From contig NZ_AP018920.1 of assembly GCF_003945385.1 (NCBI RefSeq), positions 4,340,001-4,404,000 of the forward strand: 64,000 nt of DNA. Reading direction: 5' to 3'. The translations under genes were made by a program, and so were the position numbers. A model generated the notes under the pieces. It was not told the origin of the DNA. It did not search any database and worked only from the letters and a program-made list of their open reading frames with translations. Below, piece after piece: positions 1-64,000 of the stretch. Positions within the stretch are counted from its first letter, which is position 1; the number at the start of each line of letters is the position of its first letter. Source of the DNA: Pseudonocardia autotrophica (lineage in GTDB: Bacteria > Actinomycetota > Actinomycetes > Mycobacteriales > Pseudonocardiaceae).

Positions 1-185
1 ACATCACCGTCCCGGCCGGGGGTGCCCCCGACGGCGACGGCGGGACGCTCCCGCTGGGGGTGTCGCTGATCGGACCGCGCTGGGCGGACGGCGACCTGCT
101 CGCGCTCGCGGCGGCCGTGCAGGACGCCCTGCCGGAACGCATCCTGCCACCGCTGCCACCGGCGGTGCTGCCCGCCGACGGCTGA
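1..185 (+). CDS. Amidase-signature family protein, C-terminal end only (partial)
   Basis: The reading frame enters from the left edge and stops with TGA at 183-185, leaving about 60 residues. The stretch with 'GVSLIGPRWADGDLL' resembles the end of amidase-signature hydrolases, where a Gly-hydrophobic-Gly-Pro turn is followed by a helix rich in Leu and Ala. These enzymes hydrolyse amide bonds with a Ser-cisSer-Lys triad, none of which lies in this piece. Family assignment rests on this short tail only, so the substrate cannot be judged. Confidence 0.6.
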   Translation, partial: ITVPAGGAPDGDGGTLPLGVSLIGPRWADGDLLALAAAVQDALPERILPPLPPAVLPADG

Positions 186-250
186 CCCGCCGGTCGCCGG
201 TACCGTCGGGACGGAACCGCCGTATCCCACCCGAACCGGACGGACCGCTC

Positions 251-622
251 GTGAGCCCGACCCGCACACCCGCGCGACGCATCGTCGCCGTGCTGCTGCT
301 GTCGCTGTTCGCGGTCCTCGCTCCGGTGGCGGGCCCCGCGGTCGCCGACACCCCGCCGGTGCCGACGACGCTGCACAGCGAGTTCGCACCGAGCGCGTCG
401 GCACCCCAGTCGGCACTGCCGGGACGGGCTGCACCCGGCGGCCCCGGCTCGGCGCCGGACGACGCCACCGCACACGGGCACCCCGGCCCGGCGCTCGACG
501 CGCTGGTCCTCGCGCTGCCGGAGGTCGGCGGGGACACCCCGGACACCGACCGCGACCCCACCGGCGGGCCGGAACCCGGACATCGGACGCCGGCCGATCC
601 GCGCGGGCCGCCCGCGGCCTGA
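251..622 (+). CDS. Small exported protein of unknown function (123 aa)
   Basis: GTG start at 251. Residues 1-33 form a clear Sec signal peptide: a basic N-terminus, a hydrophobic core (about 12-28) and a probable signal peptidase I site after Ala-Val-Ala. The mature part is about 90 residues, rich in Pro, Ala, Gly and Asp, with no cysteine and no recognisable domain. It is probably disordered. It lies 146 bp upstream of secDF in the same direction and could share a transcript. I do not recognise a family. The signal peptide is the main reason to believe the gene is real. Confidence 0.55.
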   Translation: MSPTRTPARRIVAVLLLSLFAVLAPVAGPAVADTPPVPTTLHSEFAPSASAPQSALPGRAAPGGPGSAPDDATAHGHPGPALDALVLALPEVGGDTPDTDRDPTGGPEPGHRTPADPRGPPAA

Positions 623-768
623 TCCGCGGCCGCCGCCCCGGCCCCGTCCGGCCGGCACCACCCGTGCCCGGACCGGTTCCGGGTGGGCCCGACCGGGCCC
701 GGCGCGACGCGTACCCCCGACCCGCCGCCCCTCCCCCGTCCACACCGGACGCTCCCCCGAGGAACCTC

Positions 769-3072
769 GTGCAGCAACGACCCGTGCTCTGGCGCTCGCT
801 GATCGCGCTCGCCGTACTCGTCCTGTCCTCCGTCATCGCGCTCACCACGGCCCCCACCCTCGGCCTGGACCTGCGCGGCGGCACCCAGATCGTGCTGGAG
901 ACCCGCGACACCGAGGAGGTGCGGGCCGACGGCGAGGCCACCGACCGGGTGCTCGAGGTGCTGCGCGGCCGGATCGACGGCCTCGGTGTCGCCGAGCCGA
1001 CGCTGGCCCGCTCCGGCGAGAACCGGATCATCGTCGAACTTCCCGGCCTCACCGACCCGGCCGAGGCCGCCGAGACCCTCGGCCGGACCGCCCAGCTGAC
1101 GATGCACCCGGTGCTCGGGATCGGCGTGCCCGGCGAGGAGCAGGCCAACGCCGACGAGGACGGGCAGCCGCTGCAGCTCGGCCCGCCGGCGCTCGCCGGT
1201 GACCTGATCGGCTCGGCGATGTCGGCACCGAACCCGCAGGGTGTCGGGCACGTCGTCGACGTCCGGTTCGAGGGTGAGGGCCCCGCCCGGTGGCAGGCGC
1301 TCACCGGGCAGGCGGCCTGCAACCCGCCCGGCGACCCGCAGCGCCGGGTCGCGATCGTGCTCGACGACCAGGTGATCTCCTCGCCGCAGGTGCACGAGAC
1401 GATCCAGTGCAACATCGGCATGGTCGGCGGTCAGACCCAGATCAGCGGCAACTTCTCCCCCGACCAGGCCTCCGAGCTGGCGGTGCTGATCGAGGGCGGC
1501 GCGCTGCCGGTCCCGGTCGAGATCATCGAGCAGCGGACCGTCGGCCCGACGCTCGGTGCGGACGCCATCGAGGCCAGCGCGCTGGCCGCGATCATCGGTT
1601 CGGCGCTCGCCGGTGCCTTCCTGATCGTCGTGTACCGCCTGGTCGGGCTGGTCGCCGTCGTCGCGCTCGGCGGGTACGCGATCACCGCCTACGCGGTGCA
1701 GACCGGGCTCGGTGCGACCCTGACCCTGCCCGGCCTGGCCGCGTTCGTGCTCGCCGTCGGTATGGCGGTGGACGCCAACGTGCTGATCGCCGAACGATCA
1801 CGCGAGGAGTACTCGCTCAAACCACGCCTGGAACGGGCCTCGGAGAACGGCTACAAGAACTCGCTGTCCGCGGTCGGTGACGTCGCAGTCACCTCGCTGC
1901 TGGCGGCGGTGCTGCTGTTCGGCCTGGCCTCCGGGCCGGTCCGCGGCTTCGGTGTCACGCTGGTCATCGGTGTCGTGGTGTCGCTGTTCTCGGCGCTGGT
2001 GCTGTCCCGGCTGCTGACCCTGGCCGTGCTGAAGATCCCCGCCGTACGACGCCGGCCGAAGATCACCGGTATCGCGGCCATCGGCCCGATCCGCCGGAAG
2101 CTGGAGGCCCGCGATCCCGGCTTCCTGCGCAACCCGGGCAAGCTCCTCGCCGTCGCCGGTGTCGTGCTCGTGGTGGCCGTCAGTGGGCTGTTCGTGCGCG
2201 GTCTCGAGCTCGGCGTCGAGTTCACCGGCGGCCGGCTGGTCGAGTTCACGACGACCAACGACATCACCGTCGAGCAGGCCCGGGACGCCGTCACCGCGGC
2301 CGGGTTCCCGAACCTGTCGGTCACCGCGACCGGCGACGGCGCGATCGGGCTGCGGGCCGGTGAGCTGGACGACGCCGGTGTGGCCGCACTGCGCGAGGCC
2401 GTCGGCGGCGCCGGCGGCGGCGCCGAGGTGCTGCGCGACGAGATGATCGGCCCGAGCCTCGGTGCCGAGCTGGCCCGCGGCGGCATCATCGCGCTCGGCG
2501 TCGCGCTCGCCGCGCAGTTCCTCTACCTGGCCTACCGGTTCCGGTGGACGCTGGGCGCCGGCGCGGTCGCCGCGCTGTTCACCAACGTGATGGTCGTCGT
2601 CGGTGTCTTCGCCTGGACCGGCCGGACGGCCGACGGCGTCTTCCTGGCCGCGCTCCTCACCGTCATCGGGTACTCGGTGAACGACACGGTGGTGGTGTTC
2701 GACCGGGTGCGCGAGCACTGGGCCCAGCGCGCGAAGGAACCCTTCCACCGGGTCGTCGGGTCCGCGGTGCTCTCGACGCTGCCCCGGACGGTCAACACCG
2801 GCATCTCCACGCTGACGATCCTGGTGATGCTACTGGCGCTCGGCGGCGCGACACTCGCCGACTTCGCGCTGGCACTGATCGTCGGCATCGTGGTCGGCAC
2901 GATCTCGACGATCGTGATCGCCGGTCCGGTCTCGATCCTGCTGCAGCGCCGCTACGGCGGGATGCCGCCGCGGGTCGGGAAGTCGAAGCAGCCGGTCGGC
3001 AAGGCCGGGCGGCGGAACCCCTCGCGGGCCGACCGGGCCCGCAACCGCAACTCCGACGGCGCCGTCGTGTGA
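769..3072 (+). CDS. secDF: Fused protein translocase subunit SecDF
   Basis: Accessory component of the Sec machinery. SecDF uses the proton gradient to pull exported proteins across the membrane after SecA action. The SecD half begins with one membrane helix and the 'LGLDLRGG' motif, has a large periplasmic domain, and ends in a five-helix bundle with 'GMAVDANVLIAER'. The SecF half follows with 'LGVEFTGG' and 'GYSVNDTVVVFDRVRE'. I place the start at GTG 769 (767 aa), 4-5 bases after GAGGA; an upstream ATG in frame at 664 would add 35 Pro-rich residues. Fused SecDF proteins occur beside separate SecD and SecF in some actinobacteria. Here there is no yajC, ruv or relA neighbour, so this may be the extra copy. 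Basic C-terminal tail; a hairpin follows the stop. Confidence 0.93.
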   Translation: MQQRPVLWRSLIALAVLVLSSVIALTTAPTLGLDLRGGTQIVLETRDTEEVRADGEATDRVLEVLRGRIDGLGVAEPTLARSGENRIIVELPGLTDPAEAAETLGRTAQLTMHPVLGIGVPGEEQANADEDGQPLQLGPPALAGDLIGSAMSAPNPQGVGHVVDVRFEGEGPARWQALTGQAACNPPGDPQRRVAIVLDDQVISSPQVHETIQCNIGMVGGQTQISGNFSPDQASELAVLIEGGALPVPVEIIEQRTVGPTLGADAIEASALAAIIGSALAGAFLIVVYRLVGLVAVVALGGYAITAYAVQTGLGATLTLPGLAAFVLAVGMAVDANVLIAERSREEYSLKPRLERASENGYKNSLSAVGDVAVTSLLAAVLLFGLASGPVRGFGVTLVIGVVVSLFSALVLSRLLTLAVLKIPAVRRRPKITGIAAIGPIRRKLEARDPGFLRNPGKLLAVAGVVLVVAVSGLFVRGLELGVEFTGGRLVEFTTTNDITVEQARDAVTAAGFPNLSVTATGDGAIGLRAGELDDAGVAALREAVGGAGGGAEVLRDEMIGPSLGAELARGGIIALGVALAAQFLYLAYRFRWTLGAGAVAALFTNVMVVVGVFAWTGRTADGVFLAALLTVIGYSVNDTVVVFDRVREHWAQRAKEPFHRVVGSAVLSTLPRTVNTGISTLTILVMLLALGGATLADFALALIVGIVVGTISTIVIAGPVSILLQRRYGGMPPRVGKSKQPVGKAGRRNPSRADRARNRNSDGAVV

Positions 3073-3076
3073 GGTC

Positions 3077-3114
3077 GTGCGGGGCCCACGCCGATACCCG
3101 CCTGGGCCCCGCAC
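3077..3114 (+). terminator. Strong hairpin terminator after secDF
   Basis: A perfect 12-bp stem (GTGCGGGGCCCA paired with TGGGCCCCGCAC) with a 14-nt loop begins 4 nt after the secDF stop. There is no T-run, as is common in high-GC actinobacteria. A second 7-bp hairpin (CACCGGC/GCCGGTG, 3117-3133) follows at once. Confidence 0.7.
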
Positions 3115-3228
3115 GGCACCGGCACCGCCGGTGACCGCATCCCTCGATGCCATCGCGCCATCGCCGTCGCCCGGCAGTTCGGCTGTGCAGGACAGCGGCT
3201 GACCGGGTTCCGCGGCACGATCGGCGTC

Positions 3229-3636
3229 GTGAAGCTGCAGATCGCCTTCGACGCCGCCGACCCGCACGCACTCGCCCGGTTCTGGGCGGCCGCACTGGAT
3301 TACGAGGTCGAGGACCACACCGTGGTCGTCGACGGCCTGCTCGCGGCCGGCCGGATCACCGAGGAGGAGACCGTCGCCGACGGCGACCGGCGGGCGTTCC
3401 GGGATGTCGCCACCTGCCACGGGCCCGGCCCGAGGATCTTCATCGCCCGGGTCCCGGAGCCGAAGTCCGCCAAGAACCGGATGCACCTGGACCTGCAGGT
3501 CGGCCCGGACGCCGCGGCCGGCGAGGTGGCGCGGCTGGTCGCGCTCGGCGCCGAGGTGCTGTGGACGACGTCGGACCGCGGGCCGGTCACCACGACGCTG
3601 CGCGATCCCGAGGGCAACGAGTTCTGCGTGTCCTGA
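3229..3636 (+). CDS. VOC (glyoxalase/dioxygenase-like) family protein
   Basis: 135 aa, one VOC fold of paired beta-alpha-beta-beta-beta modules. It starts with 'LQIAFDAADPHALARFWAAALDY', the usual first strand and helix of glyoxalase-like proteins, and ends with 'TTLRDPEGNEFCV', the typical last strand with a conserved Asp-Pro-Glu-Gly-Asn turn. Family members include glyoxalases, metal-dependent dioxygenases and antibiotic-binding proteins, so the substrate is unknown. GTG start at 3229. Its TGA (3634-3636) directly abuts the stop of the convergent gene at 3637, so the two 3' ends meet without a spacer. It is one of three VOC proteins within 3 kb. Confidence 0.85.
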   Translation: MKLQIAFDAADPHALARFWAAALDYEVEDHTVVVDGLLAAGRITEEETVADGDRRAFRDVATCHGPGPRIFIARVPEPKSAKNRMHLDLQVGPDAAAGEVARLVALGAEVLWTTSDRGPVTTTLRDPEGNEFCVS

Positions 3637-4341
3637 TCAGCCGGGGTCCAGGTCGTAGGTCCGGTTCCCGACCTGGACGAGGTCGACCGCCGACACCAGA
3701 CCGGCGGTGCCGCCGCCCTGGTTGACCCCGGCCGCGTAGCCGGTGGCCTGCGGATACGCCTCGATGATCTGATCCAGCGTCCGGCGCTCGCCGCCGGCGA
3801 CGCAGTCGCGGTAGGCGTCGGCCGCGCCGATCTGCCGGGCGAGGCAGAAGGTGCCGGAGCCGACGTCGTAGCGGGTCCACGTCCCGGCCGGCGCCGGATC
3901 GGGAACGTAACTCAGGATGTGCAGGTCCCGGGGCGCCAGGTCGCCGCCGTCGATGTCGACCGCGATCTGGAACGACGGCATCGCGCCGGACGTCGACTCC
4001 GGATCCCGGACGGCCCAGTAGCTGCTGGACCGGAAGCGGCTGAGCGGGCCGGCGATCTCGTCGGTGCCGAACTGGATCCGGTCGTCGTCGCCGGGGGTGC
4101 GCAGCTCCAGCGCACCCGCACCGCCACCCGGGGGCGCGCCGAGACGGGTGCTGAACTCGCGGCTGCCCGCTCCGCGGTCGTAGGTGCCGGCGAACTGGTT
4201 CGACGACGTCGGGGTGACGACCACCGTGCCGGACGGGCCGAACGGGTCGAACGCCAGCGCGGGCTGCACCGCGCCCACCGCGACCAGGGCGGCGAGCGCC
4301 GTCGCCGCCCCCGCCAGCGCGTTGCGTGGTCCTCGACGCAT
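3637..4341 (-). CDS. Exported protein of unknown function (234 aa)
   Basis: An ATG start is followed by a signal peptide (Arg-rich start, hydrophobic residues about 8-25, cleavage near Ala-Leu-Ala at about 28-30). The mature protein has a beta-rich look, with repeated Gly/Ser/Thr turns and short hydrophobic strands, and two cysteines in the C-terminal half ('GTFCLAR', 'YRDCVAG') that could form a disulphide outside the cell. I do not recognise a domain. It lies 62 bp downstream of a VOC gene on the same strand and ends base-to-base with the convergent VOC gene. Confidence 0.8.
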   Translation of the reverse strand: MRRGPRNALAGAATALAALVAVGAVQPALAFDPFGPSGTVVVTPTSSNQFAGTYDRGAGSREFSTRLGAPPGGGAGALELRTPGDDDRIQFGTDEIAGPLSRFRSSSYWAVRDPESTSGAMPSFQIAVDIDGGDLAPRDLHILSYVPDPAPAGTWTRYDVGSGTFCLARQIGAADAYRDCVAGGERRTLDQIIEAYPQATGYAAGVNQGGGTAGLVSAVDLVQVGNRTYDLDPG

Positions 4342-4403
4342 GCGTCCCCCTCGACTCGCCGTGTCCTGCCCAACGAGCGGGCCGACGAGGGGTTACCGGT
4401 GGT

Positions 4404-4877
4404 TCACCGCTCGCCGGCGGCGCCGGGTGGGCCGAGATCGATCGGCGGCATCGGCAGCGCGCCGGGCGCCCACGTCTCGAGGAATCCCTGCTGGGCGCCG
4501 AGATCGACCAGCTCCACCCGGGCCCCGATGCCGGCCAGACGGTGGTAGGTGAAGGACCGCCCGTACGGGCAGGAGTCGAAGTCGACCGGCGCGCCCCGGT
4601 CGCTCAGCCGATCCCGGTCACGCGCAACGTCGGCGGACCAGTAACCGATGTGATCGAACCGGGGGCCGGTCTGCGTGATGTCCCACGGGCTCCCCGGGGG
4701 CCCTTCGATGACCTCGAAGAACGGCGGCCCGGCGGTCGAGAACACGATCCGGTAGGCCCAGTCGCCCAGGCTGCCGTCCCGGACCGGGTTCCACCGCACG
4801 CCCAGCGCGGCGGTGAGCTCACCCGTCGCGACCTCGATGCTCCGTACGGCGAAACAGAGATGGTAGAAGTCACCCAT
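4404..4877 (-). CDS. VOC family protein (methylmalonyl-CoA epimerase-like fold)
   Basis: 157 aa. I chose ATG 4875-4877 because the VOC fold begins there ('MGDFYHLCFAVRSIEVATGEL'-like start), although the frame is open further upstream through repeat DNA. 'HLCFAV', 'FEVIEGPPGSPW' and 'FDHIGYWSAD' match the paired half-site pattern of epimerase-type VOC proteins: His/Glu metal ligands in the first strand and the end of the first module, with a second His in 'DHIGY'. The ligand set looks intact, so metal-dependent isomerase or lyase chemistry is plausible, but the substrate is unknown. The 49-bp repeats lie just upstream of its start. Confidence 0.85.
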   Translation of the reverse strand: MGDFYHLCFAVRSIEVATGELTAALGVRWNPVRDGSLGDWAYRIVFSTAGPPFFEVIEGPPGSPWDITQTGPRFDHIGYWSADVARDRDRLSDRGAPVDFDSCPYGRSFTYHRLAGIGARVELVDLGAQQGFLETWAPGALPMPPIDLGPPGAAGER

Positions 4878-4951
4878 CCCGCCGATCCTGGCATCGGACC
4901 CGACGCGCGCCCAGCCCGCCGCCGCCGCCGCTCGCCGCCGCCCGTCGAGAG

Positions 4952-5000
4952 GTACAGGAGGGCGAGATGTCGATCTCTGCACAGCGCTGGTGTGACTCTC
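4952..5000. repeat. 49-bp intergenic repeat, copy 1
   Basis: This copy and the one at 5133-5181 match at 46 of 49 positions and are spaced exactly 181 bp apart in direct orientation. The core holds a small inverted repeat, GAGATGTCGATCTC (5-bp arms), and ends in CTCTC. Copy 1 carries a perfect AGGAGG seven bases before the ATG inside the repeat, so spurious reading frames start here in both copies (with different reading frames and no shared protein after the repeat). The repeats lie in the gene-free stretch 4878-5305. Confidence 0.8.
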
Positions 5001-5132
5001 GGCGGGCCGGGACCGGTTGGGTGGGGCGTGGCGGACGGCTGGGCCTGTGTCGCCGACGAGCTGCGGCGCCCTCAGCGGGTGACGTAGCGATGGGTCCGGC
5101 AGCAGCGCCCCACGCCCTCGACTCGCCGAGGG

Positions 5133-5181
5133 GTACACGAGAGCGAGATGTCGATCTCTGCACAGCACTGGTGTGACTCTC
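5133..5181. repeat. 49-bp intergenic repeat, copy 2
   Basis: Second copy of the element at 4952-5000, differing at three positions; the Shine-Dalgarno-like AGGAGG of copy 1 is changed to CGAGAG here. Both copies are followed by a CCGGGCCGGG-type GC-rich flank. Apart from these repeats and the G-rich tract, I see no gene or other element in 4878-5305. Confidence 0.8.
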
Positions 5182-5183
5182 AC

Positions 5184-5276
5184 CGGGCCGGGGCGGGGGC
5201 GGGAGGCCGGGGGCGGGAGCAGGGGGCGGGAGCAGGCCGGGGCGGGGAGGGGCGGGGAGGGGCGGAGCGGGGCGGT
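5184..5276 (+). repeat. G-rich tract with many G3-G5 runs
   Basis: About 93 bases with irregular repeats of GGGGCGGG and GGGAGCAGG. More than ten runs of three to five G fall on one strand, enough for several G-quadruplexes. It starts right after the second 49-bp repeat. No coding signal fits it; frames through it give only Gly/Arg-rich nonsense. Confidence 0.65.
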
Positions 5277-5305
5277 TGCCTGTTGCGGGGGCCGGGCGAG
5301 TGGGG

Positions 5306-5604
5306 TCAGCCGGGCCCGTCGGCCGGCGAACCCGCACCCCAGTGGAACTGGCCCGCGGTCGGTTCGACCCGGAACGTCCAGCCCAGGCGCACGAGCTTCT
5401 CCGGCGCGTACGGCACCTTGATGATCTCGAAGCCGGTGCCGTCGAACAGCTCCCTGCGAACGACCGGCGACGACGGACCCTCGATCATCTCCTCCCCCGG
5501 GCGGTGCGAGTCGTCCACGAACATCACCTCACAGCCGGGGGCCCAGGCTCGAGCGGACCGACTCCAGGCGGCCTGGCGGAACCAGCCCCTGCAGCGTCTC
5601 CAGC
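5306..5604 (-). pseudogene. Relic of a class I SAM-dependent methyltransferase (C-terminal piece)
   Basis: About 100 codons up to TGA at 5306-5308 resemble the end of a class I methyltransferase: an 'APGCEVMFVDD' strand (motif post-II/III region, usually Leu-Arg-Pro-Gly-Gly), then 'FEIIKVPYAPEKL', then 'LGWTFRV', and a final beta hairpin 'FHWGAG'. The upstream SAM-binding part (the Gly-rich motif I) is missing; the frame upstream reads Arg-rich nonsense. I therefore call it a truncated relic. Its upstream edge lies only about 35 bp from the duplicated rnpB end at 5639, so the truncation may be linked to the same recombination. Confidence 0.55.
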
Positions 5605-5638
5605 GAGCAGGACCTACGAGCCGGTGGCCGTGGAGGCA

Positions 5639-5664
5639 CGGACGAGTCGGTCTGTAGACCGGAT
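5639..5664 (-). repeat. Duplicate of the rnpB 3' end (candidate attachment-site remnant)
   Basis: CGGACGAGTCGGTCTGTA (5639-5656) is identical to the last 18 bases of rnpB at 6410-6427, and six of the next eight bases also match (CCGGAT). Orientation is the same as rnpB. The copies are 771 bp apart. A lone 3'-end copy downstream of a structural RNA gene is the classical footprint of a site-specific integrative element that used the RNA gene as attB. No integrase remains. Confidence 0.6.
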
Positions 5665-5745
5665 GCAGCCGGCGTCGAAGGTCAGCGGCCCGATTCGGGC
5701 ATCCGGCCGTCTCCGGGCCGTGCCGCACCTCTACCGCGACCGCGA

Positions 5746-6180
5746 TCAACCGTGGTGGACCGCCTCGATGTTGTTCCCGTCAGGGTCGCTGACGAACGCG
5801 GCGTAGTAGCCCTCCGAGTACTCGGTCTGCACACCTGGAGGCCGCCGGCTCTCTCCACCAGTGGCCAGTGCGGCGCGGTAGAAGTCATCGACGGCCGCCC
5901 GGCTCGGAGATCCGAAAGCGATATGCGCCGTCGTCGTCGCCGCGACCTCACCTGCCGGCATGATCCCGAAGTCATCGGCGTGCGGTCGCCCGAACGCCAC
6001 CCCGCCATCCACGTCCCCACTGCGGAGGCGCTCGATTCCCAGAGGCGCCAAAGCGGCCGTGTAGAAGCGGTCGCTGACAGCGAGGTCGGACACCACGATC
6101 GTCACGTGGTCCACGACAGGAATCGGTCTTTCCTCCACGGGCAGCACCGTACCGGTGAGGACAACCTGAAGCTCGTTCAT
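5746..6180 (-). CDS. VOC family protein
   Basis: 144 aa from ATG 6178-6180, preceded by a GGGGAG ribosome-binding site. The VOC domain starts at about residue 23 with 'VDHVTIVVSDLAVSDRFYTAAL' and ends with 'AAFVSDPDGNNIEAVHH', both hallmark segments of the glyoxalase superfamily. Metal-ligand positions appear present (His in 'DHVTI', His in 'AHIAFGS', Glu in 'NIEAV'). The substrate is unknown. The gene is the only intact one between the two copies of the rnpB 3' end (5639 and 6410), so it may be cargo left from an integrated element. The rest of that interval, 6181-6408, holds nothing I recognise. Confidence 0.8.
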   Translation of the reverse strand: MNELQVVLTGTVLPVEERPIPVVDHVTIVVSDLAVSDRFYTAALAPLGIERLRSGDVDGGVAFGRPHADDFGIMPAGEVAATTTAHIAFGSPSRAAVDDFYRAALATGGESRRPPGVQTEYSEGYYAAFVSDPDGNNIEAVHHG

Positions 6181-6408
6181 TCGTGCTCCCCGAGCACGAC
6201 GTCGATCGCACACCGGGTACGGGCCGGGAGACCGTGCAGGTCCGCCACGACGGCTTCGGCGATCGGCTGTTGCTTCCAGCATCCAGTCCTTGTCCCCTGG
6301 GCCGTGTCCGGGCCGTGGGGCGTTCGGGAGGGATGCGAACCGTCGAGAGCTCACGCGAGCATCGCGCCTGGTCACGACCGCTCCCCGAGCCTGGTGCCGG
6401 AGTGCGGG

Positions 6409-6823
6409 GCGGACGAGTCGGTCTGTAAGCCGGATCCTGTTCCCGGGCACCTCACGGTGCTCCGTTCGGCGACCATCCATCTCGGCCTGCCGTCGCCGGC
6501 AGGCTCCAGCGGTCCACCCGCAGGCTCGGGCGGGCAGCCCTCGAACGCCTGCGCAACCGTTCCGCCACGGGTGGCGGTGCGGTCTCTCGACCTTGCTCCG
6601 GGTGGGGTTTACCGAGCCACCCCGGTCACCCGGGGTGCTGGTGGTCTCTTACACCACCGTTTCACCCTTACCTCCGGGCGGACCCGGAGGCGGTCTGTTC
6701 TCTGTGGCACTGTCCCGCGGGTCGCCCCGGGTTGCCGTTGACAACCACCCTGCCCTGTGGAGTCCGGACTTTCCTCGACGGGATCCGGAGATCCCGACGC
6801 GGTCGCCCGACCGACTCGTCCGC
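6409..6823 (-). ncRNA. rnpB: RNase P RNA, bacterial class A
   Basis: Catalytic RNA that trims the 5' leader of precursor tRNAs. On the minus strand, P1 is a perfect 15-bp pairing between GCGGACGAGTCGGTC at the 5' end and its complement at the 3' end. The conserved segments are in the right order: GAGGAAAGTCCGGACTCCAC (rc of about 6757-6776) and CAGGGCAGGGTGG at P4, AGGGTGAAACGGTGGTGTAAG with GAGACCACCAG in the specificity domain, then GTAAACCCCA, and the GGCTTACAG stretch before the 3' P1 strand. Length is about 415 nt, normal for actinobacteria. The ends are set by P1 pairing and may be off by a few bases. The 3' end is duplicated at 5639. Confidence 0.95.
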
Positions 6824-6830
6824 GTCGTCG

Positions 6831-6836
6831 AGTCTA
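6831..6836 (-). promoter_or_regulatory. Candidate -10 box for rnpB, overlapping a stop codon
   Basis: On the minus strand TAGACT lies 7 nt before the predicted rnpB 5' end. Its first three bases are the TAG stop codon of the response-regulator gene. The core promoter of rnpB therefore sits inside the 3' end of that gene. No good -35 hexamer is visible 16-18 nt upstream. Confidence 0.45.
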
Positions 6837-7535
6837 GCGACCCGGCTCGATCGGGCTCCTGGTGGGCCGAAGATCGGACCCGGTGTCGCCGAGACCGGCC
6901 CGGCGGGCCCGCAGCACCGCTTCGGCCCGGTCCGCGGCCTGTAGCTTGCCGATCACGTTCGACACGTAGTTCCGTACCGTCTTCGGTCGCAGCCCCATGC
7001 GACGACCGATCGTGGAGTTGTCCAACCCCTCGGCGAGCAGGCCGAGGATCTCGAGCTCCCGTTCGGTCAGGCCCGGGAACGCTGTCCGGTCGGGCCCCGT
7101 CCGGTCCAGGCTCCCGAGCAACCGGGCGGCTGTCTGCGGGCCGAACACCGAGTCACCCGCCGCGACGGCGCGGACCGCGGCGACGATCCGGCCGGGCTCG
7201 GCATCCTTGAGCAGGTAGCCGCGTGCCCCCGCCCGGACCGCTGCGGTCACCGCATCGGCGGAGAGCATCGTCAGCACCAGTGGCGCCGCGCGTGGTGCGA
7301 CCACGCCGAGTGCCCGGATCAGCTCGACGCCATCGGTGTCGGGCAGGTTCAGATCGACGAGGACGACGTCCGGTGCCGTCCGTTCCACGAGCTCCAGCGC
7401 CCTGGCGCCGGTCTCCGCCTCGCCGACGACGACGATGTCCGGCTCGGCCGACAATCGGGTCCGCACCCCGAGCCGGAACATCGGATGGTCGTCGACGACG
7501 AGCACGTCGATCGAGGCCGGGGCTCCCCCGCTCAC
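6834..7535 (-). CDS. NarL/LuxR-family response regulator
   Basis: 233 aa. The receiver domain (residues about 8-125) has the acidic pair Asp15-Asp16, the phosphate acceptor Asp61 in 'VLVDLNLPDTDG', a Thr/Ser switch in 'VLTMLS' and Lys in 'GYLLKDA'. The C-terminal LuxR helix-turn-helix (about 153-215) contains 'LTERELEILGLLAEGLDNSTIGRRMGL', with the recognition helix 'KTVRNYVSNV'. Its ATG overlaps the stop of the upstream histidine kinase gene by 4 bp, so the two form a translationally coupled two-component pair. Target genes cannot be inferred. The stop codon doubles as part of the rnpB -10 box. Confidence 0.93.
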   Translation of the reverse strand: MSGGAPASIDVLVVDDHPMFRLGVRTRLSAEPDIVVVGEAETGARALELVERTAPDVVLVDLNLPDTDGVELIRALGVVAPRAAPLVLTMLSADAVTAAVRAGARGYLLKDAEPGRIVAAVRAVAAGDSVFGPQTAARLLGSLDRTGPDRTAFPGLTERELEILGLLAEGLDNSTIGRRMGLRPKTVRNYVSNVIGKLQAADRAEAVLRARRAGLGDTGSDLRPTRSPIEPGR

Positions 7536-9502
7536 AGCGGGATCCTCGCTTCGACGCGGGTACCGGCGCCGCCCGGTCCGGGGCCCACCGTGACGGTGCC
7601 GCCGAGCTCTGCGGCCCGTTCGCGCATCGACGACCCGCCGATCCCGCCACCGGCCGGATCCGGGTGGGCCGCCGGCCCGCGGCCGTCGTCGGCGGCGACG
7701 AGTACCGCGACCGTCTTCTCCACCGCGAGATCGACCCGTGCGGTGTCGGCACCGGAGTGGCGGACGACGTTGGCCAGCGCCTCCTGGGCGATCCTCAGCA
7801 GGGCGACCTCCATCGCGGGACCCAGCGCCGCCGTTCCGGGGCCGGTTCGCAACTCGACGGTCAGCCCGGCCGTGGACAGTCGGTCGACCTCGGCGCGCAG
7901 CGCCCCCGGCAGACCCGCGTGATCGAGCACCGGTGGGCGGAGATCGTGGGCGACTCGGCGCACCTCGCCGATGGCGGATCGGACCTGGGCCTCCAGCTGG
8001 GCCAGCAGCTCCGGTCGCTCCCCCACCACCCGCACCGTGTCGAGGGTCAGCAGTTGGGAGGCCAGCAGTGGTCCGACACCGTCGTGCAGGTCACGGCGCA
8101 GCCGACGACGCTCGGTCTCGCGCACCTCAGCGGCGGCCGCGCGGGCCCGCCGGAGCAACACCGTCTCCTCGCGCAGGTACAGCACCAGCGCGACGAAGGG
8201 CAGGATCTCGACGAGTACCCGCCGGTGATGCCGGTCCAGCCGGTCGCCGTGGGCCGGGGCGAGCAGCAACGCACCGCGGTCCCGCCCTGCGGCGTCCACG
8301 ACCGACTCGCGGTGTGCAGCCGCGACCGGCTCGCCGTGGCTCCAGAGCGGGACCCCGGCGGTGTCGAGCACCTGCACGTAGCGCAGCTGCAGCCCGGCCG
8401 CGAGCGTCGAGGCGAGATCCCGGCCGGCCCCCGCCTGCGGCTCCCGGGCGAGGGCGGCGAGCGATCGGACCAGTCCGTGGCCGCCGAGGATCTGGCGGCG
8501 AAGGCGCCCCCGCATGGCGTATCCGGCGAGCCCCGCGGTGAACGCCAGCACCCCGACGGCGGTACCGGCCAGGGCGGGCGCGGCCCGGCCGCTGAGCGCC
8601 GATCCGGCGACGGCGACCAGTCCGACGTAGATAATCGCGAGCCCCACCAGGGCGCCGCCGTAGAGTGCGGTCCTCCGCAGCACCGGATCGACGTCGTAGA
8701 GCCGGTGACGCAGCAGCGCCCACCCCAGCCCGGCACCCAGCGCGGCGAACGCCAGGTAGTCGAGCAGCACCGCGAACGGCTGTACGACGGGAAGCACCCC
8801 GCTCACTCCAGCGACGGTGACGAGTGCCGAGTTGATCACCAGCAGCACCGCCACGAGCAGCAGCACCTTCGCCTGCTGCCGGGCCGAGGTGTCCGACACG
8901 GTCCGGTAGCGGTGTACCTGGATCCCGGCCAGCAGCAGCCAGGCGAGCAGCTCGGCGTACTCGTGCCCGGGTGGGACGTCCGTGAGCACCGACGTCCCGG
9001 TGACGAGCACCAGCGCGGGCAGCGGCCAGATCCATCGGAACCAGCGGGGGTGCCAGCGGTCGTCCGGGAACAGCCCGGCGAACACCGGGACGAGGACGGC
9101 GACCACCGCGGCACGGACCAGGTCCACCCACCACGTCGGCGAGGATCCGGCGGCGGCCGTGGTGAACGGCGCGAGCGCGGTCAGTGGCAACAGCACGGTC
9201 GTGACCACGACGAGCCGACGGAGCGGGACCCTCCGAACCAGCGCCACCGCGACCGTCAGGAAGACGAGCAGCTCCGCCCACGCGACGACGGCGACCGTCA
9301 CCGCGTAACCGGCGGGCGCAACCCCGGCCGCGGCCAGGAGGTCGACCGCCTGCGGGGACGGGCGTTCGAACCTCCGGCAGATCCCGTCCGGGCACGGCTG
9401 TGCGACCGCGTCGACGAACGCGGGAGTCCGCCACGCCGCCCAGCCGAGTACCGCGATCGTCGCGGCGGCGGTCGCCGGCAGCCGCGGTGTTCCGCCGGCC
9501 AT
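7532..9502 (-). CDS. Membrane sensor histidine kinase (NarL/DesK type)
   Basis: 656 aa from ATG 9500-9502. The frame is open further upstream, but those residues are Arg-rich and antisense to the neighbouring gene. The N-terminal half holds about ten hydrophobic segments. A GAF-like linker (about 350-430) follows, then the HisKA_3 dimerisation helix 'ETERRRLRRDLHDGVGP' with phospho-acceptor His473. The HATPase_c domain has the N-box 'RIAQEALANVVRHS' and a G-box 'DDGRGPAAHPDPAGGGIG'. It should autophosphorylate and pass phosphate to Asp61 of the downstream regulator. The multi-helix sensor lacks a large external domain, so a membrane or small hydrophobic signal is likely (inference). Confidence 0.92.
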   Translation of the reverse strand: MAGGTPRLPATAAATIAVLGWAAWRTPAFVDAVAQPCPDGICRRFERPSPQAVDLLAAAGVAPAGYAVTVAVVAWAELLVFLTVAVALVRRVPLRRLVVVTTVLLPLTALAPFTTAAAGSSPTWWVDLVRAAVVAVLVPVFAGLFPDDRWHPRWFRWIWPLPALVLVTGTSVLTDVPPGHEYAELLAWLLLAGIQVHRYRTVSDTSARQQAKVLLLVAVLLVINSALVTVAGVSGVLPVVQPFAVLLDYLAFAALGAGLGWALLRHRLYDVDPVLRRTALYGGALVGLAIIYVGLVAVAGSALSGRAAPALAGTAVGVLAFTAGLAGYAMRGRLRRQILGGHGLVRSLAALAREPQAGAGRDLASTLAAGLQLRYVQVLDTAGVPLWSHGEPVAAAHRESVVDAAGRDRGALLLAPAHGDRLDRHHRRVLVEILPFVALVLYLREETVLLRRARAAAAEVRETERRRLRRDLHDGVGPLLASQLLTLDTVRVVGERPELLAQLEAQVRSAIGEVRRVAHDLRPPVLDHAGLPGALRAEVDRLSTAGLTVELRTGPGTAALGPAMEVALLRIAQEALANVVRHSGADTARVDLAVEKTVAVLVAADDGRGPAAHPDPAGGGIGGSSMRERAAELGGTVTVGPGPGGAGTRVEARIPL

Positions 9503-9531
9503 CCCGCTCTCCCATGGGCTCGTCTCGGAGG

Positions 9532-10203
9532 TCAGAGTGTGCGGGACCGGCGGGTCGCCGCCAAGGGGACACCGAGCACCGCCCCCAGCGCGAACGGCAC
9601 CAGCGGCGGGAGCGTGAAGCACGCCGCGACCGTCACGACCCCCAGCCCGGCCACCACGGTGCCGGTCCGGCGGGCAACGCCACTCGGTCGCAGTGCCACG
9701 ACGAGCGCGACGAGCGCCACCCCACCGGCTGCGCACGTCACCGTCACCAGTACCGGCAGCACGTTGCCGACGGCCATCCCGGCACTCCTCACCAGGAGCG
9801 CGACCACCTGGGCAGCACCCCACGCCACAGCACACACGACAGCCGCGGTCGCCGCCACGGCGCCGGGACGTCGGCGGGTGGGACCCGAGGCACGCGCCAC
9901 GACGGTCACCCCGACCGCGAACGCGGTGGCCCCGGCGATCAGCACGTACGGCATCGGGTCCAGCAGGCTCGGCTCCCCGTGGATCCGGGCCACGACCTCC
10001 GGGGGGAGCTCGTTGGGATCGACGCCGAGCTGGTCGGCGGCCGTCCGCTCGGCGGCGAGCGAACCGTCGAGCGTGCTACGGACCAGATCGACGACGATCA
10101 TCGCGGCGAACACGAGGAACGAACCGAGCAGGAAACGGCCACCGCGCCGGGCGGCCGGGACGTCGAGGGATACGGGCGTGTCGTGCGGGAGTGTTCCGGA
10201 CAT
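9532..10203 (-). CDS. Membrane protein of unknown function, first gene of the two-component operon
   Basis: 223 aa, ATG with AGGAG 5-6 bases upstream. One hydrophobic segment at about 24-40 is followed by a soluble loop (about 45-85) with 'DQLGVDPNELPPEVVARIHGEP', then four more helices. It stops 29 bp before the histidine kinase start on the same strand, so it probably belongs to the signalling operon and may be a sensor partner or a transport component. I do not recognise the family. Confidence 0.8.
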   Translation of the reverse strand: MSGTLPHDTPVSLDVPAARRGGRFLLGSFLVFAAMIVVDLVRSTLDGSLAAERTAADQLGVDPNELPPEVVARIHGEPSLLDPMPYVLIAGATAFAVGVTVVARASGPTRRRPGAVAATAAVVCAVAWGAAQVVALLVRSAGMAVGNVLPVLVTVTCAAGGVALVALVVALRPSGVARRTGTVVAGLGVVTVAACFTLPPLVPFALGAVLGVPLAATRRSRTL

Positions 10204-10272
10204 CGGTGCTCCTGGGCCGGCTGGGACGGTGGTCGGATCACGACCGTGTCCGTCCCGGCGTCCCGGGTTCCA

Positions 10273-10287
10273 GGGACACCGTGTCCC
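10273..10287. promoter_or_regulatory. Perfect inverted repeat GGGACAC-C-GTGTCCC
   Basis: Seven-base arms with a one-base centre, 70 bp upstream of the first gene of the two-component operon and 10 bp past the selO stop. The size and symmetry suit an operator, for example for the response regulator. It could equally be part of a selO terminator. The sequence alone does not decide. Confidence 0.4.
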
Positions 10288-10297
10288 GGCCCAGGCC

Positions 10298-11752
10298 TCA
10301 GGTCCCGCAGAACGTCACGAAAGGCGGCGCGTCGTCTCCCGGCGGCCGGGCGTAGCGCTCGTAGCCCTCGCGCTCGTCGTAGGGGTGGCTCAGCACCTGC
10401 AGCATCCACTGGACCGGCTCCAGGTCGTCGTCGACGACGGCCGCGCCGAGCGCTTCCTCGACCAGGTGGTTGCGCGGGACGTAGACCGGGTTGATCCGGT
10501 CCATCGCGGCGGCGTCCGGCTCGACCGCCCGCCACGACGCCAGCCACCCGTCCACGGCGGACGGGTCGTCGAACAGCTCGCGGACCGGGCCGGCATCGCC
10601 ACGGGCGGCGTCGGCGAGCCGCCGGAAGAACAGCGTGTGGTCGGGCCTGCCGTCGGCGAGCAGGGTCGCGAGATCCTCCAGCAGCGGACCCGCCGCAAGA
10701 CCCGCGGGGAGGCCGAGCTTCGCCCGGTAGCCCTCGTCGCGGGCGGCGAGGTAGCAGTCCGCGAACTCCCCGAGCACCTCGGTCGCCAGCCGGATCGCCT
10801 CGTCGGAGTCGTCGTCGATCAGCGGGATCAGCGCCTCCCCGAAGCGGGCCAGGTTCCACTGGGCGATCCCGGGCTGGTTACCGTAGGCGTAGCGACCGCC
10901 GTGGTCGATCGAGCTGAAGACGGTCGCCGGATCGTGCGCGTCGAGGAACGCACAGGGGCCGTAGTCGATCGTCTCGCCCGAGATCGTCATGTTGTCGGTG
11001 TTCATGACGCCGTGCACGAAGCCCAGCTGCATCCAGCGCGCGACGAGCTCCGCCTGCACGCCGAGCACCCGGCGGAACAGCTCCAGGTAGGGCCGCTCGG
11101 CATCGGCGGCGCCGGGATGGTGGCGGGCGATCGCGTGCTCGGCGAGCCTGCGCAGCACGTCGATCTCGCCGGTGGCGGCGGCGAACTGGAAGGTCCCCAC
11201 CCGCAGATGGCTCGACGCCGTCCGGGCCAGCACCGCGCCCGGCTCCGGGCCGCGGTCGCGCATCACGTGCTCACCGGTCGCGACGACCGCCAGCGACCGG
11301 GTGCTCGGGACGCCGAGTGCGTGCATCGCCTCGGACACCAGGTACTCGCGCAGCATCGGGCCCAGCGGCGCCTTCCCGTCACCGCCGCGGGCGAACGGGG
11401 TCCGGCCGGAACCCTTGAGGTGCAGGTCGCGGCGCTCCCCGGACGGTGTGACGAGCTCCCCGACGAGCAGCGCGCGGCCGTCGCCGAGGCGCGGCGAGTA
11501 GTTGCCGAACTGGTGCCCGGCGTAGGCCTGCGCGACCGTCGTCGCCGACTCCGGCACGACCGTGCCGGTGAGCAGGCCGAGACCCTCGGGCGTGCGCAGC
11601 GCCGCCGGGTCCAGGCCGAGCTCTGCCGCCAGCGCCTCGTTGAACAGCACCAGCCGCGGTTCCGGGGCCGGCGCCGCTTCCCACGGCAGGTACAGGCCTT
11701 CCAGGTCGCGGACGAAGGTGTTCTCGAACGCGATCTCGGTGGCTGTGGTCAT
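10298..11752 (-). CDS. selO: Protein adenylyltransferase SelO (YdiU/UPF0061 family)
   Basis: 484 aa, the usual length. SelO is a pseudokinase-fold enzyme that transfers AMP from ATP to Ser/Thr/Tyr residues of target proteins and is linked to oxidative stress. Hallmarks: '[18 protein letters not shown]' (glycine-rich loop region), '[20 protein letters not shown]', '[20 protein letters not shown]' and the active-site segment '[13 protein letters not shown]' with its Asp and Asn, followed by 'DYGPCAFLD'. The protein ends in 'TFCGT'; this near-terminal Cys corresponds to the selenocysteine of animal SelO. The gene stands alone, with the ATG at 11750-11752. Confidence 0.95.
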
Positions 11753-11810
11753 GGCCCCAGGCTACGAGCCGCGTCCGGCATCGGCTCGACATCGGCCCCA
11801 TCCGGTTCCC

Positions 11811-11960
11811 CGGCGCTCGACGGCGTCGCCGCCCGGGTCGACTGCACACTCGCCGACGAGTTCCCGGGCGGGGAACACGATCGCCGTGGGCCGGGTGCAC
11901 GCCCTCGGCGCGGGTCCCGCCCGGACGTCGCTGCTGTTCGACCACATCGAGCAGCCGGTC
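11811..11960 (+). pseudogene. Relic of a flavin reductase (FMN-binding split-barrel) C-terminus
   Basis: One frame reads 'ARVDCTLADEFPGGEH', typical of the penultimate strand of flavin reductase-like domains ('...C-x(6)-x-GGDH'). After the His codon the reading must shift frame to continue as 'IAVGRVHALG...SLLF', which is the normal continuation ('TI-x-GRV-x-A-L...PLLF'). A 2-bp deletion explains this. No start or N-terminal part is present. A non-coding remnant between selO and the PfpI-family gene. Confidence 0.5.
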
Positions 11961-12005
11961 GATCTCCGCGGCCGGGAGGTCGCCCCGTTCCCGGGGACCC
12001 CCCGG

Positions 12006-12707
12006 CTACGCACGCGTCGCCAGCTCCGCGACGATCAAGTCGGCCATCGGGGCGCTCGACGCCGGATTCTGCCCGGTGATCAGATTGCCGTCGGCCACCG
12101 TGAAGGCCTGATAGGCCGGACCGCTCTCGTGCCGCGCGCCACGCTCGCGCAACCGGCTCGCCAACAGCCACGGAGCCCCGTCGGCCGTGCCGAAGAGCGA
12201 CTCCTCCTCGTCGGTGAACGCCGCCATCCGACGCCCGGCGAACAGCCATCCGCCGTCCGGCCCGGTGGCGCTGAGCAGGCCTGCGGGCCCGTGACACACC
12301 GCGCCGACGATCGTGCCGGCAGCGTCGGCCCGAGCCAGCAGGGCACCGAGATCCGCGTCGGAGAACAGGTCGACGACCGGCCCGTGACCGCCGGGCAGCA
12401 CGATCGCCGCATAACGGTCCGGATCGACGTCGGACAGGCGCAGCGGCGGTCCGGACTCCCGCAGCGCGACCTCGGCGATCCGGACCCACCGCTCGCAGTC
12501 GGGCCCGGCGACCCCGGGGTCGGCGCTGTGCCGGTCCAGGGACTGGAGCACCCCACCCGGCGAGGCGAACTCGACGGTGTGCCCGGCGGCGGTGAACGTC
12601 TCGTACGGCGCGGCCAACTCCTCGGCCCAGTAGCCGGTCGGGTAGGACGTGCCGTCGGTGCGCTCCCAGGTGTCGGCCGCGGACATGACGACCAGGATCC
12701 GGCTCAT
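12006..12707 (-). CDS. DJ-1/PfpI family protein
   Basis: 233 aa from ATG 12705-12707. The fold is a class I glutamine amidotransferase-like (Hsp31/YhbO-type) sandwich. The nucleophile elbow is 'VGAVCHGPAGLL' with Cys-His in series, and the acidic partner is likely the Glu of 'AAPYETF'. 'AIVLPGGHGPVVDL' is the conserved loop before it. 'TDGTSYPTGYWAEELAAPY' resembles the N-terminal lid of the Hsp31-type glyoxalase III and chaperone subgroup. Likely roles are methylglyoxal detoxification or protein repair under stress; which one is inference. It is divergent from the IS-broken MmyB regulator, which may have controlled it. Confidence 0.88.
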   Translation of the reverse strand: MSRILVVMSAADTWERTDGTSYPTGYWAEELAAPYETFTAAGHTVEFASPGGVLQSLDRHSADPGVAGPDCERWVRIAEVALRESGPPLRLSDVDPDRYAAIVLPGGHGPVVDLFSDADLGALLARADAAGTIVGAVCHGPAGLLSATGPDGGWLFAGRRMAAFTDEEESLFGTADGAPWLLASRLRERGARHESGPAYQAFTVADGNLITGQNPASSAPMADLIVAELATRA

Positions 12708-12735
12708 GTGGTGCTCCCTCGGATGGATCGGGTTT

Positions 12736-12774
12736 CCGGCGGCGGTCGCATGTTCGGTGGCGACCCGCCGCCGG
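12736..12774. promoter_or_regulatory. Long inverted repeat in the divergent promoter region
   Basis: CCGGCGGCGG and CCGCCGCCGG form a perfect 10-bp stem that continues inward with GTCGC/GCGAC after one bulged base. The loop is about 9-10 nt. It lies 28 bases upstream of the PfpI-family ATG, between this gene and the divergent MmyB regulator, and could be an operator or a leader hairpin. Confidence 0.45.
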
Positions 12775-12910
12775 TGATGACGTGCTCCCAGCCTGGCGTC
12801 CGGGAAGCCGCTCCGGAGGCCCGGCGCGGGCCCTCCGCGACCGCGGACCCGGCTACCCAGGACTCGGAGGACCAGGTCCCGTCGCACCGTTGTGCGCGAC
12901 ACTGATCGGC

Positions 12911-13312
12911 ATGGCCGGGAACAACCGCGAGCTCGCCGACTTCCTGCGACGCGCGCGCAGCCAGTGCGATCCGGCCCACGCCGGTCTGCCCGCCGACGGC
13001 CGGGTCCGCCGGGTGCCGGGGCTGCGCCGCGAGGAGGTGGCACTGCTCGCCGGCGTCTCCACCGACTACTACGCCCGACTGGAACAGGGCCGCCGCATCG
13101 TGCCGTCGCCCGCGGTCGTCGACGCCCTCGGCCGTGCCCTGGAGCTGGACGCCGCAGGCCGGGCGCACCTGGCCGACCTGATCGGCCTGGGCTCCGCGTC
13201 ACCGCGGCCCCGTACCCGGGAGGTGCAACGGGTGCGCCCCGGCCTGCACCAGCTGCTGGACGCGCTCGACGGTGAACCCGCCCTGCTACTGGGGCGACGG
13301 ATGGACGTACTA
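12911..13312 (+). pseudogene. MmyB-type XRE regulator, 5' part, cut by an IS element
   Basis: 134 codons from ATG 12911 encode an HTH_31 domain ('LADFLRRARSQCDP', 'VPGLRREEVALLAGVSTDYYARLEQGR') and the start of the MmyB-like ligand-binding domain ('LHQLLDALDGEPALLLGRRMDVL'). The frame then runs into the IS630 element and stops at 13342. Joining 13312 to 14513 restores one continuous frame ('DVL' + 'AANPIATALFTDF') of 289 codons. The intact protein would have been a repressor or activator of the divergent PfpI-family gene, judging by arrangement. The truncated product keeps the DNA-binding domain and might still bind DNA. Confidence 0.88.
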
Positions 13313-13332
13313 GTGCCTCGTCAGGAAACGTT
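13313..13332 (+). repeat. Left terminal inverted repeat of the IS630 element
   Basis: GTGCCTCGTCAGGAAACGTT. It matches the complement of 14491-14510 at 19 of 20 bases. Confidence 0.93.
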
Positions 13333-13398
13333 GGGGGCGTAACCGGCCAGCTTGATCGACTGGGCCGGCGAGCGCGAGGCTGTCGCTGGAGGTGGGCG

Positions 13399-14502
13399 AT
13401 GGCTCGACAGCCTGAGGTGTTCGTCCGGGAGTTGGACCCGGCCGACGCGGAGCGTCTGGTGAAGATCACCAGGACTGCGCGGGACCGGGTCCGACTGCGC
13501 CGGGCGGGGATCGTGCTGGCCTCGGTGCAGGGCCGCAGCGCCACCGAGGCGGCGGCGATGTTCGCCGCCACGGCCCAGTACGCGCGGGAGGTGATCCACG
13601 CGTTCAACGAGAAGGGGTTCGCCGGGCTGGACCCAAAATGGAGCGGGGGCCGACCCCGTAGGTTCGGCCCCGATGCCCGCGAGCTGATCTGCCGGGTCGC
13701 CCGCACCCCGCCGCAGGACCTCAAGTTGCCGTTCACCACGTGGAGCCTGACCAAGCTGGTCGCCCACCTGCGCGAGCGGCATCGGATCGTGGGGAGCACC
13801 GAGACCGTGCGTCAGGTCCTGCGCGATGCCGGTGTGCGCTGGCAGGCCACCAAGACCTGGAAGACCAGTCGGGACCCGGAGTTCACCGTGAAGATGAACC
13901 GGATCCTGGAGCTCTATGACCAGGCCGCAGCCGGGCAGATCCCCGACGGTGGGCGCGTTATCTGCGTCGATGAGTTCGGGCCGCTGAACCTGCAGCCCCG
14001 ACCAGGGCGGGGATGGTTCCCCAGCGGGCGACCAGCGCGGCTGCGCGCGACCTACAACCGCGTCGGCGGGGTGCGGCACGTGTTCGGGGCACTGGATCTG
14101 GCCTCGGGCCAGATGTTCTACCGGTTCCGGGACCCGAAGCGCTGGCAGGAGTTCCTCGCCTTCCTCAAGCAGCTGCGTGCCCGGTTCCCGACCGGACGGC
14201 TGCATGTCGTGTGCGACAACTTCTCCCCGCACCGCAAGGCTCAGGTCGCCGACTGGTGCGCCGGCCACGACGTCGAGTTGGTGTTCACCCCGACCAACGC
14301 CTCGTGGTTGAACTGGATCGAGTGCGAGTTCACGGCGCTGCGCTACTTCACCCTCGACGGCAGCGACTACCCCTCCCACACCGCCCAAGAAGCCTCGATC
14401 GCCGGCTACATCCGGTGGGCCAACAGACACGCGACCCCGAAACGGCACTTCGCCCCCGAGTCCAAGATCCGCAGACCGGATTACCTACCGAACGTTGCCT
14501 GA
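13399..14502 (+). CDS. IS630-family transposase (DD34E)
   Basis: 367 aa, ATG with GGAGG seven bases upstream. The N-terminal helix-turn-helix region (about 20-150) has 'RSATEAAAMFAATAQYAREVIHAFNEKGFAGL', then a linker. The catalytic domain has Asp191 in 'VICVDEFGPL', Asp273 in 'HVVCDNFSPH' and Glu308 in 'WLNWIECEF'; the spacing of 34 residues between the last two is the IS630/mariner DD34E signature. The stop codon TGA (14500-14502) is supplied by the right inverted repeat. The gene is a single uninterrupted frame, unlike some IS630 members that need frameshifting, so it is probably functional. Confidence 0.96.
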   Translation: MARQPEVFVRELDPADAERLVKITRTARDRVRLRRAGIVLASVQGRSATEAAAMFAATAQYAREVIHAFNEKGFAGLDPKWSGGRPRRFGPDARELICRVARTPPQDLKLPFTTWSLTKLVAHLRERHRIVGSTETVRQVLRDAGVRWQATKTWKTSRDPEFTVKMNRILELYDQAAAGQIPDGGRVICVDEFGPLNLQPRPGRGWFPSGRPARLRATYNRVGGVRHVFGALDLASGQMFYRFRDPKRWQEFLAFLKQLRARFPTGRLHVVCDNFSPHRKAQVADWCAGHDVELVFTPTNASWLNWIECEFTALRYFTLDGSDYPSHTAQEASIAGYIRWANRHATPKRHFAPESKIRRPDYLPNVA

Positions 14503-14510
14503 CGAGGCAC
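14491..14510 (-). repeat. Right terminal inverted repeat of the IS630 element
   Basis: The complement reads GTGCCTCGTCAGGCAACGTT. It overlaps the end of the transposase gene and supplies its stop codon. Confidence 0.93.
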
Positions 14511-14512
14511 TA

Positions 14513-14980
14513 GCCGCGAACCCGATTGCGACGGCGCTGTTCACCGACTTCGAGCGGTTCCCCGGCCCCGAGCGCAACTACGCCCGGTGGATCCTGCTCG
14601 ACGCCGACGCCCGGGCGCTGTTCGTCGATTGGGAGATCCAGGCGCGGGCGGCGGTGGAGACCCTGCGGCTGGAATCGGGCCGTGATCCGGGCGACCGGGC
14701 GACCGTCGCGCTGGTCGCACACCTGCGCGAGGAGAGCCCCGAGTTCGGCCGGTGGTGGTCCGAACACCGGGTCTACCAGCGGACCCACGGGTCGAAGCGG
14801 CTGCGCCATCCCGTCGTCGGGGAGCTCACCGTGGAGTACGAGACACTCGTACCCCCCGGTGATCCGGACACCGTGTTGTTCCTCTACACGACCGCGGCCG
14901 GGTCGCCGTCCCGGGAGGCGATGGACCTCCTGGCGAGCTGGACGGCGTCCGAGCGGAGAGCCGGACGGCCCCGCCGCTGA
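14513..14980 (+). pseudogene. MmyB-type regulator, 3' part after the IS element
   Basis: 155 codons plus stop, in frame with the 5' part when the element and one TA are removed. It contains the rest of the MmyB-like domain: 'ALFTDFERFPGPERNYARWILLDADARALFVDWE', 'LVAHLREESPEFGRWWSEHRV' and 'KRLRHPVVGELTVEYETL'. This domain is thought to bind fatty-acid-like or other hydrophobic ligands. No start codon with a ribosome site serves this half alone, although a TTG within the IS right end (14495) is in frame. The TGA abuts the stop of the convergent AraC gene at 14981. Confidence 0.85.
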
Positions 14981-15964
14981 TCAGCCCCGCAACGTCTCCC
15001 GGGGCAGCTCCCCGAACCGCTGCCGGTACTGCTGGGCGAACCGGCTCTGGTGCAGGAACCCCCAGCGCAGCGCGACCTCGGTGCCCCGTACCGTCGCCGG
15101 GTCGCAGCGCTGCAGCTCGGCGCGGACCCGGTCGAGCCGGATCCGGCGCAGGTGGCTCATCGGGGACTCCCCCAGCTCCTGCTGGAACGCCGCATGCAGG
15201 GTCCGGACGCTCATACACCCCACCCGGGCCAGCTCCTGCGGCGTGAGCGGGGAGTCGGCGTGCTGCTCCATGTGGTCCAGGACCGGGCCGAGCCGGCCCG
15301 AGCGCACCGGATCGGCGGGCTCGGCCAGCGCGTCGCTGTAGCGGTGCCGGCCGGCGTGCAGCAGCTGCGTCATCACGAACGCCTCGAGCTGCTCCCGGGC
15401 GATCGGCATGTCCGCCAGCCCGCCGGGGCGGTCCAGCTCGCGGGCGAGGAACTCCACCGACGCCAGCAGTGTCCGTCCGGCCGGGGTGGTGAGGTCGAGG
15501 CCGAACCCGAAGTCGACGACGTCGTGCACGGGGCGGTTGAGCTGCTCGCTCAGGTGGGTCTCCAGGCTGGTGCGCGGGATCTTGAGGATCAGCTGTTCGG
15601 CGTCCGAGGACCATCGCACGGTGTTCGTCCGGTCCGGCAGCAGGACGACGCCCGAGGAGCCGGCCTCGGTTCGCGCCCGGCACCCGTCGCTGCGTTCGGC
15701 CCTGGTGCCGCCCGCGACCGTGAGGTTCACGTGGTAGTTGTCCTCGGTCGGCGGCATGACCAGCGTCGCCGGCGACTGGTAGGTCAGGTAGCCGACGGTG
15801 AACACCCGGTCGGTGGTGGCGTTCAGCGTCATCGCGACCCGGTCGTCGGGTGCGGTGATGTCGTGCCGCAGGTAGGTCTGGGTGACCGCCTCGCGCGCGT
15901 GCTCGAGGCTGCACGTCGCCAGGACCGGATAGCGCTCGAGCGTGCCGCCGGGCTGCATCTGCAT
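14981..15964 (-). CDS. AraC-family transcriptional regulator
   Basis: 327 aa from ATG 15962-15964; a second ATG follows two codons later. The N-terminal part (about 30-200) is an AraC-binding-like sensor domain (the PF14525 type found in actinobacterial catabolic regulators), with 'GYLTYQSPATLVMPPTEDNYHVNL'. The C-terminal pair of helix-turn-helix motifs spans about 225-325: 'LTPQELARVGCMSVRTLHAAFQQELGESPMSHLRRIRLDRVRAEL' and 'EVALRWGFLHQSRFAQQYRQRFGELP'. It is divergent from an aldehyde dehydrogenase/flavin monooxygenase operon, which it probably activates; two 16-bp direct repeats lie in the shared promoter region. Confidence 0.9.
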   Translation of the reverse strand: MQMQPGGTLERYPVLATCSLEHAREAVTQTYLRHDITAPDDRVAMTLNATTDRVFTVGYLTYQSPATLVMPPTEDNYHVNLTVAGGTRAERSDGCRARTEAGSSGVVLLPDRTNTVRWSSDAEQLILKIPRTSLETHLSEQLNRPVHDVVDFGFGLDLTTPAGRTLLASVEFLARELDRPGGLADMPIAREQLEAFVMTQLLHAGRHRYSDALAEPADPVRSGRLGPVLDHMEQHADSPLTPQELARVGCMSVRTLHAAFQQELGESPMSHLRRIRLDRVRAELQRCDPATVRGTEVALRWGFLHQSRFAQQYRQRFGELPRETLRG

Positions 15965-16033
15965 CAACTCGACACCTCCTCGTGCCGCGGATACCTCGTG
16001 CAGGCCAGCCTAAGCCCGTCTGCGGCGCTGCTA

Positions 16034-16070
16034 CCAGCCGCTGAGTGCGTCCGGCCAGCCGCTCAGTGCG
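16034..16070. promoter_or_regulatory. Direct-repeat operator candidate for the AraC regulator
   Basis: CCAGCCGCTGAGTGCG at 16034-16049 and CCAGCCGCTCAGTGCG at 16055-16070 differ by one base and start 21 bp apart, two helical turns. Tandem half-sites at this spacing are the standard layout for AraC-family activators. They lie 117 bp before the dehydrogenase ATG and 70 bp from the AraC gene start. Confidence 0.65.
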
Positions 16071-16186
16071 GATCCCGGGTGCTGCGCGGAACGGCTCCAC
16101 CGGTGCGGCGCGCGGATATCGACCGACACACGGACCGCCATAGCCTCCGGATCCACCGCAGGCAGGCGACGGAGCCACCAGAGGAG

Positions 16187-17695
16187 ATGTCCGAGGAGAT
16201 GTCACAGCAGATGGCGGAGACACCAGCACTGGAAGAGTTCGGGCTCTTCATCAACGGCCGGACCGTGCCCGCCAGGTCGGGCGCCACGTTCGAGTCGCAG
16301 AACCCCTACACCGGCGCACCGTGGGCCCGGCTGGCCGACGGCTCACCCGAGGACGTCGACGAGGCCGTCGCCGCGGCCCGCAACGCGTTCGACGGCGAGT
16401 GGGGCGCGAAGACCGGGTTCGAACGGGCGGCGATCCTGCGCCGCTGCGGCGACGCGATCGCCGCCAACGCCGAGCGGCTGGCCCGGCTGGAGGTCAACGA
16501 CTCCGGAAAGCTGCTGCGCGAGATGCGCGGGCAGCTCACCGCGCTGCCGCAGTGGTACTACTACTTCTCCGGGCTGGCCGACAAGATCGAGGGCCGCACG
16601 ATCCCGCCGGTGAACCCGAACTACTTCGGCTACACCACCCGCGAGCCGGTCGGCGTGGTCGGCGCGATCACCCCGTGGAACTCGCCGCTGCTACTGCTGA
16701 CCTTCAAGCTGGCACCCGCGCTGGCCGCGGGCTGCACGATGGTCGTCAAGCCCTCCGAGCACTCCCCCGCATCGACGGTGGCGTTCGCCCAGGTGCTGCA
16801 CGAGGCCGGTCTCCCGGACGGCGTGCTGAACGTCGTCACCGGCTGGGACCGGGCGACCGGGCAGTCGCTCGCCGGGCACACCGGGGTGGACAAGGTCGCC
16901 TTCACCGGCTCGACGGCGACCGGTGCGGCCGTCGCGCAGGCCGCCGGGGCGAACATCAACCGGGTCACCCTGGAGCTGGGCGGGAAGTCCCCGCAGATCG
17001 TGTTCGCCGACGCCGACCTGGACGCCGCCGCGAACGGCCTGGTCGCCGGGGTGTTCGCCGCGACCGGACAGACCTGCATGGCCGGGTCCCGGCTGATCGT
17101 GCATGCCGATGTGCACGACGCGCTGGTGGAGAAGGTCGCCGCACGGGCGAACGCGATCGTCCTCGGCGACCCGACCGAGCAGGCCACCGAGATGGGTCCG
17201 GTCGCGAACCGGCCGCAGTACGAGAAGGTGCTCGGCTACCTGCGCGGTGCCGCCGCCGAGGGCGCGACCTTCGCCTGCGGTGGCGAGCCGGACGCCGAGC
17301 GGGGCGGGCTGTTCGTCCGCCCGACCGTCGTGACCGATGTGACGCCGGAGAACACCATCGTCCGTGAGGAGGTGTTCGGGCCGGTGCTCGCCGCGTACCG
17401 GTTCACCGACGAGGACGAGGCGCTCAAGCTCGCCAACGACACCCCGTACGGCCTGGCCGGTGCGGTGTGGACCAAGGACGTGCACCGCGCGCACCGGGTC
17501 GCCGCGAAGCTGCGCGCCGGGACGGTGTGGATCAACGCCTACCGGGTGATCGCCCCGAACATGCCCTTCGGCGGCTTCGGTGCCAGCGGCATCGGCCGGG
17601 AGAACGGTGTCGACGCGATCAACGAGTACACCGAGAACAAGTCCGTCTTCGTCGAACTGACCGGCGGCACCCGCGACCCCTTCCAGCTCGGCTAG
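16187..17695 (+). CDS. NAD(P)-dependent aldehyde dehydrogenase
   Basis: About 502 aa. It oxidises an aldehyde to the acid. The coenzyme site is 'GAITPWNSPLLLLTFKLAPALAAGC', with Lys in 'VVKPSEHSP' and 'FTGSTATGAAV'. The catalytic Glu is in 'LELGGKSP' and the nucleophile Cys in 'ATGQTCMAGSRL'. 'EVFGPVLAAYRF' and 'MPFGGFGASGIGRENG' complete the family signature. Three ATGs (16187, 16199, 16211) with a duplicated GAGGAGATGTC make the start uncertain. Downstream, 32 bp away, is a flavin monooxygenase gene with its own strong ribosome site. The pair suggests oxygenative cleavage of a substrate to an aldehyde followed by oxidation; the substrate is not identifiable. Confidence 0.93.
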   Translation: MSEEMSQQMAETPALEEFGLFINGRTVPARSGATFESQNPYTGAPWARLADGSPEDVDEAVAAARNAFDGEWGAKTGFERAAILRRCGDAIAANAERLARLEVNDSGKLLREMRGQLTALPQWYYYFSGLADKIEGRTIPPVNPNYFGYTTREPVGVVGAITPWNSPLLLLTFKLAPALAAGCTMVVKPSEHSPASTVAFAQVLHEAGLPDGVLNVVTGWDRATGQSLAGHTGVDKVAFTGSTATGAAVAQAAGANINRVTLELGGKSPQIVFADADLDAAANGLVAGVFAATGQTCMAGSRLIVHADVHDALVEKVAARANAIVLGDPTEQATEMGPVANRPQYEKVLGYLRGAAAEGATFACGGEPDAERGGLFVRPTVVTDVTPENTIVREEVFGPVLAAYRFTDEDEALKLANDTPYGLAGAVWTKDVHRAHRVAAKLRAGTVWINAYRVIAPNMPFGGFGASGIGRENGVDAINEYTENKSVFVELTGGTRDPFQLG

Positions 17696-17727
17696 AGCTC
17701 CCCGCATCACCAGAAGGAGACATTTTC

Positions 17728-18906
17728 GTGACCGTCACCGCGAACGAGCGCCTCGGCCTCAACCCGACCGACCCCCGTCCGCCGGAGGAGACCCGGCCGT
17801 TGGTCGACCGCGCGCAGACCAACCCGCTGTTCGGCGACCAGAAGGTGAAGCTCGGCCTGTTCGGCACCAACTGCTCGTACGGGCTGATCATGAGCCACGC
17901 CCCGAGCACCTACAAGATCACCTGGGAGCACACGAGGGAGATCGCCACCCGGGCCGACGATCTCGGCTTCGACGTGCTCGTCCCGGTCGCCCGCTGGAAG
18001 GGCTTCGGCGGATCGACCAACTTCAACGGCAACTGCTTCGAGACCTACGCCTGGGCGGCCGGACTCGCCGAGGCGACCGAGCGGATCTCCATCGCCGCCA
18101 CCTCGCACCTGCCGACGGTGCACCCGATCGTCGCGGCCAAGGCCGCCACCACGATCGACCACATCTCGGGCGGCCGGTTCGCGCTCAACCTGGTGATGGG
18201 CTGGGTGCCGCCGGAGATGGAGATGTTCGGTACCGAGCAGCGCGAGCACGACCAGCGCTACGCGTTCGGCCAGGACTGGATCGACTTCGCCACCAAGCTC
18301 TGGACCGAGGAGGGATCGTTCAGCCTGGACTCGGAGTTCTTCCGCGGCGACCTGCTCGAGGCCTACCCGAAGCCGCACCAGGCGCCGCGGCCGGCGCTGC
18401 TCAACGCCGGCAACTCGCCGGCCGGGATCGAGTTCTCCGCCCGCAACGTCGACATCAACTTCGCGTCGCTGGACACCCTGGAGAACATCACCGCCTACAC
18501 CGACAAGGTCCGGGCCAAGGCGCGTGACGACTACCAGCGAGACATCCAGGTGATGACCTACGGCCTGGTCGTCTGCCGGGACACCGAGGAGGAGGCCAAG
18601 CGGGCCTTCCAGCAGGTGGTGGACGAGGGCGACTGGGGTGCCGCGGGCAACGTCATCAAGATCGCCGGATCGGGCGAGAGCAAGTCGTTCGACCACGCGG
18701 TCAAGGCGATGCAGGAACGGTTCATCGCCGGCTGGGGCGGTTACCCGATCGTCGGTACCCCGGAGCAGGTCACCGAGGAGCTGGGCAAGCTCAACGAGGC
18801 CGGCATGGAAGGCATGATCTTCGGCCTGATCGACTACAACGAGGAGCTCAAGTACTTCGGCGAGCGGGTCATGCCGCTGCTGAAGGAGGCCGGGCTGCGG
18901 CACTGA
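17728..18906 (+). CDS. LLM-class flavin-dependent monooxygenase
   Basis: 392 aa, GTG start with AGAAGGAGA eight bases upstream. Bacterial-luciferase-like TIM barrel that uses FMNH2 and O2. 'FGTNCSYGLIMS' is the first strand, 'ATRADDLGFDVLVPVARWKGFGG' the substrate loop, 'ISIAATSHLPTVHPIVAAKAATTIDHISGGRFALNL' the family core, and 'GWVPPEMEMFG' the flavin-phosphate region; 'FIAGWGGYPIVGTPEQV' is near the end. Closest in style to sulfone/sulfonate (SfnG, SsuD) and RutA-type enzymes. It needs a separate flavin reductase, none of which is intact in the window. In an operon with the aldehyde dehydrogenase under the AraC regulator. Confidence 0.9.
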   Translation: MTVTANERLGLNPTDPRPPEETRPLVDRAQTNPLFGDQKVKLGLFGTNCSYGLIMSHAPSTYKITWEHTREIATRADDLGFDVLVPVARWKGFGGSTNFNGNCFETYAWAAGLAEATERISIAATSHLPTVHPIVAAKAATTIDHISGGRFALNLVMGWVPPEMEMFGTEQREHDQRYAFGQDWIDFATKLWTEEGSFSLDSEFFRGDLLEAYPKPHQAPRPALLNAGNSPAGIEFSARNVDINFASLDTLENITAYTDKVRAKARDDYQRDIQVMTYGLVVCRDTEEEAKRAFQQVVDEGDWGAAGNVIKIAGSGESKSFDHAVKAMQERFIAGWGGYPIVGTPEQVTEELGKLNEAGMEGMIFGLIDYNEELKYFGERVMPLLKEAGLRH

Positions 18907-19004
18907 ATCGGCACCGAGCCGGCGGCTCCGAATCAGCACCGAGCCGGAGGCGGTGAATCGACACCGAGCCGGCGGCGGTGAATCAGCACCGAGCCGGTGC
19001 GCCG
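18905..19004. repeat. Four tandem 25-bp repeats overlapping a stop codon
   Basis: GAATC occurs at 18905, 18930, 18955 and 18980, a strict 25-bp period. Each unit holds GAATCRRCACCGAGCCGG; the rest varies slightly. The array begins inside the monooxygenase stop codon (TGA 18904-18906) and ends 7 bp before the convergent transporter stop. Each unit has a short GC-rich hairpin potential, so it might act as a 3'-end buffer or terminator for both genes. Confidence 0.85.
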
Positions 19005-19011
19005 GTGCCGG

Positions 19012-19968
19012 TCACTCCCGCGTGGTGGTGACCGGCACCGGACGCTTCGACCAGTAGCTGGCAAGTGCGGCACCGGACACGTTGTGCCACACCGAGAAAA
19101 CCGCACCGGGCAGGGCGGCCGCGGGTCCGAAGTGTACGGTCCCGAGGGTCGCGGCGAGCCCGGAGTTCTGCATCCCCACCTCGATCGACACCGCGCGGCG
19201 GGCCGTGGCGTCGAGCCCGAACGCGCGGGCGACCGCGTAGCCGAGTGCGAGCCCGGCCAGGTTGTGCACGATCACCACCCCCACGATGGCGAGCCCGGCG
19301 GCGAACAGCGCGTCCGCCGACCCGGCGACGACGATCATCACGACGGTCGTGATCCCGATGACCGACGCCAGCGGCAGCGCGGGTGTGATCCGGTCGACGA
19401 CGCCGCCGGCGAAGCGCCGGAGCAGGAATCCCAGCACCACCGGGATCAGCACGATCTGCACGATGGAGAAGAACAGGCTGCCCGCCGAGACCGGCAGGTA
19501 CTGCCCGGCGAGCAGCAGCACCAGCAGGGGCGTCACGATCGGTGCGACCAGCGTCGACACCGAGGTCATCGCGACCGACAGCGCGACGTCCCCGCGGGCG
19601 AGGAAGACCATCACGTTGGACGCCGTGCCGCCGGGTGCACAGGCCACCAGGATCACCCCGACGGCGATCTCCGGCGGCAGGTCGACCAGCACGGTCAGCA
19701 GCCAGCCGACCGCGGGCATCACGACGTACTGAGCGCCCAGGCCGATCGCGAACGCGGCGGGCCGCCGCACGATGTAGGCGAAGTCGACCGGCCGCAGCGT
19801 CATGCCCATCCCGAGCATGATCAGCGCGAGCAGCCACGGGACGGCCGAGGACCAGCCGTCGAACACACCCGGCACCGCCAGCGCCACCGCTCCCGCCACC
19901 AGGACGATCACCGGGAACCATCGGCCGACCACGTCGCCCACCGTCTGCACGCGCTGCATCGCACTCAC
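19012..19968 (-). CDS. Bile acid:sodium symporter (BASS) family transporter
   Basis: 318 aa with about nine or ten hydrophobic helices. 'LLALIMLGMGMTLRPVDFAYIVRRP', 'GVILVACAPGGTASNVMVFLARGDVALSVAMTSVSTL' and 'SIEVGMQNSGLAATLGTVHFGPAAALPGAVFSVWHN' are the core BASS segments, including the ion-binding 'GGTASNV' and 'EVGMQNSGLA' crossover helices. Bacterial members import organic acids, pantoate or similar anions with Na+. The start may be GTG 19966-19968 or ATG 19957-19959; the latter has a better GGGGTGAG site. It is convergent with the monooxygenase operon, with the tandem repeats between them. Confidence 0.9.
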   Translation of the reverse strand: MSAMQRVQTVGDVVGRWFPVIVLVAGAVALAVPGVFDGWSSAVPWLLALIMLGMGMTLRPVDFAYIVRRPAAFAIGLGAQYVVMPAVGWLLTVLVDLPPEIAVGVILVACAPGGTASNVMVFLARGDVALSVAMTSVSTLVAPIVTPLLVLLLAGQYLPVSAGSLFFSIVQIVLIPVVLGFLLRRFAGGVVDRITPALPLASVIGITTVVMIVVAGSADALFAAGLAIVGVVIVHNLAGLALGYAVARAFGLDATARRAVSIEVGMQNSGLAATLGTVHFGPAAALPGAVFSVWHNVSGAALASYWSKRPVPVTTTRE

Positions 19969-20074
19969 CCCCGCACCCTTGCACCGAACCCCACCTCCGG
20001 GGCAAACCGGACGTCCGGATGGCGGGACGGCCGTCCCGGACCGTGTGTGCTCCCGGTGGGTTTACGGTCTGCGG

Positions 20075-20839
20075 GTGATCGACCTCGCGCAGCCGTGGAC
20101 CCTGGTCTTCCTGTTGGTCGCCGGACTGCTCGCGGGTGCGGTGAACGCCGTCGCGGGCGGTGGTTCACTGCTGGTGTTCCCGGCGCTGCTCGCGGTCGGC
20201 TTCCCCCCGCTCGCCGCGAACGTCACCAACTCGGTCGCCCAGTGGCCGGGCTACGTCGGCCTGGTCGCGGGCGCCCGGCGGGAGCTCGTCGGTCAGGGCG
20301 GGCGGATCGCCCGGACCGCCGCGGTCGCCGCGCTGGGCTCCGGGGTCGGCTGCACACTGCTGCTGGTGCTGCCCGCGACGGTGTTCGACGCCGTCGTGCC
20401 CGTGCTGGTGATCCTGGCCAGCCTGACGATGGCACTCGGCCCGCGATTGAAGCGGCTGATCGGCGACCCGGCGGGCGGCGCGCGGGATCGGCGGGCCGGG
20501 CTGCTGGTCGCAGTGTTCCTGGCCGCGATCTACGGCGGCTACTTCGGTGGCGCGCTGGGCGTCATCCTGATCTCCACGCTGGCCCTGTTCGCCCACGACG
20601 AGCTGCGCCGGCTGAACGCGCTGAAGGGTGTGTTGTCGCTGGTGGTCGCCTCGGTGACGGTCGTGGTGTTCGCGATCGGCGCGCCGGTCGACTGGCTCGC
20701 GGTGGCGCTGCTGGCCCCGAGCACGCTGATCGGCGGTTTCCTGGGGGCGCTCGTCGCGCGCAGGCTGCCCGAGAACGTGCTCCGCTGGGCCGTCGTGCTG
20801 CTCGGGCTCGCGGTCGGCGTCGCGCTGTTCCTGCAGTGA
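20075..20839 (+). CDS. TauE/SafE (DUF81) family membrane transporter
   Basis: 254 aa with eight hydrophobic helices in two inverted halves. The family motif is seen as 'GAVNAVAGGGSLLVFPALLAVGFPPLAANVTN' near the start and 'IYGGYFGGALGVILISTL...RLNALKGVLS' in the second half. Members export sulfite, sulfoacetate or other small anions. GTG start at 20075; the ATG far upstream in frame lies antisense to the neighbour. Its stop overlaps the next gene's GTG by 4 bp, so the two membrane proteins are co-translated. Confidence 0.9.
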   Translation: MIDLAQPWTLVFLLVAGLLAGAVNAVAGGGSLLVFPALLAVGFPPLAANVTNSVAQWPGYVGLVAGARRELVGQGGRIARTAAVAALGSGVGCTLLLVLPATVFDAVVPVLVILASLTMALGPRLKRLIGDPAGGARDRRAGLLVAVFLAAIYGGYFGGALGVILISTLALFAHDELRRLNALKGVLSLVVASVTVVVFAIGAPVDWLAVALLAPSTLIGGFLGALVARRLPENVLRWAVVLLGLAVGVALFLQ

Positions 20840-22125
20840 GCCTGCTCCTCGCGGTCGCGCTGCTGGCGGCGGTGCTCACCGCCGCCACGCTGCGGCCGTT
20901 CGGGTTGCCCGAGGCGGTGGTCGCCGTGCCCGCCGCGCTGCTGGCGGTCGCCGCCGGGCTGGTCACCCCGGACGTCGCCCTGGACGAGATCGCCGAGCTG
21001 GCGCCGACGGTCGGGTTCCTGGCCGCGATCCTGCTGCTCGGTCATCTCGCCGACGTCGAGGGTGTCTTCCGCTGGCTGGGTGCACGTCTGGGCAGCGCCT
21101 CGGGCGGGATGCCAGGACGGCTGCTGGTACTGGTGTTCGGCGCGGCCGCCGGGACGACCGCGGTGCTGAGCCTGGACGCGACGGTGGTGCTGCTGACGCC
21201 GGTGGTGCTGGCCACCGCCGCCCGACTGCGGCTGCCATCGCGGCCGCACTCCTACGCCTGCGCGCACCTGTCGAACTCGGGTTCCGGGCTGCTGCCGGTG
21301 TCGAACCTGACGAACCTGCTGGCGTTCCCGGCGACCGGGCTGAGCTTCCTCGGGTTCGCCGGGCTGATGGTGGGGCCGTGGGCGGCGGTACTCGTCGTGG
21401 AGTACCTGGTGCTGCGCCGCTACTTCGCCCGGGACCTGCGCGGCGGGCCCGGCGAGCAGCCCGAGGCGCCGGAGCGCGGCAGCGCGGTGACCGGACCGGC
21501 CGCCGACTCGGCGGCAGCGCAGCGGGCGCCGGCGTTCGCGCTGGCGGTGCTCGCCGCGACGCTCGCCGGGTTCGGGATGTCCTCGGCGCTGGGCGTCGGT
21601 CCGGGCTGGATCGCCGCGGCCGGGGCCGCCGTGCTCGCGGTCCGCGCCCTGCTGCGCCGCGAGACGGGCCCGGTGCGGCTGGTCACCGCGATCTCCCCCG
21701 GCTTCTGCCTGTTCGTGCTGGCACTGGGTGTGGTCGTGGCCGCCGTGGCCGGGCAGGAGCTCGCCGGGTGGCTCGGGACACTGCTGCCCGACACCCCCGA
21801 TCTCACCGGCCTGCTGCTCACCGCGGTGGTCGCCGCGGTGCTGGCCAACCTGGTGAACAACCTGCCCGCGACGCTCGTCATGCTCGCGGCGCTCGGTCCG
21901 TCGCCGCACACCGGGCTGGTGCTCGCGATGCTGCTCGGTGTGAACATCGGCCCGAACCTGACCTACGCGGGATCGCTGGCCACGCTGCTCTGGCGCCGGA
22001 TCGCGGCCGGCGCCGGTGACCCGCCCCGGCTGGGGACGTTCGTCGGGCTGGGTGCGGTCACCGTGCCGCTGGGACTGCTCGCGTCGACCCTCGCGCTGTG
22101 GGCGTCGCTCGCACTGCTGACCTGA
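20836..22125 (+). CDS. SLC13/ArsB (ion transporter superfamily) membrane protein
   Basis: 429 aa with about twelve hydrophobic helices. 'VVLLTPVVLATAARL', 'HLSNSGSGLLPVSNLTNLL' and the second-half copy 'LANLVNNLPATLVMLAAL...NIGPNLTYAGSLATLLW' are the paired re-entrant loops of the arsenite/dicarboxylate transporter superfamily. The Asn-Gly-containing loops resemble ArsB more than DASS. There is no arsR or arsC in the neighbourhood, so arsenite export is not supported by context. It overlaps the TauE-like gene by 4 bp and is followed by a hairpin terminator. Confidence 0.87.
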   Translation: MSLLLAVALLAAVLTAATLRPFGLPEAVVAVPAALLAVAAGLVTPDVALDEIAELAPTVGFLAAILLLGHLADVEGVFRWLGARLGSASGGMPGRLLVLVFGAAAGTTAVLSLDATVVLLTPVVLATAARLRLPSRPHSYACAHLSNSGSGLLPVSNLTNLLAFPATGLSFLGFAGLMVGPWAAVLVVEYLVLRRYFARDLRGGPGEQPEAPERGSAVTGPAADSAAAQRAPAFALAVLAATLAGFGMSSALGVGPGWIAAAGAAVLAVRALLRRETGPVRLVTAISPGFCLFVLALGVVVAAVAGQELAGWLGTLLPDTPDLTGLLLTAVVAAVLANLVNNLPATLVMLAALGPSPHTGLVLAMLLGVNIGPNLTYAGSLATLLWRRIAAGAGDPPRLGTFVGLGAVTVPLGLLASTLALWASLALLT

Positions 22126-22150
22126 GCGGAGACCTCTGGGCGGGACGTGC

Positions 22151-22186
22151 GACGGCCCCGCGCGGCAGGTGCCGGGCGGGGCCGTC
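22151..22186. terminator. Bidirectional hairpin terminator
   Basis: A perfect 11-bp stem, GACGGCCCCGC with GCGGGGCCGTC, and a 14-nt loop, 25 bp past the ArsB-like gene and 38 bp past the end of the convergent peptide gene. Confidence 0.7.
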
Positions 22187-22187
22187 G

Positions 22188-22227
22188 GTGGATCAGTGGA
22201 TCGGTGGCTCAGTGGATCGGTGGCTCA
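22188..22227. repeat. Five tandem 8-bp repeats (GTGGMTCR)
   Basis: GTGGATCA, GTGGATCG, GTGGCTCA, GTGGATCG, GTGGCTCA in exact series. The last unit contains the stop codon of the small gene on the minus strand, so unit gain or loss would leave the protein unchanged. Confidence 0.85.
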
Positions 22228-22410
22228 GAACTCGTGGGCCATGTCGTGCCCGAGATCGGTGTCCGGGTCCAGCTCGCGGGCCGGCACCCCGACCGGACGG
22301 GACGTGCCACGCCGCTGCTGGGGCAGCCGGGCGATCGTGCTCATCTCGTGCGCCAGGTCGTATCCGTAGTCGTGCTCATGGGACAGCGCTCCAGAAGACC
22401 GCACCGACAT
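22225..22410 (-). CDS. Small protein with a repeated Ala-His-Glu motif (61 aa)
   Basis: ATG 22408-22410 with GGAGAG four bases upstream. The sequence holds two similar segments, 'YGYDLAHEM' near residue 15-23 and 'DLGHDMAHEF' at the very C-terminus, joined by an Arg/Pro-rich linker. There is no signal peptide, membrane segment or cysteine. A small acidic-basic peptide with a repeated end motif can be a regulator, a metal binder or a precursor peptide; no maturation enzyme lies nearby. It stands alone, with a 200-bp upstream gap and a strong terminator behind it. I do not recognise the family. Confidence 0.6.
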   Translation of the reverse strand: MSVRSSGALSHEHDYGYDLAHEMSTIARLPQQRRGTSRPVGVPARELDPDTDLGHDMAHEF

Positions 22411-22609
22411 TCGTCTCTCCGTTCCCCGACACCGAGACAGCGTTCACGCTCCGTACGAGAACCAACCCGTACGGTGCCCGCAGATCATCGCCCGGGAGTG
22501 GTGGGGGGACAACGCTCCGGAGTCGACTCCGCCCGTTCGGGCCATGGTTGTATCGATACAGCGGCGCGCCTGCGTGCATGGCGCGCCGATCCGCGATATC
22601 GGGCGGAGC

Positions 22610-23788
22610 TCAGTCCAGGTAGGACGTGTCGTTCACCAGCCGGACCGAGGCGCCGCCGTCCGGGTAGAAGTCGGCCACGCTGGTGCAGGCCAGGTCCAGG
22701 TGCATCCGGTACAGCACCTCGTCGCCGGAGCCGAGCGCGTCCCGGATCAGCATCTTGATCGGCGTCACGTGGCTGACCACGATCACCGTGGCCCCGGGGA
22801 AGTCCTCGATGATCCGGCGGCGCTCCGCATCGACCCGCTCCCCCACCACACGGAAGCTCTCCCCGCCCGGTGGCTCGACGTCGGCCGATCCGAGCCACCG
22901 GCCGTGCAGCTCCGGGTCCCGCTCCCGCGCCTCGGCGAAGGAGAGACCCTCCCAGCCGCCGAAGTCGGTCTCGATCAAGCGGTCGCGGACCTGCAGGTCC
23001 GCGCCGGTCGCCTCGGCCACCGCGGCCGCGGTCTGCCGGGCCCTGCGCAGCGGCGACGACAGCACCGCGGCGGGGGTGACGCCCTGCTTCGCCAGCCGGG
23101 CGGCGAGCGCGCGGGCCGCCGCGGCGGCCTGCTTCTGACCGATGTCGGTCAGCTCCGGATCGCCGTGCCCGGAGTAGCGGCGTTCGACCGACAGCTCGGT
23201 CTGCCCGTGCCGCAGCAGGATCATCCGGACCGGGGTGCCCGCCTGACCGGTCCAGGCCGCGGCCGCGGCCGACGAGTCGGTCCCGGCGATCCCCGAGTCC
23301 CCGGAACCCCCGGTGCTCGCTGATCTCTCCGGCGGCGCCGGCCTGGGCTCCGGCCCGGCGGCGGCCGACGGGTCCGGGGTCGGGTTCGACTCGCCGTCCA
23401 TCGCCCGGTTCGCCAGCGCGTCGGCGCGCGCGTTGTCCTTGCGCGGGATCCAGCCGAACGTCACGGAGTCGAACTGCCGCACCAGATCGCGGGCCTCGTC
23501 GACGAGCAGCTGCAGCCCCGGGTGCTTGACCTTCCAGCGGCCGCTCATCTGCTCGACGACGAGCTTGGAGTCCAGCCGGGCCTCGACCTCGGTGGCGCCG
23601 AGCTGCAGGGCCGCCGCGAGACCGGCGATCAATCCGCGGTACTCGGCGACGTTGTTCGTGGCGGTGCCCAGCCCGTCGTAGACCTCGGCGAGCACCTGCC
23701 GCCCGCCCGCGTCGAGCACGACGGCGCCGTATCCGGCCGGACCGGGGTTGCCGCGCGATCCACCGTCCGCCTCGACGACCAGCTTCAC
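22610..23788 (-). CDS. Bifunctional RNase H / acid phosphatase
   Basis: 392 aa, GTG start. Residues 1-140 are a type I RNase H domain: 'VVEADGGSRGNPGPAGYGAV' (first Asp), 'NNVAEYRGL' (Glu), 'ARLDSKLVVEQMSG' (Asp) and 'DNARADALAN' (Asp) give the DEDD metal site that cuts RNA in RNA:DNA hybrids. After a Pro/Ala linker (about 145-185) comes a histidine phosphatase domain with 'ILLRHGQTELSVERRYSG' (phospho-His), 'SSPLRRARQTA', 'ETDFGGWEG' and 'VIVVSHVTPIK'. This fusion is the Rv2228c type of M. tuberculosis, whose phosphatase part can serve as alpha-ribazole phosphatase. Last gene of the four-gene operon; its GTG overlaps the stop of the zinc-ribbon gene. Confidence 0.95.
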   Translation of the reverse strand: MKLVVEADGGSRGNPGPAGYGAVVLDAGGRQVLAEVYDGLGTATNNVAEYRGLIAGLAAALQLGATEVEARLDSKLVVEQMSGRWKVKHPGLQLLVDEARDLVRQFDSVTFGWIPRKDNARADALANRAMDGESNPTPDPSAAAGPEPRPAPPERSASTGGSGDSGIAGTDSSAAAAAWTGQAGTPVRMILLRHGQTELSVERRYSGHGDPELTDIGQKQAAAAARALAARLAKQGVTPAAVLSSPLRRARQTAAAVAEATGADLQVRDRLIETDFGGWEGLSFAEARERDPELHGRWLGSADVEPPGGESFRVVGERVDAERRRIIEDFPGATVIVVSHVTPIKMLIRDALGSGDEVLYRMHLDLACTSVADFYPDGGASVRLVNDTSYLD

Positions 23789-24510
23789 TTGCCACGCACC
23801 AGGATCGCGCCGCACTCCTCGCAGTGCACGACCTCGTCGGCAGCGGTCCCGCGGACCTGCGCGATGAAGGTGCGGTCCAGCTCGAGGCGGCAGGCGCTGC
23901 AACGCGACTCGCGCAGCGCCCCGGCCGCGACCCCGCCCTTCGCGCGGATCCGCTCGTAGTCGGCGAGGAGCTCGTCCGGGAGCACGGTGACCAGCTCGGC
24001 CCGCGCCCGGTCCCGGCCGGCCCGGGAGACGTCGATGTCGCCCTCGGCGCGGTCACGCCGGGTACCGACCTCGGCGATGTGCTCCTCGGCGGCGGCCAGC
24101 TCGGCGCGGGCGTGCTCCAGCTCCGCCCCGACCGCCTCGCGCTCCTCCATCACACCGAGCTGCTCGTCCTCCAGCACGCCCTGCCTGCGGGCCAGGGTGT
24201 CCAGCTCGTGCTGCAGCTCGGTGGCCTGCTTGGCCCCGATCCCGGACCCGGCCAGCATCGTCCGGTCGCGCTCGGTGCGGGCCCGGACGCCGTCGACGTC
24301 CCGCTCGATCCGCGCGATGTCCCGGTCCAGGTCACCGGCGCGGGTCTCGGCGCGGACGGCGGCGTCCCGGGCGTCCCGGACCCGCTGCTCCGCCTCCTCG
24401 AACTGCTTGTGCTCGGCCAGGGTCCGGCGCTGGTGGGCGAGACGGCCGATCTCGGCGTCCACCTCGGCCAGCTGAAGCAGCTTCGCCTGGGTGGTGGGGT
24501 CGGCCTTCAT
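23785..24510 (-). CDS. Coiled-coil protein with C-terminal C4 zinc ribbon
   Basis: 241 aa from ATG 24508-24510. Residues about 10-170 are a long antiparallel coiled coil, rich in Glu, Arg and Ala in heptads. The end carries two Cys pairs, 'RCSAC' and 'HCEEC', about 22 residues apart, forming a C4 zinc ribbon (formerly DUF164). The mycobacterial counterpart is Rv2229c, and such proteins may bind nucleic acid or act as structural scaffolds. It overlaps its upstream and downstream genes by 4 bp each, so the whole block is translationally coupled. Confidence 0.93.
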
Positions 24511-25706
24511 GATCTCGCCTCCGTCTGATGGGGGGTGGGCTGGGGCGCAGCCTCTGCGACGGCGGTGGCCGCCGTGGTCCACGGGTCGGTGCGCAGTCGG
24601 GAGACCGACACCGAGACGCTACCGCCGAGCGCCGACCGCACCACGGCCGCCGCCTGCTCGCACCACGGCCACTCCGACGCCCAGTGCGCGACGTCGACCA
24701 GCGCGGGTACCGGGCCGCCCGGTCCGGTACCCGAGAGCACGTGCTCGGACGCCGGGTGGTGACGTAGATCGGCGGTCACGTAGGCGTCGACCCCGGCCCG
24801 GGTGGCGGCACCCAGCGCGGAGTCACCGGAGCCGCCGCTCACCGCGACCCGGTGGATCCGGCGGTCCCTCTCGCCCGCGCCGCGGACGCCCCACGCGGTG
24901 GCGGGCAGCGCCGCGGCCACCCGCTCGGTGAACGCGGCGAACGACTCCGGCTCCGGCAGCGTGCCGATCCGGCCCAGCCCCCGCGACGACGGCAGCGGAG
25001 CCATCTCCACCAGGTCGTAGGCCGGTTCCTCGTAGGGGTGCGCGGAGCGCAGCGCGGCGAGGACCGCGTGCCGCCGGGACCGCGGCAGCACCATCTCCAG
25101 CCGGGTCTCCGCGACCCGCTCCAGGCGCCCGACCTCGCCGATCGCCGGGACCGCCCCGTCCAACGGGAGGAACTGGCCGGTGCCCGCGGTGGCGAACGAG
25201 CAGTGCGAGTAGTTGCCGAAGTGACCGGCGCCCGCGTCCGCCAGTGCGGTGTGCACCTGCGCGATCGCCGGTCCGACCGGCACGAAGGTGACGATCTTGT
25301 CCAGTGGCTCGGCCGGTTCCGGCTGCAGCGGGCCCTCGGTCCGCAGGCCGAGCGCGTCCGCCAGGGCGTCCGAGACGCCGGGATCGGCGATGTCGGCGTT
25401 GGTGTGCGCGGTGAACAGCCCCACGCCCGCCCGGATCAGCGTGTGCAGCAGCGCCCCTTTGGGGGTGTCGGCGCCGACGCCGTGCACCCCGCGCAGCAGC
25501 AGCGGATGGTGCGTGACGAGCAGCCCGGCACCCGAGTCGATCGCCTCCCGGACGGTCTCCGGGGTCGGGTCGACCGCGAACAGCACCGAGTCGACGGGCT
25601 CGGCGGGGTCACCGCAGACCAGGCCGACCGCGTCCCACTCCATGGCGAGCGCGGGCGGGTAGGCCGCCTCCAGGGCGTCGGTCACGTCCCGCAGGGCCGC
25701 GCTCAT
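24507..25706 (-). CDS. NIF3-like dinuclear metal-centre protein (Rv2230c type)
   Basis: 399 aa from ATG 25704-25706. The NIF3 domain is split by an inserted module. Metal ligands are seen in '[13 protein letters not shown]' (His-His), '[13 protein letters not shown]' (His, Asp) and, after the insert, '[12 protein letters not shown]', '[15 protein letters not shown]' and '[12 protein letters not shown]' (His, Glu). The insert (about 130-260) with '[31 protein letters not shown]' is the PII-like domain of the longer family members. The protein forms hexameric rings around a two-metal site; some members show GTP cyclohydrolase-like activity, but the physiological role is unsettled. Second gene of the block. 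Confidence 0.93.
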
Positions 25707-26800
25707 GCCGGCACCACCAGCGTGCGCAGGGCCAGCTCCAGCTCCTCGGCGAGCCGGCGGGCGAGCTCCGGTGGCCGCACCGCGACCCGGACGTGGTCCG
25801 GGCCGAGCCCGGGGAAGGTGTCGCCGCGCCGGATCGTGATCCCGGCCGCGCGCAGCAGCCGCCGGACCTCGTGCCCGGTGCCGTCGGGCAGGTGCAGTAG
25901 CAGATAGGGGGCCACGCCGTGGGACACCGCGACGCCCTCGATCGATTCGAGTGCGCTCGTCATCGAGACCCGGTGTGCGGCCAGCTCGCGGGCCCGCTGG
26001 TCGGCGGCCGACAGCGCGTCCGGCTCGCAGCAGGCGATGATCGCCTCCAGGGCGGGTGTCGAGACCGGCCATGGCGGGCGCGGGCGGGCGAGCCGGGCCA
26101 GCAGGGCCGGGGCACCGAGCGCGTACCCGGCGCGCAGCCCGGCCAGGGCCCAGGTCTTGGTCAGCGAGCGGAGGACGAGCAGGCCGGGCACGTCGCCGTT
26201 GCCGGCGAGCGACTCCGGTTCACCGGGGATCGCGTCCGCGAACGCCTCGTCGACCACGAGCACCCGATCGGGCCGGGCCAGCGCGCGCACGGTGTCGGCG
26301 GGATGCAGCACGCCGGTCGGGTTGGTCGGGTTCCCGATGACGACGAGATCGGCCCGGTCCGGGACCGCCGCCGGATGCAGTGCGTGCCCGTCGGCCGCAT
26401 CGGTGTGCACCCGCACGACGTCCACGTCGGAGGCGCGCAGCGCGGCCTCCGGCTCGGTGAACCCCGGGTGCACGACCACGGCGAGGCGCGGACGCAGCGC
26501 CGGGAGCAGCGAGAATCCCTCCGCGCTGCCCGCCAGCGGGAGCACCTCGTCGGGGGTGCGGCCGTGCCGGGCGGCGGCGACCTCGCGGGCCTGCGCATCG
26601 TGGTCGGCCCGCGGGTAGCGGCCGAGGCCGTCGAGCGTCGCGGCCAGCCGGTCGCGCAGCCACGCGGGCGGCCCGTCCCCGATCACGTTGACGGCGAAGT
26701 CGAGGAGGCCGTCGGCCACCTCGGAGTCGCCGTGGTGGCGCAGGTCGTGGGCGCCCGGGTCACCGGGTCCGTGACCGGGCCGAGGGTGATCGAACGGCAT
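25703..26800 (-). CDS. cobC: PLP-dependent aminotransferase/decarboxylase, CobC type (Rv2231c-like)
   Basis: 365 aa. Fold-type I enzyme: '[20 protein letters not shown]' at the N-terminus, '[13 protein letters not shown]' (cofactor phosphate loop), '[11 protein letters not shown]', '[10 protein letters not shown]' (Asp to the pyridine N) and the Schiff-base Lys in '[17 protein letters not shown]'. Members act as threonine-phosphate decarboxylase in cobalamin side-chain synthesis, or as histidinol-phosphate-type aminotransferases. The link with an alpha-ribazole-phosphatase-like domain two genes away favours a cobalamin role, but no other cob gene is present. First gene of the operon (stop overlaps the next ATG). 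Confidence 0.88.
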
Positions 26801-26862
26801 CCGGACACCCTACGGCGGGCGCCGGTACGGATCGGCACGGCGGGGTGGGTGAGCAGGGGTGG

Positions 26863-26927
26863 ACCCGGCCTCGCCGGGTGCGACGACGACGAAACGGCGG
26901 CAGGCTCCGGGTCGGAGTCCGCCGCCG
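26863..26927 (-). terminator. Two hairpins after the DUF4394 gene
   Basis: The hairpin at 26895-26927 has 15-nt arms (CGGCGGCAGGCTCCG against CGGAGTCCGCCGCCG, 13 of 15 paired) with a 3-nt loop. A second hairpin, ACCCGGC/GCCGGGT (26863-26879), follows. Both lie just downstream of the stop at 26953 on the minus strand. Confidence 0.6.
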
Positions 26928-26952
26928 CTGCGTGTCTGAACCGGTGCTGTGA

Positions 26953-27846
26953 CTACTGGTCGAGCTTGATCGCCAGCGAACCCACCGGGGCGGCCAGCTC
27001 GCCGAGGTCCTGGGCGCTGCCGGTCAGCAGGTCGACCTTCCACAGGCGCGTCGAGCCGGCCACGTCGACGGTGGCGAACGCGTCGTTCGCGGTGGTGACA
27101 CCGTCGGTCAGGGTGCTGTACACGTCCAGCCCGGCGATCGCGCCGATGTCGGCCGGCAGCGACCCGGTGGGGGCGAGGGTCCCGCTGTTGGCCGGGGACT
27201 GCACCGACACACGGTCGAGGTCGGTGTCGAGCACGAACAGTGTGGTCGCGGTCGAGGCGCTCAGATCGTTGTTGGTGTAGCCCGCGGCGGTGACGCCGGT
27301 GGCCGGGACCGTGCCGGTGGCCGGTGCGGTGGCCGGGTTGGTGAGGTCGGTGTCCTCGACGGTGGCGGCCAGCGGCATGGTGGCGAACGGCTGACGCAGG
27401 TTCTGGCCGGTGTCGCTGACGACCCGCAGCGCGTTCGCTGCCGGGTTGAAGTCGACGCCGAAGTTCTTGCCGTCCAGGTCGACGCTGAGCCGGCCGATCT
27501 CGGTGGCCGAGGCGTTCGACTCGTCGACCGTGTAGATGCCGCCGCCGTCGCCCACTCCGTAGAGCTTGCCGTCCTGTACCCGGTAGTCGAGACCGACGAG
27601 ACGCTTGTCGGCGTCGGTCAGACCGGTGATCGTGCCGATCTCGGCGACCGCGCCGGCATCGGAGGTCGTGAACTTGACCAGTGTGTCGTGGGCCAGGCCC
27701 ATGGCGGTCAGCCCGGAGGTCTCCGCACCGTGCTTCGAGCCGTGGTCGCCGCTGCCGTCGCCGGCGAAGGCAACCGGAGCGAACAGTGCCGCCGATGCGG
27801 CCACCGCCGCAGCGCCGATGAGGGTACGGCGCATCTTCTTCGTCAT
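26953..27846 (-). CDS. Exported DUF4394 domain protein
   Basis: 297 aa. Signal peptide at residues 1-29 (basic start 'MTKKMRRT', hydrophobic core, 'APVAFA' cleavage). The DUF4394 domain fills the rest: 'GLDYRVQDGKLYGVGDGGGIYTVDESNASATEIG', 'GVDFNPAANALRVVSDTGQNLR', 'AGYTNNDLSASTATTLFVLDTDLDRVSVQSP', 'IAGLDVYSTL'. It reads as a beta-propeller-like repeat with recurrent short 'LYGVGDG/LFVLD' strands. The function is unknown; members are secreted or surface proteins. It interrupts the mycobacterial-type neighbourhood between cobC and ptpA. On the minus strand upstream, a GGAAT-like -35 is followed about 18 bases later by GTGTCGTT, resembling an ECF-sigma promoter, but this is weak. Confidence 0.88.
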   Translation of the reverse strand: MTKKMRRTLIGAAAVAASAALFAPVAFAGDGSGDHGSKHGAETSGLTAMGLAHDTLVKFTTSDAGAVAEIGTITGLTDADKRLVGLDYRVQDGKLYGVGDGGGIYTVDESNASATEIGRLSVDLDGKNFGVDFNPAANALRVVSDTGQNLRQPFATMPLAATVEDTDLTNPATAPATGTVPATGVTAAGYTNNDLSASTATTLFVLDTDLDRVSVQSPANSGTLAPTGSLPADIGAIAGLDVYSTLTDGVTTANDAFATVDVAGSTRLWKVDLLTGSAQDLGELAAPVGSLAIKLDQ

Positions 27847-28235
27847 TGTTCCTCGCTGACCTGGTGTGAATTTGAGTTGACCCGTTCAGCTCAACGACAC
27901 GCACGGAAAGCAGTGACGATTCCGACAAAAGAGTTTTGCGATACCTGGATACAGGCACGGCCGGGCCTCCGCGGCGCTCGCGCGGACCCGCGCAGAGACC
28001 GACGGCCGAACCGTCGACCGGTCGCCGTGATCGGGGCCCATGGCCGACCGGCAGCGCGCACCGTGCGGGCACGGCGGAGCGACGAGTGCGGCAACGTAGG
28101 AGAGGATGAGCACCGGACCGGCCTCCGATGCCGGTTCGAGGGCCGGGATCACGGGGCTGGGTCTCCTCCCGGCCCGGCCGGACATGGGAGGGTCAGCGTC
28201 GACGTCCTCGCACGCTCCCCACAGGAGGTAAGAGC
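27847..28235. other. 389-bp divergent intergenic region
   Basis: Promoter region for the DUF4394 gene (left) and ptpA (right). The left 120 bp is unusually AT-rich for the window (AAAAGAGTTTTGC). A small reading frame (ATG 28106 to TAA 28229-28231, 41 codons) has AGGAG just upstream and ends inside the ptpA ribosome site, but its codon use is poor, so I do not call it a gene. Nothing else is recognisable. Confidence 0.5.
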
Positions 28236-28694
28236 TTGAACGTCGTCTTCGTCTGTACCGGCAACATCTGCCGCTCACCGATCGCCGAGAAGATGCTGGC
28301 CGCGGAGGTCGAGGCCGTCGGGCTGGCCGACCGTGTCCGCGTGACGAGCGCCGGGACCGGCCAGTGGCACATCGGCCAGCCGATGGACGACCGCGCTGCC
28401 GAGGTGCTGGCCGAGCACGGCTTCGGCACCGGCCACCGGGCCCGCCAGGTCGACTCGGAGATCCTCGCCGCCGACCTGCTCATCGCACTCGACGCCGGGC
28501 ACCTGCGGTCGCTGCAGCCCTCGGTACCGGATCCCAAGCGGGTCCGGCTGCTGCGCTCGTTCGATCCCGACGCGGCGGAGGGCGCCGAGGTCCCGGACCC
28601 GTACTACGGCGGGCCGGACGGGTTCACCGAGGTGTACGAGATGATCGCCGCGGCGCTGCCGGGCCTGGTCGAGCACGTGAAACGGCAGGCGTGA
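28236..28694 (+). CDS. ptpA: Low-molecular-weight protein tyrosine phosphatase
   Basis: 152 aa from TTG 28236, chosen because AGGAGG lies 7 bases before it and because the family starts with 'VVFVCTGNICRS'; the longer frame upstream is Arg/Pro-rich. The P-loop is Cys7 to Arg13-Ser14, and the general acid is Asp121 in 'DPYYGG'. The enzyme removes phosphate from protein tyrosines. In M. tuberculosis ptpA is divergent from the same cobC block, here separated by the DUF4394 gene, which supports orthology. The last bases overlap the fructosamine-kinase-like start (GTGA), so the two genes form an operon. The PtkA kinase gene that sits here in mycobacteria is absent. Confidence 0.93.
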   Translation: MNVVFVCTGNICRSPIAEKMLAAEVEAVGLADRVRVTSAGTGQWHIGQPMDDRAAEVLAEHGFGTGHRARQVDSEILAADLLIALDAGHLRSLQPSVPDPKRVRLLRSFDPDAAEGAEVPDPYYGGPDGFTEVYEMIAAALPGLVEHVKRQA

Positions 28695-29551
28695 GCGCTC
28701 CCGTCCAGCGGTTGACCGGGCGGACGGTCGCCGCGGAGCTCGGCGGGCACCCGCCCCGGTTCCGGCTCGGCGACGGCGCCGAGGCGGTCACCGTGGTCGT
28801 GAAGAGCGGCGCCGCGGATCCCGGCGCGATCCCGGCCGAGGCCGCGGGGCTGCGCTGGCTCGCCGTCCCCGGCGGGCCGCCGGTGCCCGAGGTCCTCGGT
28901 GCCGACGACGAGTGGCTGTCGAGCACCTGGATCCCGCCCGGGCGGCCCACCGCCGACGCCGCCGGGGAGCTGGGGCGACGGCTCACCGTCCTGCACGCCG
29001 CTGGGGCGCAGGCGTTCGGCGCCCCGCCACCGGGCGGCCCGGCGTCGGCGTGGATCGGGCACGCCGGGATGCGCAACGTGCCCCACGACGGCCCGTGGGG
29101 CGAGTGGTTCGTGCAGGACCGGGTGCTCCCCTACCTGCGGATCGCGCGCGACCGCGGTGACCTGGATCCGGTGGGTGCGGCCGCGATCGACCGGGTGTGC
29201 GAGCGGATCGATCGCCTCGTGGGGCCGGACGAGCCGCCCGCCCGGCTGCACGGCGACCTGTGGTCGGGCAACGTCCTGTGGTCCGGCGGCGCAGCCTGGC
29301 TGATCGATCCGGCGGCACACGGCGGGCACCGGGAGTCCGATCTGGCCATGCTGGACCTGTTCGGCCTGCCCCATCTCGAACAGGTGCTGGCCGGTTACGC
29401 CGAAGCGGCCGCCGACGCCGGCACGCCGCTCGCCGAGGGATGGCGCGAGCGGGTCCCGCTGCACCAGTTGTTCCCGCTGCTGGTGCACACGGTGCTGTTC
29501 GGCGGCGGGTACGCCGGGCAGGCCGTCGCCGCGGCCCGCCGGCTCACCTGA
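28691..29551 (+). CDS. Fructosamine kinase/aminoglycoside phosphotransferase-like protein
   Basis: 286 aa. Protein-kinase-like fold: Lys in 'VTVVVKSG', Glu in 'IPAEAAGLRWL', the 'STWIPPG' hinge, catalytic 'RLHGDLWSGNVLW' (the Asp-x(4)-Asn loop) and metal-binding 'AWLIDPAAHGGHRESDLAML'. 'WIGHAGMRNVPHDGPWGEWFVQDRV' and 'HQLFPLLVHTVLFGGGY' are typical of fructosamine kinases, which phosphorylate ketoamines on glycated proteins or small amines and so start deglycation. GTG start overlapping the ptpA stop. In bacteria these genes often follow a low-molecular-weight phosphatase gene, consistent with a phosphorylation/dephosphorylation repair unit. Confidence 0.9.
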   Translation: MSAPVQRLTGRTVAAELGGHPPRFRLGDGAEAVTVVVKSGAADPGAIPAEAAGLRWLAVPGGPPVPEVLGADDEWLSSTWIPPGRPTADAAGELGRRLTVLHAAGAQAFGAPPPGGPASAWIGHAGMRNVPHDGPWGEWFVQDRVLPYLRIARDRGDLDPVGAAAIDRVCERIDRLVGPDEPPARLHGDLWSGNVLWSGGAAWLIDPAAHGGHRESDLAMLDLFGLPHLEQVLAGYAEAAADAGTPLAEGWRERVPLHQLFPLLVHTVLFGGGYAGQAVAAARRLT

Positions 29552-29574
29552 CGAGCCGAGGCGTGCCGCGACGA

Positions 29575-29596
29575 GGTGCGCCCGGCCCGCCGCACC
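29575..29596. terminator. Short hairpin between convergent genes
   Basis: GGTGCG and CGCACC (6 bp) with a 10-nt loop, between the kinase-like gene and the end of tmsB. Confidence 0.35.
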
Positions 29597-29601
29597 GCCG
29601 C

Positions 29602-30879
29602 TCAGTACGCCCCGTGCTCCCCGCGCAGCGGGAACCCCGCGCTGCCGTCGGCGTGCAGTTTCACCCCCAGCACCTGGTGCAGCTGGATGTTGTTCAGCTC
29701 GAACCCGAGCCGGCAGGCCGCCATGTAGAGCCGCCACACCCTGGCCCGCCCGATGCCGACCTCGGCGACCGCGTCGGTCCAGTTCCGGTCCAGGTTCGTG
29801 CCCCAGTCGCGCAGCGTCAGCGCGTAGTGCTCGCGCAGGTTCTCCGCGTGCCGGATCTCGAAACCCGCCTCGTTCATCGCGGTCACCAGGGTGCCGATCG
29901 GTTCGAGTTCGCCGTCCGGGAACACGTAGCGGTGGATGAACGGGTCGGTGTTGCGGTGGTCGGGCTTGTACGGCTGGGTGATGCAGTGGTTGAGCATCCG
30001 CCCGCCGGGCCGCAGCTTGGCCTGCATGGCCCGGAAGTAGGTGTCGATGTTGGCCTTGCCGATGTGCTCGGTCAGACCGATCGAGGACACCGCGTCGAAG
30101 GCGCCGTCCGGCAGGTCGCGGTAGTCGAGATGCCGGATCTCGGCCAGCCCGCCGAGGCCCTGGCGCTCGATCTCGGCCTGCCCCCACGCCGCCTGCTCGC
30201 GCGACAGCGTCACCCCGAGTGCCTTCACACCGTGCTCGGCGGCGGCGTGCCGGACCATGCCGCCCCAGCCGCAGCCGACGTCGAGCAGCGCCGTTCCCGG
30301 CTGCAGGTCCAGCTTGGCCGCGACCAGGGCGTACTTGTTCGCCTGGGCCTCCTCGAGGGTGGCGTCGGCGTGCGGGTACGCGGCGCAGGTGTAGGTCATC
30401 GACTCGCCGAGCACGAACTCGTAGAACCGGTTGGAGACGTCGTAGTGGTGCGAGATGGCCTGCGAGTCACGGCGCTTGGAGTGCAGCAGCCCGCGCGGGC
30501 GGGCCTCCAGATCCGGTGGTGGCATCCGGTGCTCGCGCCAGTACGGCAGCAGCCGCCGGGCCAGCCACAGTTGCTCCCGGCGCGGGATCGAGTGCAGTGT
30601 CACCTCGGCCATCGCGCTCAGCGCGGTGTAGAGGTCACCATCGATGTCGATCTCCTGGGTCACATAGGCCCTGGCCAGCCCCAGCGAACCCGGGGCGCTC
30701 ACCAGCCGGGCCAGCGCCCGTGGTGAGTCGACCCGCAGCGTCACCGATGCGTCGTCGGGGCCGCTGTGGGACCCGTCGAACGCCTCGACCCGCAGGTCCG
30801 GCGCCCTGCCGATCACCCGGGACAGGATCCCGGCGACCGGCTCGGTCGTCGTGTCTCGTCGCTCCAGCACTCCCGTCAT
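29602..30879 (-). CDS. tmsB: SAM-dependent fatty-acyl phospholipid methyltransferase TmsB (CFA-synthase family)
   Basis: 425 aa. Transfers a methylene from S-adenosylmethionine to the double bond of oleoyl phospholipid, giving 10-methylene stearate. 'HHYDVSNRFYEFVLGESMTYTCAAY' is the lipid/bicarbonate site, motif I 'LLDVGCGWGG' is at about 198-207, followed by 'GVTLSREQAAWGQ' and 'AVSSIGLTEHIG' (in place of 'EMFEHV'), and the Cys of 'LNHCITQP'. An N-terminal domain (1-130) is like that of UfaA1. It lies 40 bp downstream of tmsA, the flavin reductase that finishes the 10-methyl group (tuberculostearic-type acids). TmsC, the third protein of some loci, is not seen. Confidence 0.9.
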   Translation of the reverse strand: MTGVLERRDTTTEPVAGILSRVIGRAPDLRVEAFDGSHSGPDDASVTLRVDSPRALARLVSAPGSLGLARAYVTQEIDIDGDLYTALSAMAEVTLHSIPRREQLWLARRLLPYWREHRMPPPDLEARPRGLLHSKRRDSQAISHHYDVSNRFYEFVLGESMTYTCAAYPHADATLEEAQANKYALVAAKLDLQPGTALLDVGCGWGGMVRHAAAEHGVKALGVTLSREQAAWGQAEIERQGLGGLAEIRHLDYRDLPDGAFDAVSSIGLTEHIGKANIDTYFRAMQAKLRPGGRMLNHCITQPYKPDHRNTDPFIHRYVFPDGELEPIGTLVTAMNEAGFEIRHAENLREHYALTLRDWGTNLDRNWTDAVAEVGIGRARVWRLYMAACRLGFELNNIQLHQVLGVKLHADGSAGFPLRGEHGAY

Positions 30880-30919
30880 CGCCGAACCACCTTCCAGCTC
30901 CGCCGGCCGCCGGATCCCC

Positions 30920-32287
30920 TCAGCGGCCGGTCACCTTGCGGTACAGGTCGGGCGCCTGCCCGGCCGGGTCGTACCGCTGCTTCACCGCCCGATACGCCGC
31001 ACCGTTGTAGTGCGACCAGAACTCGTCCTCGCCGTAGTGCACGGTCGAGTACAACGACTTGTGCCCACCCAGCTCCGCGACGCACTCCTCGACGAGGCGG
31101 TTGTGTGCCCACGGGTCCCCCGGGCGCTCCGGCACCGACGACCAGAAACCGACGTTGACGTAGAGCCGGCCCGGTTCCATCGGGTACAGCGGCCACGACC
31201 GCTCGCCACGCAGCCGCAGCGGGCACAGCCACACCGGGGCGATCCCCACCTCGGCGTGGAAGAACGCGAGGAACTCGGCGAGCCGCTCGACCGGGATCTC
31301 GACGTCCTGCACGACCATCTCCTCGGTCGGGACGCCGATCGCGGCACGGACCCGGTTGGACGCCCCGTACCGCTGGTCGAGAGCGACCAGCCTGCGGTAG
31401 ACGTCGGACCGCCGGAACCGGCGCGGCCAGAACCGGCGTACCAGCGGATGCTGCACGCCGAAGGCGCGCGAGCACCAGAACCAGTCCGGGTCCCAGCGCC
31501 ACAGGTAGTCGCGGACGGTGAGGTGATCGACCGGGCGGCGTTGCAGCGACCGGTAGAAGACCTCCTGGCCGGTGTAGTCGGAGATCCGTGCGCCGGGCAT
31601 CGGAGCGTCGACGAACTCGCCGACGCTCAGGTAGTGCTCGCCGGCGTCGAAGACCACCCCGTCCAGGAAGTCCGCCCCGGATCCGGCCAGCTCCTCGATC
31701 CCCGCCGCGGCGGGGATCGCGCTCGGGTACCGGTGGTGGGTCAGCCGGACGAACGGCCGCACCGGCGCCAGCTCGACGACCAGCCGCAGCGCGTAGCCGA
31801 GGGTGCCGTAGGAGTTCGGGAAGGCCACGAACAGATCGGAGTGCTCGCCGTCCGGGGTGACGTGCAGCAGCTCCCCGGCCGGGGTCAGCACGTCCATCTC
31901 CAGCACCGACTCGTGCGGCAGACCGTTGCGGAACGACGTCGACTCCACCCCGAGCCCGGTCACCGCGCCGCCGAGCGTGATCGTCTTCAGCTGCGGGACG
32001 ACCAGCGGCATCAGCCCGTGCGCGAGCGTGGCGTCCACGATGGTCTCGTAGGTGGCCATGCCCTGGACCTCGGCGGTCAGGGTGACCGGGTCGACTGCGA
32101 GCACACCGTCGAGTGCCGAGGTGTCGAGCCGGGTGGCACCGCGGCCGGTGTCCCGGTCGCCGAACCGGAACAGGTTCGACGACGGTTTGCCCAGCTGCAC
32201 CCGCCCGGCGCCGGATCGGCGCCGGCGCAGCTCCGCCACCGCCGTGTCGTGCGCCGCACGGGATACGGAGGGGACGAGCGTCACCAT
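30920..32287 (-). CDS. tmsA: FAD-binding oxidoreductase TmsA (10-methylene reductase)
   Basis: 455 aa. FAD_binding_4 (vanillyl-alcohol/DWARF1-like) flavoprotein: 'VTLTAEVQGMATYETIVDATLAHGLMPLVVPQLKTITLGGAVTGLGVESTSFRNGLPHESV' is the long FAD-phosphate-binding region. 'SLYSTVHYGEDEFWSHYNGAAYRAVKQRYDP' at the C-terminus is conserved in the Rv0449c/TmsA group. Reduces 10-methylene stearate to 10-methyl stearate with NADPH, working with TmsB. Such branched acids lower membrane melting point and are chemotaxonomic markers in many actinomycetes, which fits the suggested lineage. Confidence 0.9.
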   Translation of the reverse strand: MVTLVPSVSRAAHDTAVAELRRRRSGAGRVQLGKPSSNLFRFGDRDTGRGATRLDTSALDGVLAVDPVTLTAEVQGMATYETIVDATLAHGLMPLVVPQLKTITLGGAVTGLGVESTSFRNGLPHESVLEMDVLTPAGELLHVTPDGEHSDLFVAFPNSYGTLGYALRLVVELAPVRPFVRLTHHRYPSAIPAAAGIEELAGSGADFLDGVVFDAGEHYLSVGEFVDAPMPGARISDYTGQEVFYRSLQRRPVDHLTVRDYLWRWDPDWFWCSRAFGVQHPLVRRFWPRRFRRSDVYRRLVALDQRYGASNRVRAAIGVPTEEMVVQDVEIPVERLAEFLAFFHAEVGIAPVWLCPLRLRGERSWPLYPMEPGRLYVNVGFWSSVPERPGDPWAHNRLVEECVAELGGHKSLYSTVHYGEDEFWSHYNGAAYRAVKQRYDPAGQAPDLYRKVTGR

Positions 32288-32352
32288 GAGGGCGACGATA
32301 GACCTCTCTCGTTTGCGACGCTCACGGTTTTCACCCGGTCCATGTCACATCG

Positions 32353-33351
32353 TCACGCGGTGCAACGACTCGCTCGCGCACCGGTCAGGTCCCGGGCCAG
32401 CGCGGGCAGCGCGCGCGGTCCGAGGGTGCGCCGCACGGCCGCGGCCGCCGCGGTGAGACCGGCGTACTCGTCCGCGGCGAGGGCGATTCCGGCGGCGGCC
32501 ACGTTGGACTCCAGCTGCGCGACACTCGACGCCCCCGGGATCGCGACCGTGTTCGGGTGGTGCACCACCCAGGCCAGCGCGATCTGCGCGGGCGTCGCGT
32601 CGTGCCCGGACGCCACGTCGCGCAGCACGTCGTGCAGCGGACGGAGCGCCCGCAGGTTCTCCGGAAGCCAGGCCGCGGTGCGCCGCACCGTGTTCGACGG
32701 CCGGTTGGTCGCGTCGTAGCGGGCGGTCAGCAGGCCCTGGGCGAGCGGGCTGTAGGCGATGACGACCCGGCCCTTCTCCTGGGCGAACGGCACCAGGTCG
32801 GCGGCCGGCTCGCGACGCAGCAGGCTGAACTCCACCTGGTTCGACAGCACCGGCGCACCGAGTGCAGCCTCGGCGGCACGCCAGCGGGCCTGCGAGTAGG
32901 TCGAGACGCCCGCCTCGCTGACGAGCCCGATCCGCTGCAGCGCAGCCATTCCCCGCATCGCGGAGGCGTCGCCGAGCACCGGGTGCGGCTTGTGGATCTG
33001 GTAGAGGTCGATCGAGGACACGCCGAGCCGGGCGGCCGAGGCGACCGCGCGTTGTTCGAGCACCGGCGCCAGCGGCAGCAGCGGGAAGAACTTGGTGGCG
33101 AGCACGACGTCGTCGGTCCCGCCGGACGCGCGGAGCGCCTCCCCCAGGATCCGCTCGCTGCGGCCGAACCCGTAGAGCTCCGCGGTGTCGAACACGGTGA
33201 CGCCGAGTTCCCGGGCGCGGGCGACGATCCGCGTGGCCTCGCCCTCGAACCCGGTGCCGTAGCCCCATTCGGTGGAGCCGAACTGCCAGGTGCCCAGGCC
33301 GATCACCGACCAGGGCGTCCGCGTGGCCCCGGGGACGTCGAGATATCGCAT
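32353..33351 (-). CDS. Aldo/keto reductase
   Basis: 332 aa from ATG 33349-33351 ('MRYLDVPG...'); a longer frame upstream is less likely. TIM-barrel NADPH reductase with the catalytic tetrad in 'TVFDTAELYGFG' (Asp, Tyr), 'VVLATKFFP' (Lys) and 'LYQIHKPHP' (His). 'IAYSPLAQGLLTARY' and 'TVAIPGASSVAQLESN' bind the cofactor phosphate. The subgroup resembles AKR11/12-type enzymes that act on small aldehydes or sugars. The substrate is unknown. 65 bp downstream of tmsA but divergent in function, so probably not co-regulated. Confidence 0.93.
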   Translation of the reverse strand: MRYLDVPGATRTPWSVIGLGTWQFGSTEWGYGTGFEGEATRIVARARELGVTVFDTAELYGFGRSERILGEALRASGGTDDVVLATKFFPLLPLAPVLEQRAVASAARLGVSSIDLYQIHKPHPVLGDASAMRGMAALQRIGLVSEAGVSTYSQARWRAAEAALGAPVLSNQVEFSLLRREPAADLVPFAQEKGRVVIAYSPLAQGLLTARYDATNRPSNTVRRTAAWLPENLRALRPLHDVLRDVASGHDATPAQIALAWVVHHPNTVAIPGASSVAQLESNVAAAGIALAADEYAGLTAAAAAVRRTLGPRALPALARDLTGARASRCTA

Positions 33352-33386
33352 GCTCGCGATTGTTCCCCGACGTCCCCGGGCCCACA

Positions 33387-33417
33387 CCCGTGCGGTGACC
33401 CCTCAGCACCGCACGGG
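33387..33417 (-). terminator. Hairpin terminator of the secreted esterase gene
   Basis: A perfect 11-bp stem, CCCGTGCGGTG with CACCGCACGGG, loop of 9, five bases past the stop at 33423. Confidence 0.7.
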
Positions 33418-33422
33418 AGTCG

Positions 33423-34412
33423 TCACCGCAGGTGGTGCTTGCTGAAGAACTCCCAGATCAGGTCGGTGGCGCGCACCGTGTAGGTGGTGCTGCCACCGCC
33501 GCTGTAGAGCGTCGCGCCCGGCCAGGTGTGCCCGGCGCCGTCGATCGCAACGTGCTCGACCTGTGCCCGGGCGTCGCATCCCGACCAGGTCGAGACGGTG
33601 ATGTCGGGCTCGATCCGGCGGGTCGCCGGCTGCGGTGCGCAGGAGTTCCGCTCGGCCCAGCCCGCGACCCAGTCCGGGATCGCCGGGAGCCCGCGGCCGG
33701 CGTCGCCGGTGTAGGGGATCGTCGTGTCGCCGGTGCCGTGCAGCGACAGCACCGGGACGGCGCGGCCCGGCTCGCAGGGCGGCTCCCCCGCCCGGTAGTA
33801 CGCACCGGCGACCGGGGCGAACGCGGCGATCCGGTCCGCCAGCCGGCAGGCCAGGATCTCGGTGAACCCGCCGCCGTTGGACTTCCCGGTCGCGTAGACC
33901 CGCTTCGTGTCGACGCACAGCGTGGACTCGAGCTCGTCGAGCAGGTCGCCGGTGAAGGCGACGTCGTCCACCCCGGGCGCCGAGTACGGCGCACCCTGCC
34001 AGGCCAGCCGGTCGTCGCCGCCCACGACGCCGTCCGGGTAGGCGAGGATCGCGGGCAGCGCGGACAGCTCGGTGAACCCCTCGGTGGTCGGGCCGCTGTT
34101 GCCGCGGCCGTGGAAGACCAGCACCACCGGCCAGGCGCGGTCCGCGGTGTAGCCGTCGGGCAGGTGCAGCCGGACGGCGCGGTCCAGCCCACCGGAGCGG
34201 ACGATCCGGTCCACACTGGTGCCGGGCTGCTGCGGGGTGGACGTGTCGGCAGGCGTGTCACCGGGCGGCTGGGCGGGAATGTCACAGCCTGGCGCACGCG
34301 GCGCCGGCGCCTCCCCCGCGGCCGCGGTGCCCGCGGTGGTGAGCGCCCCCGCCATCGCGACGGACAGGCAGGCGGCGAGTGCGAGCAGCCGGGTTCTCCT
34401 CGTTCCGGGCAT
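33423..34412 (-). CDS. Secreted PHB depolymerase/feruloyl-esterase-like hydrolase (LpqC family)
   Basis: 329 aa from ATG 34410-34412. A signal peptide (residues 1-32, 'RTRLLALAACLSVAMAGALTTAGTAAA') is followed by a Pro-rich linker and an alpha/beta-hydrolase domain: 'PVVLVFHGRGNSGP' (oxyanion hole), nucleophile Ser in 'ATGKSNGGGFTE', Asp in 'LHGTGDTTIPY' and His in 'IDGAGHTWPG'. The arrangement matches extracellular PHB depolymerase-like and LpqC-type esterases that cut aryl or polyester ester bonds outside the cell. Four or five cysteines suggest disulphides. Followed by a strong terminator; monocistronic. Confidence 0.9.
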   Translation of the reverse strand: MPGTRRTRLLALAACLSVAMAGALTTAGTAAAGEAPAPRAPGCDIPAQPPGDTPADTSTPQQPGTSVDRIVRSGGLDRAVRLHLPDGYTADRAWPVVLVFHGRGNSGPTTEGFTELSALPAILAYPDGVVGGDDRLAWQGAPYSAPGVDDVAFTGDLLDELESTLCVDTKRVYATGKSNGGGFTEILACRLADRIAAFAPVAGAYYRAGEPPCEPGRAVPVLSLHGTGDTTIPYTGDAGRGLPAIPDWVAGWAERNSCAPQPATRRIEPDITVSTWSGCDARAQVEHVAIDGAGHTWPGATLYSGGGSTTYTVRATDLIWEFFSKHHLR

Positions 34413-34558
34413 GGGCTTCCCTTCGGGCGGCGTCGTCGACGACCGGTTCGGCCCGCCCGGGGTCGTGCTCCGGGCAGGGCGGGACAGCGACAGCACCGGT
34501 CGGTGCCGCCGCGGGTGCGAGGCGGGCTTGTTCGGTCCCGACCGTCAGCCGGGCGGGC

Positions 34559-35224
34559 TCACCCGCCGACCGCCGAGCGGATCGCCGCCAGGTGTTCGGT
34601 GGTCAGCGCGGCGGCCAGGTCGGGATCACCGCTGCGGACGGCGTCGAGCAGCCGGACGTGTTCGGCGTGGTCGCGCTCGCGGTCGTCGTAACGGTGCCGG
34701 ATCTCGATCTGGTCCCGGGCCCGGACCTCGAGCAGCGCCTGCACCGTCTCCCGCAGCACGGCGTTGCCGCTGGTGGCGGCGAGTGCGACGTGGAAGTGCA
34801 CGGCCGGGCGGAGATCGCCCTGCGGCGGATGCAGCGCATTGGTGACGCTCATTTCCATCAGCAGCAGTCCCGCCGCGTCCCGGGTGCGGGCGGCCGCGGC
34901 GGCGATCGGCGGTTCGAGTACCAGCCGGGCCTCGACGAGTTCCAGCACGCTCTCCGGGGTGGCGGCGGGTCCGTGCGGGTTGGCCAGCACGCGCCGGTCG
35001 GCGCCGGGGCCGACGTAGGTCCCCGAGCCGTGCCGGAACTCGACGGCGCCGGTCGCCTCCAGCCGGCGCAACGCCTCACGCACGGTCGGGGTGGTCACCT
35101 CGAACCGGCGTGCCAGATCCCGGGACGACTCGAGCTGGTCGCCGGGCGCCAGCCCCTCGACCCGGATGATCCGCATGATGTCGTCGGCCAGCCGCTCCGA
35201 CAGCGACATCTGCCCCGCACTCAT
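34559..35224 (-). CDS. GntR/FadR-family regulator
   Basis: 221 aa. Winged helix at about 8-72 ('RLADDIMRIIRVEGLAPGDQLESSRDLARRFEVTTPTVREALRRLEATGAVEFRHGSGTYV'), FCD-type ligand domain at about 90-215 with acidic/His metal ligands ('EARLVLEPPIAAAAA', 'HFHVALAATSGNAVL', 'DHAEHVRLLDAV', 'LTTEHLAAI'). These sense carboxylic acids through a bound metal ion. A palindromic operator directly overlaps its own start, indicating autorepression. The controlled pathway is not obvious; the gntP-like transporter and the PLP enzyme further right are possible targets. Confidence 0.9.
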   Translation of the reverse strand: MSAGQMSLSERLADDIMRIIRVEGLAPGDQLESSRDLARRFEVTTPTVREALRRLEATGAVEFRHGSGTYVGPGADRRVLANPHGPAATPESVLELVEARLVLEPPIAAAAARTRDAAGLLLMEMSVTNALHPPQGDLRPAVHFHVALAATSGNAVLRETVQALLEVRARDQIEIRHRYDDRERDHAEHVRLLDAVRSGDPDLAAALTTEHLAAIRSAVGG

Positions 35225-35225
35225 A

Positions 35226-35242
35226 AAGTGACTAAATCACTT
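35226..35242. promoter_or_regulatory. GntR-type operator, palindrome directly before the GntR start codon
   Basis: AAGTGACTAAATCACTT: 6-bp arms with a 5-bp AT-rich centre, ending one base before the ATG (35222-35224 on the minus strand). FadR-family sites have this size. With the operator in this place the mRNA would have no ribosome-binding site, so transcription may start at or near the ATG. Confidence 0.7.
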
Positions 35243-35277
35243 GATGAGTCGGGAGGTCAAGCTCGGCCCGGACCCCG

Positions 35278-36414
35278 TCAGGTCCCGGCGACCGGTCTCC
35301 CGGCGCCGGAGCCGGCAGCGTCGACAGAGGCGGCGGAGCCGGGCTCGACCCCGCCGGCCGCGGCGTCCCAGTCGGCGAGCGCCCGGTCCAGCTCCGGCCA
35401 CGTCGTGCTCCGCGCCCGCCGCCCGGTGAGGACGCCGAGGTGACCGCCCGGCGCGGTCGTGAACCGCACGTCCGGACTGCCGGAGAGCAGCAGCACCGCA
35501 CTGCGCACGGCCTTGAGCGGCGCGATCACGTCGTCCCGGCCGGCGACCACCAGCACCGGGACGTCCACGTCGGACAGCTCGACGTCGCGGCCCGCCAGCC
35601 GCAGTCCGCCGGAGGCCAGATCGTTGCTGCGCAGCAGCAGATGGAAGATCTGGCCGAACACCCGCCCCGGATAGCCGTGCATGTTGTTCATCAGGTGATC
35701 GACGGCCTCGATCTGGGCGAGGCAGTCCCGGTCGTCGATCCGGGACAGCACCGCGAGTGGCCGGGTGACCAGCTTGTCCACCGCGGTCAGGTGGAAGGCC
35801 CAGCTCACCAACGGCGCCGGAAAGCTCCCGATACCGCGATAGATCGACGAGACCATCCGGCCGCCCGCGACCTCCGCGAGCGGTCGCAGCGGCGCCACCA
35901 GCGGAACCCGCGAGACGTCCACCGGGGTGCCGATCACGGACACGCTGCGCACCGGCAGCGGCTCCCGGGACTGCACGGCGGCGGCGACGGTGAGCAGCGC
36001 GAAGATCCCGCCCAGCGACCAGGCGACCAGGTGCACGTCGGATTCCTCGGCGCGGGCGACCTCGCGGACCGCCGACGGCAGCAGGTCGTCGACCCAGTGC
36101 TCGATGCCCAGCGTCCGGTCGGAGAACGACTTCGGGCCGTAGTCGATCAGGTAGACGGTGCGCCCCTGCTGCAACAGGTGCTCCACCAGCGAGCAGCCGC
36201 GCCGTAGGTCATAGGCGAAGTCCGGGGCGCCGAGCGGGGGCACGAGCAGCACCGGGGCACCATCGACGGCGTCCACACCGGACAGCGGGCGATAGCGGAA
36301 CAGGATGCCCGCCGGGGAACCGACGACGGCCTCGCGCGGCATCCGCTCCAGATCGGCGAGCTGCCCGACGACGGTCCGGTCCCAGACGTTGGCCACGGCG
36401 TCGACGAGGTGCAC
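35278..36414 (-). CDS. Alpha/beta-hydrolase related to PHA synthase
   Basis: 378 aa, GTG start. 'PVLLVPPLGAPDFAYDLRRGCSLVEHLLQQGRTVYLIDYG' matches the PhaC class III/PhaC-like family start, and 'HLVAWSLGGIFALL' is the nucleophile elbow. PhaC has Cys at this point; here the residue is Ser, so lipase-like hydrolysis or acyl transfer is more likely than polymerisation. The general acid is in 'VVAGRDDVIAP' and the base in 'APGGHLGVL'. Such Ser-type PhaC relatives are frequent in actinobacteria. Substrate unknown. 53 bp upstream of the GntR gene, on the same strand. Confidence 0.85.
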   Translation of the reverse strand: MHLVDAVANVWDRTVVGQLADLERMPREAVVGSPAGILFRYRPLSGVDAVDGAPVLLVPPLGAPDFAYDLRRGCSLVEHLLQQGRTVYLIDYGPKSFSDRTLGIEHWVDDLLPSAVREVARAEESDVHLVAWSLGGIFALLTVAAAVQSREPLPVRSVSVIGTPVDVSRVPLVAPLRPLAEVAGGRMVSSIYRGIGSFPAPLVSWAFHLTAVDKLVTRPLAVLSRIDDRDCLAQIEAVDHLMNNMHGYPGRVFGQIFHLLLRSNDLASGGLRLAGRDVELSDVDVPVLVVAGRDDVIAPLKAVRSAVLLLSGSPDVRFTTAPGGHLGVLTGRRARSTTWPELDRALADWDAAAGGVEPGSAASVDAAGSGAGRPVAGT

Positions 36415-36497
36415 GCGCGCACCCTACGGCACTCGGGGGTCACCGACGGCACGCGAGGACTCCCGAAGTTACCGGCCGGTATGTGACACTCACCGCC

Positions 36498-37632
<1,135 letters not shown>

Positions 37633-37643
<11 letters not shown>

Positions 37644-38853
37644 GCGCGGCCAGCGCCTGCTCCAGGTCGGCGAGCAGGTCCCGCGGGTCCTCCAGGCCGA
37701 CCGAGAAACGCAGGTGGCCGTAGCGGCGGAACTCCGGCGGGAAGTGCGCCGCGCGGCCGTCGCTCCCGGCACCGACGTGCACGATCAGCGACTCGTCGTG
37801 CCCGAGCGACACCGCGGAGGTGATGATCCGCAGGTTCGCGACGAACCGGTTCTGCAGCTCCGGCGGCCCGTCCAGGGCGAAGGCGAGCATCCCGCCGAAA
37901 CCGCCGTCCAGGGTACGACCGGCCAGCTCGTGCTGCGGGTGCGACGCCAGCCCGGGGTAGGCCACCCAGGCCACCTCGGGCCGGCCCTCGAGGAACCGGG
38001 CCAGCTGCAGCGCCGAGTCGCAGTGCGCCCGCATCCGCATCGGCAGCGTCACCGAGCCCCGCATGATCAGCCAGGCGTTGAACGGGCTGATCACCCCGCC
38101 GGCGTCGACCATCGCGTCGGCCCGGATCCGGTCGACCAGCTCGCGCCTGCCGAGCACGGCCCCGCCCATCGCGTCGCCGTGCCCGTTCACGTACTTGGTG
38201 AGCGAGTGCACGACCAGATCGGCGCCGCGCTCCAGCGGCCGCTGCAGCACCGGGGTGGCGAACGTGGCGTCCACGCTCAGCAGCGCACCGTGCTCGTGCG
38301 CGACGGCGGCGACCGCGTCGACATCGGTGATCCGGGTCGTCGGGTTGGCCGGCGTCTCGACGTGCACCAGCCGGGTCTCCGGCCGGATCGCCGCCCGCAC
38401 CGCCTCCGGGTCCGAGGAGTCGACCAGCGTCGCGGTGATGCCGTAGCGGTCCGGCAGCAGCTCGGTGAGCAGCCGGTGGGTGGCGACGTAGGTGACGTCG
38501 GAGCTCACCACGTGGTCGCCGGTGCGCAGGAAGGTGAACAGCACCGCGTGCAGCGCCGCCACCCCGGACGCCAGTGCGACCGCAGCGCAGCCACCCTCGG
38601 ACACCCCGGACGGGTCCTCCAGGGCGGCCAGCTTGTCCTCCAGCCACGCCTGGTTCGCCCCGCCGTTGCGGGTGTAGAGCCGGGTCCCGGTGCCGGACCA
38701 GTCCAGCTCGGACGGGTCCTCGGGCAGCGCGTAGGAGTTCGCCGCGACGATCGGACGTCGGATCGCGCCGGTGCCGGGATCGACGTCGTTCCCGGCGTGC
38801 ACGGCGCGGGTCGCCAGGAACGGAGGACGGTCGGCAGGATCGTTCGGGCTCAC
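37633..38853 (-). CDS. Cys/Met-metabolism PLP enzyme (trans-sulfuration type)
   Basis: 406 aa from GTG 38851-38853; ATG 38892 would overlap the upstream gene. Fold-type I gamma-family enzyme (cystathionine synthase/lyase, O-acetylhomoserine sulfhydrylase): 'PIVAANSYALPEDP', 'TRNGGANQAWLEDKLAALED', 'ALASGVAALHAVLF' (cofactor), 'LVHVETPANPTTRITD', 'SVDATFATPVLQRPLERGADLVVHSLTKYVNGHGD' with the Schiff-base Lys in 'SLTKY', and 'VSLGHDESLIVHVG'. Reaction choice is open; gamma-lyase or gamma-synthase activity fits. It overlaps the acyl-CoA dehydrogenase 3' end and may be transcribed with gntP. Confidence 0.9.
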
Positions 38854-38878
38854 CCGCCCGATCCTGCCCGACCACCGA

Positions 38879-40273
38879 TCAGCCGAAGGCACCCGCCAAC
38901 AGGAAGATCGGCAGCACCGCGGCGAACCCGACCACCGACTGGATGGTCTGCTGCACCGTCCAGGTCTTCAGCGTGGTGGCGACGTCGAGCCCCATCAGCC
39001 GTCCGACCAGCCAGAAGCCGGAGTCGTTGACGTGCCCGGCGAACACCGAGCCGGCGGCGGTGGCCAGCACGATGCAGGCGACCTCGACGGAGTTGAAGCC
39101 GCCGGCGATGACCGCGGGTGCCACCAGCCCGGCCGAGGTGACCAGTGCCACCGTCGCCGAGCCCTGCGCCACCCGCAGCACGACCGCGATCACGTAGGCG
39201 GCGACGATCACCGGCAGCCCGACCGCGTCCAGCGCGTCGGCCAGCGCGTCACCGATCCCGGACGCCCGCAGCACACCGCCGAACATCCCACCGGCACCGG
39301 TGATCAGCACGACCGACGAGATCGGCCCGAGCGAGGACTCGAGCAGCTTCTCCAGCGCGTTCTTGTCGGTGCCGCGGCGGCTGCCGAGTACGACCATCGC
39401 GACGAACACGCCGATCAGCAGCGCGATGCCGGACGAGCCGAGGATGCTCAGGAACTGCACCCAGCCCGCGTCGGCGTCGACCACGCCGACCTGGGCGAGC
39501 GCGTCCAGCCCGGTGTTGCCGAGGATCAGCAGGATCGGCAGCGCGAGCAGCATGACCACGGTGCCCAGCCGCGGCGGGTCGGCGGGCTGGTCGTCGTCGA
39601 CGGTGCCGAACAACGCAGGGACCGGGTGCACGATCCGGCGGCCGATCCAGGTGCCCCACAGGTAACCCGCGAGCCACCAGATCGGCAGCACCACGATCAT
39701 GCCGACCAGCAGCACCAGGCCCAGGTTCGCGTCGAACTGGTCGGTGGCGGCCACCGGGCCGGGGTGCGGCGGCAGGAACACGTGCATGACCGAGAACGCG
39801 GCCGCGGCCGGGATGCCGTAGAGCAGCACGTTGCGGCCGCCGTCGACCCGCCGGGCGACCGCGAAGATGATCGGCAGCATCAGCACGAGGCCGGCGTCGA
39901 AGAAGATCGGGAATCCGATCAGCAGCGACGCCAGGCTCAGCCCGAGCACCGCGCGCTTCTCGCCGAAGCGCTCGACCAGCGACTCGGCCAGCACCTTCGC
40001 GCCACCGGAGTGCTCGATGAGCTTGCCGAGCATCGCGCCGAGCGCGATCAGCAGCGCCACCGCACCGAGCGTGCTGCCCAGGCCGTCGGTCAGGACGTCC
40101 ACGACCTCGCCCAGCGGGACGCCGGTGGCCAGCGCGGTGAGCAGCGAGACCAGGATCAGGGTGAGGAACGCGTGGACCCGGAACCGGATGATCAGAACCA
40201 GGATCAGCGCGATCGCCGCCGCAGCTATGCCGAGCAGCGGCCCCGCGCCCAGCGTCTGCTCCCATTCGTCCAC
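38879..40273 (-). CDS. gntP: GntP-family gluconate/hydroxy-acid permease
   Basis: 464 aa with about 12-14 membrane helices. 'LGSTLGAVALLIALGAMLGKLIEHSGGAKVLAESLVERFGEKRAVLGLSLASLLIGFPIFFDAGLVLMLPIIF' is the first signature, 'HVFLPPHPGPVAATDQFDANLG' the family loop, and 'GAGGMFGGVLRASGIGDALADAL' with 'QGSATVALVTSAG' and 'HVNDSGFWLVGRLMGL' the second half. Imports gluconate, idonate or related hydroxy acids with protons. It overlaps the start region of the PLP gene downstream by a few bases or is separated by 25 bp, depending on the start used there. Confidence 0.93.
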   Translation of the reverse strand: MDEWEQTLGAGPLLGIAAAAIALILVLIIRFRVHAFLTLILVSLLTALATGVPLGEVVDVLTDGLGSTLGAVALLIALGAMLGKLIEHSGGAKVLAESLVERFGEKRAVLGLSLASLLIGFPIFFDAGLVLMLPIIFAVARRVDGGRNVLLYGIPAAAAFSVMHVFLPPHPGPVAATDQFDANLGLVLLVGMIVVLPIWWLAGYLWGTWIGRRIVHPVPALFGTVDDDQPADPPRLGTVVMLLALPILLILGNTGLDALAQVGVVDADAGWVQFLSILGSSGIALLIGVFVAMVVLGSRRGTDKNALEKLLESSLGPISSVVLITGAGGMFGGVLRASGIGDALADALDAVGLPVIVAAYVIAVVLRVAQGSATVALVTSAGLVAPAVIAGGFNSVEVACIVLATAAGSVFAGHVNDSGFWLVGRLMGLDVATTLKTWTVQQTIQSVVGFAAVLPIFLLAGAFG

Positions 40274-40297
40274 ATGTGCCCCCTTCGCCCGATCATT

Positions 40298-40319
40298 CGC
40301 GGGTCAGTGTGCACCCGCG
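40298..40319 (-). terminator. Hairpin between the ABC operon and gntP
   Basis: CGCGGGT and ACCCGCG with an 8-nt loop, 30 bp past the end of the ABC ATPase gene. Confidence 0.45.
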
Positions 40320-40348
40320 CGATCGCACCGGGAACGGCCGGATCACCC

Positions 40349-41221
40349 TCAGTGCTGCGCGACCGGTGCCGGGGCGTGCAGCGACGGGCCGACGTCCGGA
40401 ACGACCAGCGGGGTTCCGGTCACCGGATCCGGCAGCACCCGGGCGCGCAGTCCGAACACCTCGGCGAGCAGCTCCTCGGTGATCACCTCGGCCGGGGTGC
40501 CGGTGGCGACGATCCGGCCGTCCTTCATCGCGATCAGCCGGTCGGCGTAGCGGGCCGCCAGGTTGAGGTCGTGCAGCACCATGACCACCGTGCGGCCCGC
40601 CTCGGACTGCAACCTGCGGACCAGCTCCAGGACGTCGACCTGGTGCGCCAGGTCGAGGAAGGTGGTCGGCTCGTCGAGCAGCAGCAGGTCCGTCTCCTGG
40701 GCGAGCGCCATCGAGATCCAGGCCCGCTGCCGCTGGCCGCCGGACAGCTCGTCCACCGGACGGTCGGCGAGGTCCGACAGCCCGGTCCAGGCCAGCGAGT
40801 CCGCGACGGCGCGCTCGTCGTCACCGGACCACTGGCGGTACCAGGCCTGGTGCGGGTGCCGGCCACGCGCCACCAGGTCGCCGACCGTCAGGCCCTCCGG
40901 CGCCAGCGGCGACTGCGGCAGCACGCCGAGCACCCGGGCGACCTCCTTCGTGGGCGTCCGGTCGATCCGCCTGCCGTCCAGCAGCACCTGGCCGGACCGG
41001 GTCGGCAGCAGCCGGCCCAGCGCGCGCAGCACGGTGGACTTGCCGCAGCCGTTCGGGCCGATCACGGTCGTGACCCGGCCGGGCAGCACGTCGAGATCGA
41101 GGTTCTCGACGATCGTGCGGTCGCCGTAGCCGAGTTCGACGCCCTCGGCCCGCAGCCGGACGATGTCGGGGTCCACCGGGTCGCCCCCGGTGGTGGTCCG
41201 AGCCTCGAGATGCGCGGTCAT
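40349..41221 (-). CDS. Iron-siderophore ABC transporter, ATP-binding protein
   Basis: 290 aa from ATG 41219-41221. FecE/FhuC type: Walker A 'GPNGCGKST' at about 55-63, Q-loop 'LPQSPLAPEGLTVGDLVARGRHPHQ', signature 'ELSGGQRQRAWISMALAQETDLLLLDEPTTFLD' and H-loop 'MVLHDLNLAARYADRLIAMKDGRI'. It energises the two FecCD permeases encoded upstream; all three start/stop codons overlap by 4 bp. The 'RGRHPHQ' loop is typical of siderophore importers. No substrate-binding lipoprotein is in the operon. Confidence 0.95.
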   Translation of the reverse strand: MTAHLEARTTTGGDPVDPDIVRLRAEGVELGYGDRTIVENLDLDVLPGRVTTVIGPNGCGKSTVLRALGRLLPTRSGQVLLDGRRIDRTPTKEVARVLGVLPQSPLAPEGLTVGDLVARGRHPHQAWYRQWSGDDERAVADSLAWTGLSDLADRPVDELSGGQRQRAWISMALAQETDLLLLDEPTTFLDLAHQVDVLELVRRLQSEAGRTVVMVLHDLNLAARYADRLIAMKDGRIVATGTPAEVITEELLAEVFGLRARVLPDPVTGTPLVVPDVGPSLHAPAPVAQH

Positions 41222-42315
41222 GCACGGGCCTCCTGACGGGAGCGGGCGAGCAGGTAGAGCAGGTAGGGGGCGCCGAGGACGGCGGTGATGATGCCGACCG
41301 GCAGCTCGATCGAGCCGAGCGCGGTGCGTGCGATCAGGTCGGCGAGCACGGTGAGCGCGGCGCCGAGCATCATCGACGCCGCGATCGGCGGGCTCCCGAC
41401 CCGGCAGATCCGCCGGGCGATCTGCGGGCAGACCAGCGCGACGAACGCGATCGGCCCGGCGGCGGCCGTCGCCACCGACGCGAGGCCGACCGAGACGAGC
41501 AGCAGTCCGGTGCGCGCGCCGTTGACCCGGATGCCCAGGCCGCGGGCGGTGTCGTCGTCGAACCGCAGGCCGCCGAGCAGGTGCGCGAGGATCAGCGCCG
41601 CCGGGACGAGCACCGCCATCGCGATCGACAGCGGCACCACCTCGTTCCAGCTGCGGGCGTTCAGGCTGCCGTTGAGCCACACCTGGGCCTGGGCCGCCTG
41701 GTAGATCTGGGCGACGGTGAGCAGCCACTGCACCGCCGCGACCAGCACCGCCTGGATCCCGATCCCGATCAGCACCAGCCGGAAGCCCTGGATGCCGCGC
41801 CGCCAGGCCAGTACGTAGACGACCAGCGAGCTGACCAGGCCACCGACCAGCGCGGCCAGCGGGATGCCGAGCGCCGCGAACGACCCGCCGACGCCCACCG
41901 CGCCGCCGCCCAGCACGATCACGAAGACCGCGGCCGCGCTGGCGCCCCACTGCACGCCGATGATGTCCGGGCTGGCCAGCGGGTTGCGGGCGATCGACTG
42001 CAGGATCGCGCCGGACACCGCGAGCGCGCCGCCGACCAACGCGCCGACCAGCGTCCGCGGCAGCCGCAGCTCCAGCACGACCAGCTGCTGGCCGGCGTCG
42101 CCGCCGCCGAACAGGGTGGCCAGCACGTCGGTGATCGCGATCGGGTAGTCGCCCCGGCCCATGTTGGCGGCCGCCGCGAGCAGCAGCACCACCGCGCAGA
42201 TCAGCAGCACGACGAGCGGGCGCATCCGCAGCACGCCGGAGAACCGGCCGTAGCGGATCGGGCGCCGCCCGGGCACCGCGGGCGGTGCGGGAGGGGCCTC
42301 GGTCGTGGCGCTCAT
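41218..42315 (-). CDS. FecCD-family iron-siderophore permease, second subunit
   Basis: 365 aa. 'DVLATLFGGGDAGQQLVVLELRLPRTLVGALVGGALAVSGAILQSIARNPLASPDIIGVQWGASAAAVF' is the classical FecCD helix pair with the 'RNPLA-PDIIG' coupling motif. About ten helices; 'ARGLGIRVNGAR' is the cytoplasmic loop that contacts the ATPase. It forms the heterodimeric channel with the other permease. The ATG overlaps the previous stop; the N-terminus is Pro/Ala-rich. Confidence 0.95.
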   Translation of the reverse strand: MSATTEAPPAPPAVPGRRPIRYGRFSGVLRMRPLVVLLICAVVLLLAAAANMGRGDYPIAITDVLATLFGGGDAGQQLVVLELRLPRTLVGALVGGALAVSGAILQSIARNPLASPDIIGVQWGASAAAVFVIVLGGGAVGVGGSFAALGIPLAALVGGLVSSLVVYVLAWRRGIQGFRLVLIGIGIQAVLVAAVQWLLTVAQIYQAAQAQVWLNGSLNARSWNEVVPLSIAMAVLVPAALILAHLLGGLRFDDDTARGLGIRVNGARTGLLLVSVGLASVATAAAGPIAFVALVCPQIARRICRVGSPPIAASMMLGAALTVLADLIARTALGSIELPVGIITAVLGAPYLLYLLARSRQEARA

Positions 42316-43406
42316 ACCGCCCCCAGCTTCCGGCGGCGCACCAGCGCGATGAAGAACGGCCCGCCGATCAGCGCGACGACGATGCCCACCTGCAGCTCAC
42401 CGGGCCGGGCGACCACCCGGCCGACGACGTCGGCGAGCAGCAGCAGCACCGCGCCGGCCAGCGCCGAGGCGGGCAGCAGCCAGCGGTGGTCGGGGCCGGT
42501 GAAGGCGCGCACCACGTGCGGCACGATCAGGCCGAGGAACACGATCGGCCCGCAGGCCGCGGTGGCGGCGCCGGCGAGCAGGGTGATCGCGATGACGCCG
42601 ACGATCCGGGTCCGGCGCACCGAGTGCCCCAGTGAGGTGGCGACGTCGTCGCCCAGCGACAGCGCGTTCAGGGCGGGTGCGCTGGCCAGCGCCAGGATCG
42701 CGCCGGCCACGATGAACCACACCACCTGGCCGCCGACGGCCGCGTCCCGGCCGGCGAGCGAGCCGACGCTCCAAAACCGGTAGGCGTCCAGGCTGGTCTC
42801 GTCGAGGAGCACGATCGACGACGTCAGGGCGCTGAGCAGGAAGGTCACCGCCGCACCGGAGAGGGCCAGCGTCACCGGGGTGGCGCCGCCCGGCGCCCTG
42901 GTGCCGATCACGAACACCACCACGCTGGCGACCAGCGCACCGGCGAAGGCGAACCAGACGTAGCCGAACAGTGAGGTGACGCCGAAGACGTAGATCCCGA
43001 CCACCACGAAGAACGCGGCGCCGGCGTTCACGCCGAGCAGCCCGGGATCACCGAGCGGGTTGCGGGTGAAGCCCTGTACCAGCGCGCCGGCCAGCCCGAG
43101 CGCGACGCCGACCAGCACCCCGAGCACGGTCCGCGGGATCCGCAGTGCGCGCACCACCACGTCGTTCTCGGTGCCGGTGGGTGCGACCAGCGCGGACAGC
43201 ACCTCGTTCGGCGGGATGACCTTGGTGCCGATCGCGATGCTGGCCAGCACGGCGAGCAGCACCGCCGTGGTGAGGCCGGCGAGGCCGATCAGCCGTCTGC
43301 GCCGCAACGAGCGCTTCGGTGGCGCCGGGGGCCCCGTCGGACGGGGTCGGACGCGGATCGCGTTCACCTTGCTGCGGTCTCCCTGCGCATCGTTTGCGGA
43401 GCGCAC
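42312..43406 (-). CDS. FecCD-family iron-siderophore permease, first subunit
   Basis: 364 aa from ATG 43404-43406 (GTG 43365-43367 is an alternative). 'EVLSALVAPTGTENDVVVRALRIPRTVLGVLVGVALGLAGALVQGFTRNPLGDPGLLGVNAGAAFFVV' is the signature, with 'DVATSLGHSVRRTRIVG' as the ATPase-coupling loop. First gene of the three-gene import operon. An iron-box-like site lies 25-43 bp upstream of the ATG, so iron-repressed expression by a DtxR/IdeR-type regulator is expected. Confidence 0.95.
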   Translation of the reverse strand: MRSANDAQGDRSKVNAIRVRPRPTGPPAPPKRSLRRRRLIGLAGLTTAVLLAVLASIAIGTKVIPPNEVLSALVAPTGTENDVVVRALRIPRTVLGVLVGVALGLAGALVQGFTRNPLGDPGLLGVNAGAAFFVVVGIYVFGVTSLFGYVWFAFAGALVASVVVFVIGTRAPGGATPVTLALSGAAVTFLLSALTSSIVLLDETSLDAYRFWSVGSLAGRDAAVGGQVVWFIVAGAILALASAPALNALSLGDDVATSLGHSVRRTRIVGVIAITLLAGAATAACGPIVFLGLIVPHVVRAFTGPDHRWLLPASALAGAVLLLLADVVGRVVARPGELQVGIVVALIGGPFFIALVRRRKLGAV

Positions 43407-43430
43407 CCGTCTGGCGCGGCTCCGCTCACC

Positions 43431-43449
43431 ATAAGTGAGGCTGACCTAT
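43431..43449. promoter_or_regulatory. DtxR/IdeR-type iron box
   Basis: ATAAGTGAGGCTGACCTAT matches the 19-bp iron-box consensus (TTAGGTTAGSCTWACCTAA) at about 14-15 positions, including the central GGCT and the CCTA arm. It sits between the FecCD operon (left) and the RibD-like gene (right), so it could repress both when iron is plentiful. Confidence 0.7.
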
Positions 43450-43509
43450 GACTGAACACCTGTGGGGGTACGTCGCGCTCACGATCCGGACGCCCGGCAT
43501 GCTCCGGAC

Positions 43510-44196
43510 GTGCAGCGACACCGGAACGCCCAGCGGGTCACCGCGATCATGGTCACGTCGCTGGACGGCGCGGTCGCCGCGGGCGGTCGCGGCTCGCAGG
43601 GCCTCAGCACCCCGGCCGACCGCGAGCTGTTCCGGTCCCTGCGCCGGGCCGCCGACGTCGTGCTGGTCGGCGCGGGCACCGCGCGGGACGAGGACTACCG
43701 CGGGGTGCGTCCGCGCCCGGTCGGGCCGGACGGGGCTGCTCCCGGCCCGCCTCCGCCGGTCGCCGTCGTCACCGGGTCGGCGGACCTCGATCCGGCGGCG
43801 CCGCTGTTCACCGACACGATCACGGCGCCGCTGGTGCTCACCACCGCGGCTGCACCGGAGTCGCGGCGGGCCGCGCTCGCGGCCGCCGGTGCCGAGATCG
43901 TGCCGCTGCCCGATCTCGATCCCGGCACGCTGCTGGCCGAGCTGGCCCGGCGCGGGCTGAACGAGGTGCTGTGCGAGGGCGGCCCGACCCTGCTCGGAGC
44001 GCTGGTCGCCGCGGACGCCGTCGACGAGCTGCGGCTCACCCTGGTCCCGGTGCTGGCCGCCGGCACGGCCGGGCGGATCGCGAGTGGCCCGGACGCCGCG
44101 CCGCTGCGCCGGATGCGGCTCGTCGGGCACACCGCCGCACCCGACGGGACCCTCCTGTTGCACTACCGGAGGGCTTCATATCCGCCGAACGAGTGA
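43510..44196 (+). CDS. RibD C-terminal-like (pyrimidine/dihydrofolate) reductase
   Basis: 228 aa from GTG 43510; upstream in-frame GTG 43462 is an alternative. DHFR-like Rossmann fold of the RibD C-terminal type: 'IMVTSLDGAVAAGGRGSQGLSTPADRELFRSLRRAADVVLVGAGTARDEDYRGVRP' (substrate and NADPH loops), then 'LLAELARRGLNEVLCEGGPTLLGALVAADAVDELRLTLVPVLA' with the catalytic 'CEGGPTL' segment. It stands alone, outside a riboflavin operon, so it may reduce another pterin- or flavin-like substrate. It shares the iron-box promoter region with the siderophore transporter. Confidence 0.88.
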   Translation: MQRHRNAQRVTAIMVTSLDGAVAAGGRGSQGLSTPADRELFRSLRRAADVVLVGAGTARDEDYRGVRPRPVGPDGAAPGPPPPVAVVTGSADLDPAAPLFTDTITAPLVLTTAAAPESRRAALAAAGAEIVPLPDLDPGTLLAELARRGLNEVLCEGGPTLLGALVAADAVDELRLTLVPVLAAGTAGRIASGPDAAPLRRMRLVGHTAAPDGTLLLHYRRASYPPNE

Positions 44197-44296
44197 AGTC
44201 CCGTGAGGGCTGCCGTGCGTTGGGCATCACACGAGGGACCGCAGGACGAGCCGGCGGCACGGGATCGCTCCCGGCCGCCGCGAGAGGAGCAGGACG

Positions 44297-44776
44297 ATGA
44301 CCTCCAGCAGCCCCGCCACGACCTCCGGTGCGAGCCCGGCCGCGATCGGCGACGCGACCACCCAGGGGAAGACCTCGATCGCCGCGTCGGTGGTGCAGAA
44401 GATCGCCGGCATCGCCGCCCGCGAGGTCGCGGGCGTGCACTCGATGGGCAGCGGCGCGTCCCGCGCGTTCGGTGCGCTGCGCGAGCGGATCCCCGGTGGC
44501 AGCGCCACCGGTGCCTCGAATGTCGCCGGTGTCGCCGTCGAGGTCGGGGAGAAGCAGGCGGCGGTCGATCTCGACCTCGTCGTCGAGTACGGCGTCGCCA
44601 TCGCCGAGCTGTCGAAGGCCGTGCGCCGCAACGTGATCGGCGCCGTCGAGCGGATGACCGGACTCCAGGTCATCGAGGTCAACATCTCGGTGAACGACAT
44701 CCACCTCGCCGGTGAGGACGACGACGCCCCCGCGGCCGACCGCGCGCCCGCCCCGACCGGCCGCGTCGTGGAGTGA
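44297..44776 (+). CDS. Asp23/Gls24-family envelope stress protein
   Basis: 159 aa, AGGAG seven to eight bases before ATG. 'KTSIAASVVQKIAGIAAREVAGVHSMGSG' and 'VAVEVGEKQAAVDLDLVVEYGVAIAELSKAVRRNVIGAVERMTGLQVIEVNISVNDIHL' are the family core. In Firmicutes such proteins are tied to the inner face of the membrane by an anchor (AmaP) and respond to cell-envelope stress. Here it begins an operon of seven genes with tightly spaced or overlapping starts, containing further Asp23-type proteins, a DUF2273-like membrane peptide and two membrane anchors. The last 20 residues are Pro/Ala-rich and acidic. Confidence 0.93.
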   Translation: MTSSSPATTSGASPAAIGDATTQGKTSIAASVVQKIAGIAAREVAGVHSMGSGASRAFGALRERIPGGSATGASNVAGVAVEVGEKQAAVDLDLVVEYGVAIAELSKAVRRNVIGAVERMTGLQVIEVNISVNDIHLAGEDDDAPAADRAPAPTGRVVE

Positions 44777-45189
44777 CGACGGTGCCCGAGTCCCCCGACT
44801 CCCCCGCCGCGGTGGTCACCGGCAGCCCCGGTGCCGCCGCGGTCGCCGCGGAGCGCGCCCGCGACCCGGAACCGGGTGTGCTGGCCGAGCTGGTCGCCGA
44901 GGCGGTCACCGCGCATCCCGCGGTCGTCCGGCTGGACGGCGGGATGTTCGGTGCCGTCGCCACCTGGCTGTCGGGCAGCCGGCTGATCGGGGTGCACGTC
45001 GGAGGGCCGGGCGAGCCGGTGGAGATCGGAGTGGTGCTGAACCTCGACCACCCGATCCCGGATACCGTCGCAGCCCTGCGCCGGTCCGTCGCACCGCTCG
45101 TCGGCGCGACACCGGTCGACGTCATCGTGTCCGACGTCGTCGTACCGGGGGTCGCCCTCCCGGGCCACACGGTGTTCGGCGCTCCATGA
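44773..45189 (+). CDS. Asp23-family-like protein (divergent)
   Basis: 138 aa; GTG 44773 overlaps the previous stop (an alternative GTG is at 44782). 'LAELVAEAVTAHPAVVRLDGGMFGAVATWLSGSRLIGVHVGGPGEPVEIGVVLNLDHPIPDTVAALRRSVAPLVGATPVDVIVSDVVV' follows the alternating strand/helix pattern of Asp23 proteins, with a weak N-terminal motif. No membrane segment. It probably partners the other Asp23 proteins of the operon. Confidence 0.8.
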   Translation: MTTVPESPDSPAAVVTGSPGAAAVAAERARDPEPGVLAELVAEAVTAHPAVVRLDGGMFGAVATWLSGSRLIGVHVGGPGEPVEIGVVLNLDHPIPDTVAALRRSVAPLVGATPVDVIVSDVVVPGVALPGHTVFGAP

Positions 45190-45536
45190 CGCACAGCACG
45201 GAGGTTCGGATGGACGCTCGGGACGGCCGGGCCGGGCTCACGCCCGAGCAGCGCGCGGCGTACCGGTCGTTCGTCCGCACCCACCATCCGGACCGGGGCG
45301 GTGACCCGGAGGTCTTCCGGGCCGGCCTGGCCCGGTACCGGGCGCTGGCCGCGGGGCACGCCCCGGGAGCGGGCAGCTCCGCACCGCACGACGACCGGCG
45401 CTACGACGCACCGATCGAGATCGTCCCGGACATGCCGCTCCCGACCCGGGTGCTGGTGGCGCTGATCCGCACCGTGCGCCGCCGTACGCACCCCCGGGTC
45501 GACCGGCCCGGCCGCTCCGGTACCAGCGAGCCCTGA
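45186..45536 (+). CDS. Short J-domain-like protein with an HPD motif
   Basis: 116 aa from ATG 45186 (overlapping the previous stop) or 108 aa from ATG 45210, which has GGAGG just upstream. The segment 'YRSFVRTHHPDRGGDPEVFRAGLARYRALAAG' has the helix-His-Pro-Asp-helix pattern of J-domains, but the protein is far shorter than DnaJ and lacks Gly/Phe and zinc-finger regions. The C-terminal third is basic ('RTVRRRTHPRVDRP'). J-domains stimulate Hsp70 (DnaK) ATPase; this one could recruit DnaK to Asp23 complexes. This is an inference from position. The residue before the HPD also matches. Confidence 0.75.
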   Translation: MTHSTEVRMDARDGRAGLTPEQRAAYRSFVRTHHPDRGGDPEVFRAGLARYRALAAGHAPGAGSSAPHDDRRYDAPIEIVPDMPLPTRVLVALIRTVRRRTHPRVDRPGRSGTSEP

Positions 45537-45592
45537 TCCCTCGGCACCGGCGCCGGTCACACGGCGCGGGTGCCCGTCTCGGAGGAAACGAC

Positions 45593-45772
45593 ATGAACGC
45601 CACCCAGACCGGCCTGCTGGCGGGTCTCCTGCTCGGCGTCGCCGGCGCCACCGGCGGATTCCTCGCCTTCGTCATCACCCTCGTGCTGGGTGTCATCGGC
45701 CTGCTGGCCGGACGCGTGCTCGACGGCGAGCTCGACGTCAGCGGCGTGCTCGGCCGCGGCCGCGACCGGTGA
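45593..45772 (+). CDS. Small membrane protein (DUF2273-like)
   Basis: 59 aa, GGAGG at good distance before the ATG. Two adjacent hydrophobic helices (about 8-30 and 32-42) with glycine zippers, then a short charged tail ('LDGELDVSGVLGRGRDR'). DUF2273 proteins are the usual membrane partner in Asp23 operons. It may act as the hydrophobic anchor or a stress channel. Its stop overlaps the next GTG by 4 bp. Confidence 0.8.
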   Translation: MNATQTGLLAGLLLGVAGATGGFLAFVITLVLGVIGLLAGRVLDGELDVSGVLGRGRDR

Positions 45773-46143
45773 CCGCGCTACCCGAGCCGGCCGACCGCGG
45801 CTCGCTCGACATCGACCCGGCGGTCCTGAAGAAGATCGTCGAGTACGCCGCCGACACCGCACCGGCGACCCGGCACCGCGCGCGCACCGTGGCCGGCCTC
45901 GGGGTGGGTGAGTCCCGGCCGAGTGCCCGGGTCAGCACCCGCTCCGACGACGAGATCGACGTCCGGCTGTGGGTGACGCTGGTCTATCCCGGCCCGGTGC
46001 GGGCCGCCGTCGCGGAGGTACGCGAGCGCGTCGCCGCCGATCTGCGCCGGATGACCGGACGCCGGTTGCGCGGGTTCACCGTCGAGGTGAGCGCCCTGCA
46101 GTCCGACCGGGCGACCGAACCCGAGACCACCCGGGTGCACTGA
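45769..46143 (+). CDS. Asp23/Gls24-family protein (second paralogue)
   Basis: 124 aa from GTG. 'LDIDPAVLKKIVEYAADTAPATRHRARTVAGLGVGESRPSARVSTRSDDEIDVRLWVTLVYPGPVRAAVAEVRERVAADLRRMTGRRLRGFTVEV' is a full Asp23 domain, differing from the first gene mainly in loop charge. It should form hetero-oligomers with the other family members under the membrane. Confidence 0.88.
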   Translation: MTALPEPADRGSLDIDPAVLKKIVEYAADTAPATRHRARTVAGLGVGESRPSARVSTRSDDEIDVRLWVTLVYPGPVRAAVAEVRERVAADLRRMTGRRLRGFTVEVSALQSDRATEPETTRVH

Positions 46144-46180
46144 CCCGGATCTCCCGACCCAGAAAGGCAGGTGGCACACC

Positions 46181-46741
46181 GTGCGTGTCCTGCTCCGCGT
46201 GCTCGCGCCGCTGCTCAGCCTGGCGGTGGCCGGGCTCGGTGCGCTGCTCGTCATCGAGGTCGTGGCTGCCTGGGTGAACCCCGGAAGCGGCTCCGGCCTG
46301 CTGCTGCCATGGCGGGACTGGCGCAGCACCGCCGAGAACACCCTCTGGACCGCTCAGCCGGTGCTGTGGGGCGCCGTCGCCGCGATCGTCGCGGGCGTGT
46401 TGCTGCTGGTGATCGGGCTGCTGGCGCGGCGGCACGACGTCGCGCTCGACTCCCCGTCGCCGGGCCTGACCGTCGCGACCGCGCCGCGGGTGCTCGCCCG
46501 CCTGGTCGGCAGCCGGGTCCGCGCGCTGGACCCGGTCACCGCCGCATCGGTCACCGCGTCGGCCGGCTCGGTCGTCGTCCGGGCCCGCGGGCGCGGGGAC
46601 ACCGGCGAGGTCCGCGACGAGGCCCGCACCGCCGCGTCCGGCGTGCTCGACGCGCTGCCGCTCACCCGGCGTCCCCGGCTCACCGTGCGGGCCACCGCCG
46701 AACTGCCGGGCTCGCACCGCTCGTCCCAGGGAGTGCACTGA
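46181..46741 (+). CDS. DUF6286-type membrane protein of Asp23 operons
   Basis: 186 aa from GTG. Two helices (about 5-30 and 60-85) with the short external loop 'GSGSGLLLPWRDWRSTAENTLW' between, then a soluble domain (about 95-180) of the same Asp23-like strand order: 'VARLVGSRVRALDPVTAASVTASAGSVVVRARG...VRDEARTAASGVLDALPL'. It resembles AmaP-type anchors that tether Asp23. The stop overlaps the ATG of the next gene (TGATG). Confidence 0.8.
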   Translation: MRVLLRVLAPLLSLAVAGLGALLVIEVVAAWVNPGSGSGLLLPWRDWRSTAENTLWTAQPVLWGAVAAIVAGVLLLVIGLLARRHDVALDSPSPGLTVATAPRVLARLVGSRVRALDPVTAASVTASAGSVVVRARGRGDTGEVRDEARTAASGVLDALPLTRRPRLTVRATAELPGSHRSSQGVH

Positions 46742-47451
46742 TGACCGCCGACACCACCCCGACCGCACCGGTCGACACCGGCGGTCCGCAGCCCTCGGAC
46801 GGCGGCCGCACGATCTCCCCGGCAGATCCCCGGCGGGCGGCCAGGGCGGCCCGCCGCGCGCAGTACCGCTCCGCGGGCGGCGCGCGCTGGGGGCTGACCG
46901 TGCTCGGTGTCGTGCTGCTGGCCGCCGGGGTACTCACGGTGCTGCTGGTGACGGGCGTGTTCGGCGAGAACCGGCCGCAGCGCCCGCTGCTCGACCCGAT
47001 GATCAGCGACTTCCTGATCGCGAACGGGACGGCGGCCCGGGTGACCGCGATCGTCGCCGGGATCGTGCTGTTCGTGTTCGGGCTGCTCTGGGCGGCCCGC
47101 GGGCTGCGCCCGGAGTCGCGGCCCGATCTGGTGCTGGACGCCGGATCGGGGTCGGAGATCCGGATCGACGCCGCGGCCGCAGCGGACGCGCTCGCCGAGG
47201 GTGCGAGCGCACTGCCCGGCGTCACCCGCGCCCGCGCCCGGATGGTCGGCCGGGCCTCGGCGCCCGCGGTACGGGCCACCGTGTGGGTTGAGGAGGACGT
47301 CGCCGACAGCGGCGTCGCCGAGATCTGCCGCCGGCTCGACAGCGAGGTGCTCCCCGAGGTGCGCGACTCGCTCGGCTACCCGGATCTGCCGGTCGCGGTC
47401 CGGCTGGAGCTGGACTCCGGCCCCCGGGAGCGGGGCCCGCGGGTCGCTTGA
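46741..47451 (+). CDS. Asp23-operon membrane anchor (AmaP-like)
   Basis: 236 aa. A disordered N-terminus (1-45) precedes two helices (about 48-75 with 'WGLTVLGVVLLAAGVLTVLLVTGVF', and about 98-118), then a cytosolic domain with 'VLDAGSGSEIRIDAAAAADALAEGASALPGVTRARARMVGRASAPAVRATVWVEEDVADSGVAEICRRLDSEVLPEVRDSLGYPDLPVAVRLEL'. The layout is that of an anchor that recruits Asp23 proteins to the membrane. Last gene of the operon. The two adjacent anchors (this and the previous gene) look like an old duplication. Confidence 0.85.
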   Translation: MTADTTPTAPVDTGGPQPSDGGRTISPADPRRAARAARRAQYRSAGGARWGLTVLGVVLLAAGVLTVLLVTGVFGENRPQRPLLDPMISDFLIANGTAARVTAIVAGIVLFVFGLLWAARGLRPESRPDLVLDAGSGSEIRIDAAAAADALAEGASALPGVTRARARMVGRASAPAVRATVWVEEDVADSGVAEICRRLDSEVLPEVRDSLGYPDLPVAVRLELDSGPRERGPRVA

Positions 47452-47520
47452 GACACCCGGTCGCCCGGCGTGATCCGGCTCATAGCGGACGGGTCCGCCG
47501 GGCGCCGTACGGTCGGCGGC

Positions 47521-48273
47521 ATGGGTGCTCTGCTGGACGGCAAGAAGGCTCTGGTCACCGGCGCGGGCAGCGGGATCGGCGCCGCCGTCGCCCGCCGGCT
47601 GGTCGCCGACGGTGCGGCGGTGTACGCGGTGGACCGCGATCCGGACCGGGTCGCCGCGCTGGCCGCCGACAGCCCGCTGATCACGCCGCTGACCTGCGAC
47701 CTGTCCGATCTCGACGCGGTCGATGAGCTGCCGGCCGATGTCGACGTGCTGGTCAACAACGCCGGTCGTCAGCACGTGTCACGGCTCGAGGAGTTCGATC
47801 CGGAGATCTTCTCGGCGATCCTGCGGCTGATGCTCGAGGCGCCGTTCCGGCTGATCCGCCGGTCGCTGCCGCACATGTACGCCCGTGGCTGGGGCCGGGT
47901 CGTCAACATCTCCAGCGCGCACGGGTTGCGGGCCTCGCCCTTCAAGTCCGCCTACGTGTCGGCCAAGCACGGCCTGGAGGGGCTGTCGAAGGTGACCGCG
48001 CTGGAGGGCGCCGAGCACGGCGTGACCAGCAACTGCATCAACCCGGCCTACGTGCGCACCCCGCTGGTCGAGGCGCAGATCGCCGACCAGGCGCGCACGC
48101 ACGGCATCTCGCCGGACGAGGTGGTCGAGAAGATCATGCTCACCCCGGTGGCCGTGAAGCGGCTGATCGAGCCCGCCGAGACCGCCGAGCTGGCCGCGGT
48201 GCTGTGGGGACCGGCCTCGCCGTCGATCACCGGCAGCTCGCTCGCCCAGGACGGCGGCTGGACCGCCCGCTGA
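47521..48273 (+). CDS. Short-chain dehydrogenase (3-hydroxybutyrate dehydrogenase-like)
   Basis: 250 aa, ATG start. Rossmann motifs 'ALVTGAGSGIGAAVAR' and 'VLVNNAGRQHVSRLEEFDPE', catalytic Ser in 'VVNISSAHGL', and Tyr-x(3)-Lys in 'SAYVSAKHG'. 'SNCINPAYVRTPLVEAQIADQARTHGISPDEVVEKIMLTPVAVKRLIEPAETAELAAVLWGPASPSITGSSLAQDGGW' matches bacterial D-3-hydroxybutyrate dehydrogenases closely, which turn hydroxybutyrate to acetoacetate with NAD. It has its own start region and a hairpin behind it, so it is likely monocistronic. Confidence 0.9.
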   Translation: MGALLDGKKALVTGAGSGIGAAVARRLVADGAAVYAVDRDPDRVAALAADSPLITPLTCDLSDLDAVDELPADVDVLVNNAGRQHVSRLEEFDPEIFSAILRLMLEAPFRLIRRSLPHMYARGWGRVVNISSAHGLRASPFKSAYVSAKHGLEGLSKVTALEGAEHGVTSNCINPAYVRTPLVEAQIADQARTHGISPDEVVEKIMLTPVAVKRLIEPAETAELAAVLWGPASPSITGSSLAQDGGWTAR

Positions 48274-48276
48274 TCC

Positions 48277-48310
48277 GCCGGTCTCACCCGGTTCTCACCG
48301 GGCCACCGGC
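48277..48310 (+). terminator. Nested hairpin after the SDR gene
   Basis: Outer arms GCCGGT/ACCGGC enclose inner arms CCCGG/CCGGG, starting 3 bases past the stop. Confidence 0.5.
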
Positions 48311-48349
48311 ACACTGACCCACCGGCGGGACGACGAGCGGGGGATCACG

Positions 48350-49960
48350 GTGCGGCAGCGGTGCGGACGCACCCCCGTCGGGGTGTCGTTGATGCTGCTG
48401 GTCATGGCGCTGTGCGGTGCGCTGCTCGCCGGCTGCGCGGTCGGGCCGTCCCAGCGCCCGCCGGTGGCCGTGCGCGGCGAGCTGCTGCCCGCCGCTCCCC
48501 CGCCGGCGGCGTCCGAACCGGCCGCCGATCCCGACGCCCTGCCCGGGATCGAGCCGGTCGGTGGCGGCCCGGCCTTCACCGACTGCACCGCCGACGTGCT
48601 GGCCGGGCTCGCCGCGGCCGGGACACCGGTCCCGGCCGCGCGGGCGCTCACGGTCGGCTGCGGGCAGCTCACCGTGCCCGCCGACCGAAGCCGGCCCGAT
48701 CTGGGCCCCGCCCGGCTCGGCCTGACCCGGGTGAGCGCACCGGACGCGCCCGCCGACCTGCCCGCACTCGTCGTCCTCGGCGACACCGGAACGGACGGGT
48801 CCGCGCGGGCCGCGGCGGCACTCGCCGGCCGGATGCCCGCCGAGATGCTGCAGACCTACCAGGTGGTCGGCATGGACCGGCGCGGTGCGGGCGAGGACCT
48901 GCTGGACTGCGCCCCCACCGACGCCCGCGCGGCGCTGCTCGACGCCGCACCGGACCGCTGGGACACCCCGGCCATGTCGGCGCTGCTGGAGCACTCCCGG
49001 TCGATCGTGCAGGACTGCTACCTGCTGCTGTCCGGCACCCTGACCAGCTACCGGGCCACCTCCACCGCCGACGATCTCGAGTCGCTGCGCAGCGCGCTCG
49101 GACCGGCCCGGCTGAACCTGGTCGGCATCGGCGACGGGGCGGACGCGGCCGCGGGCTGGGTGACCCGGCACCCGGGCGCCGTCGGCCGGGTCGTGCTGGA
49201 CGGTCCGGGCGATCCCACCCTGGACGACCCGGCCGCCACCGAGGCCGCCACCGCGGCCGCCGAGTCCGCGTTCGACGCCTTCGCCACCGCCTGCGCAGCG
49301 GGCCCGGACTGCCCGCTCGGAGCCGACCCGCGGGCCACCGTGACGGCGCTGCTCGACCGATTGGGCCGAACGGCGCTGCCGGTCGGCGACGGCGACGCGG
49401 TCACCGCGGGGGCCACCGTCCGCGCCGTCCGGTCGGTGCTGGCCCAGCCCGCGCGCTGGCCGGAGCTGCAGGCGGCGCTGGCCGCGGCCGACGGCGGCGA
49501 CCCCGCGGGCCTGGTCCGGATGCTGGTCCCGATCGGTGGGCCGCAGGGCCGGTTCGACGCGGCGCTGGCCACCCGGTGCAACGACAGCCGGGTCCGGGTC
49601 ACCCCCGGCGAGGCGGCCGAGCTGGCCGGGGACTGGGTGGAGCGCTTCCCGCTGTTCGGTACGGCGGCGGCCCAGCAGCTGGTGTCGTGCGGGCCGTGGC
49701 CCTCCGGTGGCCCGGTGCCGCCGTCCGCGCCGCAGGGTGACGCACCGCCGCCGGTGCTGGTGCTGGGTACCGCGCAGGATCCGCGGTCCGCGCAGAGCGG
49801 CGCCGACCGCACCGCCGAGCAGCTCGGCGACGGGCGGGTGGTCCGCTGGCAGGGTGCCGGGACCGGCGCCTACGGACACACGCCGTGCGTGACCGAGGTG
49901 GTCGATCGGGCACTCGTCGAGGGCCGGGCACCGGCCGAACCGGTGGTCTGCCCGCCGTAA
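48350..49960 (+). CDS. Alpha/beta-hydrolase lipoprotein, apparently without nucleophile serine
   Basis: 536 aa, GTG start. Signal peptide with lipobox 'LLAGC' (Cys at about 29). The domain belongs to the tripeptidyl-aminopeptidase-like (SlpD/SlpE) hydrolases: 'VVGMDRRGAGEDLLDC', then 'DDLESLRSALGPARLNLVGIGDGADAAAGW', the place of the nucleophile Gly-x-Ser-x-Gly. Here it reads Gly-Ile-Gly-Asp-Gly, so the Ser is replaced by Gly. The Asp ('GTAQDPRSA') and His ('GAYGHTPCV') of the triad remain. Either the protein has become non-catalytic, for example a binding or regulatory relative, or a nearby residue serves. The frame and codon use are normal, so selection maintains it. Confidence 0.88.
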   Translation: MRQRCGRTPVGVSLMLLVMALCGALLAGCAVGPSQRPPVAVRGELLPAAPPPAASEPAADPDALPGIEPVGGGPAFTDCTADVLAGLAAAGTPVPAARALTVGCGQLTVPADRSRPDLGPARLGLTRVSAPDAPADLPALVVLGDTGTDGSARAAAALAGRMPAEMLQTYQVVGMDRRGAGEDLLDCAPTDARAALLDAAPDRWDTPAMSALLEHSRSIVQDCYLLLSGTLTSYRATSTADDLESLRSALGPARLNLVGIGDGADAAAGWVTRHPGAVGRVVLDGPGDPTLDDPAATEAATAAAESAFDAFATACAAGPDCPLGADPRATVTALLDRLGRTALPVGDGDAVTAGATVRAVRSVLAQPARWPELQAALAAADGGDPAGLVRMLVPIGGPQGRFDAALATRCNDSRVRVTPGEAAELAGDWVERFPLFGTAAAQQLVSCGPWPSGGPVPPSAPQGDAPPPVLVLGTAQDPRSAQSGADRTAEQLGDGRVVRWQGAGTGAYGHTPCVTEVVDRALVEGRAPAEPVVCPP

Positions 49961-50358
49961 CGGCTTGCTCCCGTCGGTGCACGCGCAGTCACCACGTCCT
50001 GCGACGAAACCGACACCGAAGGTCACGATTCCGTATCCGGCAGTTTCCGGCGAGGTTGCGTTTCACGCCTCCGCTTGCCGCTCGACCTGCGGGAACAGTT
50101 CAGGGAAACGGTTTCCCAAACGGACACCACGACGTCACGGAACGGACCGTTCGTCTTACCTCGGCCACGCTCGTCCGGCTAGGCTCCGCTCGGCGACAGG
50201 GTCACCACAGGTCGCACCGACGTCGGGGGGCGAGCGGCCGGGAGCCGTCACGTCATTCGGGAGGGTGTAACGCCGGTGGCACCAGTTGCCGAGTGGCGCA
50301 GAAGGACCGATCAGCCTGAGCCGCTCGGCGGGCACGGGATCCGGGCGGAAGGAGCACG
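49961..50358. other. 398-bp intergenic region with a palindrome
   Basis: Holds a perfect inverted repeat at 50103-50117 (GGGAAAC-G-GTTTCCC) and, further on, TTACCT...TAGGCT spaced about 18 bp (50157-50186) that could be a sigma70 promoter for the transporter operon at 50359. No gene is visible in it. Confidence 0.5.
50103..50117. promoter_or_regulatory. Perfect palindrome GGGAAACGGTTTCCC
   Basis: Seven-base arms with a single-base centre. Located 256 bp before the first gene of the compatible-solute operon and about 45 bp before its putative promoter. A good operator candidate, for instance for a LacI- or GntR-type protein, but I see no regulator gene next to it. Confidence 0.55.
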
Positions 50359-51042
50359 GTGGATTTCTTCACCTATGTCGCGACACAGCTGAGCCAGTTG
50401 ACGTTCTACGCCCAGCAGCACTTTCTGCTGGTCGGCATTGCGGTCGGAATCGCCGCCCTGATCGCGCTCGCGGCCGGGACGCTGCTGCACACGAACCGCC
50501 TCACCCCGGACACCTGGAGCAAGCCGGTGCGGATGGGCGGCCGGGAGGGGCTGCTGATCGCCAGCTCGGCCGCGCTCACCATCCCGTCGCTGGCGCTGTT
50601 CGGCATGCTGCAGCCGATCCTCGGCCTGGGCGCCACCCCGTCGCTGGTCGCGCTGACCCTCTATGCGACCTACCCGATCCTGCGCAACGTGGTCGCCGGC
50701 CTCTCCTCGGTCGACGACGCGGTGCTCGAATCCGCCCGCGGCATGGGGATGGGCCCGGTCCGCCGGATGCTGACCATCCAGCTCCCGCTGGCCTGGCCGG
50801 TGATCCTCTCCGGGATCCGGGTCGCGGTGCTGATCATCATCGGTATCGCGGTCGTCGCGGGCGCCATCAACGGCCCGGGCTTCGGCTCGTCGTTGCTCCT
50901 GGGGCTGCAGCGCCTCGGATCGGTCAACTCGTTCAACCAGGTCCTGGCAGCCACGCTCGGCTGCCTCGTCGTGGCTGCCGTCTACGAGATCGTGTTCTGG
51001 CTCGTGCAGCGTTTCACCACCCCGAGGGGGATCCGTGTCTGA
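50359..51042 (+). CDS. opuCB: Compatible-solute ABC transporter permease, first subunit
   Basis: 227 aa from GTG with AGGAG before it. Five to six helices; 'IPSLALFGMLQPILGLGATPSLVALTLYATYPILRNVVAGLSSVDDAVLESARGMGMGPVRRMLTIQLPLAWPVILSGIRVAVL' is the EAA-motif region that binds the ATPase. OpuBB/OpuCB-type permeases move glycine betaine, choline or carnitine. First gene of a five-gene cluster with the order permease, ATPase, permease, binding protein, binding protein. Confidence 0.93.
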   Translation: MDFFTYVATQLSQLTFYAQQHFLLVGIAVGIAALIALAAGTLLHTNRLTPDTWSKPVRMGGREGLLIASSAALTIPSLALFGMLQPILGLGATPSLVALTLYATYPILRNVVAGLSSVDDAVLESARGMGMGPVRRMLTIQLPLAWPVILSGIRVAVLIIIGIAVVAGAINGPGFGSSLLLGLQRLGSVNSFNQVLAATLGCLVVAAVYEIVFWLVQRFTTPRGIRV

Positions 51043-52108
51043 TTCCGGCAAAACCATGATCGCCCTCGAAGGCATCAGCAAGACCTACCCGAAGGCCACC
51101 GCGCCGGCCGTCCAGGAGCTCAACCTGGAGGTGCCGGAGGGCACCATCTCGATGTTCATCGGGCCGTCCGGCTGCGGCAAGACGACCACGCTCAAGATGA
51201 TGAACCGGCTGATCGAACCCAGCACCGGCCGCATCGTGCTCGACGGCGACGACGTCACGCAGGTCAACGCCGACGAGCTGCGCCGCCGGATCGGCTACGT
51301 CATCCAGCAGGTCGGACTGTTCCCGCACTTCACGATCGGCGACAACATCGCCGTCGTGCCGCGCATCCTGGGCTGGGACAAGAACCGGATCACCGCGCGG
51401 GTCGACGAGCTGCTGCACCTGGTCGGCATGGAGCCCCGCGACTACCGGGACCGCTACCCGCGCCAGCTCTCCGGCGGCCAGCAGCAGCGGGTCGGCGTGG
51501 CCCGCGGGCTCGCCGCGGACCCGTCGGTGATGCTGATGGACGAACCGTTCGGCGCCATCGACCCGATCACCCGCGAGCGCATCCAGGACGAGTTCCTGGA
51601 GCTGCAGCAGCAGATCGCCAAGACGATCTGCTTCGTGACCCACGACCTCACCGAGGCGGTCAAGCTGGGCGACCGGATCGCCGTCTTCGGGCCCGGCGGG
51701 ACGCTGCAGCAGTACGACACCCCGGACACGATCCTGACCCACCCGGCGAACGAGTTCGTCGCCGAGTTCGTCGGCTCCGGCGCCGCGGTACGGCGGCTCT
51801 CGCTGCTCGAACTGTCCCGGCTCGAGCTGCAGGCGGTCGGGCTGGACGGGGCGGCCGAGCGCAACGGCTCGCCGACCTACGAGGCGGACGCCGAGGGCCG
51901 CCCGGTCCGCTGGGCCTACCTCCCCGGCACCGCGGCGCTGCCGCAGCTGGTCACGGTCCCGCAGTCGGGCACCGTCTACGACGCCGTCGACATCATGCTC
52001 GACTCGCAGACCGAGCTGATCGGCGTCGTCGACGACCAGCAGAAGCTGCAGGGCGCGCTGTGGTGGCGCGACCTCGTCGAGGGCCTCAAGACCAAGGCGG
52101 GCGCATGA
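51035..52108 (+). CDS. opuCA: Compatible-solute ABC transporter ATP-binding protein
   Basis: 357 aa. GTG start inside the end of the permease gene, with GGGGG upstream. Walker A 'GPSGCGKTT' (43-51), 'VIQQVGLFPHFTIGDNIA', signature 'LSGGQQQRVGVARGLAADPSVMLMDEPFGAIDP' and switch 'FVTHDLTEAVKLGDRIAVF'. After residue about 240 a C-terminal extension ('LELSRLELQAVGL...QSGTVYDAVDIMLDSQTELIGVVDDQQKLQGALWWRDL') has a single CBS-like element. In OpuA tandem CBS units sense ionic strength; here only one is visible, so the sensor may work as a dimer. Confidence 0.95.
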   Translation: MSDSGKTMIALEGISKTYPKATAPAVQELNLEVPEGTISMFIGPSGCGKTTTLKMMNRLIEPSTGRIVLDGDDVTQVNADELRRRIGYVIQQVGLFPHFTIGDNIAVVPRILGWDKNRITARVDELLHLVGMEPRDYRDRYPRQLSGGQQQRVGVARGLAADPSVMLMDEPFGAIDPITRERIQDEFLELQQQIAKTICFVTHDLTEAVKLGDRIAVFGPGGTLQQYDTPDTILTHPANEFVAEFVGSGAAVRRLSLLELSRLELQAVGLDGAAERNGSPTYEADAEGRPVRWAYLPGTAALPQLVTVPQSGTVYDAVDIMLDSQTELIGVVDDQQKLQGALWWRDLVEGLKTKAGA

Positions 52109-52899
52109 GTGCCCCGGCCCCCGAGGCGGCCACCGACGCCGCCGAGGTCGAGGACGCGCCTCGCCGGGTACGGCGCCGGTTCGACCGGACCCTGATCGCC
52201 AACCCGCTCATCGCGGTGATCGGCCTGGCGGTGGTCTTCGCCTACGCGATGTCCCAGGGACTCGACGACGTCGAGCGCTCGGTGATCAACCCGCAGGCGC
52301 TCGGGACCCGGCTCTGGGAGCACCTGGTACTCACCGGGCTCTCCACCCTGGTCGTCATCATCATCGCGATCCCGGCCGGGATCGCGATCAGCCGTCCGGC
52401 CGCCCGCCGGATCCAGCGGCCGGTGCTCGCCTTCACCGGGTTCATGCAGGCACTGCCCGCATTCGGCGTGATCGTGCTGCTCGCCTTCTCACCGCTCGGT
52501 CTCGGGCTGACGACGGCGGTCGTCGCGCTCGCCCTGGCAGCGCTGCTGCCGGTGCTGACCAACACCGTCGTCGGGCTGCAGCAGGTGGACCGGGCGCTGA
52601 TCGAGGCGGCCCGCGGCATCGGGATGTCGGCCCGGCAGACCCTGTTCCGGGTCGAGCTGCCGCTGGCGACACCGGTCATGGTCGCCGGTGTCCGGGTCGC
52701 GCTGGTGCTGAACGTCGGCACCGCGGCACTGGCGACCTTCATCGGCGCGGGCGGTCTCGGTGAGCCGATCAAGGGAATGCTCGAGCTCGGCAGGCCGACC
52801 GGGACCCTGGTCGCCGCCGCCATCGTGGCCGCCCTCGCGCTGATCGTGGACTGGCTGGCAGGCCTGGCCGAGTACATGGTCGGTCGCTCCGCGGGCTGA
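52105..52899 (+). CDS. opuCD: Compatible-solute ABC transporter permease, second subunit
   Basis: 264 aa. ATG overlaps the previous stop. 'HLVLTGLSTLVVIIIAIPAGIAISRPAARRIQRPVLAFTGFMQALPAFGVIVLLAFSPLGLGLTTAVVALALAALLPVLTNTVVGLQQVDRALIEAARGIGMSARQTLFRVELPLATPVM' shows the EAA coupling loop. Five to six helices, with a charged N-terminal tail. It pairs with the first permease to form the channel. Confidence 0.93.
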   Translation: MSAPAPEAATDAAEVEDAPRRVRRRFDRTLIANPLIAVIGLAVVFAYAMSQGLDDVERSVINPQALGTRLWEHLVLTGLSTLVVIIIAIPAGIAISRPAARRIQRPVLAFTGFMQALPAFGVIVLLAFSPLGLGLTTAVVALALAALLPVLTNTVVGLQQVDRALIEAARGIGMSARQTLFRVELPLATPVMVAGVRVALVLNVGTAALATFIGAGGLGEPIKGMLELGRPTGTLVAAAIVAALALIVDWLAGLAEYMVGRSAG

Positions 52900-52979
52900 C
52901 CCGCCCCCGTACTCCCCCGACGTTCCATGACGCCGCACCGCAGGGCGTCGCACCGCACCGCCTTTTCCTGGAGGACACC

Positions 52980-53954
52980 TTGAGATTCGGACGACGTTCC
53001 CGGCGCATCGCGTGGACGGCCATCGCTGCCGTCACCGCGGTGACGCTCGCCGGCTGTGGCGGCCTCGACGCCAGCGGCCCCTCCGCCTCCGGTGGCACGC
53101 TCGCCGACGCGGGCAACCTCGAGGGCGTCGACTACATCGTCGGCGGCAAGAACTTCGACGAGCAGCTCGTGCTCTGCGAGATCACGGTGGCCGCCCTGGA
53201 GTCGGTCGGCGGCAACGTCACCCCGCGCTGCAACCTCGGTGGCACCGACGTCGCGCGGCAGGCACTGCTCGCGGGCGACATCAACATCTACTGGGACTAC
53301 ACCGGCACCGCGTGGGCGTCGTTCTTCCAGGAGACCGAGCGCATCCCGGACGACAACGAGCTCTACCGCCTCGTCGCCGAGCGCGACCTGCAGGAGAACC
53401 AGCTCGTCTGGCTCGACAAGGCCGACTTCAACAACACCTACGCCTTCGCCGTAAACGGCGACAAGGCGCGCGAGGAGAACCTCGCCACGATCACCGACAT
53501 GGCCACCTACATCCGGGAGGGCAAGCCGGGCACGGTCTGTGTCGAGACCGAGTACAACTCGCGTGACGACGGACTGCGCGGCCTGCAGGAGACCTACGAC
53601 TTCCAGGTCCCGGCGGACCGCCTGCAGGTGCTCGCCACCGGCGCGATCTACCAGGCCACCCAGAACGGCGACTGCACCTTCGGCCTGGTGTTCACCACCG
53701 ACGGCCGGATCCCCGGTCTCGGTCTGACCGTGCTGGACGACGACAAGCGCTACCACGTCACCTACAACGCGGCGCCGATCGTCCGGAACGAGACCTACAC
53801 CCAGAACGAGGCCATCCGCCAGGTCATGGCGCCGATCTCGACCGCTCTGGACTACGAGACCATGCTGCGCCTCAACGGCCAGGTCTCGTCCGAGGGGCGT
53901 GACGCCCGCGAGGTCGCACGCACCTGGTTGACCGAGGAGGGCTTCACCGGCTGA
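52980..53954 (+). CDS. opuCC: Compatible-solute substrate-binding lipoprotein, first copy
   Basis: 324 aa from TTG, with GGAGG upstream. Lipobox 'TLAGCGG' puts the lipid Cys at about 24. OpuAC-type (PF04069) domain: 'YIVGGKNFDEQLVLCEITVAALESVGGNVTPRCNLGGTDVARQALLAGDINIYWDYTGTAWASFF', 'LDKADFNNTYAFAVN', 'CVETEYNSRDDGLRGLQETYDF', 'TTDGRIPGLGLTVLDDDKRYHVTYNAAP' and 'RLNGQVSSEGRDAREVARTWLTEEGF'. The Trp/Tyr-rich positions fit an aromatic box for quaternary amines. It delivers substrate to the OpuCB/CD channel. Followed by a strong terminator. Confidence 0.93.
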   Translation: MRFGRRSRRIAWTAIAAVTAVTLAGCGGLDASGPSASGGTLADAGNLEGVDYIVGGKNFDEQLVLCEITVAALESVGGNVTPRCNLGGTDVARQALLAGDINIYWDYTGTAWASFFQETERIPDDNELYRLVAERDLQENQLVWLDKADFNNTYAFAVNGDKAREENLATITDMATYIREGKPGTVCVETEYNSRDDGLRGLQETYDFQVPADRLQVLATGAIYQATQNGDCTFGLVFTTDGRIPGLGLTVLDDDKRYHVTYNAAPIVRNETYTQNEAIRQVMAPISTALDYETMLRLNGQVSSEGRDAREVARTWLTEEGFTG

Positions 53955-53973
53955 CCGGTGTGACGTCTCCGGC

Positions 53974-54017
53974 CGCGGCCCCGTACACCCGTCCCACAGG
54001 CGGTGTGCGGGGCCGCG
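53974..54017 (+). terminator. Strong hairpin between the two binding-protein genes
   Basis: 16-nt arms (CGCGGCCCCGTACACC with GGTGTGCGGGGCCGCG; one G-T pair) and a 12-nt loop, 20 bp after the first gene. The second binding-protein gene is therefore likely transcribed from its own promoter. Confidence 0.8.
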
Positions 54018-54143
54018 TCCCGTTCGCCCGGATTGCCCGTGCGCGCCGCAGGCAACCGGCGGCACGCACGGTGTTGCACGGCGGCGCGTTCCGTGATCGG
54101 CTACCGGCAACACACCTGCGACCTGGGGCGACAGCGCGTGAGG

Positions 54144-55118
54144 ATGCATCCGGACCGAGTTCCCCGGCGGGCCGCGCTACTCGTCGCGATGCTGTCCGCC
54201 ATCGCCCTGCTGGCGAGTGGCTGTGCCGGGCTGGCCGGAAGCGGGCCGCGCGCCTCGTCGGGCTCGCTCGCCGAATCGGTGGATCTGTCCGGCCAGACCT
54301 ACGTGGTCGGCTCGAAGAACTTCGACGAGCAGATCCTGCTCTGCCAGATCTCCATCGCCGCCCTGGAGTCGGTCGGGGCGACGGTCACCGACCGCTGCAA
54401 CGTCGGCGGTTCCGACGTGACCCGCCAGGCGCTGCTCTCCGGCGACATCTCGCTGTACTGGGAGTATACGGGCACGGCGTGGGCGTCGTTCCTGCAGGAG
54501 ACCCGCAAGCTCCCCGACGACGAGGTGCTGCGCGAGCTGCGGGCCCGCGACGGCGCGGAGAACGGCGTGGTCTGGCTCGACCGGGCCGGTTTCGACAACA
54601 CCTACGCCTTCGTCGTCGAGGGGACCACGGCCACCCGGCTGGGCCTGAACACGATCAGCGACATGGCCGGCTACGTGCGCTCCGGCCAACCCGGCACCGT
54701 CTGTGTGGAGACCGAGTACCACTCCCGGGCGGACGGTCTGCGCGGCCTGCAGCAGGCCTACGACGTCGAGGTTCCCCGGGAACGGACCTCCGTCCTGGAG
54801 CAGGGGCTGATCTTCCAGTCGACCGCCGACGGGGTGTGCCTGTTCGGCGAGGTGGCCGCCACCGACGGCCGCATCCCCGGCCTCGGGCTGGCCGTCCTGG
54901 AGGACGACCGCGGCTACCACATCACCTACAGCGCGGCCCCCACCATCCGGCAGGACGCGTTCGATCGCGCCCCGCAGATCGCCGAGGCGTTCGCGCCGAT
55001 CTCAGCGGCGCTGGACCAGCGAACCGTCCAGGAGCTCAACGGCCAGGTCTCGGCCGAGGGCCGGGACGCCCGCGAGGTCGCCAGGACCTGGCTGGCCGAT
55101 CGCGGCTTCATCGGCTGA
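54144..55118 (+). CDS. Compatible-solute substrate-binding lipoprotein, second copy
   Basis: Exactly 324 aa, like the first copy, from ATG 54144 (GTG 54138 is possible). Lipobox 'LLASGCAG'. It shares the whole domain order with the upstream protein ('YVVGSKNFDEQILLCQISIAALESVGATVTDRCNVGGSDVTRQALLSGDISLYWEYTGTAWASFL' and the same end 'RDAREVARTWLADRGFIG'), with roughly 60 percent identity by eye. Tandem duplication followed by divergence; substitutions around 'LARDGAENGVVWLDRAGFDNTYAF' and 'GEVAATDGRIPGLGL' may change substrate range. Confidence 0.92.
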   Translation: MHPDRVPRRAALLVAMLSAIALLASGCAGLAGSGPRASSGSLAESVDLSGQTYVVGSKNFDEQILLCQISIAALESVGATVTDRCNVGGSDVTRQALLSGDISLYWEYTGTAWASFLQETRKLPDDEVLRELRARDGAENGVVWLDRAGFDNTYAFVVEGTTATRLGLNTISDMAGYVRSGQPGTVCVETEYHSRADGLRGLQQAYDVEVPRERTSVLEQGLIFQSTADGVCLFGEVAATDGRIPGLGLAVLEDDRGYHITYSAAPTIRQDAFDRAPQIAEAFAPISAALDQRTVQELNGQVSAEGRDAREVARTWLADRGFIG

Positions 55119-55132
55119 GGGAGGAGCCCACG

Positions 55133-56092
55133 ATGGCCCGCAGGCAGGTCGACGAGATCCGCGACGGCGTCGAGCTGACCAGCCTGGACGGTCCGGTGTT
55201 CGACGGCGCCGGCGTGACCAAGCGGGAGCTGCTCGACCATCTCGACGCGGTCGCGGACCGGCTGCTGCCCGCGCTCGCCGACCGGCCGCTGTCGGTGGTC
55301 CGGGCCCGGCCCGGCCAGCAACCCTTCATGCAGAAGAACCTCCCCCGCGGGGCGCCCGACTGGATCCCGACCATGCCGGTGTGGGCGGAGAGTTCGCAGC
55401 GCACCGTGCACTACCCGGTGTGCGCCGATCGGCGGACCCTGCTGTGGTTCGGCAACCAGCGGGCGATCGAGTTCCACCCGACCCTGCGCAGCGCCGGTGC
55501 GACCGCCGCCGACGAGCTGGTGATCGACCTCGATCCGCCGCCGGACGGTCCGTTCGCCGCGGTGGTCGCCGCCGCCCGGCTGGTCCGCCAGGCGTTGCGG
55601 GCCCTCGGGCTCGACGCCGTCGTCAAGACCAGCGGGGCGAAGGGACTGCACCTGGTCGTGCCGCTGTCGACCGCGCTCGGTGTCGACGACGCGTTCGCCG
55701 CGACCCGTGCCCTGTGTGCCCGCGCCGCGATGCTCGGGCCGGACGTCGCGACGACCGCCTTCATCCGGGACGACCGCGGCGGACGGGTGTTCCTGGACCC
55801 GACCCGGGCGGGCTGGGCGACCCTGGTCGCCGTCTACAGCCCCCGGGCGCGCCCCGGACTGCCGGTGTCGTTCCCGGTGCACTGGGACGACCTGGACGAC
55901 CTCTCCCCCGCCGGGATCACCGTGCGCACCGTGGCCGGGTTGCTCGGCGACGACGACCTGTGGCGGGCGCTGCGCCCGGCGCCGGCGCCGGCGCCCGCGA
56001 TCCTGCTCGAGGAGGGCCGCGCCATCCCGGTGCCCCGGGTGCAGGCCATGCACGAGGGCAAGCGTCGCAAGCGCGCCCGGGAACAGGGCTGA
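55133..56092 (+). CDS. LigD-type DNA polymerase/primase domain protein
   Basis: 319 aa from ATG 55133 with GGAGGAG upstream. PolDom of the archaeo-eukaryotic primase superfamily that fills gaps in non-homologous end joining. 'PLSVVRARPGQQPFMQKNLPRGAPDW', 'WFGNQRAIEFHP', 'ADELVIDLDPPPDGPFAAVV' (Asp-x-Asp metal pair), 'VVKTSGAKGLHLVVPL' and 'GGRVFLDPTRAGWATLVAVYSPRARPGLPVSFPVHWDDLDD' are the family signatures. There is no ligase or phosphoesterase domain fused to it. It shares a strand with the second binding-protein gene but has its own ribosome site. Confidence 0.93.
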   Translation: MARRQVDEIRDGVELTSLDGPVFDGAGVTKRELLDHLDAVADRLLPALADRPLSVVRARPGQQPFMQKNLPRGAPDWIPTMPVWAESSQRTVHYPVCADRRTLLWFGNQRAIEFHPTLRSAGATAADELVIDLDPPPDGPFAAVVAAARLVRQALRALGLDAVVKTSGAKGLHLVVPLSTALGVDDAFAATRALCARAAMLGPDVATTAFIRDDRGGRVFLDPTRAGWATLVAVYSPRARPGLPVSFPVHWDDLDDLSPAGITVRTVAGLLGDDDLWRALRPAPAPAPAILLEEGRAIPVPRVQAMHEGKRRKRAREQG

Positions 56093-56095
56093 TCC

Positions 56096-56293
56096 TCAGC
56101 CGTCCGGTTCGGTCGCTCGAGCCCGCCGGTAGATCCACCGGTCCGGGTCGTGGTGCGGGCCGATCAGGTCGTAGACCGCGGGCTCACCGCCGGGATCGGC
56201 CAGCTCCAGCGTCCGGGGCGGGCGACCCGAGGCCTCGGGATCGATGCGCACGAGTTCACCGGCGTGCGGGCCGTCGTCCAGGAACGCGTACAC
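56096..56293 (-). CDS. Small conserved-looking protein (65 aa)
   Basis: GTG start. 'YAFLDDGPHAGELVRIDPEASGRPPRTLELADP...VYDLIGPHHDPDRWIYRRA' has the pattern of short actinobacterial and phage proteins with a Gly-Pro-x(2)-Gly turn, a Pro-Pro-x-Thr strand and a final Trp-x-Tyr. Function unknown. It ends 3 bp from the convergent polymerase-domain gene. Confidence 0.6.
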   Translation of the reverse strand: MYAFLDDGPHAGELVRIDPEASGRPPRTLELADPGGEPAVYDLIGPHHDPDRWIYRRARATEPDG

Positions 56294-56331
56294 GGTCCGA
56301 TTCTGCCACCGAGCATGCCGCTCGGGGGTCG

Positions 56332-56982
56332 TCAGTCGGCGGAACCCGTCCGGGTCACCGTGGTGATCGTGAGGGTCGGCACGGTCGTCGAGCCGCCCAT
56401 CGTGTTGGTGTAGCTGTAGGGCTGGCCGACGACGACCTCGGCCCGGAACAGATCACCCTGGACCAGGTCCGCGACCGCCTCCCGCTCTCCGGTGAGCAAC
56501 GTGTTCGTCTGGTAGTCGTACCACCGGCCCTGCCTGGTCCCGTCGACGTTGGCGCGGAAGGTGGTCAATCCCGTGCCGGAGTCGAACTGGGTGACGTGGC
56601 CGTGCACGACGATGCTGTCGCCGAGGTGGGAGTTCGGGTCCCGGGCGATCTTCTGCCAGTCCCGGGACGAGATCTCGCGGGCCGGTGCGGGCGGCGGAGC
56701 GACGGTCGTGGTCGGTGGCGGCGGCGTCCGGGTCGTCGTCCGCACCGGAGCAGGGGTGGCCGACGACCGGGTGTCCGCCGATGCGGTGGCCGTCCCACCG
56801 CCCCCGCCGGCCGACATCACCGCGACCACCACAGTGGTGACGACGACGGCGGTGACGGCACTGCTCACCACCATCCAGTGCCACACAGGACGGTCGCGCC
56901 GCGCTCCTTCCGGCCGGTGCACCGGCGACGCATCGTGCGGAGAATTCTCGGCGCCTTCCGGCGAGGACGGGGTGGGGTTCAC
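56332..56982 (-). CDS. Membrane-anchored protein sharing a domain with the divergent neighbour
   Basis: 216 aa. One helix at about 35-58 after a Pro-rich cytosolic start, then a Thr/Pro linker (65-100) and a C-terminal domain (100-216) that begins 'ISSRDWQKIARDPNSHLGDSIVVHGHVTQFDSGTGLTTFRANVDG'. The same pattern occurs in the divergent gene ('VGIAEWNAIVREPDSHVGERLVVHGTVVRADANTGTELVLLSA'). The domain looks like an OB-type beta barrel exposed outside the cell. Function unknown. Confidence 0.78.
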   Translation of the reverse strand: MNPTPSSPEGAENSPHDASPVHRPEGARRDRPVWHWMVVSSAVTAVVVTTVVVAVMSAGGGGGTATASADTRSSATPAPVRTTTRTPPPPTTTVAPPPAPAREISSRDWQKIARDPNSHLGDSIVVHGHVTQFDSGTGLTTFRANVDGTRQGRWYDYQTNTLLTGEREAVADLVQGDLFRAEVVVGQPYSYTNTMGGSTTVPTLTITTVTRTGSAD

Positions 56983-57035
56983 GCAGGCATCTCCGGTATC
57001 GGCCCGATGTCGTTACGCCCGATCGGCGCGCCCCC

Positions 57036-57809
57036 ATGTCCGGATCGTCAGAACTGATGAGGTTCGGCCGCACGACGCAACGGCGCCGGGTGCACTTCCG
57101 TCAACAAGGCGTGCCGAGCCGTCAGAGTCCGCCGATTCCGTCGTTCCCGCCCACACGGTCCCGGTCCGGGCAGCCGGCACCGCCGCGGCGCAGGCGGAGG
57201 CTCGCGACGGCGGCCCTGGTGCTCGCCGGATCCACCGCCCTGTTCGGGCTCCTCCTGGGATTCCGCCCGTTCACGGTGTCGCTGTGGTTGATCGCGGCCG
57301 TCGTCGCCCCCGTTGCGCTGCGCCGGGCACAGTCCGGGCGGAGCGCCGGTCAGGGCACGGCCGTCATGGCGCTGGTGCTGTGCGGAGTCGCCTTCCCCGC
57401 GATGATCGTCGGCTCGTCCAGCTGGTCGGTCACCTCCGGTGGTGCCGGCGCTCTCGTCGTCGCACCGCAGCCGCCCCGGGAGGTCGGGATCGCGGAGTGG
57501 AACGCGATCGTCCGCGAGCCCGACTCGCACGTCGGCGAACGACTCGTCGTGCACGGGACCGTGGTCCGGGCCGACGCGAACACCGGCACCGAACTCGTCC
57601 TGCTCTCGGCGGGGCCGGTCCCGGCGTCGTTCGACGATCCGACCACGCTCGCGCTGCGCGGGGACATCGTCGCGCTGCGCGGGGACGTCATCGCCCTGTC
57701 CGAAGGGGACACCGTGCACGCCGAGATCGAGATCAACGGGGCACTCGCCTACGACACGATGCTCGGCGAACTCTTGACGGTCGACGCCGATCTGCTGAAA
57801 CTCCGCTGA
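57036..57809 (+). CDS. Membrane protein, paralogue of the divergent neighbour
   Basis: 257 aa from ATG 57036 (ATG 57057 also possible). A basic N-terminus is followed by two or three helices (about 60-90, 110-135) and an extracytoplasmic OB-like domain (about 150-257). Compared with the divergent protein it has more helices but the same domain with Trp, Asp-Ser-His-x-Gly and Val-Val-His-Gly at matching places. Only 53 bp separates the two start codons, so one promoter region serves both. A paired, divergently transcribed paralogue set. Confidence 0.78.
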   Translation: MSGSSELMRFGRTTQRRRVHFRQQGVPSRQSPPIPSFPPTRSRSGQPAPPRRRRRLATAALVLAGSTALFGLLLGFRPFTVSLWLIAAVVAPVALRRAQSGRSAGQGTAVMALVLCGVAFPAMIVGSSSWSVTSGGAGALVVAPQPPREVGIAEWNAIVREPDSHVGERLVVHGTVVRADANTGTELVLLSAGPVPASFDDPTTLALRGDIVALRGDVIALSEGDTVHAEIEINGALAYDTMLGELLTVDADLLKLR

Positions 57810-57858
57810 CGCCGGGCGGGCTCGGCCGGAGTGTCGGCCTGCGAGAGGTACTACGTGG

Positions 57859-59574
57859 TCAACCCCCGGTGGTCGCCGGGCGGGTGGCCGCGGCCCGGGC
57901 CCGCGCCGCGGCGACCACGAGCGCGGCGACGGCCGGGCTCACCGCCGCGACGAACGCGCTGGGCCAGGCCGAGAAGAGGTAGTTCACCGGCACCGGCCGC
58001 CCGGCCGCCAGCGAGAACAGCCCGAGCAACGCGAACGGCACGACGACCAGCAACCCGAGTCCGACGAGTGAGCCCGCCAGCCGCCACCGCGGGCCGCGGC
58101 GCCGCGCCGCGACCCAGACCGGCGCGCGGACCACGCCCCGGTCCGCGCCGACCACCGCCAGCAGCACGACCGCCAGCGGGACCAGGTCGGCCACGGTGCG
58201 CACGGTCGGGTCGTCCCCGGCGGAGATCGGGTCGTCCCCGGCGGAGATCGGGTCGGCGACGCTGCGCGGGTCCTTGCCGTGCAGGATCGCCGACACCCCG
58301 GTGGCGATCTCCCGGTAGAGCAGCGGCAGGCGGACCGGCGGGAAGGCCAGGTTGGTGTTGACCATGACGCTCACCGCCGTGCCCGTCTCCGGGGCGATGA
58401 CGATGTCGGCGTGGTAGGTCGGCAGGTCGCCGCCGCCGTAGATGCGCAGCGGGAGGTCGGCGGTGGCCGGGTAGGTCATCCAACCCATGGCGTAGTTGTT
58501 GAGCGCCGGGTCGAGTGGTTGGCGCGCCTGATCGAGCGCTCCCGGCGGCAGCACGCCCCCCGCGTCACCCCCGCGGACGACCTCCAGCCAGCGCGCCATG
58601 TCGGTGGCCGTGGACACCACGTCGCCCGCGCCGACGACGAACAGCGGGGTCTCCGGCCAGGGGAACGGCAGGCCGAGCACCTGAGCGTGCCCCGGCGCCA
58701 GCCCGGGGAGGATGGCGGGATCGAACTGCGAAGCCAGCTCGACGGTGGTCGTCCCGGTCATGCCCAGCGGTTCGAAGATCCGGGTCCGCAGGTAGTCGTG
58801 GTAGGGGGTACCGGACACCAGCTCGACGATCCGCGCCAGCAGGGTGTAGTTGAGGTTGGCGTAGTCGAAGGCCTCGCCGGGCGGGGCGAACAGCGGCAGC
58901 TCACCCAGCCCGTCCACGGCGGCGGCCAGCATCGCGTCGCCGGTGGCTGCCCGTGGCCGGGCCGGACTGTTGATCTCGGAGAGGCCGCTGGACATCCGCA
59001 GCAGCATGTCCACGGTGATGTCGTCGAACCGCGGATCGGCCGAGCGCAGGTCGGGCAGGTAGTCGCGGACCGGCCGCTGCAGGTCCACCCGGTCCTCCTG
59101 GACCAGCTGGAGTACGGCGACGGCGGTGAAGGTCTTGCTCTCCGAACCGATGACGAACTTCGTGTCGGGTGTGATCCCCGACCCGAACTCGCGCACGTGC
59201 CGACTACCGTCCTGCACCACGGACAGCGCGACACCGGGTATCCGGTTCGCCGCGGCGAACTCGGCGACGAAGCGATCGACCTCGGCCAGCCGGTCGTCCT
59301 GATGCTGGGCCGGCGCGGCCCGCGCGGAGCCGGACGGGACCGGTCCGGCCAGCACGGCCAGCACAGCCACCGTCGTCAACACCGCCACGCGGGCGCCGAA
59401 CCGGAGCCGGCCCACCGGACCGGCGACGTCCGGGGCCCGGCCGGTGTCGCTGTGCGCGCCGTCCACGGTCACCGCGTCCGCACCGCCCCCAACCACCACC
59501 TGGACAGCCTCCACCACGTCGCGCCCCGGTGGCAGCTTCGCCCACCCGCGGGCCCGCGGGTAGGTGTTGCGCAT
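57859..59574 (-). CDS. Serine hydrolase of the beta-lactamase/class C family with membrane segments
   Basis: 571 aa from ATG 59572-59574 (uncertain; the frame is open upstream). A signal or anchor helix is at about 58-85. The catalytic domain has Ser-x-x-Lys in 'VIGSESKTFTAVAVLQ', Tyr-x-Asn in 'FDYANLNYTLLARIVELVSGTPYHDYLRTRIFEPLGM', and the third motif near 'YGGGDLPTYHADIV' (His instead of the usual Lys-Thr-Gly, as in many D-aminopeptidase/esterase members). After a linker with a duplicated seven-residue unit (58208-58249 at DNA level) come three C-terminal helices (about 465-570). Likely a peptidoglycan- or ester-acting enzyme at the outer face. Substrate unknown. Confidence 0.87.
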   Translation of the reverse strand: MRNTYPRARGWAKLPPGRDVVEAVQVVVGGGADAVTVDGAHSDTGRAPDVAGPVGRLRFGARVAVLTTVAVLAVLAGPVPSGSARAAPAQHQDDRLAEVDRFVAEFAAANRIPGVALSVVQDGSRHVREFGSGITPDTKFVIGSESKTFTAVAVLQLVQEDRVDLQRPVRDYLPDLRSADPRFDDITVDMLLRMSSGLSEINSPARPRAATGDAMLAAAVDGLGELPLFAPPGEAFDYANLNYTLLARIVELVSGTPYHDYLRTRIFEPLGMTGTTTVELASQFDPAILPGLAPGHAQVLGLPFPWPETPLFVVGAGDVVSTATDMARWLEVVRGGDAGGVLPPGALDQARQPLDPALNNYAMGWMTYPATADLPLRIYGGGDLPTYHADIVIAPETGTAVSVMVNTNLAFPPVRLPLLYREIATGVSAILHGKDPRSVADPISAGDDPISAGDDPTVRTVADLVPLAVVLLAVVGADRGVVRAPVWVAARRRGPRWRLAGSLVGLGLLVVVPFALLGLFSLAAGRPVPVNYLFSAWPSAFVAAVSPAVAALVVAAARARAAATRPATTGG

Positions 59575-59692
59575 CAGCCGCACCTGCCGGCGCGGGATCT
59601 TCGCGGTGAACGTGGTCGACGCCGACCCGCTCGCGCGCTGCTCACACCGAACCGGCGCATGAGGCAGATCCGGTGGAGACCGAGCAGCCGGG

Positions 59693-60676
59693 CTACGGCA
59701 TCCCGCCATCGCGGCGCCGGTCGTGCAGCTCCGTAACCTCCGGCACGTCGCGGAACGCGAACAGTGCGTCGTCCAGCTCCGTCGCGCGCCATACGTTCGA
59801 GGGCACCAGCACCCCGGCGTCGACCGCGAGCAGGCCGAGCCCTGCCGCCTCGTCCGGACGCCGATCGCGAGCCAGGATCAGGCCGAGATCCAGGCGCGCC
59901 GTGGCCAACCTGCGCGGCGGGCCACCCGCGGCGTAGGCGTCGACCACCGCGCGGGCGTGGCGTTCCCCCGCCGGGTCGCCGAGCCATGACAGCGCGGTCG
60001 CCGTGTAGCCGTCGAGCTTGCGACCGTCGAAGCTGACGTGGTGGTCGGCGGGCCGGTCGGCCGGTTGGTCGTCCAGGATCCGCTCGGCGTGGTCGAGGGC
60101 GGCGCGCACCGTCGCACCGTCGCCGAGACGGGCCGCGGCGCGGGCGCGTTGCGCGGTGAGCTGTACCGCGGCGCCCGATCCGGCCGGGGCCGCAGCCTGC
60201 CCGGCCCCGGCCAGGGTGGCGGCGCGGCGCTAGTCCTGATCGACCAGGGCGGCCCAGGTGTCGATCTCGATCGACCACGCCGCGATCTCGTCGTGCTCGG
60301 CCTCCCGGCCCAGCGTCGCCGCGGCCGTGCGGGCGCCGGCGGCCGACCGGCGGGCGCCGAGATCCACGTACAGGGTGGCCGCGAGCAGGGCGAGCCAGCC
60401 GCCCGCGACCATCAGGCAGCGGCGCTGCGCCGGCGTGGTCCGGCCGTCGAGCAGCGCGCCGACGTGCCGGGCCAGCACGCGCACGTCGGTCAGCAACTCC
60501 GCCGGAGGCGTGCGCGCATAGGCGCGGGCGTACTCGTCGGTGCTCGCCTCGACCACGCCCAGCACGTACCCGGTGACATCAGATCGTTCGGCGTGCGCGG
60601 CGAGAGCGGCCGGCCCGGCGACGTCGGCGAGTACCGGCGGCGAGTACCGGCCGTCATGCGGGGTCGCGGGGGCCAC
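59693..60676 (-). pseudogene. TPR-type XRE-family regulator: N-terminal domain missing, internal amber stop
   Basis: Two reading frames, 60230-60676 and 59693-60229, are in the same frame and joined by one TAG where the family has a Tyr-like codon ('VDQD*RRAATLA'). Together they cover the helical repeat part of actinobacterial XRE regulators ('ARTPPAELLTDVRVLARHVGALLDGRTTPAQRRCLMVAGGWLALLAATLYVDLGARR', 'GERHARAVVDAYAAGGPPRRLATARLDLGLILARDRRPDEAAGLGLLAVD'). The helix-turn-helix at the front is absent; the relic begins 10 bp after the LigD-like gene's stop. So at least two lesions occurred. Confidence 0.75.
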
Positions 60677-60685
60677 CTCGTGGGG

Positions 60686-61729
60686 TCAGCCGCTGTTCTC
60701 GCCGGTGGAGCGCTTCGCGCGGGACGGCTGCACCCGCATCGGCTCCCCGGGCATCTTCGGATACTCCGGCGGGTACGGCATCTCCCCCAGCCCGCGCTCG
60801 CTCTCGTCCTCGGCGTACCAGCCGAGCGCGGTCGCGCAGCCACCCGGCCGCTCGTCCATCGTCTCGTGCGGGTCGCCGTGCCGCTCCAGGATTCCCGGGA
60901 CGCTGCGCAGGGTGAACTCGGCCGGATCGACGCCGGCGAGCGCGTCCCAGGTCAGCGGCATCGAGACGGTCGCGTCCGGCAGCCCGCGAACCGACCAGGC
61001 CGACGCGATCGTCCGGTCCCGCGCGGCCTGGTTGAAGTCGAGGAACACCCGCTCGCCGCGTTCCTCCTTCCACCAGTCGACGGTGGCGCGCTCCGGGATC
61101 CGCCGGCACACCCGGCGGGCAATCGCGATCACCGCCCGGCGGACCTCGATGAAGTCCCACTCCGGCCGGATCGGGGCGAACACGTGCAGGCCGCGCCCGC
61201 CGGACGTCTTCGGCCATCCGGTGAGGCCCGCCTCGTCGAGCACCTCCCGCAGCACCCCGGCGACGGCGACGGCATCGGCGAAGCCGGTCCCCGGCTGCGG
61301 ATCGAGATCGATCCGCAGCTCGTCGGGACGGTCGGTGTCCGCGCAGCGGACCGGCCACGGGTGGAAGTCGAGGGTGTTGAGGTTCGCCGCCCACGCGATC
61401 GTCGCCGGTTCGGTGATCGCGACCGACTCGGCGGTCCGCCCGCTCGGGAACGTCACGGTGCAGGTCCGCACCCAGTCCGGAGCCCCCTTCGGCACCCGCT
61501 TGACGAAGAACGGATCACCGTCGACGCCGTCGTTGAACCGCTTGAGGTTGGTCGGACGGTCGCGCAGTGCACGCGTCATCGGGCCACCGACGGCCAGGTA
61601 GTACTCGACCACCTCGCGCTTGGTGATCCCCGGCTTCGGGAAGGTGACCTTGTCCGGACTGGTCAGCCGGACGTCCCGGGGCCCGTCCGGCCCGTCGACC
61701 TGCAGGATCACGACGTCTCGGCTCGCCAC
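60686..61729 (-). CDS. LigD-type DNA polymerase/primase domain protein, second copy
   Basis: 347 aa from GTG 61727-61729, chosen because the domain starts there ('VILQVDGPDGPRDVRLTSPDKVTFPKPG'). Signatures: 'ITKREVVEYYLAVGGPMTRALRDRPTNLKRF', 'FFVKRVPKGAPDWV', 'WAANLNTLDFHPWPVRCADTDRPDELRIDLDPQPGTGFADAV' (Asp-x-Asp metal pair), 'WPKTSGGRGLHVFAPI' and 'ERVFLDFNQAARDRTIASAWSVRGLPDATVSMPLTWDALAG'. Like the first copy it lacks ligase and nuclease domains. The C-terminal tail (about 305-347) is charged. Two PolDom proteins in one 6.6-kb stretch is unusual; they are distant paralogues. Confidence 0.92.
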   Translation of the reverse strand: MASRDVVILQVDGPDGPRDVRLTSPDKVTFPKPGITKREVVEYYLAVGGPMTRALRDRPTNLKRFNDGVDGDPFFVKRVPKGAPDWVRTCTVTFPSGRTAESVAITEPATIAWAANLNTLDFHPWPVRCADTDRPDELRIDLDPQPGTGFADAVAVAGVLREVLDEAGLTGWPKTSGGRGLHVFAPIRPEWDFIEVRRAVIAIARRVCRRIPERATVDWWKEERGERVFLDFNQAARDRTIASAWSVRGLPDATVSMPLTWDALAGVDPAEFTLRSVPGILERHGDPHETMDERPGGCATALGWYAEDESERGLGEMPYPPEYPKMPGEPMRVQPSRAKRSTGENSG

Positions 61730-61780
61730 GCGGGCGAACCTACCGCGATCACACCGGTGCGCGCCGACTATCGTGGCGCC

Positions 61781-62062
61781 ATGAACGACGACCGGTCCCC
61801 CCGGTTCGACGACGACCTGGTCGATCTCGATCCGGCCGATCCGGAAGCGCGCGCGTTCGCCGAGCACCTGGACCGGATGCAGCGCGTGCCGTCCTGCTCG
61901 GTGGAGGGCTACATCCGTGGGGTCGGGGACTTCGCCGACTCGGCGAACCGGCTGCGCGGGCCGCACCGCACGGCGGCCGTCGTGGTCACCACGCTGCTGC
62001 TGACCTTCGCCGCCTGGGTGATCGCGAACGCGGTCGTCTTCGTGGTCTCCACCTGGCTCTGA
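61781..62062 (+). CDS. Small single-span membrane protein (93 aa)
   Basis: ATG start. An acidic N-terminus ('DDDLVDLDPADPEARAFAEHLDRM'), a middle segment with one Cys, then a C-terminal helix (about 65-92, 'TAAVVVTTLLLTFAAWVIANAVVFVVSTWL'). No family recognised. It is 34 bp upstream of msrB on the same strand and 51 bp from the divergent LigD-like gene. Confidence 0.7.
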   Translation: MNDDRSPRFDDDLVDLDPADPEARAFAEHLDRMQRVPSCSVEGYIRGVGDFADSANRLRGPHRTAAVVVTTLLLTFAAWVIANAVVFVVSTWL

Positions 62063-62096
62063 GGCACGGCGCCCGGAGAGGGGTTAGCGTGGGTGC

Positions 62097-62549
62097 ATGG
62101 GTCTGTTCAGCCGCAACACCGGTGACGCCGGTTCCGACACCGAGCCCGCACCGAAGGTCGTCAAGACCGACGAGGAGTGGCGGGCCCAGCTGAGCCCGGC
62201 CGAGTACCAGGTGCTCCGCCAGGCCGGGACGGAGCGGCCCTTCACCGGTGAGTACACCGACGAGAAGCGCACCGGCGTGTATCGCTGCCGGGCGTGCGGG
62301 TCCGAGCTGTTCCGCAGCGAGACGAAGTTCGAGTCGCACTGCGGGTGGCCGTCGTTCTTCACGCCGCTGGCCGGCGAGGCGGTCATCGAGCGGACCGACA
62401 CGACGATGGGGATGGCACGGACCGAGGTGCTGTGCGCGAACTGCCACAGCCACCTCGGGCACGTGTTCGCCGGGGAGGGCTACGGCACCCCGACGGACCT
62501 GCGCTACTGCATCAACTCGGTCTCGCTCACCCTCGAACCGGGCGAGTAG
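62097..62549 (+). CDS. msrB: Peptide methionine (R)-S-oxide reductase
   Basis: 150 aa. Reduces the R form of methionine sulfoxide in proteins using thioredoxin. Two Cys pairs, 'CRACGSELFRSETKFESHCGWPSFF' and 'CANCHSHLGHVF', bind structural zinc, and the catalytic Cys lies in 'LRYCINSVSL'. The N-terminal 20 residues are charged and variable. It ends 6 bp from the convergent hemQ gene. Confidence 0.96.
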   Translation: MGLFSRNTGDAGSDTEPAPKVVKTDEEWRAQLSPAEYQVLRQAGTERPFTGEYTDEKRTGVYRCRACGSELFRSETKFESHCGWPSFFTPLAGEAVIERTDTTMGMARTEVLCANCHSHLGHVFAGEGYGTPTDLRYCINSVSLTLEPGE

Positions 62550-62555
62550 GCCCGG

Positions 62556-63251
62556 TCAGGGCAGCGACGCGACCAGATCGCCGACCTCGACCCGCGGGCC
62601 GGTGTAGAACGGGATCTCCTCCCGGACGTGCCGGCGCGCCTCGGTGCCGCGCAGGTGCCGCATGAGGTCGACGATCCGGTACAGCTCGTCGGCCTCGAAC
62701 GCGAGGATCCACTCGTAGTCGCCCAGCGCGAACGCCGGCACGGTGTTGGCCCGGACGTCGGCGTAGCCGCGGGCCTCCTTGCCGTGGTCGGCGAGCATCT
62801 TCCGGCGCTCGTCGTCGGGCAGCAGGTACCACTCGTAGGAGCGGACGAACGGGTACACGCAGACGTAGCGCTTGGCCTCCTCGCCGGCCATGAACGCCGG
62901 GACGTGGCTCTTGTTGAACTCCGCCGGGCGGTGCAGCGCGGTCTGGCTCCAGACCGGGACCGAGGCGCGGCCGAGCGCGGTCGTGCGGCGCAGGTCGGCG
63001 TACGCGGCCTGCAGAGACTCGATCTCGGTGGCGTGCCACCAGATCATGTAGTCGGCGTCGTGCCGGACACCGGCGAGGTCGTACACGCCGCGCACCGCGA
63101 CGTCCTTGTTCGCGAGCGAGTCGAGGTACTCGGTCGCCTGCCGCGCCGCCTCGGACCGGTCGTCACCGAGCCGGCCGGGCTCGACCCGGAACACCGACCA
63201 CATGGTGTACCGAATGGTCTCGTTGATCGCTTTGACGTCCACGCGGGCCAT
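62556..63251 (-). CDS. hemQ: Coproheme decarboxylase HemQ (ChdC)
   Basis: 231 aa from ATG 63249-63251. Last step of the coproporphyrin-dependent heme pathway: two oxidative decarboxylations of iron-coproporphyrin III to heme b. Chlorite-dismutase-like fold; '[14 protein letters not shown]', '[24 protein letters not shown]', '[16 protein letters not shown]', then '[19 protein letters not shown]' with the candidate catalytic Tyr133 in Tyr-Pro-Phe, and '[14 protein letters not shown]' with the probable heme ligand His156. The 23-residue distance between the two matches the actinobacterial enzymes. The gene is followed by hemY, as expected, on the same strand. Confidence 0.95.
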
Positions 63252-63325
63252 GGATCGCATGGTACGCCGGGGGTCCGACGCGATACCGCGGCCCACCACG
63301 GAGATCAGCCACGTGGCGGGCCGGG

Positions 63326-64000
63326 TCAGCGGGTAGTCGGGACCGCGGCCGCGACCCGCTCGGCGGCGGCCCGCGCGGTACCGACACAGGCCGGCAAGCC
63401 GACCCCGTGCAGCAGCGACCCGGCGACGGCCAGGCCGGGCTCGGCGGCGATCGCGGACTCCAGCGCCGCGACCGTGCCGGTGTGCCCGACGCCGTACTGC
63501 GGCAGACCACCGCCCCAGCGCTGCACGTACGACGCCACCGGGGCTGCCTCGATGCCGTCGAGCTCGGCCAGATCGGCGCGGACCCTGGCGACCAGCTCCC
63601 CGTCGTCGATCTGCAGGTTCGCCTCCTCGCCGAACCTGCCGACCGAGGCCCGCAGCCGAATCAGGCCGTCCTCTCCGAGGTGCGCCCACTTCGTCGACGC
63701 GTGGGTCACCCCCTTGACCGACAGCGGCTCGTCGGCGGCGACCAGGCAGCCACTCGTCACGGGCGGCGCGGGCACCTCGGACGGCCGGTAGGCCAGCGCG
63801 ACCACCGCCGACGACGCCAGGTCGATCCGGGCCGCCGCGGCGGCCGCGGCCGGCACGACCGGTTCGAGGAGCCTGCGCAGCGCGGGCGCCGGGACGGCCA
63901 GCACGACGGCGTCGACGTCGAGGATCTCGGGATCGGGCACCGGTCCGAGCACCAACCGCCAGCCCGTGGCGCGGCGTTCCAGGGCGCGCACCGTCGTCGC
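63326..64000 (-). CDS. hemY: Coproporphyrinogen/protoporphyrinogen III oxidase, C-terminal part (partial)
   Basis: About 225 codons; the start lies beyond the right edge. FAD-dependent oxidase of the HemY/CgoX group: '[46 protein letters not shown]', '[14 protein letters not shown]', '[41 protein letters not shown]' and the flavin-contacting end '[31 protein letters not shown]'. Oxidises coproporphyrinogen III to coproporphyrin III ahead of iron insertion and HemQ. Gap to hemQ is 74 bp. Confidence 0.92.

Follow-up and report, generated by a model that had tools for sequence, protein, structure and literature searches.

AICEs and CIMEs, as well as the decay and the accretion of such elements, are already established, as can be taken from the available parts of the respective reports (PMC3218068, PMC5704250, PMC9513070, PMC3364876). 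For the AICE sites of Choufa et al. 2022, the part of the paper considered here gives 36 in tRNA genes, 14 in protein genes and one intergenic site (PMC9513070). According to the accessible part of the Islander paper, which by its title covers tRNA and tmRNA genes, islands regenerate their target and a displaced fragment marks the far end; the same arrangement is described here for rnpB, which is another RNA target (PMC4383910). In the main text of Ghinet et al., rnpB or RNase P appears nowhere. The papers that combine rnpB, an integrase and an attachment site do not, in their available parts, concern rnpB as the site. Furthermore, no report of rnpB as attB was found in the literature searched, which was covered mostly at listing level, with the TIGER survey outside that search. 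This survey, which is later than Islander, may list rnpB as a target.

The stretch of DNA analysed here (in the following: the window) comprises 64,000 nt of the genome of Pseudonocardia autotrophica, which is designated G000 in the genome sets. It contains rnpB and, 771 bp away, a second copy of the 3' end of this gene. Based on the comparison of this repeat, of both arm motifs and their spacing, of intact relatives at the same site and of the absent mobility genes, the focal 0.77 kb is very probably a decayed, CIME-like remnant of a mobile element integrated at the 3' end of rnpB. The locus comprises the following features:

6410..6818, minus strand: rnpB, class A RNase P RNA (RF00010, 292.8 bits, E 9.9e-95)
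6410..6435, minus strand: attL core, the 3' end of rnpB, 26 bp, including the 3' strand of helix P1
6289..6409, minus strand: left arm of the element (nhmmer E 1.7e-14, 53.4 bits, with a profile of the left arms of seven elements without G000)
6300..6316, minus strand: left arm motif ACGGCCCGGACACGGCC, at +94 from the rnpB end, one of two copies in the window
6177..6290, minus strand: possible C-terminal relic of a gene upstream of VOC, its stop overlapping the VOC start (inferred from the reading frame)
5746..6180, minus strand: intact VOC gene (glyoxalase/dioxygenase superfamily), 144 aa (PF00903, E 6.7e-9)
5705..5721, minus strand: right arm motif ACGGCCCGGAGACGGCC, 57 bp before the far core
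5639..5664, minus strand: attR core, the far copy of the rnpB 3' end, 24/26 identical
5306..5560, minus strand: methyltransferase-like C-terminal fragment, N-terminal part missing, just outside attR

Repeat and contents of the focal interval

The sequence CGGACGAGTCGGTCTGTA occurs exactly at 5639-5656 and at 6410-6427 of the 64-kb window, in the same orientation. Extended to 26 bp, the two copies (5639-5664 and 6410-6435, spacing 771) are identical at 24 of 26 positions, with two adjacent changes inside the core of the far copy, which confirms the originally noted duplication of the rnpB 3' end. Allowing up to three mismatches, three matches to the 18-mer were found in the window compared to 0.11 expected. 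The third of these (three mismatches, 6805-6822, on the other strand) falls on the rnpB 5' end, which provides the second strand of helix P1 and forms 13 of 13 pairs with the core at rnpB. Throughout the 7.5-Mb genome, the exact 18-mer is restricted to the two places mentioned, and one further place shows two mismatches.

The enclosed ~0.75 kb had been described as a VOC gene and unrecognised DNA. While the former holds true and the gene is intact, much of the latter turned out to be arm sequence of the attachment sites. The left arm includes a terminator-like hairpin adjoining rnpB (by eye). The arm motif ACGGCCY-N(3-5)-ACGGCC occurs only twice in the 64-kb window, once in each focal arm; for the narrower ACGGCCC-N4-ACGGCC with up to one mismatch, three matches were found compared to 1.08 expected, of which the two exact ones are the focal arms. 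Compared to its relatives, the focal left arm is shorter by 8-9 nt (+94 versus +102/103). The right-arm profile gave a weak match to the focal right arm (E 0.059), which was still the best match outside the training rows.

The VOC gene is the sole recognised cargo of the focal interval. Its nearest proteins are 77%, 73% and 70% identical, the third one originating from a Pseudonocardiaceae MAG. With the best candidates, at most ten per genome, taken into account, a VOC match at E <= 1e-28 was obtained in one of the 390 family genomes, namely its own. As a hallmark of the element family A described below, the VOC gene was rejected, because it has no match in the other 389 family genomes and is absent from the named family-A intervals. 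An integrase, rep or tra gene was not recognised in the focal interval, the matches of the integrase profile being confined to other parts of the genome, and tblastn with the Rep and Tra proteins of family A gave no match in the region downstream of rnpB. Outside the attachment sites, at about 4404-4877 on the minus strand, lies a second candidate VOC-like reading frame (MGDFYHLCFAVRSIEVATGELTAALGVRW...).

The predicted methyltransferase relic was indeed found just outside the far copy, as a C-terminal fragment at about 5306-5560 on the minus strand. Over 97 positions, it is 42% identical to a protein of 222 aa from G041:C57, and it has no Pfam match at E <= 1, the name methyltransferase being given by eye only. 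Just beyond this fragment, an 89-nt direct repeat with the palindromic centre GAGATGTCGATCTC was observed (4943-5031 and 5124-5212, 82% identical, 181 bp apart).

When positions 5250-6409 were compared with the 62 genomes of the genus, 26 of these, the focal genome among them, showed matches. All matches were short except for the match to itself and the one to G041:C57, which covers 117 query bases and pointed to the left arm. For the DNA downstream of the focal rnpB (nucleotides 1-2013, reaching past the far copy), blastn gave no match in any of the remaining 56 loci of the genus. With the focal interval as query, there was likewise no match at E <= 1e-4 in the regions following these 56 genes. 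The same duplicate with the same VOC gene in all relatives, which had been named as the pattern speaking against an integrated element, was thus not seen. Since flank and interval have no blastn match in these 56 loci, the event is framed by neither an empty site nor a close relative, and the deletion and the flank junction are not directly seen.

Elements at rnpB in related genomes

RF00010 matched 58 of the 62 genus genomes, 57 of them over the cut-off, and these 57 were used; G045, whose matches were all partial, was left out, as was an additional partial match in G038. Each locus comprised rnpB and up to ~19 kb downstream, with the contigs of G046, G038 and G027 ending within 0.8 kb. The last 26 nt of rnpB were found again downstream in the same orientation with up to two mismatches at five of the 57 loci (G000, G043, G053, G039, G007). 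With up to six mismatches, same-orientation copies occurred at eight loci, and reverse copies, serving as control, at none. The 3'-end pattern of rnpB (up to two mismatches) was present in 326 of 390 Pseudonocardiaceae genomes, with two or three matches in 21, in nine of which they lie on one contig. In this survey G000 counts once, because its far copy exceeds two mismatches. In several drafts of genus g15 (G252, G254, G256-G260), the rnpB 3' end was found two or three times, in most cases on different contigs.

Seven Pseudonocardiaceae genomes from five genera, as well as Dactylosporangium aurantiacum from another family, carry pSAM2-like elements of 7-20 kb at rnpB (family A), each of the eight being bounded by rnpB on one side and by a further copy of the rnpB 3' end on the other. 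The interval comprises 8.7 kb in G043, 12.1 kb in G039 and 7.3 kb in G007 within the genus, and 20.4 kb in G259, 10.4 kb in G316, 8.4 kb in G325 and 12.0 kb in G328 in other genera of the family. In Dactylosporangium, the far core lies at a distance of 14.4 kb from rnpB, and the segment in between encodes RepSA, FtsK and the integrase. In G043, G039 and G007, a tyrosine integrase ends the interval, stopping shortly before the far copy, and is preceded by a RepSA-type initiator; in G039, one cargo gene is located between integrase and attR. These elements support the proposed family targeting rnpB and the interpretation of the repeat as the footprint of an integrative element with rnpB as attB. 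The suggested comparison of the rnpB-downstream regions across Pseudonocardia yielded integrase-bearing elements with the core in three other genomes of the genus. The flanking core copies were found as expected, whereas the expected position of the integrase next to rnpB was not, since in the best-matching family it sits at the far end. Altogether, the sequence comparison supports the 3' end of rnpB as the putative attachment site of an element family.

The tyrosine integrase was identified by PF00589 in G043 and Dactylosporangium, and the integrases of G259, G316, G325 and G328 are 54-68% identical to that of G043. In the alignment of the seven Pseudonocardiaceae integrases, the arginine, HxxRH and tyrosine motifs, which we take to be the catalytic residues, are invariant. 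RepSA (PF20199) scored 258.8 bits in G043 and 472.8 bits in Dactylosporangium, and by tblastn, homologs sharing 52-87% identity with the protein of G043 were obtained for G039, G007, G259, G316, G325 and G328. An FtsK/SpoIIIE Pfam match was obtained for G039 and Dactylosporangium, while tblastn homologs with 34-35% identity were found in G316, G325 and G328 and one split over two frames in G043. No FtsK-like protein was found by tblastn in G007 (E <= 1e-10) or G259 (E <= 1e-5), and therefore these two elements may not be self-transmissible. The G043 element also contains a GntR/UTRA regulator. In the P. asaccharolytica element, one in which no transfer protein was found, a gene pair with low GC3 is located 943-3319 nt after rnpB and appears DNA methyltransferase/restriction-like by eye.

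Twelve loci were compared with respect to helix P1. Counting G-U, the core at rnpB forms all 13 P1 pairs in 11 of them, and G007 reaches 12 of 13. For the far cores, the 13 pairs are likewise complete in 11 of the 12, with G048 deviating by two mismatches; the far copy of G007 pairs with P1 better than its near copy. The far core of G316 (Prauserella alba) is immediately followed by another left arm of family A (E 9.5e-22), a trace of tandem accretion at rnpB.

In each of the seven family-A elements from Pseudonocardiaceae, the arm motif starts 102 or 103 nt after rnpB. Six of them show it again 57-70 bp ahead of the far core, and it is missing at the right end of G043. Dactylosporangium shows the motif at 93 and 113, and again 71 bp before the far core. 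Among the genus regions, it was detected in four of 57 (G000, G043, G039, G007) and absent in 53. The arms are putative integrase-binding sites. Outside the training rows, the left-arm profile, built from the seven integrase-bearing elements with G000 excluded, matched G008 (7.8e-22), G029 (1.7e-18) and a detached site in G041 (2.6e-18) in addition to G000, the next match having an E of only 0.03. In a second set, the profile matched a site in G012 that is likewise detached (1.8e-11), and it gave a weak match for Dactylosporangium (5e-5).

Scattered copies of the 18-mer at unrelated sites were the other result named beforehand as contradictory; core and left arm do occur together far from rnpB at G041:C57:6678-6823 and G012:C2:449259-449276. 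In the stretches fetched around these detached sites, integrases of families A and B, Rep and Tra were not found by tblastn. The sites could originate from integration at a secondary site, from rearrangement or from a broken tandem array. About 1 kb after the G012 core, an ORF was noticed which by eye resembles the C-terminal end of some other tyrosine integrase.

A loose family-A attL pattern matched 33 of 394 genomes in the class sample, of which by eye only G000 resembles a real attL, and 64 of 390 in the family, where, judged by eye on at most 80 letters per match, 14 resemble true left arms (G000, G007, G039, G041, G043, G252, G256, G259, G260, G262, G315, G316, G325, G328) and the other 50 appear chance-like. 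The reversed-pattern control exceeded these numbers, with about 55 genomes in the class and about 89 in the family; accordingly, the attL pattern alone proves nothing, and the class scan gives no evidence beyond the family. The left arms in G252, G256, G259 and G260 suggest that rnpB elements are common in genus g15. A search with the last 50 nt of rnpB gave four phage records and five records of the plasmid collection at E up to 10. Three of the five plasmid records were inspected and, as all three are complete rnpB genes, rejected as attP. Complete rnpB genes on records filed as plasmids were noted for Tsukamurella, Phocaeicola and Paracoccus.

Taken together, an element or relic is present at 19 of the 57 Pseudonocardia rnpB loci: six of family A, twelve of family B and G053. 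Family A comprises G000, G007, G039 and G043 as well as G008 and G029, which were assigned solely on the basis of their left arms. Family B, which is found at rnpB more often than family A within the genus, has a different integrase in inverted orientation, convergent with rnpB and ending ~40-380 nt from it. Its integrase or a piece thereof was found at eight loci (G021, G022, G052, G048, G038, G017, G001, G027) and its arm sequence alone, with E below 1e-5, at G026, G023, G016 and G024. Beyond the genus, G086 provides a 17.8-kb example with integrase, RepSA (490.4 bits), FtsK and far core. In G053, an exact 26-bp copy lies 2746 nt downstream, and the 2.7-kb interval contains two genes, a DUF3754 gene (132 bits) and one with a Bestrophin-like match below its cut-off, with no integrase match in the interval. 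This is perhaps a second CIME-like, cargo-only case.

Integrases of the rnpB elements

A scan of named genomes yielded 379 relatives of the integrase, of which the best 80 were taken. Among these best 80 of 379, six are followed by the rnpB core with up to four mismatches, the next best showing seven. The six belong to Pseudonocardia sp. ICBG1293, P. asaccharolytica, a Pseudonocardiales MAG, Qaidamihabitans albus, Prauserella alba and Dactylosporangium aurantiacum, the first five apparently corresponding to G043, G007, G259, G328 and G316. The tree was calculated with 81 integrases, namely 79 of the best 80 (one was too short) together with those of G039 and G325.

In this tree, the seven Pseudonocardiaceae rnpB integrases form one clade with a support of 97/92 and none of the other rows inside. 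The Dactylosporangium integrase is placed outside the clade (84/65), beside a group of 13, which consists of the seven rnpB integrases and six without a detected core; for at least one of these six (L168), the sequence covered after the integrase amounts to only about 400 nt. If this placement is right, the use of rnpB arose twice or was lost in between. The rows of Dactylosporangium and Prauserella alba are both flagged by the tree tool as long and unsure in placement. For a Streptomyces set, the part of Choufa et al. 2022 considered here describes integrase sequence and site as uncorrelated (PMC9513070). Compared to this, the rnpB integrase clade could be either an exception or a sampling effect.

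An integrase of the rnpB clade was not recognised in the focal genome, for which 13 integrase matches were obtained and the best one was placed. The integrase at 2.50 Mb was rejected as the cognate enzyme, its nearest relatives in the integrase set used here being Streptomyces integrases (48-50% identity). It is located 1.8 Mb from the locus, and no rnpB core was found within the 17 kb examined around it.

Origin of the focal unit and known systems

We infer an order of events in which the arms act as integrase-binding sites and one deletion suffices. The element would have integrated into the rnpB 3' end and supplied its own copy of this end, with the original end displaced to the far side; as the element brought its own rnpB 3' end, the gene would have stayed whole. 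A later internal deletion would have removed the regulator, transfer, replication and integrase genes, presumably in a single step that reached from the left arm to a point shortly upstream of VOC. Left behind would be attL with its arm site, the VOC cargo, and attR with its arm site, amounting to 0.77 kb. The VOC gene would then occupy the slot between integrase and attR, where G039 holds its cargo gene.

The shared sequence of only 26 bp might also be attributed to a simple segmental duplication of the rnpB 3' end or to chance, with no mobile element involved. This can hardly be upheld in view of an exact 18-mer compared to 0.11 matches expected even at three mismatches, of eight same-orientation versus zero reverse copies at the 57 loci, and of a left arm, arm motifs and spacing matching those of intact elements at rnpB. 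Since family B is commoner at rnpB in the genus, with an integrase or fragment at eight of 57 loci, the focal unit could be regarded as a relic of this family instead; however, its left arm matches the family-A profile (E 1.7e-14) and is absent from the matches of the family-B profile at E <= 1, which makes this assignment extremely improbable.

Two further readings are compatible with an origin from an integrated element. As accretion occurs at rnpB, which is documented by the second left arm in G316 (E 9.5e-22), at least two elements could have accreted and core recombination plus deletion could have left the short interval. Such a tandem-array relic is unlikely, because the focal locus with two cores and one left arm does not demand a second element. 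The 0.77 kb of attL, VOC and attR could also be a minimal, still mobilisable cassette instead of a dead remnant, moving with an integrase provided in trans by a related AICE or with an AICE integrating alongside. In favour of this, the two cores and the two arm motifs are preserved, the reading frame of VOC is intact, the VOC distribution looks like sporadic acquisition, and in the available part of their paper Choufa et al. 2022 suggest that leftovers might be mobilised in cis (PMC9513070). On the other hand, the far core has two adjacent changes, the left arm is 8-9 nt shorter than in the relatives, a cognate integrase was not recognised in the genome, and VOC was found in none of the other family genomes searched. 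We regard the mobilisable cassette as quite unlikely, and the decayed remnant remains the preferred reading.

Beyond the focal locus, rnpB might be a dedicated hotspot, a reading which we put forward tentatively. Accordingly, Pseudonocardiaceae and at least one member of the Micromonosporaceae would harbour at least two oppositely oriented AICE families at this site, one of them with a target-specific integrase clade; the P1 strand would be matched to the host, RNase P would be tuned, and the focal cassette would still be recognisable by integrases. The RNase P RNA gene is generally held to be essential. As the clade members carry a host-matched 3' strand of P1, each insertion would, according to the hotspot reading, replace a part of this essential ribozyme. 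If true, the integration state or the element allele could tune the RNase P RNA, with terminator and P1 strand supplied by the element, and the focal unit would be a minimal cargo cassette at the hotspot that integrases still recognise. Since the 3' strand of P1 and probably also the terminator come from the element, the question arises whether RNase P is altered by an insertion.

Documented by intact examples together with their arm sites and a clade of integrases, rnpB joins the RNA-gene landing sites of actinomycete elements, and island tools limited to tRNA and tmRNA genes would miss the elements located there. The Pseudonocardiaceae are known for antibiotic producers, and the rnpB integrases are candidate tools for site-specific integration at a conserved site in this family.

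Compared to the AICEs of the pSAM2 type, the intact relatives share the tyrosine integrase near attR, the RepSA-type initiator and, in most of them, a putative FtsK/SpoIIIE-type transfer protein, and they likewise integrate in, and regenerate, the 3' end of an RNA gene. What differs from the AICEs is the target, rnpB. As in pACPL of Actinoplanes, for which the available part of the report describes arm-type repeats flanking the core (PMC3364876), the core of the rnpB elements is flanked by arms. Of the features by which AICEs are recognised, the focal unit shows the att core direct repeats at the 3' end of an RNA gene, while integrase, Rep and FtsK are absent. Judged by its sequence, it would fit a CIME, in which integration and transfer genes are lost and attL and attR are retained, although it is very small with 0.77 kb and one recognised gene. 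The decayed AICEs in the considered part of Choufa et al. 2022 keep a partial integrase, in contrast to the focal unit at rnpB, which has none (PMC9513070). Nonetheless, they resemble it in retaining direct repeats and cargo after the loss of the mobility genes and, as here, a complete AICE is found in a relative at the shared site (PMC9513070).
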